Source of the DNA: Gammaproteobacteria bacterium | GTDB taxonomy: Bacteria > Pseudomonadota > Gammaproteobacteria > Thiohalospirales > Thiohalospiraceae | DNA: 45,578 bases | NCBI GenBank assembly: GCA_015490535.1 | Contig: WFXP01000170.1 | Coordinates: forward strand, 1-45,578 | Direction: 5' to 3' | Shown: positions 1-45,578 of the stretch, one piece after another | How positions within the stretch are numbered: position 1 is the first letter of the stretch | Layout of the letters: each line of letters starts with the position of its first letter | The notes under the pieces: generated by a model | What the model was told of the DNA's origin: nothing | What the model saw: the letters and a program-made list of their open reading frames with translations, nothing else | The model's database searches: none | Program-made: the position numbers and the translations under genes

Positions 1-205
1 CAACATAGCTGGATTGACGAAAAAACTTCTTCCCTAAAGAATCAAGCGGTTAAATTGACCAGATTTTTTCAAACGGCCCGATTTGTGGTATTTTGCATAC
101 AAAATCTCGCCGAAGAAGTTGCTTTCCTGTAACCTGTTTGCTTAAATCAATACCCGGAATGCACGTTTCTAGACCAACTCGAATTCCGAACGGAGGATAC
201 AACTG

Positions 206-1165
206 ATGAAGAAAAATGTAATCGCGATGGCCGTTGCTGCCACCATGGCCCCTGGGTTTGCCGCTGCTGCGGATTCCAAGGTCAGTGGGTTTGTGGATAT
301 TTACTATACCAACGACTCGGACAACGATATCAGCGTGTTCAAGGCAAATGCCGAGGTTGATTTCGCCAGCAAGCTGAGTGATGTTGTTTCGGTTCGTGTG
401 GATGCCGATCTTGCGTTGGCAGCCGCGGGGGGCGCAAATGCAAATGTAGCGCTTGCTCCTACAAACGTCACCGGCCCAATGGATTCCGCAGCTATCGAGC
501 AGGCATTCTTTGCTGCTGGCATTGCTGAAGGGGTTACCCTGATCGGCGGCGTGTTCAACAACCCCGTCGGCTGGGAGGCTGAGGACGTTACCGACAGGTA
601 TGCCATTACAGCGACCAAGAACTATGATCTTCTCGATCAGCAGACGGCACTCTGGGGCAACAACATCGCCGGTGTGGCGGTCGCTGGTGACCTGGGCCCT
701 GTAACCATAACCGGTGCCGTGCTGAACGATATCGGCCTGGCCGCTCTTGACAAGCACTCGATGGCTCTGGTAGTCAACGCAACCCCGGTGGCTGGACTGG
801 ACGTGGAGCTGGGTTACGTGACCCAGGAGGCCCAGGCAGGAAACGTCACCAACCTCAACGCCACCTACAGGAACGCCGGCCTGACCTTGGGTCTGGAATA
901 CATGACCGCCGAAAAGGCTCTGGACACCGGAATCACCGCAATGGCCAACTACATGTTCACTCCGGCTGTAGGCGCCACCGTGCAGTACAGCTCTCAGGAC
1001 GGCGACGGTTTTGGCAGTGACGCCGACACCCGCCTCTCCGTGGCAGGTATCTGGAACATCGCCGACAATCTGAGCGTGCTGGCTGAGTACAACACCGATG
1101 ACGATGGGGAAGTTAATAGCAAAAGCGATGACACAGTTAACTTGGAATTCATCGCCAAGTTCTAA
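206..1165 (+). CDS. Outer-membrane beta-barrel porin
   Basis: This gene encodes a 319-residue protein that I read as a trimeric-type general porin passing small solutes across the outer membrane. Residues 1 to about 21 form a clear signal peptide (basic start, alanine-rich core, AAA-type cleavage site). The mature part consists of alternating polar and hydrophobic strands rich in Gly, Asp and Asn. It ends in Phe after an alternating pattern (EFIAKF), the usual C-terminal signal for BAM-dependent outer-membrane insertion. A GGAGGA ribosome binding site lies at 193-198, seven bases before the ATG. The gene stands alone and is followed directly by a strong terminator. The mature protein is very acidic, with several Asp-rich turns. 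The substrate cannot be told from sequence, and the exact porin family is not certain. Confidence 0.8.
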   Translation: MKKNVIAMAVAATMAPGFAAAADSKVSGFVDIYYTNDSDNDISVFKANAEVDFASKLSDVVSVRVDADLALAAAGGANANVALAPTNVTGPMDSAAIEQAFFAAGIAEGVTLIGGVFNNPVGWEAEDVTDRYAITATKNYDLLDQQTALWGNNIAGVAVAGDLGPVTITGAVLNDIGLAALDKHSMALVVNATPVAGLDVELGYVTQEAQAGNVTNLNATYRNAGLTLGLEYMTAEKALDTGITAMANYMFTPAVGATVQYSSQDGDGFGSDADTRLSVAGIWNIADNLSVLAEYNTDDDGEVNSKSDDTVNLEFIAKF

Positions 1166-1196
1166 CCATCGGACAACAACAAAGGTGTACCCACTG

Positions 1197-1224
1197 GAGC
1201 CGCGCTTGTCGCGGCTCTTTTTTT
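1197..1224 (+). terminator. Intrinsic terminator of the porin gene
   Basis: A perfect 8-bp stem (GAGCCGCG / CGCGGCTC) with a 5-base loop is followed at once by seven T residues, 31 bases after the porin stop codon. This is a textbook Rho-independent terminator. Confidence 0.93.
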
Positions 1225-1419
1225 GTCCGGACCTCCGCTACGCCGACGCCTCGTCCCGTCTTATGTCGTCCAGAAGGCGGCCACCGCGCCCCTGTCAACA
1301 CCTTCGCAGCCCCCCTTTCCAGAGGCCACGGATGGAACCATCTTCTGCAGCGAGACCGGGATGATCAGTCGGGCGCAGACCATGGGCGGGGCGCCGCAGG
1401 GCGGTGATTTGCCCGCAAG
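1225..1419. other. Intergenic stretch without visible feature
   Basis: Between the porin terminator and the mscL promoter I see no supported gene, repeat or RNA. Short open frames here have no ribosome binding site and no recognisable product. Confidence 0.6.
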
Positions 1420-1448
1420 TTACGGATAAGCCGCATTTTTGTTACAAT
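1420..1448 (+). promoter_or_regulatory. Predicted sigma70 promoter of mscL
   Basis: The -35 box TTACGG (1420-1425) is followed after 17 bases by TACAAT (1443-1448), which also has the extended -10 TG at 1440-1441. Transcription would begin near 1455, about 33 bases before the mscL start codon. Confidence 0.5.
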
Positions 1449-1487
1449 TGCGCTGGGAGATTCACCGACAAGGAAAGGAGGAACCAA

Positions 1488-1898
1488 ATGGGCATGATAC
1501 AGGAGTTCAAGGAGTTTGCCGTCAAGGGAAATGTGGTCGACATGGCGGTAGGGATCATAATCGGTGCGGCGTTCGGCAAGATCGTCAGCACCCTGGTGGA
1601 CGGGGTCATGATGCCCCCTATCGGTCTGCTGTTGGGGGGAGTCGACTTTTCGGATCTGTTCATAAACCTGGGCAAGGAGAGTTTCGCCACCCTGGCGGCG
1701 GCGGAGGAGGCAGGTGCCCCGGTGATAAAGATAGGTTCGTTCATCAATGAAATCATCTCCTTCACCATCGTGGCTTTGGCCGTCTTCCTGTTGGTAAAGG
1801 GGATCAACAACCTGAAAAGGAAGGAGGAGAAACCGGCAGAGCCGAGCGAGGAGATTCTGCTGCTGCGCGAGATCCGGGATCAACTGAAAAAACAGTAG
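1488..1898 (+). CDS. mscL: Large-conductance mechanosensitive channel MscL
   Basis: MscL forms a homopentameric inner-membrane pore that opens under membrane tension and releases solutes during hypo-osmotic shock. The 136-residue product has the family's usual length. It has the N-terminal amphipathic helix (FKEFAVKGN), a first membrane helix with the glycine/alanine-rich pore face ([13 protein letters not shown], about residues 17-30), a periplasmic loop, a second membrane helix (about 85-105), and a charged C-terminal helix ending [12 protein letters not shown] chose the ATG at 1488 because a strong AGGAAAGGAGG ribosome binding site lies 7 bases upstream and MscL proteins begin at this point; an in-frame upstream start would add 28 residues unlike the family. 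It appears to be a single-gene unit. Confidence 0.95.
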
Positions 1899-2079
1899 TT
1901 GCCGGACAGTGGCGGGAAACACCCCGCTCTCGACGGGAGATTGCACCAAGCAGGAGAGGCAGGGCGACTCATCCTTGCCGGGAGGACAATGCGCCATCCC
2001 GCCCGATACCGGCAGGACTCTGCGCCGCCCTGACCCTGACTGAATACCGAAAAACACCGTCCAGACCTTTTCAACACCG

Positions 2080-2101
2080 GAAGCCGCGCGCGCGGTTTCC
2101 G
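2080..2101. repeat. GC-rich inverted repeat downstream of ilvD and mscL
   Basis: The sequence GGAAgCCGCG..CGCGGtTTCC is a near-perfect palindrome in the gap between convergent mscL and ilvD. It has no T-run, so it is at best a weak or Rho-assisted termination site. Confidence 0.35.
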
Positions 2102-2157
2102 GCTCCTTCGAAATACGCGGTTATAAAAACGGGTTACCCGCGCGGTTTGGGAAAGAC

Positions 2158-4035
2158 TCACCTTGAACGAGTGCCGGCTGGGCCGTTGCCCATAACTCTC
2201 GAAAGGTCGCGCACCGCGCCGCGCGCAGCCGATGTCGCGAACGCCGCGTAGGCCTGCAGGGCCGCGCTCACCGGACGCTCTCTGTTCTCCGGTCTCCAGG
2301 CGTTCGCCCCCCGCTCCTCCATGGCGGCCCGGCGCCGCTCCAGCTCGGTATCCGTGAGCGCCGCCCTTATGGTGCGCGCGGGAATATCGATTTCGATGAT
2401 GTCTCCCTCCTGCAGCAGGCCTATCGCCCCCCCTTCCGCCGCTTCCGGCGAGACATGCCCGATGGAGAGCCCCGAGGTCCCCCCGGAGAAGCGGCCGTCG
2501 GTGATCAGGGCGCAGCACTTGCCCAGGCCCATGGACTTCAGGTAGCTGGTGGGATAGAGCATCTCCTGCATCCCCGGCCCGCCGCGCGGCCCTTCGTAGC
2601 GGATCACCACCACATCTCCCGCTTGTATGCGGCCGCCCAGGATCGCCTCCACCGCCGCCTCCTGACTCTCGAATATGCGTGCCGGACCGGAGAAGCGCAG
2701 GATGGAGTCGTCCACCCCGGCGGTCTTCACCACACATCCGTCCTGCGCGATGTTGCCGTACAGGACAGCCAGTCCCCCATCCTTGCTGTAGGCATGGTCC
2801 GCGTCACGGATGCACCCCCCGCAGCGGTCCAGGTCCGGCTCGGGCCAGCGCCGCTCCTGGCTGAAGGCCTGTTGGGTGGGTACGTTGCCGGGAGCGGCGC
2901 GGAACATGGAGTGCACCCGTTCGTCACCGGTGCGGCAGATGTCCCAGTGCTCCACGGCGTTGCCCATGGTGCTGCAGTGGATGGTGGGAACATCCCGGTG
3001 CAGCAGTCCCGCCCGATCCAGCTCCCCCAGGATCGCCATCACCCCGCCGGCGCGATGCACATCCTGGATGTGGTACTGCTGGGTGGCGGGGGCTACCCGG
3101 CACAGGTTGGGAACCCGGCGCGAGAGCCGGTCTATATCCGCCATCCGGAAAGGAACACCGGCCTCCTCCGCCGCCGCCAGCAGGTGAAGGATGGTGTTGG
3201 TGGAGCCGCCCATGGCGATATCCAGCGACATGGCGTTCTCGAACGCCTCGAAAGTGGCGATGGCGCGCGGCAGCACCGTCCCGTCACCCTGTTCGTAGTA
3301 GCGTTTCGCCAGCGATACGATCAGGCGGCCCGCCTCCTGGAACAGATGTTTGCGGTCCAGATGGGTGGCCAGCAGGGTGCCGTTGCCCGGCAGGGCCAGG
3401 CCCAGCGCCTCGGTGAGGCAGTTCATGGAGTTGGCGGTGAACATGCCGGAGCAGGAGCCGCAGGTGGGGCAGGCGGAGCGCTCCACCGCCAGAACATCCG
3501 CATCGCTCTGCCGGGGATCGGCGGCGGTGACCATGGCGTCCACCAGATCCAGCTGCAGCTCCCTGCCGCCCACCACCGCCTTGCCCGCCTCCATGGGCCC
3601 GCCGGAGACGAACACGGTGGGGATGTTGAGGCGCAGGGCGGCGTTGAGCATCCCCGGGGTGATCTTGTCACAGTTGGAGATGCACACCAGGGCGTCGGCG
3701 CAGTGGGCGTTCACCATGTACTCCACCGAGTCCGCGATCAGCTCCCGCGAGGGGAGGGAGTAGAGCATCCCGCCGTGCCCCATGGCGATGCCGTCGTCGA
3801 TGGCGATGGTGTTGAACTCGCGCGCCACGCCGCCCGCCCGCTCGATCTCGTGCGCCACCAGCTGCCCCAGATCACGCAGATGCACATGGCCCGGCACAAA
3901 CTGGGTGTAGGAGTTGGCGACGGCGATTATGGGTTTGTCGAAATCCTCACTGGTCATTCCGGTGGCACGCCACAGCGCGCGCGCGCCTGCCATGTTACGG
4001 CCATGGGTGGTGGTTCGAGAACGATATTCGGGCAT
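2158..4035 (-). CDS. ilvD: Dihydroxy-acid dehydratase IlvD
   Basis: IlvD is the iron-sulfur enzyme that dehydrates 2,3-dihydroxy-isovalerate and 2,3-dihydroxy-3-methylvalerate to the 2-keto acids of the valine, isoleucine and leucine pathway. The 625-residue protein is of normal family length. It shows the conserved [12 protein letters not shown] segment (about 46-57), the cluster and metal motif [12 protein letters not shown] (C122), [14 protein letters not shown] (C195), and the GRFSGG(T)SG motif toward the C-terminus. The ATG at 4035 gives the usual [10 protein letters not shown] start. It is divergent from argA, and the shared upstream region holds a copy of the R2 repeat. No ilv-type leader peptide or attenuator was seen. 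Confidence 0.97.
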
Positions 4036-4061
4036 GATTGCACCTGCAGACGATTGAAAGG

Positions 4062-4236
4062 ATAATTGCCCAGTAACTATTCAGCTCACCCCTGAAATCC
4101 GCCATTTCGGCGTTGAAAAATGGTCATTTACACTCGTAAACTCCCATTTTTCGCCTTGAACTGACCAATTTCAGGGGCGATCTGAACAGTTACCAGCCTG
4201 TTTAAATACCATGCTGAATAGTTACATTGCCCAATT
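4062..4236. repeat. R2 repeat copy 1 between ilvD and argA
   Basis: This element has nested inverted repeats. The inner pair runs from GTAACTATTCAGCTCACCCC (from 4073) to its partner ending GAACAGTTAC at 4193. The outer pair (AATTGCCCAGTAACTATTC near 4065, and its inverse GAATAGTTACATTGCCCAATT near 4217) encloses it. The interior (TTTTTCAACGCC, CGTAAACTCCC, CGCCTTGAAC) reappears on the opposite strand at 26066-26159, so it is a dispersed repeat and not a local regulatory palindrome. It fills the ilvD/argA promoter region, and its right end contributes a TATAAG-like -10 sequence (4236-4241) facing argA. Confidence 0.75.
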
Positions 4237-4299
4237 ATAAGACCATTTGGAGCAGAAAACCCTCCCTGTCACCCTCCGCCCGATAGTTAAATATCTCCG

Positions 4300-5622
4300 A
4301 TGCAGCCTGACGACCAATCCTTCATCCACTGGTTTCGCAATTCGGCACCCTATATCAATGCGTTCCGCGGGCGCATCTTCGTCATATCGTTCGGCGCGGA
4401 GGCCATCGACGGCCCGGAGTTTCCCCACCTGGTGCACGATCTGGCGCTGCTCAGCAGCCTGGGGGTGCGCTTGGTGCTGGCCTATGGCGCCAGGGCCCGC
4501 ATCGAGCGGGAGCTGCAGCAGCGTGGTATCCGGAGCCGTTACCACAAGGGGTTGCGGATCACCGACCGTCAGGCGTTGCAGTGCGTCAAACTGGCGGTGG
4601 GGGATCTGCGCCTGGATATCGAGGCGCTGCTCTCCATGGGGCTGCCCAACTCCCCGATGGCCGGAGCGGGGATCCGGATCGTGTCCGGGAATTTCATCAC
4701 CGCCCGCCCGCTGGGGATTGAGGAGGGGATCGACTACTGCCACACCGGAGAGCTGCGCCGTATCGATGCCGCCGCCATAACCGCGCAGCTGGACGGCGGC
4801 AATATCGTGCTGCTGCCCCCTCTGGGCTACTCCTCCACCGGCGAGCTGTTCAACCTGAGCGCCGAGCAGGTGGCCTGCCATGCGGCGCAGGCGCTGGGCG
4901 CCGACAAGCTGATCTACCTGCTGGAGGCCCCCGGCCTGCAGGACTCCGGAGGGGGGCTGATCCGCGAGCTGACTGCCGGCGAGGCGGAGCGCTACCTGTC
5001 CGGCGGGGAGCGGATTCCGGCCGCTGTGGCCGCGCCGCTGGCCAATGCCGTCACTGCGTGCCGCAACGGGGTGCGGCGGGTCCATCTCATCGACGGCCGC
5101 CGCGACGGGGCGTTGCTGCAGGAGCTGTTCACCCGCGACGGCAGCGGCACACTGCTGACCCTGGAGCGGTTCGAGGGGATCCGCCCCGCCACCATCGAAG
5201 ATGTGGGGGGGATTCTGGAGCTGATCACGCCGCTGGAGGAGGCGGGGATGCTGGTGCGCCGCTCGCGGGACCGGCTGGAGGTGGAGATCGAGCGGTTCTG
5301 CGTGATCGAGCGCGACGGCGCGATCATCGCCTGCGCGGCCCTCTACCCCTTTCCTGCGGAGCGGGCAGCGGAGCTGGCCGCCCTGGCGGTGGATCCCGGC
5401 TATCGCGGTGAACAGCGCGGCACGAGGCTGCTGGAGTTCATGGAGCGGCGCGCCGCCGGCATGGATATCGAACAGCTGTTCGTGCTCACCACCCATACCA
5501 CCCACTGGTTCCGGGAGCATGGCTTTCAGGAGGGAGAGATCGAGAGCCTGCCGGTGGAGCGCCGGGCACTGTACAACTATCAGCGCAACTCCAGGGTACT
5601 GATCAAGCGGCTGGGGGGCTGA
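4300..5622 (+). CDS. argA: Amino-acid N-acetyltransferase ArgA
   Basis: ArgA (N-acetylglutamate synthase) transfers an acetyl group from acetyl-CoA to glutamate, the first step of arginine synthesis, in the cytoplasm. The 440-residue product has the bacterial two-domain layout. An amino-acid-kinase-like regulatory domain, where arginine binds, covers about residues 1-285 (LVLAYGARARIERELQQRG, GNFITARPLG). A GNAT acetyltransferase domain covers about 295-440 (AALAVDPGYRGEQRGTRLL, and the typical end NYQRNSRVLIKRL). The ribosome binding site before the ATG is poor. Transcription is divergent from ilvD. Argininosuccinate and other arginine genes are not adjacent, although argJ, which can also make N-acetylglutamate, lies at 19.8 kb. 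No ARG-box was recognised. Confidence 0.96.
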   Translation: MQPDDQSFIHWFRNSAPYINAFRGRIFVISFGAEAIDGPEFPHLVHDLALLSSLGVRLVLAYGARARIERELQQRGIRSRYHKGLRITDRQALQCVKLAVGDLRLDIEALLSMGLPNSPMAGAGIRIVSGNFITARPLGIEEGIDYCHTGELRRIDAAAITAQLDGGNIVLLPPLGYSSTGELFNLSAEQVACHAAQALGADKLIYLLEAPGLQDSGGGLIRELTAGEAERYLSGGERIPAAVAAPLANAVTACRNGVRRVHLIDGRRDGALLQELFTRDGSGTLLTLERFEGIRPATIEDVGGILELITPLEEAGMLVRRSRDRLEVEIERFCVIERDGAIIACAALYPFPAERAAELAALAVDPGYRGEQRGTRLLEFMERRAAGMDIEQLFVLTTHTTHWFREHGFQEGEIESLPVERRALYNYQRNSRVLIKRLGG

Positions 5623-5667
5623 GCCGGGGCGCCGGCCCGCCCCAGGCGCATGCCGTATCCCAAGAGA

Positions 5668-6627
5668 TCATGGGGCGCCTCCCCTCGTCCCCGCCTGCCC
5701 TGTCGGGGCTTGGACACCGAGCACCCGTCGGGGGGCGACGCGGCCATCCTCCAGCACTGTTCCGACCCCCAGGAAGCGGCCGCCCTCCCCCTCATATATC
5801 CGTATCCATCCACTGGCGGAGAGCTGCGGGACAAATACCGCCTGTCCCTTGCAGAAGTAGTGGGCGGTCTCCCGGGACAGCGTTACCGCCGGTCGATCAA
5901 GAAGGGCGCTCTCCGGCGGTAGCAGCATGCCATCCAGCGCCTCCACACCCTGCCGGGCCTCCCGTTCCAGATGCTCCAGGGTAACGGCCTGCTCCAGCCG
6001 GAACGGTCCCGCCTTGGTGCGGACAAGCCCCCCCAGATGGGCGCAACTGCCCAGCGCAGCGCCGATCTCCTCCGCCAGGGTGCGCACGTAGGTCCCCTTG
6101 GAGCAGTGGATCTCTATCTCTATATGGTCATCCCCGAACCCCAGCAGCTCCAACCTGTGAATGGTAACGACGCGCGGCTTGCGCTCCACCTCCACCCCCT
6201 GGCGCGCCAGTTTGTAGAGGGGCTGCCCCCGGTGTTTGAGAGCAGAGTACATGGGCGGGATCTGCTGAATCTCGCCGGTGAAGCGCGCCAGCACTTCACG
6301 TATCTGCTCCTCGCGGAGTTCGGGAACGGCACGGCGCTCGATTATCTCTCCCTCGGCATCGGCGCTGCTGGTGCGCACGCCCAGCTTGATGGTTCCGCGG
6401 TAGCCCTTGTCGGCATCCAGCAGGAAGGCGGACATCTTGGTGGCCTCCCCGAGACAGATGGGCAGCACACCGCTGGCCATGGGGTCCAGGTTGCCGGTGT
6501 GTCCCGCCTTGCGCGCCCGGAACAACCGTTTGACCTTCTGCAACGCCTGGTTGGAGGTGATGCCGTGCGGTTTGTCCAGCAGCAGGATCCCGTTCACCGG
6601 GCGCCCCTTGTTGCGACGCCTGCTCAT
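5668..6627 (-). CDS. truB: tRNA pseudouridine-55 synthase TruB
   Basis: TruB converts U55 in the T-loop of tRNAs to pseudouridine and also helps tRNA folding. The 319-residue protein has the catalytic-Asp motif HTGNLDPMASGVLPICLG (about 41-58), the KGTYVRTLAEEIG segment typical of the TruB family, and a C-terminal PUA-like region. Its ATG overlaps the rbfA stop codon by four bases (ATGA), indicating translational coupling. It is the last gene of the nusA operon here and faces argA tail to tail across 45 bases. In many relatives rpsO and pnp follow, but they are absent at this position. Confidence 0.97.
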   Translation of the reverse strand: MSRRRNKGRPVNGILLLDKPHGITSNQALQKVKRLFRARKAGHTGNLDPMASGVLPICLGEATKMSAFLLDADKGYRGTIKLGVRTSSADAEGEIIERRAVPELREEQIREVLARFTGEIQQIPPMYSALKHRGQPLYKLARQGVEVERKPRVVTIHRLELLGFGDDHIEIEIHCSKGTYVRTLAEEIGAALGSCAHLGGLVRTKAGPFRLEQAVTLEHLEREARQGVEALDGMLLPPESALLDRPAVTLSRETAHYFCKGQAVFVPQLSASGWIRIYEGEGGRFLGVGTVLEDGRVAPRRVLGVQAPTGQAGTRGGAP

Positions 6628-7001
6628 TGGTGCAGTTTGCGATCTGAAGCCACCGCCGCATCGATCAGGGCGCTCAGCTCCGCGCCCCGCTCGACGGAGG
6701 TGTCGTACTCGAAACGGAGCTTGGGAACGGTGCGCAAGCGCAGGCGGCGCCCGAGCAGGCCACGCAGCACTCCCGCGCTGCGGTTCAGGATTTCGACGCT
6801 GGTGCGGCGCGCCTCCACATCGCCCGAGAGCAGTGTCACATAGATACGGGCGTGAGAGAGATCGCGGCTCACTCTGGCATCCACCACGGTCACCATTCCT
6901 ATGCGGGGGTCCCTTATCTCCTCGCGGATGAGGCCGGCCAGCTCACGCTGCAGCTGCTCTCCTATACGGCGGGTACGGTCGAACTCTCTGGGCACGGTCA
7001 A
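6624..7001 (-). CDS. rbfA: 30S ribosome-binding factor RbfA
   Basis: RbfA is a small KH-fold protein that binds the immature 30S subunit and assists 16S rRNA 5'-end maturation, especially in the cold. The roughly 125-residue product matches the family, with [15 protein letters not shown] near the start and the conserved [12 protein letters not shown](V)DARVS segment (about 27-45). The start is unusual. A TTG at 7001 overlaps the infB stop as TTGA, while a GTG at 6995 is the alternative. Neither has a strong ribosome binding site, so initiation probably relies on coupling to infB translation. It overlaps truB by four bases. Confidence 0.94.
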
Positions 7002-9472
7002 TCTATCTTGCGGGCAACCTGCACCCGTTCATAAACCTCGATCTGATCACCGATGCGCACATCGTCGTAATTCTTCACGCCGATGCCGCACTCCAGCCCC
7101 TGCTTGACCTCGTTGACATCATCCTTGAAGCGGCGCAGGGACTCCAGCTCCCCCTCGAAGATGACGATGTTGTCACGCAGTACGCGGATGGGATTGTTGC
7201 GCTTGACCACCCCCTCGGTAACCATGCAGCCGGCAATGGCGCCGATCTTGGGGGAGCGGAATACGTCGCGCACCTCGGCCAGCCCGATGATCTCCTCCTT
7301 GAGCTCTGGAGCCAGCATGCCGCTCATGGCCTGCTTGATATCGTCGATTAGATCGTAGATCACGCTGTAGTAGCGGATCTCCACCCCCTCCTCCTGGGCC
7401 ATGGCGCGGGTGCCCGCCTCGGCACGCACGTTGAATCCAATGATCACCGCCTTGGATGCCAGCGCCAGGTTGACATCCGACTCGGTGATGCCACCCACGC
7501 CGCTGGACAAGGTGTTGACGCGCACCTCGTCGGTGGAGAGCTTGGTCAGGGCGTCGGTTATGGCCTCCACCGATCCCTGTACATCCGCCTTGAGCACCAC
7601 GTTCAGGGTATGGACCTTGCCCTCTTCCATCTGCGCAAACATGTTCTCCAGCTTGGCGGCCCGCTGGCGTGCCAGCTTGATCTCCCGGAACTTGCCCTGT
7701 CGGAACAGCGCCACCTCGCGCGCCTTGCGCTCGCTGGCCACCACCAGCGCTTCGTCACCGGCGTTGGGGGTGCCGGACAGCCCCAGAATCTCCACCGGGA
7801 TGGATGGCCCCGCCTCGTTGATGGGCTTGCCGTTCTCGTCCAGCATGGCGCGCACGCGGCCATACTCCTGGCCGGCCAGCAGTACGTCCCCCTTGTGCAG
7901 GGTACCCTTCTGCACCAGCAGCGAGGCCACCACCCCGCGCCCCCGATCCAGGCGCGACTCGATGATTACCCCGCGTGCCGGTCCCTCCCTCGTGGCCTTC
8001 AGCTCCAGCACCTCGGACTGCAGCAGGATCCCCTCCAGCAGATCGTCCACCCCCTGGCCGGTCTTGGCGGAGACGTTGACGAACATGGTGTCACCGCCCC
8101 ACTCCTCGGGGATCACCTCCAGCTGCGAGAGTTCGTTCTTCACCCGGTCCGGATCCGCCTCTGGCTTGTCGATCTTGTTTACCGCCACGATTATCGGCAC
8201 CTCTGCCGCCCGGGCGTGCTCGATGGCCTCCTTGGTCTGCGGCATCACCCCGTCATCGGCGGCGACCACCAGCACGATGATATCCGTTACGCTGGCGCCG
8301 CGGGCCCGCATGGCGGTGAATGCCGCATGGCCGGGGGTATCCAGGAAGGTGATGGTGCCACCTTCGATATCCACGTGATAGGCGCCGATGTGCTGGGTGA
8401 TTCCACCGGCCTCGCCGGAGGTGACCTTCGACTTGCGGATGTAATCCAGCAGGGAGGTCTTGCCGTGATCCACGTGCCCCATGATGGTCACCACCGGCGG
8501 GCGTGTCTCCTCCTCGCCCGATGCGGACTCCGCCCCCAGCTCCAGCTCCTCCTCGATGCTGCTCTCCTTGCGGAGAGTGGCCTTGTGGCCCATCTCCTCC
8601 ACCACTATGGCGGCTGTATCCTGATCCAGCATCTGGTTGATGGTCACCATGGTGCCCATCTTCATCAACTCCTTTATCACCTCCGCGGCCTTTACCGACA
8701 TGCGCTGTGCCAGATCGGCCACGGTGATGGCCTCGGGAACCACCACCTCCCGTACTATCGGGCCAACCGGTTTCTCGAAGCCGTGCTGGGGCGCCGCCGC
8801 CTTCACCGCTACCCGTCCCGCCCTCTTTTTCCGGGAGGGGCGGGCGGCGCGGCGGCCTTCATCGGACAACCCCAGTCTGCCATGTTTGTCCCGCTTCTCC
8901 TCGCGGCGCGCCGCCGGCTTGGTCCTGGCCTTCTTCTCCTCGCCCCCCTCCCGGCGCTGGGGCCTCTTCTCCTCCCGCCGGGCAGGTGGCGACTCCCCGG
9001 GTGGTTCCGTAACCGGAGAAGCGGCGGCGCGCTTCTCCTCCTCGGCCGCCTTTCTGGCGGCCTCCTCCCGACGCCGGGCCTCCTCCTCGCGACGGCGCGC
9101 CTCTTCTGCCGCCTCCCGCTCGGCACGCTCCCGCTCCAGGCGCCTGGACTCCTCCTCCACCACGCTGCGTTTCACGTAGGTGCGCTTCTTGCGCACCTCG
9201 ACGGTAACCGTCTTGGCCGCCGCCCCCCGGCCGGTACCCAGCTTCACCTCGCTGACGCTCTTGCGTTTCAGCGTGACGCGCTTGGGAGCATCCCCCTCCC
9301 TGGAGGCCCCATGTTTGCTTCGCAGGTGACTCAGCAGCTTCCGTTTCTCCTCATCGCTGATGAGGCTGTTGGCCTGCAAGGTGGCGACACCGGCCTCCTG
9401 AAGCTGCTCCAGGAGCCGCTCGACCGGGATACCCACCGTTCTCGCAAACTCATCGACACTCACTTCAGCCAT
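6998..9472 (-). CDS. infB: Translation initiation factor IF-2
   Basis: IF-2 is the GTPase that brings initiator tRNA to the 30S subunit and promotes subunit joining. The 824-residue product has an N-terminal IF2_N domain ([20 protein letters not shown]), a long Arg/Glu/Lys-rich linker likely to be helical or disordered, and the G domain from about residue 332: GHVDHGKTS (G1), DTPGHAAF (G3), NKID (G4), SAKTG (G5). The C-terminal domains follow and bind fMet-tRNA. I chose the ATG at 9472 (MAEVSVDEF) because AGGGAGAG precedes it and IF-2 proteins start this way; an in-frame upstream start adds 12 basic residues. It lies 13 bases after nusA. Internal starts giving shorter IF-2 forms, known in Escherichia coli, cannot be judged here. 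Confidence 0.97.
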
Positions 9473-9485
9473 TGGTCTCTCCCTC

Positions 9486-10985
9486 TTACTCCTGCGCCTG
9501 TTCAGCAAACCATGGTTCCCGCGCCTTCATGATCAGTTGTGCAGCCTTCTCTTCATCCATGCCTTCGATCTCCATGAGATCGTCGACCGCCTGTTCCGCC
9601 AGCTCCTCCACGGAGGTGATGCCGCGGTTGGCCAGCTGCCGCGCCAGCTCCTCGTCCACCCCCTCCATCGCCAGCAGATTCCCGGCAGGCTCGTCGGCCC
9701 CCAGAATAACCTCCTCCTTGGAAATGGCCATGGTCAACAGGGCATCCCTGGCTCTGTCACGCAGCTCCTTGACTATCTCCTCATCGAACTCCTCGATCTC
9801 CAGCATCTCACTGGTGGGCACATAGGCCACCTCCTCAATGCTTGAGAACCCCTCCCGCGCCAGGATCTCGCCCACCTCCTCGTCCACGCCGAGATGCTTC
9901 TGGAACAGCTCGATCAGCGACTGGGTCTCCTGCTCGTTCTTCTCCTCGGCCTGTGCCTCGGTCATTACGTTCAGCTCCCAGCCGGTCAGCTCGCTGGCAA
10001 GGCGCACGTTCTGGCCGTTGCGGCCGATGGCCTGGGCCAGCGTCTCCTCCTCCACCGCCACATCCATGCTGTGCGCATCCTCGTCTATGGTTACCGACGC
10101 CACCTCCGCCGGGGCCATGGCGTTGATTACGAACAGGGCCGGGTTTTCGTTCCACAGCACGATGTCCACCCGCTCCCCCGCCAGCTCGTTGGATACCGCC
10201 TGAACGCGCGAGCCGCGCATCCCCACGCAGGCACCCACCGGATCCAGGCGCGGGTCGGTGGAGTGGACGGCGATCTTGGCGCGCAGGCCGGGATCGCGCG
10301 CCGCGCCCCGGATCTCGATCAATCCGTCCCCCACCTCCGGCACCTCCAGCTTGAACAGCTCGACGATGAACTCGGGGGCGGTGCGGCTCACGAACAGCAG
10401 CGGGCCGCGCGGTTCGAAGCGCACCTCCTTCAGGTAGCCGCGCAGGCGATCCCCGGAACGCACCGGTTCGCGCGGGATCATCTCCTCGCGGGGGATGAAG
10501 GCCTCCACGTTGTTGCCCAGATCCAGGGTGACGTTGCCCCGATCCACCCGCTTGACCACGCCGTAGAGCAGCTCCCCGACCCGATCCTTGTACTCCTCGA
10601 CAATACGCGCCCGCTCCGCCTCCCTGACCTTCTGCACGATCACCTGCTTGGCGGTCTGGGCGGCGATCCGGCCGAAACTCTCCGACTCGATCTCCTCCTC
10701 GAGGTAGTCCCCCAGCTGGATATCCGGGTTGTCCTCCCGCGCCGCGCTCAGGGTGAACTGCCGCTGGGGAGCCTCCACGGCATCATCCTCAACCACCTCC
10801 CAGCGCCGGAAGGTGCGGTAGTCCCCGGTCTCCCGATCGATCTCCACACGCACATCGACATCTCCGGCATGGCGTTTCCTGGTTGCCGTTGCGAGGGCGG
10901 CCTCCAGCGCTTCGAAGATGACCTCCTTGTCCACCCCCTTCTCGTTGGATACGACATCAACAACAAGCAGAATATCTTTACTCAT
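9486..10985 (-). CDS. nusA: Transcription termination/antitermination factor NusA
   Basis: NusA binds RNA polymerase and nascent RNA, increases pausing and intrinsic termination, and joins rRNA antitermination complexes. The 499-residue protein has the N-terminal polymerase-binding domain ([21 protein letters not shown]), an S1 domain (about 135-200), KH domains with [17 protein letters not shown] and [12 protein letters not shown], and two acidic C-terminal helix-hairpin repeats as in gammaproteobacterial NusA. It lies between rimP (30 bases upstream) and infB (13 bases downstream). NusA is known to control its own operon in Escherichia coli; a possible attenuator precedes rimP here. Confidence 0.97.
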
Positions 10986-11015
10986 ACCATGCCTCTACAG
11001 AAACGTTTCGATAAA

Positions 11016-11474
11016 CTACAGCTCCGGCACCAGCCGCGCCCTGTCGATCTCCGCCAGAGAGAACAGCAGCTGCTCCCCGTCCACCTCGACCACCACCCGT
11101 CCGTCCCGCACCCCCTCCAGTCTGCCGCTGAACTTGCGCCGCCCGGCGCGCGGCGTGGCGAGCACCAGCCGCGCCCGCCGACCACGGAAGCGCTCGAACT
11201 GGGCCAGGGAGAAGAGCGGCCGGTCCAGCCCGGGTGAGGAGACCTCCAGGGAGTACTCCCCCCGCACCGGATCTTCCACATCCAGCACGCCACTCACCTG
11301 ATGGCTGACACGGGCGCAATCTTCCACGGTCACGCCGCTGTCGCTGTCGATGTAGAGCCGCAGGACCGAGTGCCTACCCTGCCGAAGGTGCTCAACTCCC
11401 ACCAGCTCATAGCCAAGAGCGGTTACCGCTGGAGTCAACAGCCTGTACAACCGATCAGCCGCCTGCCGTACCAT
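11016..11474 (-). CDS. rimP: Ribosome maturation factor RimP
   Basis: RimP is needed for maturation of the 30S subunit. The 152-residue product has the two-domain RimP layout: an alpha/beta N-terminal domain with LGYELVGVEHLRQG and LRLYIDSDSGVTVEDCARVS, then a small barrel with YSLEVSSPGLDRPL (the family signature). Codons start with ATG at 11474 after a GGGGAACGG ribosome binding site. It is the first protein gene of the rimP-nusA-infB-rbfA-truB operon, and an intrinsic terminator ends only about 16 bases before its start codon, so its expression should depend on readthrough. Confidence 0.95.
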   Translation of the reverse strand: MVRQAADRLYRLLTPAVTALGYELVGVEHLRQGRHSVLRLYIDSDSGVTVEDCARVSHQVSGVLDVEDPVRGEYSLEVSSPGLDRPLFSLAQFERFRGRRARLVLATPRAGRRKFSGRLEGVRDGRVVVEVDGEQLLFSLAEIDRARLVPEL

Positions 11475-11490
11475 CCGTTCCCCGTGCTAC

Positions 11491-11516
11491 AAACAAAAAA
11501 TGGGCCGTATGGCCCA
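11491..11516 (-). terminator. Intrinsic terminator (attenuator) in the rimP leader
   Basis: On the minus strand, TGGGCC-ATAC-GGCCCA is a perfect 6-bp hairpin followed by TTTTTTGTTTG. It sits upstream of rimP, inside the operon leader and not at its end. Its 3' half (GCCCAT, 11500-11505) can alternatively pair with ATGGGC at 11528-11533. Confidence 0.75.
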
Positions 11517-11525
11517 CTTCTCTTT

Positions 11526-11547
11526 GCGCCCATGACAACGCGGGCGC
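11526..11547 (-). promoter_or_regulatory. Upstream stem-loop of the rimP leader
   Basis: In the leader transcript GCGCCC (11547-11542) can pair with GGGCGC (11531-11526), forming a 6-bp stem with a 10-base loop. Its 3' strand overlaps the ATGGGC segment that could instead capture the 3' half of the terminator. The two structures are therefore mutually exclusive, as in attenuators. The pairing is seen in the sequence; a regulatory role is inference. Confidence 0.45.
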
Positions 11548-11556
11548 CGACTGGCT

Positions 11557-11562
11557 ATTATA
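11557..11562 (-). promoter_or_regulatory. Predicted -10 box of the rimP-nusA operon promoter
   Basis: A perfect TATAAT on the minus strand lies between the tRNA terminator and the rimP leader hairpins. The -35 region at 17-base spacing is only a T-run (from the terminator), so strength is uncertain. Transcription would start near 11550. Confidence 0.45.
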
Positions 11563-11577
11563 GATCAGCCTCTTGCA

Positions 11578-11607
11578 ACAAAAAAACCCCGGATTCGGGG
11601 CTTTTTT
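11578..11607 (-). terminator. Intrinsic terminator after the initiator tRNA
   Basis: On the minus strand CCCCG-AATC-CGGGG is followed by seven T residues, just after the tRNA CCA end. A T-run also follows on the other strand, so it could act in both directions. Confidence 0.85.
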
Positions 11608-11617
11608 GTTATGCAAT

Positions 11618-11694
<77 letters not shown>

Positions 11695-11707
11695 TCCGAG
11701 CTCCATA

Positions 11708-11736
11708 ATGATACACAAGATCCCCAAGCAAGGCAA
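11708..11736 (-). promoter_or_regulatory. Promoter of the initiator tRNA
   Basis: On the minus strand TTGCCT (-35, 11736-11731) is separated by 17 bases from TATCAT (-10, 11713-11708). The predicted start lies about 7 bases before the mature tRNA 5' end. Confidence 0.6.
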
Positions 11737-11793
11737 GCCACCCATAATCTCTCCTGCCGCTGCAGACGATCCGGATGATCCGCTTCCCGGGGC

Positions 11794-11802
11794 TGGTACA
11801 AT
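11794..11802 (+). promoter_or_regulatory. Extended -10 promoter of rep
   Basis: TGG-TACAAT forms an extended -10 element (TGn plus hexamer). Its -10 box ends only 9 bases before the rep ATG, predicting a leaderless or nearly leaderless transcript. Confidence 0.4.
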
Positions 11803-11811
11803 AGCGCCCCC

Positions 11812-13884
11812 ATGAATACCTCCCGCTTCCCGGAACCACGCCTGAATCCGCGCCAGCACAAGGCGGTGCGCTACATGGACGGACCGCTTCTGGTGCTTGC
11901 GGGGGCAGGTAGTGGCAAGACGCGGGTGATCACCCACAAGATCGCCTGGCTGATCCGGGAGTGCGGTATCCCCGCGCGTAACATAGCTGCTGTCACCTTC
12001 ACCAACAAGGCGGCGCGCGAGATGAAGGAGAGGGTGGGCAGACTGCTGGAGGGCAGGCAGGGGCACGGCCTGCGAGTCTCCACTTTTCACACCCTCGGGC
12101 TGGACATCATCCGGCGGGAGCTGGATGGTCTGGGATACCGGCCCGGGTTCTCCATTTATGACGCCGGCGACAGCCTGGATCTGATCAGGGAGCTGATGCG
12201 GCGTGGCGCGGGTGATGACAAGGGGCTGGCAGAACAGGTGCGCTGGCGGATATCGCGCTGGAAGAATGGCCTTGTCTCCCCCGAACAGGCCCGGCAGGAG
12301 GCGGCGCCGGATGATCCGACCGCGGCTACAGCGGCAGAGCTGTACGGGGAGTACGTTCACCGCCTGAGGCTCTATAACGCGCTCGATTTCGATGATCTGA
12401 TCATGCTTCCGGTACTGCTGTTCGAGCAGCGCCCCGACACTCTGGAGCGCTGGTGCAACACCATCCGCTACCTGCTGGTGGACGAATATCAGGATACCAA
12501 CGCCACCCAGTACCGCCTGGTCAGACTGCTGACAGGGGTGCGCGGGGCGCTCACCGTGGTGGGCGACGACGATCAGTCCATCTACGCCTGGCGTGGCGCC
12601 AATCCGGAGAATCTGGCCCGTCTGCGGGATGACTTTCCGGCCCTCAAGGTGATCAAGCTGGAGCAGAACTACCGCTCTACGGGGCGCATCCTCAAGGCGG
12701 CCAACCAGTTGATCGGCAACAATCCGCACCTGTTCGAGAAGCGGCTCTGGAGCGAGCTGGGCTACGGCGATCCCCTGCGGGTGATTCAGGTGGATGACGA
12801 GCAGCAGGAGGCGGAGCGGGCGGCCTCCGAGATCCTCCATCACCGCTTCGTAAGGGGGGGGAGGTTCCGGGACTACGCCATTCTGTACCGGGGCAATCAC
12901 CAGTCGCGCCCGTTTGAACGGGCGCTGCGGGAGCACAATATTCCCTACCGTCTGAGTGGCGGCACCTCGTTTTTCGCCTGTACCGAGATCAAGGATCTGA
13001 TGGCCTATCTGCGCCTGCTGGTAAACCAGGACGACGACACCGCCTTCCTGCGCGTCGTCAACACCCCGCGCCGCGAGATCGGACCGGGAACCCTGGAGAA
13101 GCTTGCCGCCTATAGCAGGGAGCGGGGGATCTCCCTGTTTACCGCCTGCTTCGAGCTGGGGCTGGCACACCATCTCTCCGAGCGCGCGTTGCAGCGGCTG
13201 CAGCGCTTCGCCAACTGGCTGGTGGAGATGGCGCACCGTGCGGAACGGGGCGATGCGCTGGAGCTGGTCCGGGATCTGCTCGTCCAGACGGAGTATCGAC
13301 AATGGCTGGAGGAGAGCTCCAGGGATGGCAAGATGGCCGAACGGCGCTGGGAAAACATCCAGGAGCTGCTGGCCTGGATGAAACGGATCCAGGAGAGCGG
13401 GACAAAGGAGAGAAGCCTGGCAGAGCTGGTCTCCCACATGACCCTGATGGACATTCTCGGGCGCAGTGATCAGGAGGAAGGGGAGGCGGATGCGGTGGCG
13501 CTCATGACCATCCATGCCGCCAAGGGGCTGGAGTTCCCGCATGTATTCCTGGTGGGAATGGAGGAGCAGCTGCTGCCCCATCACGCCAGCCTCGAGGGGG
13601 AGGCGCTGGAGGAGGAGCGCCGTCTGGCCTATGTCGGCATCACCCGCGCCCAGCGCACCCTCACCTTTCTCTGCGCGAGAAGGCGCAAGAGAGGGGGTGA
13701 GATGGTGGAGTGCGAACCGAGCCGCTTTCTGGATGAGCTGCCGGCGGACGATCTCGAGTGGCGGGGTGGATCCCGCGCTGCCAAACTCTCGCCCGAGGAG
13801 AGCCTGCGCCGCGGCCGGGCACATCTGGAACAGATGCGCAGCATGCTGCGCACGGCAGATGGGCCGCGCAACTCAAGAGCGTAG
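11812..13884 (+). CDS. rep: ATP-dependent DNA helicase Rep (UvrD/Rep family)
   Basis: Rep is a superfamily 1A 3'-to-5' DNA helicase that clears proteins ahead of replication forks and helps restart them. The 690-residue product shows all helicase motifs in order: AGAGSGKT (Walker A, 30-37), LVDEYQDTN (motif II), GDDDQSIYAWRGA (III), LEQNYRST (IV), MTIHAAKGLEFPHVFLVGME (V) and EERRLAYVGITRAQRTL (VI). The length fits Rep/UvrD, and the short C-terminus lacks a long UvrD-like tail, so Rep is preferred. There is no clear ribosome binding site, and an extended -10 sits almost on the start codon. It diverges from the initiator tRNA. Confidence 0.93.
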   Translation: MNTSRFPEPRLNPRQHKAVRYMDGPLLVLAGAGSGKTRVITHKIAWLIRECGIPARNIAAVTFTNKAAREMKERVGRLLEGRQGHGLRVSTFHTLGLDIIRRELDGLGYRPGFSIYDAGDSLDLIRELMRRGAGDDKGLAEQVRWRISRWKNGLVSPEQARQEAAPDDPTAATAAELYGEYVHRLRLYNALDFDDLIMLPVLLFEQRPDTLERWCNTIRYLLVDEYQDTNATQYRLVRLLTGVRGALTVVGDDDQSIYAWRGANPENLARLRDDFPALKVIKLEQNYRSTGRILKAANQLIGNNPHLFEKRLWSELGYGDPLRVIQVDDEQQEAERAASEILHHRFVRGGRFRDYAILYRGNHQSRPFERALREHNIPYRLSGGTSFFACTEIKDLMAYLRLLVNQDDDTAFLRVVNTPRREIGPGTLEKLAAYSRERGISLFTACFELGLAHHLSERALQRLQRFANWLVEMAHRAERGDALELVRDLLVQTEYRQWLEESSRDGKMAERRWENIQELLAWMKRIQESGTKERSLAELVSHMTLMDILGRSDQEEGEADAVALMTIHAAKGLEFPHVFLVGMEEQLLPHHASLEGEALEEERRLAYVGITRAQRTLTFLCARRRKRGGEMVECEPSRFLDELPADDLEWRGGSRAAKLSPEESLRRGRAHLEQMRSMLRTADGPRNSRA

Positions 13885-13927
13885 CATTGGGAAAACGGTT
13901 ACGGCTGCGCGACGCAGGGCCTTCCCG

Positions 13928-13987
13928 GTACTTTTTCAAGGTAGTAGATCAGGAAGGTTTTCCTGATCTACTACCTTGAAAAAGTAC
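13928..13987. repeat. R1 terminal-repeat-only hairpin (60 bp, perfect)
   Basis: Two exact 27-base arms (GTACTTTTTCAAGGTAGTAG... and its inverse) enclose a 6-base loop. The arm closely resembles the end of the larger R1 elements (TACTCTTTCAAGGTAATAAG at 45225), so this is probably an R1 copy reduced to its terminal repeats. It lies between convergent rep and csrA, where such a stem may stop transcription from both sides. Confidence 0.85.
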
Positions 13988-14071
13988 TGGCAGCACCCGA
14001 CAAAAACCTCTCCGGCATGCGGGGAACCAGCAGCCTTGCATGGACCGGAACATCTCACATCTCGACCGCCC

Positions 14072-14094
14072 GGGCTGCGCTCCCCCCGCAGCCC
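14072..14094. repeat. Small GC hairpin downstream of csrA
   Basis: GGGCTGCG and CGCAGCCC form an 8-bp stem with a 7-base loop, about 40 bases past the csrA stop codon. No T-run follows, so a termination role is uncertain. Confidence 0.35.
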
Positions 14095-14134
14095 CCCGGA
14101 TCTTGACCGCAGCGGGCGAATTACCTTGCTCCCG

Positions 14135-14323
14135 TTACTTGACCAGCGTTATGTTTTTCTGCTCTTTCTTGATGCGCTCGTAGATCTCCTCCCGGTGCAC
14201 GGCTACCTCCTTGGGCGCATTGATCCCGATCCTCACCTGGTTACCCTTTACACCAAGCACGGTCACCGTGACATCATCACCGATAACCAGGGTCTCACCT
14301 ACTCGTCTCGTCAAAATCAACAT
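14135..14323 (-). CDS. csrA: Carbon storage regulator CsrA
   Basis: CsrA (RsmA) is a small dimeric RNA-binding protein that binds GGA motifs in leaders and controls translation and stability of many mRNAs, including those for carbon metabolism, motility and biofilm. The 62-residue product begins [18 protein letters not shown], contains the binding segment [28 protein letters not shown], and is nearly identical to family members. ATG at 14323 is chosen because the family starts there and AGGGAG lies upstream; a longer open frame adds 22 unrelated residues. It follows lysC after 158 bases, room for its own promoter (a TTGCTC-N18-TACGAT pair is present but weak). The alaS-lysC-csrA order is also seen in pseudomonads. 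Confidence 0.97.
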
Positions 14324-14481
14324 TTTCCACACATCTCCCTTCAGTCCATGACCAACCACGCACACGATGATCGAGGCGGCCTCAATCATTAAACCAGCAT
14401 GTGATTACATCGTACTTAACTAACAAAGACGGGAGCAACAAGATAGAAATAATGTTACAATTTTATTGCGATCTTAACTGC

Positions 14482-15716
14482 TTACTCCCCCCGGCTCCTA
14501 TCCTGCACCGCGCCGCCCAGCCCAAACGCTGAATGCAGCGCCCTCACACCAAGCTCAAGATATTTATCGTCCACCACCACAGAGATCTTTATCTCTGACG
14601 TGGAGATCATGCGGATGTTGATCCCCTCATCCGCCAGTGCCCTGAACATGGTGCTGGCGATCCCCGCGTGTGAGCGCATTCCCACGCCCACTAGAGAGAT
14701 TTTAGCAATCCTGTTGTCACCTTCAACCTCGCGCGCCCCTAAATCATCCGCCAACCGGGACAAAATTTCCAGCGCTTTCTGGTAATCGCTGCGATGCACG
14801 GTGAAGGTGAAGTCGGTGTTGCCATCGGCTCCCACATTCTGGATGATCATGTCCAGCTCGATATTGGCCTCCCCGATGGGGCCCACGATCCGGTACGCCA
14901 CGCCCGGCTCGTCCGGCACGCCCAGAATGGTCAGCTTGGCCTCGTCGCGGTTGAACGCGATCCCGGAGATCACCGCCTGCTCCATATCCTGTTGTTCCTC
15001 TTTGGTAATCAGCGTCCCCTCCCCCTCTTCGAAGGAGGAGAGGACCCGTAACGGCACACCATATTTGCCGGCAAACTCCACCGCCCGAATCTGCAGCACC
15101 TTCGATCCCAGGCTGGACATCTCCAGCATCTCCTCGAAGGTGATGCGCTCCAGGCGGCGCGCCTGGGGCACCACCCTCGGATCGGTGGTATAGACCCCGT
15201 CCACGTCGGTGTAGATCTGGCACTCGCCGGCCTTCAGGGCCGCGGCCAGCGCCACGGCGGTGGTGTCCGAGCCGCCGCGTCCCAGGGTGGTGATGTTGCC
15301 CGCGCCATCCACGCCCTGGAATCCGGCCACCACCACCACCCTGCCCTGCGCCAGATCGCCACGCACCTTCTGCTCATCGATCTCCAGGATGCGCGCCTTG
15401 TTGAAGGTGCTGTCGGTGCGGATGTGCACCTGGGCGCCGGTGTAGGAGCGCGCCGCGCACCCCAGCCGGTGCAGGGCCATGCAGAGCAGGGCTATGGTCA
15501 CCTGTTCGCCGGTGGAGAGCAGCACATCCAGCTCCCGGGGATCGGGGGAGGGGGTGATCTCCCTGGCGATCTGCAGCAGGCGGTTGGTCTCGCCGCTCAT
15601 GGCGGAGACCACCACCACGATGTCATGGCCCTGCTCCCGCCAGCGCCGTATCCTCCGCGCCACCTCCACGATCCGCTCCGGGGTGCCTACCGAGGTGCCC
15701 CCATATTTCTGCACGA

Positions 15717-15741
<25 letters not shown>
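14482..15741 (-). CDS. lysC: Aspartate kinase LysC
   Basis: Aspartate kinase phosphorylates aspartate, the first step toward lysine, threonine, methionine and diaminopimelate. The product of about 415-419 residues has the kinase domain with [12 protein letters not shown] at the N-terminus, [20 protein letters not shown] in the substrate-binding region, and two C-terminal ACT domains ([39 protein letters not shown]) for feedback control. The start is ambiguous: GTG at 15741 or GTG at 15726 ([10 protein letters not shown]), the latter matching relatives better. Either way it overlaps the end of alaS, implying translational coupling. It is a monofunctional class kinase without a homoserine dehydrogenase domain. 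Confidence 0.95.
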
Positions 15742-18320
<2,579 letters not shown>

Positions 18321-18335
18321 ACTCTTTGCACGGGG

Positions 18336-18800
18336 TCACTCTTCCTCGCGCAGCAGCTCCCTGATCTCCCCGGCCGCGAACCCGCGCTGCTGCAGGAAGC
18401 GGGCCTGGCGCGCCCGCTCGCGCCGGTCGCCGGGGGGTGCGCTGCCGAAACGCCGCTCCCTGACCCGGCGCAGCAGCTCGCGCCATTGGGGATCGGAGGG
18501 GTCCAGCTCGGCCTCGATCAGCTCCTCCGCCACTCCGCGCTCGCGCAGCTCGGCCCGTATGCGCAGCGGCCCGAACCCCTTGTCGCGCCGCGCGCGCACG
18601 TACGCCTCGGCAAAGCGCTGATCGTTCAGCAGCCGGCGCTGCTGCAGGCTGCGCACCATCCGCTCGATGGCGCGCTGCGCGAATCCCCGCTGCCGCAGCT
18701 TGCGGTGCAGCTCCTGCGCCGAGTGTTCCCGCCGCGCCAGGAGCCGCAGGGCCGCCGCCTCCAGCGCCTCCGGATCATCCTCAAAACCGCTCTCGCTCAT
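18336..18800 (-). CDS. recX: Regulatory protein RecX
   Basis: RecX binds RecA filaments and limits RecA recombinase and coprotease activity. The 154-residue product is of family length and consists of three-helix repeats with the typical signatures ALRLLARREHSAQELHRKL, LNDQRFAEAYVRARR and GFGPLRIRAELRERG. I set the start at ATG 18800 (MSESGFEDD); the open frame runs further upstream but that part has unlike composition. recA itself is not next to it, which is common but not universal. It sits between the Nudix/ThiE gene (83 bases) and alaS (15 bases) in a same-strand run. Confidence 0.9.
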   Translation of the reverse strand: MSESGFEDDPEALEAAALRLLARREHSAQELHRKLRQRGFAQRAIERMVRSLQQRRLLNDQRFAEAYVRARRDKGFGPLRIRAELRERGVAEELIEAELDPSDPQWRELLRRVRERRFGSAPPGDRRERARQARFLQQRGFAAGEIRELLREEE

Positions 18801-18883
18801 CCACCGCACCCGGACCGTACGGGCAGCTCTCCACTTTCCGGGAGTCGCCGGTAAAGCCTGCGAGTCTATCACAAAGATCGCCG

Positions 18884-19819
18884 TCAATCCCGCCAGAAGG
18901 CGCGTATCGCGGCGATCCCCTGGGCTCCGCAGGAGCGGGCCCGCTCCAGCTGCTCCTCCCCCACTCCCCCCAGGGCGAATACCGGTAGCCGGGCCTCCTC
19001 CACCAGGCGGGAGAAACGCTCCCATCCGAGCACCCGGGCATCCGGATGGCTGGCGGTGGGGCGCACCGGACCCAGCAGCGCGAAGTCCACCCCGATGCGG
19101 GCGGCGTGCTCCAGCTCCCGTTCATCATGACAGGATGCGGCCACCCAGCTGGAGCGGGGCAGCGGCCTTTGTTGCAGGGAGAGCAGCCGCCTGCTGGTGA
19201 GATGAACCCCGTCCGCCCCCAGCTCCACCGCCAGCCGGGGGTCCGCGTTCAGCAATACGCGGGCGCCGTGGCCGTGGGCCAGCGCCGCAACCCGCCGCGC
19301 CAGGCTGCGGTAGGAGCGCTCGTCCACCCCCTTGGCGCGCAGCTGGATCAACCGTATGCCCCTCTTCAGGCTCTGCTCCAGGCGGGACAGGAATTTCGCC
19401 GCATCGGCCGGCGGCTCCGGGGTAACCAGGCAGCGCCCGGGGAGGCGGGCGGCGGCCACCACCGCCCGGTTGGCGGCGGGAACCGGGTAGTCCGGCAGCT
19501 GCTCCGGCGCTACCCAGCGCAGCGCCTGCCCCTCGCGGCCGCCGGGCTCGCCCCGGTAGCCGGTCACCCGCCACACATCCAGCAGCACCTTATGCTCCGG
19601 ATAGCGGTGGCGAATCCGGATCAGGGGCCTGCCCTGCTGTACGGTGATGCCCAGCTCCTCGCGCAGTTCGCGGCGCAGCGCCTGCTCCGCATCCTCGCCG
19701 GGCTCCAGCTTGCCGCCGGGAAACTCCCACAATCCCCCCTGGTGGAGGTGGCGGGGGCGCTGGGCAATCAGGATCTTTCCGCTTTCACCAACGATTACCG
19801 CCGCGGCCACATGGAGCAT
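18884..19819 (-). CDS. Nudix hydrolase (MutT-like) fused to a thiamine-phosphate-synthase-like domain
   Basis: The 311-residue protein joins two domains. Residues 1-128 are a MutT-type Nudix domain (LIAQRPRHLHQGGLWEFPGG; Nudix box at about 36-58 with its REL-x-EE-x-G residues intact), suggesting hydrolysis of oxidised nucleotides such as 8-oxo-dGTP. Residues about 135-311 form a ThiE/TenI-like barrel (LIQLRAKGVD, VLLNADPRLAVELGADGVHL, ALGGV). This fusion is known in gammaproteobacteria, often near secA and argJ. Whether the second domain is a working thiamine synthase or a regulatory relative is not known; TenI-type activity is equally possible. ATG at 19819 lies five bases after the argJ stop. 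Confidence 0.88.
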   Translation of the reverse strand: MLHVAAAVIVGESGKILIAQRPRHLHQGGLWEFPGGKLEPGEDAEQALRRELREELGITVQQGRPLIRIRHRYPEHKVLLDVWRVTGYRGEPGGREGQALRWVAPEQLPDYPVPAANRAVVAAARLPGRCLVTPEPPADAAKFLSRLEQSLKRGIRLIQLRAKGVDERSYRSLARRVAALAHGHGARVLLNADPRLAVELGADGVHLTSRRLLSLQQRPLPRSSWVAASCHDERELEHAARIGVDFALLGPVRPTASHPDARVLGWERFSRLVEEARLPVFALGGVGEEQLERARSCGAQGIAAIRAFWRD

Positions 19820-19824
19820 CTGCG

Positions 19825-21045
19825 TCAGGTGCGGTATTCGGCATTGATGCGGATGTAGTCGTGGGAGAGATCGCAGCTCCAGATCCTCTCCCGCGCCGCG
19901 CCGCGCCCCAGATCCACGCGGATGGTGATCTCCTCCCGATCCATCACCGCCTGGGCCGCCTCCTCCCGGTAACCGGGATCCCGCGCGCCGTCGCGCACCA
20001 GGCACACATCTCCCAGATGCAGGGTGAGCGCCCCGACATCCAGCTCTGGGAGTCCGGACCGGCCGATGGCGGCCAGGATCCGGCCCCAGTTGGGATCACT
20101 GGCGAAGAACGCGGTCTTCACCAGCGGCGAGTGGGCAATGGTGTAGGCCACCTGCAGGCACTCCTGGCGGTCGCGGCCGCCCTGCACCTCGATGGTGATG
20201 AACTTGGTGGCCCCCTCCGCATCGCGCACGATGGCCTGGGCCAGCCGTTCACACACCTGGCGCACCGCCGCGGCCAGCGCCGCATAGCGCGGATCATCCT
20301 CGCGGCAGATGGGCTCCTGTGGCGCCCGGCCGGTGGCGACCAGCAGGCAGGCGTCGTTGGTGGAGGTGTCGCCATCCACCGTGATGCGGTTGAAGCTACA
20401 CTCCACCGCCTCGTCGAGACAGCGCTGCAGCAGATCCGGCTCCAGCATGGCGTCGGTGGCGATGAAGGCGAGCATGGTGGCCATGTCGGGGCGGATCATT
20501 CCGGCCCCCTTGGCAATCCCCGTCACGCTTACCGTTCCGCCATCCATAGCCAGGCGGACGGAGGCGCCCTTGGGCACCGTGTCGGTAGTCATGATTCCGC
20601 ACGCCGCCTGCTCCCAGCCGGCGGCGGAGAGGGAGCGCCAGGCCTCCGGCAGGCCGGAGAGAATGGCCTCCACCGGCAGCGGCTCGCCAATCACCCCGGT
20701 AGAGAAGGGCAGCACGGTCTCCACGGGCAGCTCCGCCAGCCGCGCCAGCCCCGCGCAGCAGGCGCGGGCGTCGGCCACCCCCTGCGCACCGGTCCCGGCG
20801 TTGGCGTTGCCGGTGTTGATCAGCAGGTAGCGGGGGGTTGCGCGCCGCAGGTGCTCCCGGGCCACCGTGACCGGCGCGGCGCAGAACCGGTTACGGGTGA
20901 ACAGCGCCGCGCAGGAGGAGCCCTCGGCCAGCTCCATGATCACCAGATCGCGCCGCCCCTCCTCGCGGATCCCGGCGCAGGCGCTCCCCAGCCGTATTCC
21001 GGCCACCGGGTGCATCTCCGGCCACCCCTGCCAGCCGACCGCCAT
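19825..21045 (-). CDS. argJ: Bifunctional ornithine acetyltransferase / N-acetylglutamate synthase ArgJ
   Basis: ArgJ moves the acetyl group from N-acetylornithine to glutamate, recycling it in arginine synthesis; some forms also use acetyl-CoA. The 406-residue precursor is cleaved by itself at the conserved [16 protein letters not shown] segment, giving alpha and beta chains with Thr190 as the new N-terminal nucleophile. Other family marks are the [12 protein letters not shown] segment (about 75-86) and a C-terminal [15 protein letters not shown]. Its ATG is one base after the secA stop, so the two are tightly coupled. Having both argA and argJ is redundant for acetylglutamate supply unless ArgJ is monofunctional. 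Confidence 0.96.
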
Positions 21046-21046
21046 A

Positions 21047-23755
21047 TCAGCTCAGTCTGCCGTGGCAGCGCTTGTACTTCTTTCCCGACCCGCAGGGACA
21101 GGGCTCGTTGCGCCCGATCTTGCGCCCTTCGCGCACAAACGGGGCGTGCCTCTCCTGCCGATCCTCGGGGGGTGGTTCCCCGGCTCCGGACAGGGCGGAC
21201 GCCTGGGCATGCTGGTAGTTCAACTCCACCTGCCGGCGGCGCCGCTCCTCCACCGCCTCCACATCCTCGGGGGCGCGTACCTGAACCTTGCTCAATACCG
21301 AGATGGTCTCATGTTTGATCCGGTCCAGCAACCGGTTGAACAGTTCGAACGCCTCCCGCTTGAACTCCTGGGTGGGATTCTTCTGGGCGTAGCCACGCAG
21401 ATGGATCCCCTGGCGCAGGTAGTCCATGGCCGCCAGGTGCTCCTTCCAGGCGGTATCCAGCACCTGCAGCATGGCGGCCTTCTCGAACTGGCGCAGCACC
21501 TCGCTGCCCGCCAGCTGCTCCTTGGCCGCATACTCCTTCTCCAGCTCCTCCAGGATGCGCTCGCGCAGACCCTCCTCATGCAGGGATTCGTCGGCATCCA
21601 GCCACCCCTGCAGATCCAGCTTGAGGCCAAACTCGCTCTCCAGCGCCTGCTCCAGGCCGGGGATGTCCCACTGCTCGTCTATGCTCTGGGGCGGAACATA
21701 GGTGTCGATGAGGCTGTTGACCACATCGTAGCGGATGTCGGAGATGGTTTCGGAGATGTCGTCGCTCTCCATCAGCTCGCTGCGCTGCTCGTAGATCACC
21801 TTGCGCTGGTCGTTGGCCACGTCGTCATACTCGAGCAGCTGCTTGCGGATGTCGAAGTTGCGCCCCTCCACCTTGCGCTGGGCGTTCTCTATGGCCTTGG
21901 TCACCCAGGGGTGCTCGATGGCCTCCCCCTCCTGCATGCCCAGCTTCTGCATGATGGCCGCCACCCGCTCGGAGGCGAAGATGCGCATCAGGTTGTCCTC
22001 CAGCGCCAGGTAGAAGCGGCTGGATCCGGGATCCCCCTGCCGCCCGGAACGGCCACGCAGCTGGTTGTCGATACGGCGCGATTCGTGGCGCTCGGTGCCG
22101 ATGATGTGCAGGCCTCCCGCCTTGATGACCTGGTCGTGACGCTTCTGCCAGCGCTCACGCGCCTCCTGGCGGGCCTGCTCATCATCCTCCGGCAGCTTCT
22201 TGAGCTCCGCCTCCAGATTGCCGCCCAGCACGATGTCGGTACCGCGGCCCGCCATGTTGGTGGCGATGGTCACCGCGCCGGGGCAGCCGGCCTGGGCCAC
22301 GATCTCCGCCTCACGCTCATGCTGCTTGGCGTTCAGCACCTCATGCTTGATGCCGGCTTTTTTCAGCATCCCCGAGAGGTACTCGGAGGTCTCGATGGAG
22401 GTGGTCCCCACCAGCACCGGCTGCTGGCGCTTGACGCAATCCTTGATGTCCTCTATGACCGAGTCAAACTTCTCACGCTGGGTCATGTAGATCAGATCAC
22501 CGAAATCGACCCTCCCCACCGGCTTGTTGGTGGGGATCACCGCCACTTCGAGATCGTAGATCTGCTGGAACTCGTAGGCCTCGGTGTCCGCGGTACCGGT
22601 CATTCCGGCCAGCTTGTCATACATGCGGAAGTAGTTCTGGAAGGTGATGGAGGCCAGGGTCTGGTTCTCCTGCTGGATGGGAACCCCCTCCTTGGCCTCC
22701 ACCGCCTGGTGCAGCCCCTCGGACCAGCGCCGTCCCGGCATGGTGCGCCCGGTGAACTCGTCCACGATTACGATCTGGCCGTTCTGGACAATATAGTCCA
22801 CATTGCGCTGGAACAGGGCGTGGGCGCGCAGGGCCGCCATCAGATGGTGCATCAGGCCGATGTTGGATGTGTCGTACAGGCTTTCGTTCTCTTTCAGCAG
22901 GCCGGCCTCGATCATCAGCTGCTCCACCCGCTGGTGGCCGGCCTCGGTCAGGAACACCTGCTTGCTCTTCTCGTCCACCGAGAAATCGCCCGGGCCGTCC
23001 TCCTCCTCCTGTTTCTCCAGGTTGGGGATCAGTTTATCGATGCTTACATACAGCTCCGAGCTGTCCTCCGCCGGACCGGAGATGATCAGGGGGGTGCGCG
23101 CCTCGTCGATGAGTATGGAGTCCACCTCGTCCACGATGGCGTAGTTCAGGCCGCGCTGTACCTGCTCCTCGCGGCTGAAGGCCATGTTGTCGCGCAGATA
23201 GTCGAACCCGAACTCGTTGTTGGTGCCGTAGGTCACATCCGCGGCGTAGGCCTCGCGGCGCGCCGCGTTGTCCATGCCGGAAACCACCACGCCGGTGGTG
23301 AGCCCCAGGAACTCGTAGAGCTTACCCATCCACTCGGCATCGCGGCGCGCCAGATAGTCGTTTACCGTCACCACATGCACCCCCTTGCCGGGCAGTGCAT
23401 TGAGATATACCGCCAGAGTGGCCACCAGGGTCTTGCCCTCGCCGGTGCGCATCTCCGCGATCTTCCCCTCGTGCAGCACCATGCCGCCGATCAGCTGCAC
23501 GTCGAAATGGCGCATGTCGAGCACCCTCTTGCCCGCCTCCCGCACCACCGCGAAAGCCTCCGGCAACAGATCATCCAGGCTCTCGCCATCCGCCAGCCGC
23601 TGGCGGAACTGGTCGGTCCTGGCGCGCAGCTCGCTGTCGCTCAGGGCTGCGACCTCCTCTTCCAGGGAGTTGATCCGGACGACAATCTTGTTCAGCCGCT
23701 TGAGCAGACGGTCGTTACGGCTGCCGAAAATCCTGTTGAGTACCTTGGTTACCAT
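21047..23755 (-). CDS. secA: Preprotein translocase ATPase SecA
   Basis: SecA is the motor ATPase that pushes unfolded proteins through SecYEG. The 902-residue protein has the Walker A segment [11 protein letters not shown] (GEGKT at 105-109), DEVD (209-212), the preprotein crosslinking region, helicase-like motifs ([20 protein letters not shown]), and the C-terminal zinc finger [18 protein letters not shown] that binds SecB and lipids. It lies between the M23 peptidase and argJ. The 798 bases upstream hold two repeat elements, so its promoter is either within these or shortly before the ATG. Confidence 0.98.
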
Positions 23756-23924
23756 TGGGTGCCCGTACCGTTGGTCTAGGGAGGATCAATGATACAGCAT
23801 TAGTGCCTGCTTGACATAAGAGGGGGGATGTCCCGGACCATCGACTCCGGGGTTCACGGTTGGACGATACCGGAGGGAAAAGGTTCGCTACGGGCCGCGC
23901 GGGGAAAAACGCCCCTCCCTGCCG
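23756..23924. other. Region upstream of secA before the R1 element
   Basis: No gene is supported here. It probably holds the secA promoter and leader; no convincing -35/-10 pair was recognised. Confidence 0.4.
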
Positions 23925-24257
23925 GCACTCTTTCAAGGTAAAGGTAATAAATCAGGATGGCCTTCCTCTAATCGTATGGGTGAAACGGTAAATCACCGCG
24001 TAGCGGCTCCGTCCTTGACAGGCAGAATGCACGCCACATACTCGGTAGCCATGAGGGGATTGGGGCCGTCTGGCCGGGAACCTGGGTGATATCCACCACC
24101 TGCGCAAATTGCAACTGCTCCGGCTATCCCAAAGTGCCCCAATCCCCTCATGCCGACCATCTTCCGGCGTGCATTCTGCCTGTCAAGGATGATTTACCAT
24201 TTCACCCATACGATTAGAGGAAGGCCATCCTGATTTATTAACTTGACGGAGTGCTAG
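23925..24257. mobile_element. R1 palindromic element, copy b (secA / M23 gap)
   Basis: The left end ACTCTTTCAAGG...AATCAGGATGG and right end CCATCCTGATTT...GACGGAGTGCTAG are inverted repeats. Inside lie further concentric arms: CCTCTAATCGTATGGGTGAA and its inverse, GACAGGCAGAATGCACGCC and its inverse, and AGGGGATTGGGG and its inverse. A 16-base block (CGCGTAGCGGCTCCG) occurs only in the left arm, and the ACATA end of the core is also on the left. No transposase gene is present. The design fits a non-autonomous, MITE-like element. Confidence 0.85.
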
Positions 24258-24524
24258 TACTCCGTCAAGGTTATAACTTAGGATGCAGAGCTTCCCAAAC
24301 CGGCCAAGGCAAGGCGTACTCCGCAGGGAATGGCATGCCCTTTCCAAGGAGTGCAACGCAGCATTGGCCGGTTTGGGAACCTCCCTTCGGGCCGGGCAGG
24401 AGGCGGTCATCTGCGGTGTTGCGCTCCCTTGAATTAGCTATGGCTAGTCCTGCGGTCGCGCGCCTGGCAGATGACCGCTTCCTGACCGGCTGCACCCTGA
24501 GTTATAACCTTGACGGAGTACTAG
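24254..24524. mobile_element. Second element with R1-type ends but another interior
   Basis: Ends CTAGTACTCCGTCAAGGTTA and its inverse TAACCTTGACGGAGTACTAG are exact terminal inverted repeats like those of R1. The interior is unrelated and holds two stem-loops: CCCAAACCGGCCAA (from 24292) with TTGGCCGGTTTGGG (near 24363), and GCGGTCATCTGC with GCAGATGACCGC. It shares its left CTAG with the right end of the R1 copy beside it, so one element seems to have inserted at the end of the other. No coding capacity was recognised. Confidence 0.8.
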
Positions 24525-24553
24525 AACACCGCCCGCCGCTGGACTCCGGAGTC

Positions 24554-25489
24554 TCAGTTTGCCGCCCGGATATATCTGGCCGGATTCACGGCGCGACCAT
24601 TCCGCAGCACCTCGAAATGGACATGGGGACCGGTGGAGCGCCCGGTGGAACCCATCTCCGCTATCACCTGCCCCTTTTTCACCGCCTCCCCCACCTTGAC
24701 CAGAATCTTGCGGTTGTGGCCGTAACGGGTCAGATAACCGTTACCGTGATTCAGCTCCACCAGTCTCCCGTATCCCGAGCGGTTCCCGGCCCAGGTCACC
24801 ACACCCGCCGCCGTAGCCACCACCGGAGAGCCCTCCTTGCCCGCGAAATCCACGCCAGCATGGAAATCCCGCCGCCCGCTGAACGGATCTGTCCTCATTC
24901 CGTAACGGGAGGAGAGCCAGCCCTGCACCACCGGTCGCCCCGCCGGAAGCACCTCCTCCTGCAGACTGCGATTCATCAGAACCGACTCCAGCACCTCCAG
25001 CTGGCTGCTGCGATCCTCCAGCTGCCGGGAGAGCCGCTCCAGCTCCTCCATGAAGTCGGGGGGCTCGATGGCGCTCTGTCCCGCGGCACTGGTCGGCCCG
25101 CCCTGGGCCGGGAGGTGCTCGAAGTCAAACTCTCCGCTGTCCAGTCGCGCCATCTTGACCAGCCGCTGTCCCAGCGCCTCGAGGCGAATGATCTGGGCCT
25201 GCATCTGCCCCAGTCGGCGGGACATGGCATTTACGTTGTCCTGCGCCTTCTGGCGCAGCCGCGACAGCTCCTCGCGCTGCCGCTCGAGCTCGCTCTGCCA
25301 GTGCCGGGCCATCTCCTCCGGCTGCTGTCCGGCCCCGGCCGCCCCGAACCGGTAACCCACGGCTGCCGCCGCCAACGTCACAACAAAAAAGGCCCCGATA
25401 AGCAGCAGGGCCCTTGTCCTGTAGATCGCCTGGGGTGAAACCGCGCTGGTGGAGTGTTTCAGATACCTGGAATTTACTTTTATTTGCAT
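24554..25489 (-). CDS. Membrane-anchored M23 family (LytM) peptidase
   Basis: The 311-residue protein has one N-terminal membrane helix (about 27-46, ALLLIGAFFVVTLAAAAVGY), a periplasmic coiled coil (about 55-110), and a C-terminal LytM/peptidase M23 domain with zinc ligand motifs HAGVDFAG and HVHFEV. This fold cuts peptidoglycan cross-bridges or activates amidases. Both zinc motifs look intact, so activity is plausible. ATG at 25489 is chosen over GTG at 25495 because GGGAG lies seven bases upstream. M23 genes beside dciA and secA are common in gammaproteobacteria. It diverges from dciA; its 3' end is 30 bases from a repeat element. Confidence 0.88.
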   Translation of the reverse strand: MQIKVNSRYLKHSTSAVSPQAIYRTRALLLIGAFFVVTLAAAAVGYRFGAAGAGQQPEEMARHWQSELERQREELSRLRQKAQDNVNAMSRRLGQMQAQIIRLEALGQRLVKMARLDSGEFDFEHLPAQGGPTSAAGQSAIEPPDFMEELERLSRQLEDRSSQLEVLESVLMNRSLQEEVLPAGRPVVQGWLSSRYGMRTDPFSGRRDFHAGVDFAGKEGSPVVATAAGVVTWAGNRSGYGRLVELNHGNGYLTRYGHNRKILVKVGEAVKKGQVIAEMGSTGRSTGPHVHFEVLRNGRAVNPARYIRAAN

Positions 25490-25550
25490 TGTCACTCCCG
25501 TTCGACAAGGGTGCAGTGTAACCGACGGGGCCAGCGCTGGTGAGATGCTA

Positions 25551-25556
25551 TATAAT
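25551..25556 (+). promoter_or_regulatory. Possible -10 box of dciA
   Basis: TATAAT inside an AT-rich TATATAATATAT run lies 43 bases before the dciA start. No good -35 is seen at the expected distance. Confidence 0.3.
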
Positions 25557-25599
25557 ATATCGCACCATCCTGTGCTCCACTTGAACCGGAACCCGGCCG

Positions 25600-26115
25600 A
25601 TGAGCTCTTCAGGAACCTTTCGCACTCTGGCCCACTCTTCCCCCCCCGAACTTGCGGAACTGATGCGGCGCAGCCGGCAGCTGCAGCTGGTGGCGCGGCG
25701 AGTCAGGAATCTCCTCCCCGCGGCCCTTGCCAGAGAGTGCCAGCCGGGCAACGTGGTCAATGATACCCTATATCTGTACGTGAGTTCACCTGTATGGGCC
25801 ACCAGGTTACGCTACCTGGCGCCCGAGCTGGTAAAAGAGCTGCGGCTGCGGCCCGAGATGGGGCGGATCAGCAAGATTCGCATTGTGGTCCAACCGGAGG
25901 CGATCATTCAGGAAGAGGTTCCCGCCGCGCCGCCACCGCAGATATCGCCGGCGAATGCCGAGCTTCTGGATCAGGCGGCGGCAACGGCGGCAACGCCCAG
26001 GCTCTCCGCCGCCCTGCGGCGGCTTGCCCGGCGCGGGGGAGACGACCGCGCAACCGTTCGGAACCCCCCTGAAATCGGTCGGTTCAAGGCGAAAAACGGG
26101 CGTTTACGAGGGTGA
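25600..26115 (+). CDS. dciA: DciA-like (DUF721) protein with repeat-derived C-terminus
   Basis: The 171-residue product has the DUF721/DciA core (about 20-95: SRQLQLVARRVRNLLPAAL, VNDTLYLYVSSPVWATRLRYL, IRIVVQ). DciA proteins load or operate the replicative helicase DnaB in bacteria lacking DnaC. A low-complexity Ala/Pro/Arg tail follows. The last 16 or so residues (from PPEIGRFKAKNGRLRG) are read from the R2 repeat, which begins at 26066 and supplies the stop codon. The native end has therefore probably been replaced. It diverges from the M23 peptidase and converges on recN. Confidence 0.75.
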   Translation: MSSSGTFRTLAHSSPPELAELMRRSRQLQLVARRVRNLLPAALARECQPGNVVNDTLYLYVSSPVWATRLRYLAPELVKELRLRPEMGRISKIRIVVQPEAIIQEEVPAAPPPQISPANAELLDQAAATAATPRLSAALRRLARRGGDDRATVRNPPEIGRFKAKNGRLRG

Positions 26116-26159
26116 ATGACCATTTTTCGACGCAGCAATGGTAGAAGCTGAACAGTTAC
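26066..26159. repeat. R2 repeat copy 2 at the dciA 3' end
   Basis: From CCCCTGAAATCGGTCGGTTC through GCGAAAAACGGGCGTTTACG to GAACAGTTAC this matches the reverse complement of the repeat at 4073-4193, with a deletion near its right part. It overlaps the last codons of dciA and reaches toward the recN 3' end. Confidence 0.75.
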
Positions 26160-26214
26160 GCAGCCGCTGCCGAGGGCTTTCTCCTCCACCCACGGGAAGC
26201 TGAGCCTGCGCCGC

Positions 26215-27894
26215 TCAGCCGGAAGCCTGTCCGCGCTCCATCATCTCGCGGGCGTGGGAGATGGTCTGTCCGGTAATCTTCACCCCTCCCAGCATCCGGG
26301 CCAGCTCCTCCACGCGCTGCTCCCGGCCCAGGGGGCGGACATCCGTGCGGCTCCCGCCGGCGCCGCTCCGCTTGCTCACCAGCAGGTGGTGGTGGGCCTG
26401 GGCCGCCACCTGCGGCTGGTGGGTAACGCAGATCACCTGGCAGTGACGCCCCAGGATCCGTAGCTGGCGCCCCACTATCTCGGCGACTCCGCCCCCGATC
26501 CCCACATCCACCTCGTCAAATACCAGGGTGGGGATGCTGGCGCTCTGCGCCGTGACCACCTGGATCGCCAGGCTGATGCGCGCCAGCTCGCCGCCGGATG
26601 CCACCTTCGCCAGGGGCTGCAGCGGCTGGCCCGGATTGGCGGCCACCCAGAACTCCACCTGCTCCCGCCCGGAGGCCGAGGGTTCGCCCGATTCCTGCGG
26701 AACCAGCCGGATCTCGAACCGCCCCCCCTCCATTCCCAGCTGCTGCATGTTGCCGGTCACCGCCTCGCCCAGCCTGCGCGCCGCCTCGCGGCGGCAGCCG
26801 GTCAGCTCGGACGCCGCCTCATCGTACTCCGCGAGGAGGGCGTTCAACCCGTCGCGCAGCTCCCGGGAGCGTGTTTCGGACTGCTCCAGCTCCAGCAGCT
26901 CCTGCTGCAGTTGCGGCAACAGGGGGGGCAGCTCCTCCGGCTCCAGGCGGTGCTTGCGGGCCAGCTGGTGGATGGTGGCCAGACGCTCCTCCACCCACTG
27001 CAGGCGCTGCGGATTGAGTTCGATGGCGGCGATGCTGCGGTGCAGCTCGCCCGCCGCCTCCTCCACCTGGATGGAGGCCCCGTTCAGCAGCTCCAGCACC
27101 CCCTGCAGGGATTGGTCCATCTCCTGCAGGGGCTCCAGCAGCCGGACTATGCGCGCCAGCAGGGTGGAGACCGAACTCTCCTCGCCCTCGTGGAGCAGCT
27201 CCAGCGCCTGCCGGCACTCCCCGAGCAGCTGGCTGGCGTTGGCCAGGCGGTGGTGCTCCCGCTCCAGTTCCGCCACTTCACCCTGCGCCAGGGCGAGCGC
27301 CTCCAGCTCCTGGATCTGGTAACGCAGCAGATCCATGCGTGCATCCCGCTCCTGACCCGCCCCCTGCAGCCGCGCCAGCCGTTCGTTCAGCTCCTGCCAG
27401 CGCCGCCGCAGCTGCGCCAGCCGCTCCAGTAGCGGCCGATGTCCACCGTAGCCATCCAGCAGCTGACGCTGCATGCCGCGGCGCATCAGGGACTGGTGCT
27501 CGTGCTGGCCGTGGATGTCCACCAGCATCTCCCCCAGCTCCCGCATCTGCTGCAGGGTGGCCGGTCGCCCGTTGATGTAACCCCTGGAGCGGCCGTCACC
27601 GGTGATCACGCGGCGGATCTGGCAGGCGGTCTCCTCCTCCAGGTCGTGCTCCGCCAACCACTGCCACACCTCCGGGCAATCTCCCAGCTCGAACTCGATG
27701 CCGATTTCCGCGCGCTTCGCCCCCTGGCGGATCAGGCCGCTGTCCGCCCGGTTGCCCAGGCACAAACCCAGCGCATCCAGCAGGATGGATTTCCCGGCCC
27801 CGGTCTCACCGGTCAATACGCTCATCCCCTGCTGCAGCTCCAGTTCCACCTGCTCCACGAGAGCAAAATCGCGTATCTGCAGGGCGGTCAGCAT
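26215..27894 (-). CDS. recN: DNA repair protein RecN
   Basis: RecN is an SMC-like ATPase acting in double-strand break repair. The 559-residue protein has an N-terminal ATPase half with Walker A GETGAGKS (29-36) and DIHGQHEHQSLM, a long coiled coil (about 150-350), and a C-terminal half with VASGGELARISLA (signature) and LVFDEVDVGIGG (Walker B). The start ATG at 27894 lies 10 bases after nadK. RecN is SOS-controlled in Escherichia coli, but I found no CTGT-N8-ACAG LexA box before recN or nadK. Confidence 0.96.
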   Translation of the reverse strand: MLTALQIRDFALVEQVELELQQGMSVLTGETGAGKSILLDALGLCLGNRADSGLIRQGAKRAEIGIEFELGDCPEVWQWLAEHDLEEETACQIRRVITGDGRSRGYINGRPATLQQMRELGEMLVDIHGQHEHQSLMRRGMQRQLLDGYGGHRPLLERLAQLRRRWQELNERLARLQGAGQERDARMDLLRYQIQELEALALAQGEVAELEREHHRLANASQLLGECRQALELLHEGEESSVSTLLARIVRLLEPLQEMDQSLQGVLELLNGASIQVEEAAGELHRSIAAIELNPQRLQWVEERLATIHQLARKHRLEPEELPPLLPQLQQELLELEQSETRSRELRDGLNALLAEYDEAASELTGCRREAARRLGEAVTGNMQQLGMEGGRFEIRLVPQESGEPSASGREQVEFWVAANPGQPLQPLAKVASGGELARISLAIQVVTAQSASIPTLVFDEVDVGIGGGVAEIVGRQLRILGRHCQVICVTHQPQVAAQAHHHLLVSKRSGAGGSRTDVRPLGREQRVEELARMLGGVKITGQTISHAREMMERGQASG

Positions 27895-27904
27895 CCTTGC
27901 ACCG

Positions 27905-28789
27905 CTAGGCGAGCCGCCGGCCCCAGTGCAGCTTGGCGCGCAGCAGCTCGAAGTGATCGTGTCCCGCGGGGTGGATCAGGCGCACCGGCTCGGGATTGGT
28001 GTGGATGACCACCCGGTCCCCGGCGGTCAGTCCCAGGTTGACCTGTCCGTCGCAGGTGACCTGCGCATAGGGCTGGCTCTGCTCCGCGACCACCACCTCC
28101 ACGGTACTGCTGCTGTGCACCACGATGGGCCGGTTACTCATGGTGTGGGGACAGATGGGGACCAGCACCAGCGCCTCCAGGCTCGGATAGAGGATCGGGC
28201 CGCCTCCGGACAGGGCGTAGGCGGTGGAGCCGGTGGGGGTGGAGACGATCAATCCGTCCGCCCGGATGGTGTTGACATAGACTCCGTTGATGGATGTCTC
28301 CATCTCGATCATGCGCGCTATGTCCCACTTGTGGACCACCACGTCGTTGAAGGCGCTGCTCTCCGAGATCACCTCTCCGTCACGCGTGATGGCGGCATGC
28401 AGCAGGCAGCGCTCCTCCTCCTGGTAGTTGCCGGCCAGCACCTCGTCGAGACAGTGCGCCATACAGTCCGGTGAGATGTCCGCCAGAAATCCGAGATGGC
28501 CGAGATTGATGCCGAGCAGGGGCACGCTGTGGCCGGCCAGGGAGCGCACCGCATTCAGCAGGGTGCCGTCCCCGCCCACCACGATCACCAGATCACAGGA
28601 GCTGCCCAGCCGGGTACGGCTGGCGGTCTCCAGGCCCAGCCCTTGGACCACCTCCGCCGTGGCCTCGTCCAGCAGGATCTTCCGCCCGCGCTGGCGCAGA
28701 TATCCGACCAGCCTGGTGAGGGTCTCCTCCACACCGGAGTCGCTGTACTTGCCAATCAGTCCGATGGTGGAAAACGGATCCTGCTGCAT
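27905..28789 (-). CDS. nadK: NAD kinase
   Basis: NAD kinase phosphorylates NAD to NADP in the cytoplasm. The 294-residue product contains the family motifs VVGGDGTLLNAVR (GGDGT), LGINLGHLGFLADI, NDVVVHKWDIARM and VSTPTGSTAYALSGGGPI. ATG at 28789 (MQQDPFSTIGLIGKY) is chosen because AGGAGGC lies just upstream; a longer frame adds 15 unlike residues. It is followed after 10 bases by recN, and this pair is common in gammaproteobacteria. Heat-shock gene hrcA or grpE, sometimes next door, is absent, but cbpA lies divergently upstream. Confidence 0.96.
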   Translation of the reverse strand: MQQDPFSTIGLIGKYSDSGVEETLTRLVGYLRQRGRKILLDEATAEVVQGLGLETASRTRLGSSCDLVIVVGGDGTLLNAVRSLAGHSVPLLGINLGHLGFLADISPDCMAHCLDEVLAGNYQEEERCLLHAAITRDGEVISESSAFNDVVVHKWDIARMIEMETSINGVYVNTIRADGLIVSTPTGSTAYALSGGGPILYPSLEALVLVPICPHTMSNRPIVVHSSSTVEVVVAEQSQPYAQVTCDGQVNLGLTAGDRVVIHTNPEPVRLIHPAGHDHFELLRAKLHWGRRLA

Positions 28790-28974
28790 GAAAGCCTCCT
28801 GCCCGCAAAAACAGCCCTCACCGGATTCCGGCAAGAGCGATCATCCGGACAAACTTAGCACGATGCCACGGCCGCGCCAACTGTTGCCGGAGCTTTCCCG
28901 GCGACGGCCCGCCGTCTCCGGTTGAAATCGGTTCAATCACCACTATTACTTCTATGGGTCTGTCCGAAACGGGG

Positions 28975-29243
28975 GGTCTTCCCCCAATCGGGTGGGTAAA
29001 ATGGCAAATCACTGCGTAGCGGCCTCGTCCTTGACAGGCGGAATGCGCGTCACATACCCGGTAACCAGAAGGGGATTGGGGCCGTCTGGCTGGAGACCAC
29101 CGGATATCCACCACCTGCGCCAATTGCAACAGGTCCGGCTATCCCAAAGTCTCCCCAATCCCCGTGGGCCGACCATCTTCCGGCGTGCATTCCGCCTGTC
29201 CAGGATGGTTCGCCATTTTGCCCACACTATTGGGGGAAGACCC
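28975..29243. mobile_element. R1 palindromic element, copy c (nadK / cbpA gap)
   Basis: GGTCTTCCCCCAATCGGGTG and its inverse at the right form the outer arms. The inner arms (CCTTGACAGGCGGAATGC, GGGGATTGGGG) and the core match the other copies, with the same orientation as copy b (marker block and ACATA end both on the left). The CTAG/TTTCAAGG outermost ends are missing. It fills about half of the 558-base gap between divergent nadK and cbpA. The rest shows no gene. Confidence 0.82.
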
Positions 29244-29347
29244 GAAACGAAAAGGGGTACCGGGTGAAATACCGCTGCCGACGGAGGGTGGACTCACACG
29301 GCGTTTCACCAGGTTGACAGGGCCACGTTCCCCGAAGAGGAGCTTAG

Positions 29348-30292
29348 ATGGAGTTCAAAGACTACTACGAGATCATGGGTGTGGCGCGTGACGCCTCCCA
29401 GGAGGAGATCAAGCGCGCCTATCGCAGGTTGGCGCGCAAGTATCATCCCGATGTAAGCAAGGAGGCGGATGCGGAGACCCGTTTCAAGGAGGTGGGCGAG
29501 GCGTACGAGGTGCTCAAGGATCCGGAAAAACGGGCCGCCTACGATCGGCTGGGGGCCAACTGGAAGGCGGGCCAGGAGTTCCATCCCCCGCCCGGGTGGG
29601 ATGCCGGATTCGAGTTTCGCGGCGGAGGATTCACCGCCGGCGACACCTCCGCCTTCAGCGACTTCTTCGACGCCCTGTTCGGACGAGGCTTTGCGGGGGC
29701 CGGGGAGAGACATGCCGCCTATCACGCAAGGGGGGAGGATCACCACGCCAGGATTCTCATCGACCTGGAGGATGCCTTCCACGGCGCCAACCGCACCATC
29801 ACCCTGCAGCTCCCCGAACTGGATGCACGCGGCCATCTGCGCACCAGGCAGCGGACTCTCAAGGTGCACATCCCCAGGGGAGTGCGGCAGGGACAGCGGA
29901 TCCGGCTCGCCGGGCAGGGCGCTCCCGGCACGGGTGGCGGGCCGGCGGGTGACCTCTATCTGGAGGTGGAGTTCAAGCCCCACCCCTTCTACCGTGTTGA
30001 GGAGCGTGATCTCTACCTGGACCTCCCCCTGGCCCCCTGGGAGGCCGCGCTGGGGGCGAAGGTGAAGGTCCCCACGCCGGGCGGGGTGGTGGACCTGAGC
30101 ATCCCCCCCAACTCCGGTAGCGGCCGCAGACTGCGGCTGAAGGGACGCGGCATACCCGGCAGACCGGCGGGTGACCTCTATGTGGTGCTCCGGATCGCGC
30201 TCCCCCCCGCGGACAGTCCACGGGCCAGGGAGCTCTACCGCAGGATGGAGCGGGAGATGAACTTCAATCCACGCGCCAAGCTGGGGGTGTAG
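29348..30292 (+). CDS. cbpA: DnaJ-like co-chaperone CbpA
   Basis: CbpA is a DnaJ paralogue that stimulates DnaK and binds curved DNA. The 314-residue protein has an N-terminal J domain (DYYEIMGVARDASQEEIKRA; HPD at 33-35), a Gly/Phe-rich linker, and C-terminal substrate-binding domains (KVHIPRGVRQGQRIRLAGQG; LPLAPWEAALGAKVKVPTP) without the zinc finger of DnaJ, as expected for CbpA. A GAGGAG ribosome binding site lies eight bases upstream. It is followed two bases later by cbpM, its usual inhibitor gene. Confidence 0.95.
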   Translation: MEFKDYYEIMGVARDASQEEIKRAYRRLARKYHPDVSKEADAETRFKEVGEAYEVLKDPEKRAAYDRLGANWKAGQEFHPPPGWDAGFEFRGGGFTAGDTSAFSDFFDALFGRGFAGAGERHAAYHARGEDHHARILIDLEDAFHGANRTITLQLPELDARGHLRTRQRTLKVHIPRGVRQGQRIRLAGQGAPGTGGGPAGDLYLEVEFKPHPFYRVEERDLYLDLPLAPWEAALGAKVKVPTPGGVVDLSIPPNSGSGRRLRLKGRGIPGRPAGDLYVVLRIALPPADSPRARELYRRMEREMNFNPRAKLGV

Positions 30293-30294
30293 CC

Positions 30295-30615
30295 ATGAGT
30301 AACGAGATGCTTCCGGTTATGACCGGCATGCTGCTGGACGAGGAGAACACCGTAACCCTGGCCGAACTGTGCCACGCCTGCGCGGTCCATGCCGAGTGGA
30401 TCCTGGAACTGGTGGATGAGGGTGTGCTGGAGCCGATGAGCGGCCCGGCGGGCCGGTACCGCTTTCCCGCGGTGAGTCTGCAGCGGGCGCTGACCGTACG
30501 CCATCTGCAACGTGACCTGGGGATCAACCTCGCCGGCGCCGCGCTGGTAATGGATCTGATGGACGAGATCCGGGTCCTGCGCGCCCGCCTGCGGATCGTG
30601 GAACATGAACGCTGA
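30295..30615 (+). CDS. cbpM: Chaperone modulatory protein CbpM
   Basis: CbpM is a small MerR-like helical protein that binds the J domain of CbpA and inhibits both its co-chaperone and DNA-binding functions. The 106-residue product has the CbpM pattern (VTLAELCHACAVHAEWILEL, VDEGVLEP, FPAVSLQRALTVRHLQRDLG, followed by LAGAALVMDLMDEI). The position directly after cbpA supports the call. Its last 11 bases overlap the start of the M48 peptidase gene, an arrangement that couples translation. Confidence 0.9.
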   Translation: MSNEMLPVMTGMLLDEENTVTLAELCHACAVHAEWILELVDEGVLEPMSGPAGRYRFPAVSLQRALTVRHLQRDLGINLAGAALVMDLMDEIRVLRARLRIVEHER

Positions 30616-31567
30616 GCTGTTCCAGCGGCACGCCCTGACCAACCGTATCCAGACCCTGCTCCTGCTGTGTGTGATGGGCGGCTTCCTGGCGCTGCTGGGC
30701 TGGCTGCTGTGGGGCCCCGGGGGGGTGATCTGGCTGCTGATACCGGCGCTGCTGCTGTTCATCTTTAACCCGCTCGCATCCCCCGAGCTGCTGATGCGCC
30801 TCTACCGCGCCGCGCCCCTGACACCGGAGCAGGCTCCGGCCCTCTACCGGGCGGTAATGGAGCTCAGCCGCCGCGCCGGCCTGTCCAGGGTTCCAACCCT
30901 CTACTACCTTCCCAGCCGCGCCGTGAACGCCTTCGCCACCGGCAGCCAAGAGCATGCCGCCATCGCCATAACGGACGGCCTGCTGCGCAGCCTGGACAGT
31001 CGCGAGACAACCGCGGTTCTGGCCCACGAGATCAGCCATATCCAGCACAACGACATGCGGGTGATGGGGCTCGCCGACCTGTTCAGCCGCCTTACCAGCG
31101 CCCTCTCCCTGTTCGGGCAGTTTCTGCTGCTGCTCAACCTGCCGCTGCTGATATTCTCCGACGCGGCGATAAACTGGTTCGCCATCCTGATCCTGATCTT
31201 CGCCCCCAACCTGAGCGCCCTGGCGCAGCTGGGCCTCTCCCGCACCCGCGAATACGCCGCCGATCTCAATGCCGCCATGCTCACCGGGGATCCGGAAGGT
31301 CTGGCGCGCGCCCTGATCCGGATCGAGAGAAAGCAGGGTTCGTTTCTGGAGCAGATCATGCTCCCCGGGCGACACACCCCGGAGCCGTCGCTGCTGCGTA
31401 CCCACCCACCGACCGGAGAGCGGGTACGCCGCCTGCGCGAGCTGCAGCTGCCTCCTGGCAGGGGTACCCTGGGGCCACCCGTGCAGGCCAGCTTTCTCCC
31501 CGGCGAGCTGCTGGATCACCCGGTAATCCGTCGGCCCCGCTGGCACATCAGCGGTCTCTGGCATTGA
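30605..31567 (+). CDS. Membrane M48 family zinc metalloprotease (HtpX-like)
   Basis: The 320-residue protein has two membrane segments near the N-terminus (about 16-36 and 40-56) and one or two more at about 170-200. The catalytic zinc motif HEISH is at 141-145 and the third ligand lies in REYAAD (E217). This is the HtpX/M48 layout; HtpX degrades misfolded membrane proteins together with FtsH. It differs from canonical HtpX in its N-terminus, so it is a relative and not a clear orthologue. It starts inside cbpM, suggesting one protein-quality-control operon cbpA-cbpM-protease. Confidence 0.88.
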   Translation: MNAELFQRHALTNRIQTLLLLCVMGGFLALLGWLLWGPGGVIWLLIPALLLFIFNPLASPELLMRLYRAAPLTPEQAPALYRAVMELSRRAGLSRVPTLYYLPSRAVNAFATGSQEHAAIAITDGLLRSLDSRETTAVLAHEISHIQHNDMRVMGLADLFSRLTSALSLFGQFLLLLNLPLLIFSDAAINWFAILILIFAPNLSALAQLGLSRTREYAADLNAAMLTGDPEGLARALIRIERKQGSFLEQIMLPGRHTPEPSLLRTHPPTGERVRRLRELQLPPGRGTLGPPVQASFLPGELLDHPVIRRPRWHISGLWH

Positions 31568-31573
31568 GAAGGT

Positions 31574-31602
31574 GGGTCTTCGGCAAATCGTGTGGGTGAA
31601 AT
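31574..31602. repeat. R1 left-arm fragment
   Basis: TCTTCGGCAAATCGTGTGGG followed by TGAAATGG is the outer left arm of R1, standing just before a complete R1 copy. With the fragment at 31877-31925 it appears to be one older copy split by insertion of the complete one. Confidence 0.65.
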
Positions 31603-31606
31603 GGGT

Positions 31607-31876
31607 AGGCTCTTCCCCGAATCATGCGGGTGGAATGGTAAATCACCGCGTAGCGGCTCCGTCCTTGACAGGCAGAGTGCACACCACATAATCGGTAGCC
31701 AAGAGGGGATTGGGGCTGTCTGGCCGGAGCCTCCGGATATCCACCATCTGCGCCAACTGCAACTGGTCCGGCTATCCCAAGGTCTCCCCAATCCCCTCAT
31801 GCCGACCATCTTCCGGCGTGCATTCTGCCTGTCAAGGATGATTTACCATTCCACCCGCATTATTCGGGAAAGAGCC
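31607..31876. mobile_element. R1 palindromic element, copy d (M48 protease / trpG gap)
   Basis: GGCTCTTCCCCGAATCATGC and its inverse GCATTATTCGGGAAAGAGCC (imperfect) are the outer arms. Inner arms and core match the family in the same orientation as copies b and c. It lacks the CTAG outermost ends. A short direct repeat AAATGG lies on both sides, which could be a target duplication or simply the split older copy. Confidence 0.8.
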
Positions 31877-31925
31877 AAATGGTAAATCACCGCGTAGCGG
31901 CTTCCGCCTGTCAAGGACGATTTGA
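31877..31925. repeat. R1 remnant supplying the trpG 3' end
   Basis: AAATGGTAAATCACCGCGTA, then GCGGCTTCCGCCTGTCAAGG, is an R1 copy in which the core is deleted and the two arms are joined. The trpG stop codon (31911-31913) lies inside it. Confidence 0.7.
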
Positions 31926-32516
31926 CTCATAAGCGCTGCTTGACCGGAGAAAGTTACGCAGCAGCGCATGCCCGTGCCGGGTGAGGATCGACTCCGGGTG
32001 GAACTGCACCCCCTCCACACGGTATTCACGGTGGCGGACCCCCATGATCTCACCCGGTTCATCCGCCCCCTTCCCGGTCCAGGCGGTGATCTCCAGGCAG
32101 TCGGGCAGACTCTCTCTCTCGATCACCAGGGAGTGATAGCGGGTGGCCTCGAACGGACTCTCCAGCCCCTCGAACACCCCCACCCCCAAATGGTGGATGG
32201 GAGAGGTCTTGCCATGCATCACCTCCCCGGCGTGGACCACCCGCCCCCCGAACGCCTGGCCGATGCTCTGATGCCCCAGGCAGACCCCGAGGATGGGGAT
32301 CCGTCCGGCGAAGTGCCGGATGGCCTGCAGCGAGATCCCCGCCTCGTCGGGGGTACAGGGCCCCGGTGATATCACCAGCCACCGCGGACCCAGCGCCTCG
32401 ATCTCAGCTATGGTGACGCAATCGTTGCGCCGCACCTCCACCTCCACCCCCAGCTCTCCGAAATACTGCACCAGGTTGTAGGTGAAGGAGTCGTAGTTGT
32501 CTATCATCAGGATCAT
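31911..32516 (-). CDS. trpG: Glutamine amidotransferase, anthranilate/aminodeoxychorismate synthase component II
   Basis: This 201-residue class I amidotransferase supplies ammonia from glutamine to chorismate in tryptophan (TrpG) or folate (PabA) synthesis. It has [20 protein letters not shown] at the start, the nucleophile Cys79 in [11 protein letters not shown], and H173/E175 in VQFHPESI, so the triad is intact. ATG at 32516 is chosen by family start. No trpE, trpD or pabB is beside it: a pilus operon diverges upstream and R1 repeats lie downstream. TrpG and PabA are hard to separate by sequence. The last few codons (ESNRP) and the stop are read from an R1 remnant. Confidence 0.9.
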
Positions 32517-32587
32517 AACGCATGCGCTGTCCGGTCGTGGCGGCGAACCGGTACCAAACCCGCCCGCAACATGGAGAAACCGGGGCG

Positions 32588-32596
32588 ATTCTACCA
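32588..32596 (-). promoter_or_regulatory. Possible extended -10 promoter of trpG
   Basis: On the minus strand TGG-TAGAAT forms an extended -10 about 72 bases before the trpG start. No matching -35 is obvious. The rest of the 232-base gap between divergent trpG and pilX shows no clear promoter for pilX. Confidence 0.3.
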
Positions 32597-32748
32597 TGGA
32601 TCGGGCAACCGTTTTACTGACCCGCCCGTATGCTTCAGCGTCTCTCTGCCCGGCACCCTGTAACACCCGGGCTAAAGATGGCACCGGCAACGACCGATAC
32701 TGATTCAAGAGCAGAAAGATACCGGACCAGCCTGAATGCGCCTTGAGT

Positions 32749-33264
32749 ATGATGAAACCCGTTCCAACGAAAAAGCTCCAGCGCGGTGCGGTGCTGGTGG
32801 CGAGCCTGCTGTTCGTGCTGATACTGGCGATACTCGGGGTCTCCTCCAGCCAGACCGCATCCCTGGAACTGAAGATGTCGGCCAACAGCCGTGACGGGGG
32901 GTTGGCGTTCCAGGCCGCCGAAGCCGCGCTGCGGGAGGCGGAGAGCTATTTGAGCATGACAGATCCGCTGCCACTGTTCGACGGCAGCGAGATTGGCCTG
33001 GTTCAGGCATCCACCCCGGACTTGGACCCCCACTGGCTGTCTCTCGACTGGAGTTCCGAGAGCCGAACCTACAGTGGCACCCTGTCGGGGGTGAGTGAGC
33101 CGCCGCGATACCTGATTGAGGAGCTCCCTCCCATGCCCATGCCGGGAGGGTCGCTGCAGTCCAACATCCCGCTGACCGAAAAAGGGTGGTACCGGATTAC
33201 CGCCCTGGGAAAGGGCAACACCACCACCGCATCGGTCCTGCTGCAGAGCGTCTACAAACGTTGA
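32749..33264 (+). CDS. pilX: Type IV pilus minor pilin PilX (copy 1)
   Basis: PilX is a minor pilin that, with PilV, PilW, FimU and PilY1, forms the initiating tip complex of type IV pili. The 171-residue product has a short basic leader ending QRG, then [20 protein letters not shown] as the hydrophobic helix, and [28 protein letters not shown], typical of PilX. As in other PilX/GspK-type minor pilins the Glu at +5 is absent. ATG at 32749 is preferred; TTG at 32743 is an alternative. It lies 19 bases before pilY1 copy 1 and begins the pilus gene run. Confidence 0.88.
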
Positions 33265-33283
33265 TGGTCGACAAGGCGAGGTC

Positions 33284-36200
33284 ATGAACATGGGAGCCAA
33301 ACCGGCGAATGTTGTTCTGGCGGCCATCATGCTGGCCCTGATGCTCCCCTCGGCTGCGCTGGCGACGATATCCGATATCCCGCTGTTCATCTCCCGCAGC
33401 GCGGATCCCAATGTACTGCTGAACATGTCGGTGGAGGGTCCCATGGGGGGCGCGGCATACAACGACCAGAGAGAGAGCCAGCCGGATCGCTTCGGCAACC
33501 AGTGTAATGGCCGCCTATGGGACTCCGTCAACTGGCGCAGCCTGGGGGTCTGCTATTTCAGGGAGCGGGAGTATCTGGGGTATTTCAACCCCGACAGATG
33601 CTACCTGTACGATGGCGACAAATTCGTCCCTGGAGAGTCCACCAGCGACTATCACGAGTGCAGCGGCAAATTCAGCGGCAACTTTCTCAACTGGGCCACC
33701 ACCGCGGCGATCGACATGTATATCTGGACCATGACCGGCGGCAACAGGGTCGAGGATGGGAAGGGGGTCACCGTAATCCGCCAGGCGAGAAAGGCTTACT
33801 GGTGGTTTCATACCAAGCGAATCAGTGTGGCGGACAATGTGGCCCCCTACACCGTCACCCCCTGGTCCGACAACGAGGTGGTAATCGTCAGCGATCCGGG
33901 ACAGACCGGCGATCCGTTCGCCATCCGCTTCGAGAAGAGCTCCGGGGATGTCACCTACAACGCGAAGGTCCAGGTCTGCGTCGACGCCGAGAAGCTGGAG
34001 GCCAACTGCGTTCCATACACCGATTCCAACGGCTCGATCTACTACAAGCCGGAGGGGTTGATTCAGCGCAACGCGGAGAAGATGCGCTTTGCGGTAACCA
34101 GCTATTCCCTGGATAACAGCATGGCGCGGGACGGTGGGGTGCTGCGGGCCAACATGAAGTACGTGGGGCCGAAGATGCCGGATGGCTCCGGAAACCTGGT
34201 GGACAACCCTCGCAAGGAGTTCGGTACAGACGGTATATTTGCCCAGGATCCGGACGGGCTGGCCGGCAGCGGCGGAGTGAACTACAGCGGCGTGATCAAC
34301 TACATCAACCGCTTCAGCGACTATGGCTACAAGTCGTTCGATCCGGTGGGCGAGCTGTTTTACGAGTCACTGCGCTATTTCAAGAATCTGGGCAGGACAC
34401 CGGAGTATGCCGACGGCCTTTCCGACGCTGACAAAGGCGGTTTCCCGGTCATCACGGCGTGGGAGGATCCCATCCAGTACTCCTGCCAGCAGAACTTCAT
34501 CGTCGGGATCAACGACGCCTATCCCTGGATGGACAAGAAGCTGCCCGGGACCCACTTTACCTCGCCCACCTACCGGGGGGTGTCAATTGAAGAGGTGGTG
34601 CTCGGAAAGGGCACCAGCTGGGAAACAACCTTCGTCACCAACGATTACGGCGAACCATCCAATCCCGACCCGGATATCGATGTAACCGCGCTGACCAACG
34701 AGGTGGGTACCCTGGAGGGATTGAATGGCACCAGGATGCGCATGCGCTGCAGCAGTGATCCGTCCGCAAGCTGCGAAGACAACGACACCTCGGACTGGAA
34801 CATAGAGGCGGAGAAGAATGTCCCGGCACTGGGCGAGGCGTTCGGTCCCTGGCGCGGCGGGGTGAAACAGAACTCATATTATGTGGCAGGGCTTGCCTAC
34901 TATGCCAATACACGGGATGTCCGCGCCGATCTGGAAGGGAAGCAGACGATCACCACCTACATGATCGACACCCAGGAATACAACGACGACCCGCTGGTGG
35001 GTAACGCCAATATGCTATGGCTGGCGGGCAAATATGGCGGATTCGAGGACCAGAACGGCAACGGCCAGCCTGACCTCGCGGAGGAGTGGGACCGGGATGG
35101 GGACGGAGAGCCGGACAACTATGTGCTGGCCAACCAGCCCACCAAGCTGGTGGCGGGACTGCAGCGCTCATTCAACGACATATTCCGCCGCCTGGCCTCC
35201 TTCGCCTCCGTGGCGGCCAACTCCACCGAGCTGAAGAACGGGACACGTATCTACCAGGCGCGCTTCAACAGCGGTAACTGGGCGGGGGATCTGGTGGCCT
35301 ACGCGGTGGAACCGGACGGCAGCGTGGGAGACACAATCTGGAGGGCGTCCGAGCAGTTTCCCTCCGCTTCGGAACGCAGGATCTTCAGCTGGGATCCGGA
35401 AGCCCCCACCATCAACAAGGGGATCAGGTTCGCATGGAGCGAGCTGAGTCCCGACCAGCAGGCCGCCCTGCACACCTCCGCCAGCGGAACATACGACGGA
35501 GCAGGCGAGGCGCGCCTGGCTTACCTGCGCGGCGACCCTTCCGGCGAACAGCGCAACGGCGGGGCGTTTCGCGATCGGGAGCACCCGCTGGGAGACATAG
35601 TGCACTCCAACCCCCTGTTTGTAAGCGACCAGGACTTCGGATACGGCATCTACCGCTCCGGCAGCGCGCTGGCCGGGGAGAGCCACGCCTACACCCTGTT
35701 CCGCGACTCCGATCTGTACCGCAACCGCCCGCCGGTCATCTACGTGGGGGCCAATGACGGAATGCTGCACGCCTTCCATGCGGAGACCGGTGAAGAGCTG
35801 TTCGCCTACGTACCCAACGCCGTGATGGGGAGCCTCAGCGCCCTGACCTCTCCGCACTACGCCCACCGCTACTATGTGGATGGCTCTCCATGGAGCTCCG
35901 ACGCATGGCTGGGAGGGGAGTGGCGTACGGTGCTGCTGGGGTCACTGGGGGCGGGCGGCAAGGCGATCTTCGCCCTGGACATCACCGACCCGGCCAGTTT
36001 CTCCAGCGATGACGTGTTGTGGGAGTACACCCATGCCGAGCTGGGTTACACCATCGGGCAGGCAACCATCGCGCGCATGGCCAATGGAGAGTGGGCCGCC
36101 ATCTTTGGCAACGGCTATGAAAGCAACAGTCGGCGGGCCCAGCTGTTCATCGTCAACCTGGCTGACGGCAGTCTGATCAGACGCATCGACACGGATGCCG

Positions 36201-37132
36201 GCAGCAGCGCCGCGCCCAACGGGCTGGCGTCACCCATACCGGTGGACGTCAACGGGGACGCGGTTGCCGACTTCATCTACGCCGGAGATCTGCTGGGCAA
36301 CATGTGGAAATTTGATGTCTCCGACCCCTCCTCCATCAACTGGGAGGTGGCATATGGCGGTCCCGCCTCACCGAAGCCGCTGGCCACTGCGCTGGATGAC
36401 TCCGGGGTGCCACAACCCATCACCGCCAAGCCGGAGGTCGGCTCCCACCCCGCGGGTGGTGTCATGGTCTATTTCGGCACCGGAAAATATTTTGAATCGG
36501 GTGACGACCTGGTGAACGCCGATCCCCAGATACAGCGCTTCTACGCCATCCGCGACGACGGCGAACCGGTGGATGTGACCCGCGATCTGCGCCAACAGAG
36601 CATCCTGCTGGAGATGAGCCACACCCACAGCCGGGTGCGCATCACCTCCAGCAACCCCGTGGACTGGACCACCCAGAAGGGGTGGTACCTGGACCTGGTT
36701 TCACCTCTGGAAGGCGCCCAGGGGGAGAGGGTGATAAATCCGCCCATCCTGCGTTACGGCAGGGTGATCTTCACCACCCTGATCCCGGACGCCGATCCCT
36801 GCAGGTTTGGTGGGCGCAGCTGGTTGATGGAGCTGGATGCCTTGACCGGGAAGAGACTCAAGAAAAGTCCCTTTGATCTCAACCGGGACGACCGCTTCGA
36901 TGAAGGGGACTATGTCAACGCGGGAGATCTTGACGGGGACGGAAATGATGACCTGGTGGCGGTCAGCGGCAAGCAGTCGCTCGACGGAGGAATCAGTACC
37001 AACCCCGCCATCTTCGATGCCGGCAGCGGCAAGGAGGTGAAGATCGCCAGCAAGTCGGATGCCGGCTTCGAGGTGACCGTGGAGTCCAGTGGCTTGGTCC
37101 CGGGGCGCAAGTCGTGGCGCCAGCTGCGCTAG
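33284..37132 (+). CDS. pilY1: PilY1-type pilus tip adhesin (copy 1) lacking the vWA metal site
   Basis: PilY1 sits at the pilus tip and affects pilus extension, surface sensing and adhesion. The 1282-residue protein has a signal peptide (about 1-27) and the family's C-terminal beta-propeller region (YVGANDGMLHAFHAETGEEL, FALDITDP, IFGNGYES). The calcium loop DVNGDAVAD is in the propeller, with Asp/Asn-rich EF-hand-like segments near 590-610 and the C-terminus. The conserved block around LRGD carries an RGD at 749-751. The usual N-terminal metal-site sequence (LDNSGSM after PNV) is replaced by NMSVEGPMG at 47-55, so the vWA MIDAS is lost. Its TAG stop overlaps the CTAG end of an R1 element. 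Confidence 0.92.
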   Translation: MNMGAKPANVVLAAIMLALMLPSAALATISDIPLFISRSADPNVLLNMSVEGPMGGAAYNDQRESQPDRFGNQCNGRLWDSVNWRSLGVCYFREREYLGYFNPDRCYLYDGDKFVPGESTSDYHECSGKFSGNFLNWATTAAIDMYIWTMTGGNRVEDGKGVTVIRQARKAYWWFHTKRISVADNVAPYTVTPWSDNEVVIVSDPGQTGDPFAIRFEKSSGDVTYNAKVQVCVDAEKLEANCVPYTDSNGSIYYKPEGLIQRNAEKMRFAVTSYSLDNSMARDGGVLRANMKYVGPKMPDGSGNLVDNPRKEFGTDGIFAQDPDGLAGSGGVNYSGVINYINRFSDYGYKSFDPVGELFYESLRYFKNLGRTPEYADGLSDADKGGFPVITAWEDPIQYSCQQNFIVGINDAYPWMDKKLPGTHFTSPTYRGVSIEEVVLGKGTSWETTFVTNDYGEPSNPDPDIDVTALTNEVGTLEGLNGTRMRMRCSSDPSASCEDNDTSDWNIEAEKNVPALGEAFGPWRGGVKQNSYYVAGLAYYANTRDVRADLEGKQTITTYMIDTQEYNDDPLVGNANMLWLAGKYGGFEDQNGNGQPDLAEEWDRDGDGEPDNYVLANQPTKLVAGLQRSFNDIFRRLASFASVAANSTELKNGTRIYQARFNSGNWAGDLVAYAVEPDGSVGDTIWRASEQFPSASERRIFSWDPEAPTINKGIRFAWSELSPDQQAALHTSASGTYDGAGEARLAYLRGDPSGEQRNGGAFRDREHPLGDIVHSNPLFVSDQDFGYGIYRSGSALAGESHAYTLFRDSDLYRNRPPVIYVGANDGMLHAFHAETGEELFAYVPNAVMGSLSALTSPHYAHRYYVDGSPWSSDAWLGGEWRTVLLGSLGAGGKAIFALDITDPASFSSDDVLWEYTHAELGYTIGQATIARMANGEWAAIFGNGYESNSRRAQLFIVNLADGSLIRRIDTDAGSSAAPNGLASPIPVDVNGDAVADFIYAGDLLGNMWKFDVSDPSSINWEVAYGGPASPKPLATALDDSGVPQPITAKPEVGSHPAGGVMVYFGTGKYFESGDDLVNADPQIQRFYAIRDDGEPVDVTRDLRQQSILLEMSHTHSRVRITSSNPVDWTTQKGWYLDLVSPLEGAQGERVINPPILRYGRVIFTTLIPDADPCRFGGRSWLMELDALTGKRLKKSPFDLNRDDRFDEGDYVNAGDLDGDGNDDLVAVSGKQSLDGGISTNPAIFDAGSGKEVKIASKSDAGFEVTVESSGLVPGRKSWRQLR

Positions 37133-37468
37133 TAAAGTTAGGATCCAGATGGACGCTGAATCCGGATTGGGTCTTCCTCAAATCGTATGGGTGAAATGGT
37201 AAATCATCCTTGACAGGCGGAATGCACGCCGGAAGATGGTCGGCAGAAGGGGATTGGGGAGAGCTTGGGATAGCCGCACCAGTTGCAATTTACGCAGCTG
37301 GTGGATATCCGCCACTCCCCGGCCAGACGGCCCCAATCCCCTTCTGGTTAACGATTATGTGGCGTGCATTCCGCCTGTCAAGGACAGAGCCGCTACGCAG
37401 TGATTTACCATTTCACCCATACGATTTGAGGAAGACCATCCTAAGTTATAACCTTGAAAGAGCACTAG
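37129..37468. mobile_element. R1 palindromic element, copy e (pilY1 copy 1 / pilV copy 1)
   Basis: The element runs from CTAG (overlapping the pilY1 stop) to CTAG two bases before the pilV ATG. The left end is shortened (CTAGTAAAGTTAGGATCC); the right end AAGTTATAACCTTGAAAGAG is complete. The marker block and the ACATA end of the core are both in the right half, so the whole copy is reversed relative to copies b, c and d. An extra block (GACGCTGAATCCGG) near the left end is shared only with copy f. No separate gene is supported inside. Confidence 0.85.
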
Positions 37469-37470
37469 CC

Positions 37471-37989
37471 ATGAATACACCTCGGCCACCGGGATACCGA
37501 TACCAACCGGCCGCCAGCTCCAGCGCCGGCTTCACCATGGTGGAGGTGATGATTGCGCTGCTCATATTCACCATCAGCCTGCTGGGCCTGGCGGGACTGC
37601 AGGCGGCCTCGATGCGCAACAACCAGTCCGCCCTCCTGACCAGCACGGCCGCCCAGCTGGCCTCCAGCATGGGGGAGCGCATCCGCGCCAATCCCGAAGG
37701 GGCCGCCGCCGGAGGCTATCTGGCGGACAGCAGCGGGGGAGCGGTGCCCGACCCCCCCGCCGCGGACTGTTATACAGGTCAGTGCAGCCCCGCCCAGATC
37801 GCGGCGATCGATACCTACGAGTGGCTCTCGGCAATAGCCAACCGGCTCCCCTCCGGCAGCGGGAAGGTCACTGCCAGCGGGGAGATATACACTGTAACCG
37901 TAACCTGGCGCGCCTCGGGAGAAGCTGCGGGAGGCGGCTGCAACGCCCCCCAGGGGTTCACCTGCCTGCAGATGCAGGTGCGCCTGTGA
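37471..37989 (+). CDS. pilV: Type IV pilus minor pilin PilV (copy 1)
   Basis: The 172-residue prepilin has a 20-residue leader ending AG and the class III cleavage and helix sequence FTMVEVMIALLIFTISLLGL with Glu at +5. The globular part resembles PilV (SMGERIRANPEGA; YEWLSAIANRLPSGSGKV; TVTVTW), with a Cys-rich end. The start at 37471 is set by the leader length. The GAAAGAG that could serve as ribosome binding site, and everything directly upstream, belongs to the R1 element. The stop overlaps the GTG start of pilW (GTGA). Confidence 0.88.
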   Translation: MNTPRPPGYRYQPAASSSAGFTMVEVMIALLIFTISLLGLAGLQAASMRNNQSALLTSTAAQLASSMGERIRANPEGAAAGGYLADSSGGAVPDPPAADCYTGQCSPAQIAAIDTYEWLSAIANRLPSGSGKVTASGEIYTVTVTWRASGEAAGGGCNAPQGFTCLQMQVRL

Positions 37990-39071
37990 CCACCCGGCGC
38001 ACCCCCCTCTCCCGCCGCGGCCCGGCCGGGTTCACCCTGGTGGAGCTGATGGTGGCGCTGGCGGTCAGTTTCATAGTGCTGCTGGGAGTGGGCCAGGTCT
38101 TTCTCAACAGCAAGAGGGGCGCGGCGTTGCAGGAGGAGCAGGCCGCCATGCAGGGGAACGGCCGCTTCGCGCTCCACACGCTGCGCAGCGAGATCCTCAA
38201 AGCCGGATATCTGGGCTGCGGACATATGACGGTCCTCGCCGACAGCATCTACACCACGGGGAGCTACGAGGACAGTTTCGGCTCCCCGCTGACCGGGTAC
38301 GAGAGTCTGGATGGCGGCTGGAGCCCGGCGCTGCCAGCGGAGATAGACGACCCGGCCACCAGCGACGACGACGTCCGGCCCGGAACCGATGTGATCACCC
38401 TCCGCTACGGGGCTGGCGAAGGACTCAGGATGCTGCAGCCGAAACAGCACTATTTCTTCAAGGTCAGAAACCTGTCCCAGGAGAGCGACGGCTGCGGCCC
38501 GGGGTCCGACAGCTACAGCGGCATCTGCCCCGGCGATCTGATGATCGTCTCCGACTGCAGCAAGGCACGCACCTTCACTGTCCAGGACATGCACCTGGCC
38601 AGTGGCGAGCTTGAGATCTACCACCCCAACCCCGCCTGGGGTGACCCGGGAGACCCCAACCCCAACAACCACTTCAACCCGGCCTACAGCTACCTGTTCG
38701 AAGGGGTTACCGTCTCCTATTTCGTACGCGAGCGCGACCCCGACAGCGGGGTTCCCGTGCTCTACCGCAAGATGGGGGGCGGACCCGCCGAGGAGCTGGT
38801 GGAGGGGGTCGAGAATTTGCAGCTCCTGTACGGATTGGACAGCGACGATGACGGAATCCCCAACCAGTTCCTGCGGGCTGACGGCATCACCGATTTCAGG
38901 AGGGTCGTCAGCGTTCGGCTCGCGCTGCTGGTACGCAGCATCACCGAGAGAACCAGGCGCCCGGCGGCAACGCGCAGCTTCACCCTGCTGGACACCACTG
39001 TCACCACCCCGAGCGATCGCCATCTGAGAAAGGTGTTCGACACCACCATACAGCTGCGCAACAGCCACTGA
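37986..39071 (+). CDS. pilW: Type IV pilus minor pilin PilW (copy 1)
   Basis: The 361-residue product begins at a GTG that overlaps the pilV stop codon (GTGA). This start gives a 15-residue leader ending PAG and then FTLVELMVALAVSFIVLLGV, a standard prepilin cleavage site with Glu +5. The body has PilW features: QEEQAAMQGNGRFALHTLR, the GYLGC segment, CPGDLMIVSDC, and a C-terminal GVENLQLLYGLDSDDDGIPN region. A longer open frame exists upstream, but its sequence is unlike pilins. It is translationally coupled to pilV copy 1. Confidence 0.88.
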   Translation: MTTRRTPLSRRGPAGFTLVELMVALAVSFIVLLGVGQVFLNSKRGAALQEEQAAMQGNGRFALHTLRSEILKAGYLGCGHMTVLADSIYTTGSYEDSFGSPLTGYESLDGGWSPALPAEIDDPATSDDDVRPGTDVITLRYGAGEGLRMLQPKQHYFFKVRNLSQESDGCGPGSDSYSGICPGDLMIVSDCSKARTFTVQDMHLASGELEIYHPNPAWGDPGDPNPNNHFNPAYSYLFEGVTVSYFVRERDPDSGVPVLYRKMGGGPAEELVEGVENLQLLYGLDSDDDGIPNQFLRADGITDFRRVVSVRLALLVRSITERTRRPAATRSFTLLDTTVTTPSDRHLRKVFDTTIQLRNSH

Positions 39072-39244
39072 ACGCCCCCGGCGCATCTGGAACTCCCACC
39101 TGCAGCGCGCCCCTCCCCGGCCACGCCGTTCACGAAGGTTTCACAACCAGCAGGTCAAGAAGGGATCGCGGCCCGTCGATAGAGAGAACGAAGCACCGGG
39201 AAAAGAGTGCCAGGAGCGTGTCCAGTACGACAGGTCAGCCAACC
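39072..39244. other. Gap between the two pilin sets
   Basis: This 173-base stretch separates pilW copy 1 and pilV copy 2. No gene, R1 copy or clear promoter was recognised, though a promoter for the second set could lie here. Confidence 0.4.
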
Positions 39245-39763
39245 ATGCCCTTTCCGAACAACGGCTTTTACATGACTGGAAGGAGATTGCCGGCGCCGAC
39301 GGAGCGCGGCTTCACCATGGTAGAGGTGATGGTGGCGCTGGTCATCTTCATCGTCGGCATGCTGGGGCTGGCCAGGCTGCAGGGCGCCGCCCTGCAGAAC
39401 AATCACGTGGCATATCTGCATACGGTTGCCACCCGGCTCGCCTACGACATGACGGAGCGCATGCGGGCCAATCCGGCTGGAACGGCGGGCGGGGCATACA
39501 ACGATATCTCCTCGGACGCCGTTCCGGAGCATGTGGACTGCTACGGCGGCGAGGGGTGCTCGGCCGCCCTCCTGGCCGCCATGGACGCCCGCCAATGGCT
39601 CACGGCGATAGCCAGTGAGCTGCCATCCGGCCGCGGCCGGGTAACGGGCAACGGCCAGCTGTTCACCGTCACTGTCATGTGGGACCAGAAGCGCAGCGGC
39701 AGCGGCGGAACCGGATGTGGAGCCGGGGATCTCAAGTGTATCACCTTCGAGGTGCGGCCATGA
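39245..39763 (+). CDS. pilV: Type IV pilus minor pilin PilV (copy 2)
   Basis: The product of about 172 residues is a PilV paralogue: leader ending ERG, then FTMVEVMVALVIFIVGMLGL, followed by YDMTERMRANPAGTAGGAYN, WLTAIASELPSGRGRV and TVTVMWD. These line up with copy 1 throughout, with moderate identity. Start candidates are GTG 39218, ATG 39245 and ATG 39272; I prefer 39245 for a 22-residue leader, but no strong ribosome binding site decides it. The stop overlaps the next start (ATGA). Confidence 0.85.
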   Translation: MPFPNNGFYMTGRRLPAPTERGFTMVEVMVALVIFIVGMLGLARLQGAALQNNHVAYLHTVATRLAYDMTERMRANPAGTAGGAYNDISSDAVPEHVDCYGGEGCSAALLAAMDARQWLTAIASELPSGRGRVTGNGQLFTVTVMWDQKRSGSGGTGCGAGDLKCITFEVRP

Positions 39764-40839
39764 GCAGACCGGCCGTCACCAGATGCCATAGCGCAGCCGG
39801 GACACACGGCTTCACCCTGGTGGAGCTGATGGTGGCGCTGCTGATAGGACTGATGGTGCTGGCCGGCATCGTCAAGCTGTTCACGGACACCAGACGCGGC
39901 TCGACGATGCAGGAGGAGCTGGCGCGGCAGCAGGAAAACGAGCGTTTCGCCATGTTCCTGCTGGCCCGCGAGCTGCGGCACGCGGGCGATCTGGGCTGCT
40001 GGCAGGTGGCGAATCTTTCCGGACAGGTAACCGGGTTCAGCGACTCCCTGAGCCACTTCCGCCTGGCAGTGACCGGACATGAGGCGGTCTCCTCCAGCGG
40101 CAGCGGCAGCTGGAGCCCGGCGCTCCCGGCGGAGCTTGGCGGAGCAAAACCTGGCAGTGATGTGCTGCTCCTGCATCGCGCCCACAACCTGGGACTGACG
40201 CTGACCGCCCCACGACGCAGCGACCGGTTCCTGGTCAACAATGTGAGTTCGGACGGCCCGGTATGCAGCGGCAACCAGATCGGCTACAGCGGTCTCTGCC
40301 CCGGAGACACGGTGATCGTCTCCGACTGTTTCCAAACCAACGAGTTTTCCATCTCCTCTCTGGAGATGAACAACGGCGTGCTGAGCATTCTTCACTCCGA
40401 CAACCTGTTTCCCGAGAACGCCTACCTGATGCAGGAGGGCACCCGCCTGTTCAAAGGGTACAGCGTGGCCTATTTCGTCAAGGAGAGCGTTGTCGATGGA
40501 GTAACCGTGCCCGCCCTCTACCGCAGCATCGGGGGGGCTCCCGCGGAGGAGCTGCTGGAGGGGGTGGAGAGCATGCAGGTGCTGTACGGAGTGGACAGGG
40601 ATGGAGACAACTCGCCCGATCTCTACCTCAAGGCCTCCAGCGTGGACTTCAGCACCCCCAACGTGGTCAGCGTCCAGATCGCGCTGCTGTTGCGCTCCAT
40701 GAGCGAGGTGAAGAGGGAGAGCGGGGCGGCAAGGGAGCTGCAGATCCTCTCCAGCAGTGTCGCCGTGCCGGCGGATCGCTATCTGCGGCGGGTAGCCAGC
40801 AGCACTATCATGCTGCGCGATGCGGTGGGAGAGGGTTGA
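39760..40839 (+). CDS. pilW: Type IV pilus minor pilin PilW (copy 2)
   Basis: The 359-residue prepilin starts at an ATG overlapping the pilV stop by four bases. It has a 17-residue leader ending THG and the helix FTLVELMVALLIGLMVLAGI. The globular region parallels PilW copy 1: MQEELARQQENERFAMFLL, the DLGCW segment, CPGDTVIVSDC, and LYRSIGGAPAEELLEGVESM near the end. It is coupled upstream and downstream, its stop overlapping the pilX start (TGATG). Confidence 0.88.
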   Translation: MSRPAVTRCHSAAGTHGFTLVELMVALLIGLMVLAGIVKLFTDTRRGSTMQEELARQQENERFAMFLLARELRHAGDLGCWQVANLSGQVTGFSDSLSHFRLAVTGHEAVSSSGSGSWSPALPAELGGAKPGSDVLLLHRAHNLGLTLTAPRRSDRFLVNNVSSDGPVCSGNQIGYSGLCPGDTVIVSDCFQTNEFSISSLEMNNGVLSILHSDNLFPENAYLMQEGTRLFKGYSVAYFVKESVVDGVTVPALYRSIGGAPAEELLEGVESMQVLYGVDRDGDNSPDLYLKASSVDFSTPNVVSVQIALLLRSMSEVKRESGAARELQILSSSVAVPADRYLRRVASSTIMLRDAVGEG

Positions 40840-41387
40840 TGGCGGGCAGGCGGCACAACCAGCGGGGAGCGGTGCTGGCGGCCACTCTGGTGATCCTGCT
40901 GCTGCTCACACTCATGGGGGTGGGCGCCATGGGCAGCGCCTCCCTGGAGCAGAAAATGGCGGCCAACTCCTCCCAGCGTGAGGAGAGTTTTCAAACCACC
41001 GAGCTCTGCCTTCTGGCGGCCCAGGCGTGGATGGAGGAGAAGACCATCCGGCCGGTGGAGGGCAGCTGCGAGGGCAACAACGTCGCCTGCTCGGTGGAGG
41101 TGTGGGCGGCGAACGCGCTGGCCGCCAACTGGTGGGAACGGAACGATTCCGCCTGGTGGAGCAGCCACGGGATCACGGTCAACGAAGCATGGCTAGCCGG
41201 GAAGCAGCTGCCTCCGTCGCTGGCGAACAGCTGCCGCTTCATAGTGGAGCTGCGCAGCTACGTTCCCGACAGCATCCTGCAGGAGAAACAGACCAAGGGA
41301 GGAGGAATGTACTACTACTACCTGACGGTGCGCTCCGCCGGTAACGACAGCAGAATCCTGCAGAGCACCTACTCCAAGCGTTTTTGA
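40839..41387 (+). CDS. pilX: Type IV pilus minor pilin PilX (copy 2)
   Basis: The 182-residue product has a short leader (MAGRRHNQRG) and the helix AVLAATLVILLLLTLMGVG followed by SASLEQKMAANSSQREESF, the PilX pattern, again without Glu +5. The C-terminal part carries two or more Cys and a YYYYLTVRSAG stretch. The ATG overlaps the pilW stop, completing a coupled V-W-X run. It lies 40 bases before pilY1 copy 2. Confidence 0.87.
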   Translation: MAGRRHNQRGAVLAATLVILLLLTLMGVGAMGSASLEQKMAANSSQREESFQTTELCLLAAQAWMEEKTIRPVEGSCEGNNVACSVEVWAANALAANWWERNDSAWWSSHGITVNEAWLAGKQLPPSLANSCRFIVELRSYVPDSILQEKQTKGGGMYYYYLTVRSAGNDSRILQSTYSKRF

Positions 41388-41427
41388 GGCATCGCACCTG
41401 GCGGGACAATCACAGAGGAAAAACGAT

Positions 41428-44400
41428 ATGAGTAGCATTCAGTACCAAGGCAAAATCATCCCAGTACGGAATTTGCTCATCAGGCCACTGCGCGTACTGC
41501 TCCTCATCACCGGTTTCATGGTGTCTCCTGCAGCCGGGGCCGGGCCGCTCAATCTGGCGGACAAGCCTCTCTTCCTGAGCAGTTCGGTCACCCCCAATGT
41601 ATTCCTGCAGCTGGACAACTCCGGATCCATGCGCATGGATATAACCACAATGCCTTTCTGGCCGGTTTACTGCTATGATCCAACCCTGCCCCACCGCAAA
41701 AAAAACAAGACCCCCAACGACGACTGCGAGAGCAGGAAGCTGGAAGGTGGTTACTACAAATGGGGTTACAGCGGAATCCCTGACCTGCCCTATGTCTTTT
41801 TCGGCAGTATATTCCCTGCCGAAAGGGAGATACCAACCGCCGGCTCTCCCCCCGATAGAAGGGAATTTGCGCCATGCGAACTGCTGGTGGGATTCAAGGG
41901 GGAGGATGCCTGGAGATCCACCTGGTATCCACGAGCCCTGCCGTTTTGTGGCGACGGCTCCAATCCGGTCAGCAGCGACCCCTTTACCAGCCAACCCTAT
42001 CAGAAAGACTGGCGCATTCTGTCGTCAAAGTTCAACGTCAACTACTACGACCCGGAGCGGGTCTATCGTCCCTGGAGGGGAGCCTGCAGCAGATCCGGTA
42101 CCCCATGTGCCGATGCCGACTTTACCGCGGTACGGACAAACCCTCACACGTCTCATCGCGACTATCGCGATACGCCTCGCGATCTAACCGGTTTTATCTA
42201 TGAAGTATGGATAGATGATCGTGGTTATACCGGTAATCAACCACGCCGCGGAACCGCTACCGGCAGAGGAGACGGAGCGGTGAACGCGACCAGCACGCCA
42301 AACGGAGAAATAGATCTCTGGGACAGTCACATCCGGCACACGGTCGAGGCGACGCGTGTCAAAAAGGAGACCATCAGCTACTCGCCGGATGAGTCGGGCC
42401 TTCACCCAACCGTGGTTTCCACGGAATACATCACTGATCCGGCCGAGGTGGCAGCCATCAAGCAGAATATCGCCAACTGGTATCAGTACCACCGCACCCG
42501 TGCCCAGATCGTCAAGGCCGTAACCGGCGAGATGCTCCACAGCAGTCCCGACTACCGCTACGGATTGGGAGTGATAAGTGGATCTTTCAACAGAAGGAAC
42601 CCCGACAGGGCGAAATTCGTTCCGGTTCCGGCGGCAGGCGACACCGATTATGCCTCCCACAACCAGGCGCTGCTGGACAAGCTGTTCAGCTGGAATCTCT
42701 CTGCGGGAGGAACGCCGCTCCGCAGGGGGTTGCAATACGTGGGCAACTACTTCGATAACGAGCCGTTGATAAGTGGTGTCACCTACCCGGATCCGATTCT
42801 TCCGGAGGAGATGGGTGGAGCATGCCAGAAGAACTTCGCCATCCTGTTCACTGACGGCTACTGGAACGGCACCGATCCGGAGGGAATCGGTGACGAGGAT
42901 GGCGACGGCAAAAGCAGAACCACCCTTGCCGACGTGGCCAAATACTATTATGACAAGGATCTCAACGATGCCCTGCCGAACAACGTGCCACCGGACAGCT
43001 TTGACACCGCCACTCACCAGCACATGGTCACCTTTGGCGTCACTTTTGGCGTTTTTGGCGGACTGCGGGATACCGATGGTGATGGCTGGCCCGACAAGGA
43101 CAAGAATGGCAACGATTTCCTGTTGGCGGAGGACAGCGACTGGGGTGACATCGGAACCACCCCGGGAAGGAAAGATGACCTATGGCACGCCGCCTACAAC
43201 AGCAGAGGCGCCTTCATCAGCGCCCAGAACCCCCAGCAACTGCTGGACGGGCTGAGCAAGGCGCTGCCGGACAACATCGCCCTGCGCACATCCTCGGCCT
43301 CTTCTGTGGCGCTGAGCACCGGCAACATCAGCAGCGAAAGCCACGTATATCAAGCCATCTTCAACAGTGAGGACTGGTCCGGCCAGCTACTGTCGTTCCC
43401 GATCAATTCGGATGCCACCCGGAGCGATTTTGGAGAGCTGGACACCTCCGGCGCCGGGCCGAAGGGTTCGAAATGGGACGCCGGCGAGAAGATACCGTCC
43501 CCCGACAGCCGTGTGATAGTTACCTGGGACGGCAGCCGCGGTGTTCCCTTCCGCTGGGGAAACCTGACCAGCGCCCAGCGATCCGCGCTGGGCTCTGAGG
43601 CGGTACTCGACTACTTGCGCGGCGACCACAGCCAGGAAGAGCGGAACGGCGGCACGTTCCGCAACCGCAGCAGCCGGCTGGGAGACATCGTGAACTCCGA
43701 TCCGGTGTTCGTCGGCGCCGCCGCCTATCGTTACCAGATGGATGGCTACGCCGACTTCCAGAAGAGCAAGGCTAACCGCACCGAGATGATCTATGTGGGG
43801 GCCAATGACGGCATGCTGCACGGCTTCGACGCAAAGTGGGGCACAGAGCTGTTCGCCTATGTCCCCGGCAAGGTTTATGACAACCTGGCATCGCTGGCGG
43901 ACCCGGACTATACACACCGTTATTTCGTGGATGGCTCCCCCACCGTGGCCGACGTCTATTTCGACGGCAGATGGCGCACGGTACTGGCGGGCGGACTGAA
44001 CAAGGGCGGCAAGGGAATCTACTTGCTGGACATCACCAACCCCGATGCTTTCTCCTCCGAGAGCGCGGCGTCGGATCTGGTGCTGTGGGAGTTCACCGAC
44101 GACGATGATCCCGATCTGGGATACACCTACGGCAAACCCTCCATCGCCCGCATGCACAACGACCGCTGGGCGGTGATCTTCGGCAACGGCTACAACAACA
44201 GCGGTTCGGGGAACTCGGTACTCTACATCGCCTTCATAGACAAGAGTTCGTCCGGCTGGGTTCTCGGCTCGGACTACATAAAACTGGACACACAGGACGG
44301 ATGGCCTGCCAATCCCAACGGATTGGCCAGCCCGGCCCCGATCGACATCGACGGCGACAACCGGGTGGACTATATCTATGCCGGTGACCTGCACGGGAGC

Positions 44401-45195
44401 CTCTGGCGCTTCGACGTCAACAGCAGCAATCCCGGCGACTGGTCGGTCGCCAGCCTGGGAGAAACCGGACCCACCCCCCTGTTCACCACCAAGATCGAGG
44501 ATGCGGCCGGTAACCGGCAACCCATCACCACACAACCCGAGGTGGGACGCACCCCGTTTGGCAACGGACTGATGGTCTACTTCGGGACCGGGCGCTTCCT
44601 GGAGCAGGCCGATGTAAGCAACACCTCGCGGCAGCAGAGCTTCTACGCCATCCTGGACCGGAACATCAGGGTCACATCCGTGGATCAGCTGACCAGACAG
44701 GAGGTGTTGGGGGAGTACACCCACAGCAGCGGGGCAGTCACCCGGGTAACCAGCAACTACGTCATGGAGAGCAGCAAGTACGGCTGGTATCTCGATCTGC
44801 CCGGCGCCGGAGAACGGGTGGTGAACTCCCCGCAACTGCGCGGCGGGCGGATTATCTTCACTACCGTGACAAGCACCGACACTCCCTGCGCCGCAGGGGG
44901 CGGCTACAGCTGGCTGATGGAGCTGGATGCATATCATGGTGCACGATTGAACCGCTCCCCCTTCGATCTCAACAAGGACGGCGGCTTCGATGCCGACGAC
45001 ATGGTCGAGGTGAACTCGGAGCCCACCGCAGTCAGCGGCCGGAGGTTCGATGCCATTATCAACTCCCCGAGCATCGCATCCTACGGCGGCGGCGACAAGA
45101 AGTACTCCTCCGACTCCAACGGCAACGTGGAGGTGATCACCTCCAGCTCCGGCTTGCGGGCCGACGTGCGCAAGTCGTGGCGGCAGCTGCGGTGA
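41428..45195 (+). CDS. pilY1: PilY1-type pilus tip adhesin (copy 2) with intact vWA metal site
   Basis: The 1255-residue protein is secreted (signal peptide about 1-38) and shares the architecture of copy 1 at clearly lower than close identity. Here the vWA metal site is present: PNVFLQLDNSGSM with DNSGS at 63-67, and CQKNFAILFTDGYWNG further on. The C-terminal propeller has YVGANDGMLHGFDAKWGTEL, FGNGYNNSG and the calcium loop DIDGDNRVD. An RGD lies at 731-733 in the conserved LRGDHSQEERNGG block. Several Asp-rich segments (DEDGDGKS, DTDGDGWPDKDKNGND) may bind calcium. It closes the second V-W-X-Y1 set and is followed by an R1 element. Confidence 0.93.
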   Translation: MSSIQYQGKIIPVRNLLIRPLRVLLLITGFMVSPAAGAGPLNLADKPLFLSSSVTPNVFLQLDNSGSMRMDITTMPFWPVYCYDPTLPHRKKNKTPNDDCESRKLEGGYYKWGYSGIPDLPYVFFGSIFPAEREIPTAGSPPDRREFAPCELLVGFKGEDAWRSTWYPRALPFCGDGSNPVSSDPFTSQPYQKDWRILSSKFNVNYYDPERVYRPWRGACSRSGTPCADADFTAVRTNPHTSHRDYRDTPRDLTGFIYEVWIDDRGYTGNQPRRGTATGRGDGAVNATSTPNGEIDLWDSHIRHTVEATRVKKETISYSPDESGLHPTVVSTEYITDPAEVAAIKQNIANWYQYHRTRAQIVKAVTGEMLHSSPDYRYGLGVISGSFNRRNPDRAKFVPVPAAGDTDYASHNQALLDKLFSWNLSAGGTPLRRGLQYVGNYFDNEPLISGVTYPDPILPEEMGGACQKNFAILFTDGYWNGTDPEGIGDEDGDGKSRTTLADVAKYYYDKDLNDALPNNVPPDSFDTATHQHMVTFGVTFGVFGGLRDTDGDGWPDKDKNGNDFLLAEDSDWGDIGTTPGRKDDLWHAAYNSRGAFISAQNPQQLLDGLSKALPDNIALRTSSASSVALSTGNISSESHVYQAIFNSEDWSGQLLSFPINSDATRSDFGELDTSGAGPKGSKWDAGEKIPSPDSRVIVTWDGSRGVPFRWGNLTSAQRSALGSEAVLDYLRGDHSQEERNGGTFRNRSSRLGDIVNSDPVFVGAAAYRYQMDGYADFQKSKANRTEMIYVGANDGMLHGFDAKWGTELFAYVPGKVYDNLASLADPDYTHRYFVDGSPTVADVYFDGRWRTVLAGGLNKGGKGIYLLDITNPDAFSSESAASDLVLWEFTDDDDPDLGYTYGKPSIARMHNDRWAVIFGNGYNNSGSGNSVLYIAFIDKSSSGWVLGSDYIKLDTQDGWPANPNGLASPAPIDIDGDNRVDYIYAGDLHGSLWRFDVNSSNPGDWSVASLGETGPTPLFTTKIEDAAGNRQPITTQPEVGRTPFGNGLMVYFGTGRFLEQADVSNTSRQQSFYAILDRNIRVTSVDQLTRQEVLGEYTHSSGAVTRVTSNYVMESSKYGWYLDLPGAGERVVNSPQLRGGRIIFTTVTSTDTPCAAGGGYSWLMELDAYHGARLNRSPFDLNKDGGFDADDMVEVNSEPTAVSGRRFDAIINSPSIASYGGGDKKYSSDSNGNVEVITSSSGLRADVRKSWRQLR

Positions 45196-45220
45196 CCGTT
45201 GCGCGGGGCAAAGGGGGCGG

Positions 45221-45576
45221 CTAGTACTCTTTCAAGGTAATAAGTTAGGATCCAGAGAGACGCTGAATCCGGAATTGGGTCTTCCTCAAATCGTGTGGGT
45301 AAAATGGTAAATCACCGCGTAGCGGCTCCGTCCTTGACAGGCAGAATGCACGCCGGAAGATGGTCGGCAGAAGGGGATTGGGGACACTTTGGGATAGCCG
45401 GACCACTTGCAGTTTGCGCAGGCGGTGGATATCCGCCACTCCCCGGCCAGACGGCCCCAATCCCCTTCTGGCTACCGAGTATGTGGCGTGCATTCCGCCT
45501 GTCAAGGATGATTTACCATTTTATCCACACGATTTGAGGGAGACCTTCCTAAGTTATAACCTTGACGGACTACTAG
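45221..45576. mobile_element. R1 palindromic element, copy f (after pilY1 copy 2), core inverted
   Basis: This is the most complete copy, running from CTAGTACTCTTTCAAGGTAA to CTTGACGGACTACTAG. The marker block (CGCGTAGCGGCTCCG, about 45314-45330) is in the left arm as in copies b-d. The core between the GCACGCC arms lies the other way round, with GGAAGATGG at 45354 and the ACATA end on the right. The window ends two bases beyond it with CC, which in copy e is followed directly by a pilV start codon. Confidence 0.87.
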
Positions 45577-45578
45577 CC

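Follow-up and report, generated by a model that had tools for sequence, protein, structure and literature searches.

Inversion of the interior between the arms of a dispersed hairpin MITE with ISL3-type ends in a vent-related bacterium

Insertion sequences of the ISL3 family have ends beginning GGNTCTTC and make 8-bp target duplications; the target duplication of the Correia elements (CREE) of Neisseria is a TA. In Wolbachia, the insertion sequence ISWpi1 is inverted by exchange between its terminal repeats, with conversion of the repeats, at 2 of 22 loci (9%) (PMC3004938). Template switching between inverted repeats has two kinds of product, homogenised arms and an inverted spacer (PMC8604942). 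For the Correia elements, the generation of promoters (PMC2649163) and inversion (cited in PMC10969869) are reported.

The window analysed here is a stretch of DNA of 45,578 nt from a vent-related bacterium (genome 2.13 Mb, assembly 92% complete). It includes five aligned copies (b to f) of an element with one layout in every copy: an outer arm (37 nt, GGTCTTCCTCAAATCGTGTGGGTAAAATGGTAAATCA), a 16-nt block present on one side only (CCGCGTAGCGGCTCCG), an inner arm (24 nt, TCCTTGACAGGCRGAATGCACGCC), a core of about 130 nt running from an ACATA end to a GGAAGATGG end, and the inner and outer arms again in reverse. Many copies, f included, sit within a second palindromic MITE (ends TACTCTTTCAAGGTAATAAATCAGGA, with a segment X), and segment X, marked by CCAGAGAGACGCTGAATCCGGAAT, lies outside one arm. 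Copy f as a whole occupies 45278-45545. Its parts and the other copies are as follows.

45222..45223, no strand: TA, left outer end of the composite (GGC-TA-GTACTC); the empty site of a relative reads GGC-TA-TCTGTGCC
45224..45249, plus strand: left outer terminal repeat of the TA-inserting host MITE (GTACTCTTTCAAGGTAATAAGTTAGG)
45250..45277, plus strand: one-sided segment X (ATCCAGAGAGACGCTGAATCCGGAATTG) belonging to the host MITE; a third orientation marker
45278..45314, plus strand: left outer arm of copy f, 37 nt, with the ISL3-like terminus GGTCTTCC...
45315..45330, plus strand: 16-nt one-sided block of copy f, CCGCGTAGCGGCTCCG, the arm marker of the earlier note discussed below
45331..45354, plus strand: left inner arm of copy f, 24 nt; inferred crossover interval of core-only flips
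45355..45484, minus strand: core of copy f, about 130 nt, inverted with respect to the block, its GGAAGATGG end being the left one and its ACATA end the right one
45478..45505, minus strand: sigma70-like promoter match TTGACA-16-CATACT across the right inner arm and the ACATA end of the core; a consensus match only
45485..45508, minus strand: right inner arm of copy f, 24 nt
45509..45545, minus strand: right outer arm of copy f, 37 nt
45546..45578, minus strand: right outer terminal repeat of the host MITE, reaching the contig end
23938..24259, plus strand: copy b, same family as f, b-type linkage of block and core
28974..29243, plus strand: copy c, same family, b-type linkage
31608..31876, plus strand: copy d, same family, b-type linkage
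37135..37470, minus strand: copy e, same family, b-type linkage; between pilY1 and a second pilV

In the alignment of the five copies, the 16-nt block adjoins the GGAAGATGG (GGAAG) end of the core in f, whereas b to e have it at the ACATA end. This confirms an earlier note on this DNA, which had read the core of f as reversed relative to its arm marker, unlike b to e. Copy f has segment X, a marker that the earlier note did not draw on, and the block together on one side, which is the commonest arrangement of these two markers, but its core is reversed, and the combination favours a core that flipped over a block that moved. From the commonest composite arrangement, f would need one inner-arm exchange.

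The arrangement of f is found across the genome. Inner-arm matches in the own genome number 185 forward and 184 reverse, against 0 for a reversed control pattern, and the family has roughly 185 copies there. Being short (about 268 nt) and non-coding, with long terminal inverted repeats and many dispersed copies, the element is a MITE. With up to 3 mismatches allowed, the f-type junction is found at 32 sites, the b-type junction at 113 and the reversed control again at 0, so the f arrangement is neither a product of chance nor peculiar to f. A census of the 141 own copies present in full, which omits about 44 of the roughly 185 (some of them cut by contig ends), places the block at the ACATA end in 99, at the GGAAG end in 30, at neither in 10 and at both in 2. 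Copy f is thus a member of a sizeable minority class, and the congeners G001 and G002 have the same mixture of block sides. The repeat was found only within the genus: the own genome (G000) has about 185 copies, G002 about 30, G001 about 7 and G003 a trace, while four genomes from other genera of the taxonomic family have none. With none or traces in G003-G007, these counts have the form of a lineage-specific burst. The exact family pattern has no match among IMG/VR viral contigs, and the plasmid collection has no match.

On its sequence features the element is best classified as a gene-less MITE with ISL3-type ends, often nested in a second MITE. Among the 66 basic copies without outer additions, the 8 bp on either side match at 7 or more of the 8 bases in 21, where 0.74 would be expected; at 9 bp the signal stops. 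Two ISL3 transposase (PF01610) loci of congeners, L182 and L186, have GGCTCTTCCCCAGATCGAGTGAGTA and GGCTCTTCCCCTGATCGAGTGGATA nearby, ends of the form GGCTCTTCCCC(A/T)GATCGAGTGRRTA that resemble the arms of the element, with one end matched per locus. PF01610 is present in G003-G007; no PF01610 transposase was found in G001, G002 or the 92% complete assembly of G000. Since the cognate transposase was not found in the own genome at that completeness, we speak of ISL3-type ends and not of a firm ISL3 derivative. ISL3 transposases were found only in congeners without the copy burst.

The second palindromic MITE is about 81 nt long (CTAGTACTCTTTCAAGGTAATAAATCAGGATTCAG...CTAG), with at least three uninterrupted copies (L362, C14:9445-9521 and C55:19911-19989); a short hairpin with its ends lies at 13925-13990 of the window. 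In the HyVt-486 relative (public record L128, 89% identity over pilY1) the site of f is empty, reading GGCTATCTG compared with GGCTAGTACTC in f, which makes it most likely that f inserted at a TA as one unit once the lineages had separated. Two other repeats were seen along the way. A third dispersed repeat (AAATGGCGGATTTCAGGGG...GAGCTGAATAGTTAC) often adjoins copies of the family, as in the flanks of L009, L014, L034, L115, L116 and L119, and the window has a separate pair of 90-nt inverted repeats at 4102-4191 and 26052-26141, 86% complementary and 22 kb apart.

The earlier note had proposed a comparison of orientation in relatives, and here the inside of the element is found turned between fixed flanks. 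We matched the flanks of own copies to those of copies in sister genomes and then aligned the loci, excluding L288/L323 and L110/L335 as not truly orthologous. At nine orthologous loci in congeneric genomes, each genome being a single draft assembly, orientation differs at four and five are unflipped. In L113/L205 versus L081, at what we take to be a trmJ-suhB-like junction from gene names read in the flanking sequence, the core alone is inverted, with arms and block in place. In L305 versus L088, L301 versus L332 and L291 versus L330, the block and core are inverted as a unit between flanks 95-98% identical, L291/L330 being judged from one flank. In all four cases the interior is inverted while flanks and outer repeats stay, as in an inversion between terminal repeats, and the exchanges map to both the inner and the outer arm. 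Excision of the whole element and re-insertion in reverse is rejected at two of these loci. In L305/L088, segment X is on the same side in both despite the inverted inside, and in L301/L332 a difference at the arm ends (GAGC versus GGGT/GGGG) is likewise on the same side in both; because these differences stay put, the whole element did not re-insert.

An inverted repeat could also let an assembler cross the core in the wrong direction, and contigs of the own assembly do often end in copies, f itself lying at a contig end (45578). Fold-backs at contig ends are known here: in the contig-end copies L027 and L110 the two outer flanks are the same sequence inverted, and L027 and possibly the two-block copy L011, both at contig ends, may be artefacts. 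Copy f, by comparison, has two arms that differ at several bases and is for this reason not a fold-back. Its key junction spans the 24-nt inner arm, of which the two copies are identical but for one base and share exact runs of at most 12, a length that ordinary assembly k-mers can resolve. Exact runs between the arms measure 6-49 nt at the flipped loci and, in f, 15 nt in the outer and 12 nt in the inner arm, below the usual assembly k-mers, which makes k-mer ambiguity an unlikely cause. Moreover, many f-type copies are internal to contigs and several independent assemblies show the f type. We consider an assembly artefact very improbable as the source of the f arrangement.

The flips are also scattered across the family. 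On a tree built from cores only, the block changes side 31 times, compared with 34.1 under shuffled labels (27-38), a count inflated by the poor resolution of about 130 nt. The nearest neighbour is b-type for 30 of 38 f-type cores, and the two types are intermixed on the tree; this lack of clustering argues against one old event. The earlier note had named fixed orientation and a single old conversion event as what would speak against flipping. Neither is seen: orthologs differ, and a single old conversion is rejected by the scatter of the f state on the core tree. That note had left two readings of f, a flipped core or a marker moved by conversion. The first is supported by L113/L205 versus L081, by the core-tree scatter and by the third marker of f; the second seems to have its counterpart elsewhere in the family, in the copies with zero or two blocks. 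With segment X as a marker, both X and block are on the ACATA side in 24 copies, X is on the GGAAG side and block on the ACATA side in 15, both are on the GGAAG side in 5 (including f), and X is on the ACATA side and block on the GGAAG side in 4. X and block are therefore on the same side in 29 and on opposite sides in 19, nearly even, while f-type core states make up about one fifth. Exchange seems to be more frequent in the outer arm, the longer of the two, as expected of length-dependent homologous recombination.

The two arms of a copy resemble each other more than they resemble the arms of other copies, as repeat conversion or homogenisation predicts. Outer-arm identity is 95.0% within a copy and 86.5% between copies (0.950 versus 0.865), with a maximum of 87.2% in 200 permutations. 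The DNA hairpin that the element forms is very stable (z -18). We propose that each copy behaves as a long hairpin in which recombination, or template switching during replication, between its own arms would turn the interior around. An exchange in the inner arm would flip the core alone and give the state of f, an exchange in the outer arm would flip block and core together, and exchange without crossover would make the arms alike and, at times, delete or duplicate the block. The family also seems to undergo conversion across the block: the copies with no block (10) and with two (2) are what the scheme expects of it. No recombinase was found among the window proteins examined with Pfam, and the copies are dispersed over the genome. 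We infer that the exchange is intramolecular, requires no dedicated recombinase and has no regulatory role; the flips are recurrent and appear to be passive. That arm-to-arm recombination or template switching within a copy explains both the flips and the arm homogenisation is, in our judgement, likely, and the flipping itself is probably by ordinary arm-to-arm recombination.

Exchange between copies has to be weighed against this scheme, since the best match of a core is not always its ortholog (rank 1 to 107 of 141) and inter-copy exchange may account for some flips. By such ectopic gene conversion, another copy elsewhere in the genome would overwrite a core, alone or together with the block, sometimes in the opposite orientation. 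The cores of flipped orthologs do rank only 4th to 107th among the 141 own cores, and between G000 and G002 orthologs the core diverges by 4-14%, more than the flanks (about 2-7%) at most loci. But the ranks of unflipped orthologs spread in the same way (1, 1, 7, 26 and 29), so core rank does not separate inversion in place from ectopic conversion. Outer arms beside the flipped segments, on the other hand, retain locus-specific sequence, and exchange between copies would blur the within-copy matching of the arms. We regard ectopic conversion as an unlikely source of the flips, and prefer exchange between the arms of one copy.

The earlier note had gone on to suggest that a flipping cassette beside pilus genes might be a phase switch. 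The window does hold two pilus gene sets at 33284-45195, in which PilV-, PilW-, PilX- and PilY1-like proteins are encoded and the PilY1 paralogs have diverged, and copies e and f each come directly after a pilY1. As a regulatory switch, inversion of the core would move a promoter, with TTGACA in each arm and CATACT at the ACATA end only, and so toggle neighbours such as the pilus cluster. TTGACA is near-invariant in both arms (162 of 172 and 168 of 172), CATACT or CATAAT occurs in 143 of 172, and f has a promoter-like match of 10/12 at spacing 16 (45505-45478, minus strand); the Correia elements offer a precedent, with promoters that they can generate (PMC2649163) and inversion that is reported for them (cited in PMC10969869). 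The surroundings of f and the spread of the family speak against it. The pilY1 stop codon is at 45195. Beyond the empty site in HyVt-486 is a gene that we take, from its translation, to be trpE-like; it reads toward pilY1 and its stop codon adjoins the site, so two genes converge on f with their 3' ends, and the promoter-like match of f is directed back into that of pilY1. The family occurs at roughly 185 unrelated places, and orientation does not follow gene starts: in tandem cases, with neighbouring gene direction estimated approximately from codon usage, the promoter side faces the downstream gene start in 14 and the other side in 24 (p 0.14). With dispersal genome-wide, the relative's site empty and orientation not following gene starts, the pilus-switch proposal is not supported: on present evidence f is not a pilus-gene switch, we see no sign in these sequences of selection for one, and a phase switch is very unlikely. 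The wider idea, that the family constitutes genome-wide invertible promoters with TTGACA in both inner arms and a -10 box at one core end, so that each flip would re-create the promoter at the opposite side and reverse transcription, strikes us as highly improbable; if true, each cell would hold many independent random expression switches.

Arm covariation could alternatively reflect a function of the hairpin as an RNA. The hairpin is indeed very stable, its arms do covary, and by the approximate estimate of gene direction the copies of the own genome are enriched between convergent genes, with 24 convergent and 9 divergent sites (p 0.014). Yet the remaining mismatches between arms have no G.U versus A.C asymmetry (G.T 80, C.A 88), which gives no sign of selection on one RNA strand, and orientation differs between orthologs. 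Rfam identifies only a tRNA in the window, and no Rfam family matches the element. Selection for RNA structure is unsupported given this symmetry, and we assign a structured RNA a very low probability.

With about 185 copies of a single asymmetric hairpin, this genome offers a replicated natural experiment in how inverted repeats recombine in bacteria. Exchanges can be mapped to two arm intervals by means of segment X and the one-sided block, and the orthologous copies in sister species let rates be estimated, so that the family is a good natural record of DNA inversion. It also gives warning that orientation is not a stable character of a MITE, that arms can covary through events in the DNA with no RNA function involved, and that fold-back copies such as L027 and L110 may arise at any palindromic repeat in metagenome assemblies.

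Compared with the known systems, the element resembles the ISL3-family insertion sequences in its ends, GG(C/T)TCTTCCCC..., and its 8-bp target duplication, and the PF01610 transposases of congeners have ends GGCTCTTCCCCAGATCGAGTG / GGCTCTTCCCCTGATCGAGTGG; it differs in being without a transposase, none having been found in its own genome. With the CREE of Neisseria it shares the character of a high-copy bacterial MITE, for which inversion (cited in PMC10969869) and promoter sequence at the ends (PMC2649163) are reported. The likeness is one of description, and the ISL3-type ends and 8-bp duplication set the element here apart. Both products expected of quasipalindrome template switching are present (PMC8604942), but the spacer inversions reported there are of 2-5 bp and the inverted part here is about 130-180 nt, which makes conventional recombination equally plausible. 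A parallel in process is ISWpi1 (PMC3004938), where the interior is likewise inverted between strains while the flanks stay, an asymmetry of the repeats places the exchange, and one repeat is converted to the other. ISWpi1 is a transposase-bearing insertion sequence with 23-bp ends, inverted at 2 of 22 loci; here a gene-less MITE has two separable arm intervals, is flipped at 4 of 9 orthologous loci, and has its arms homogenised family-wide.
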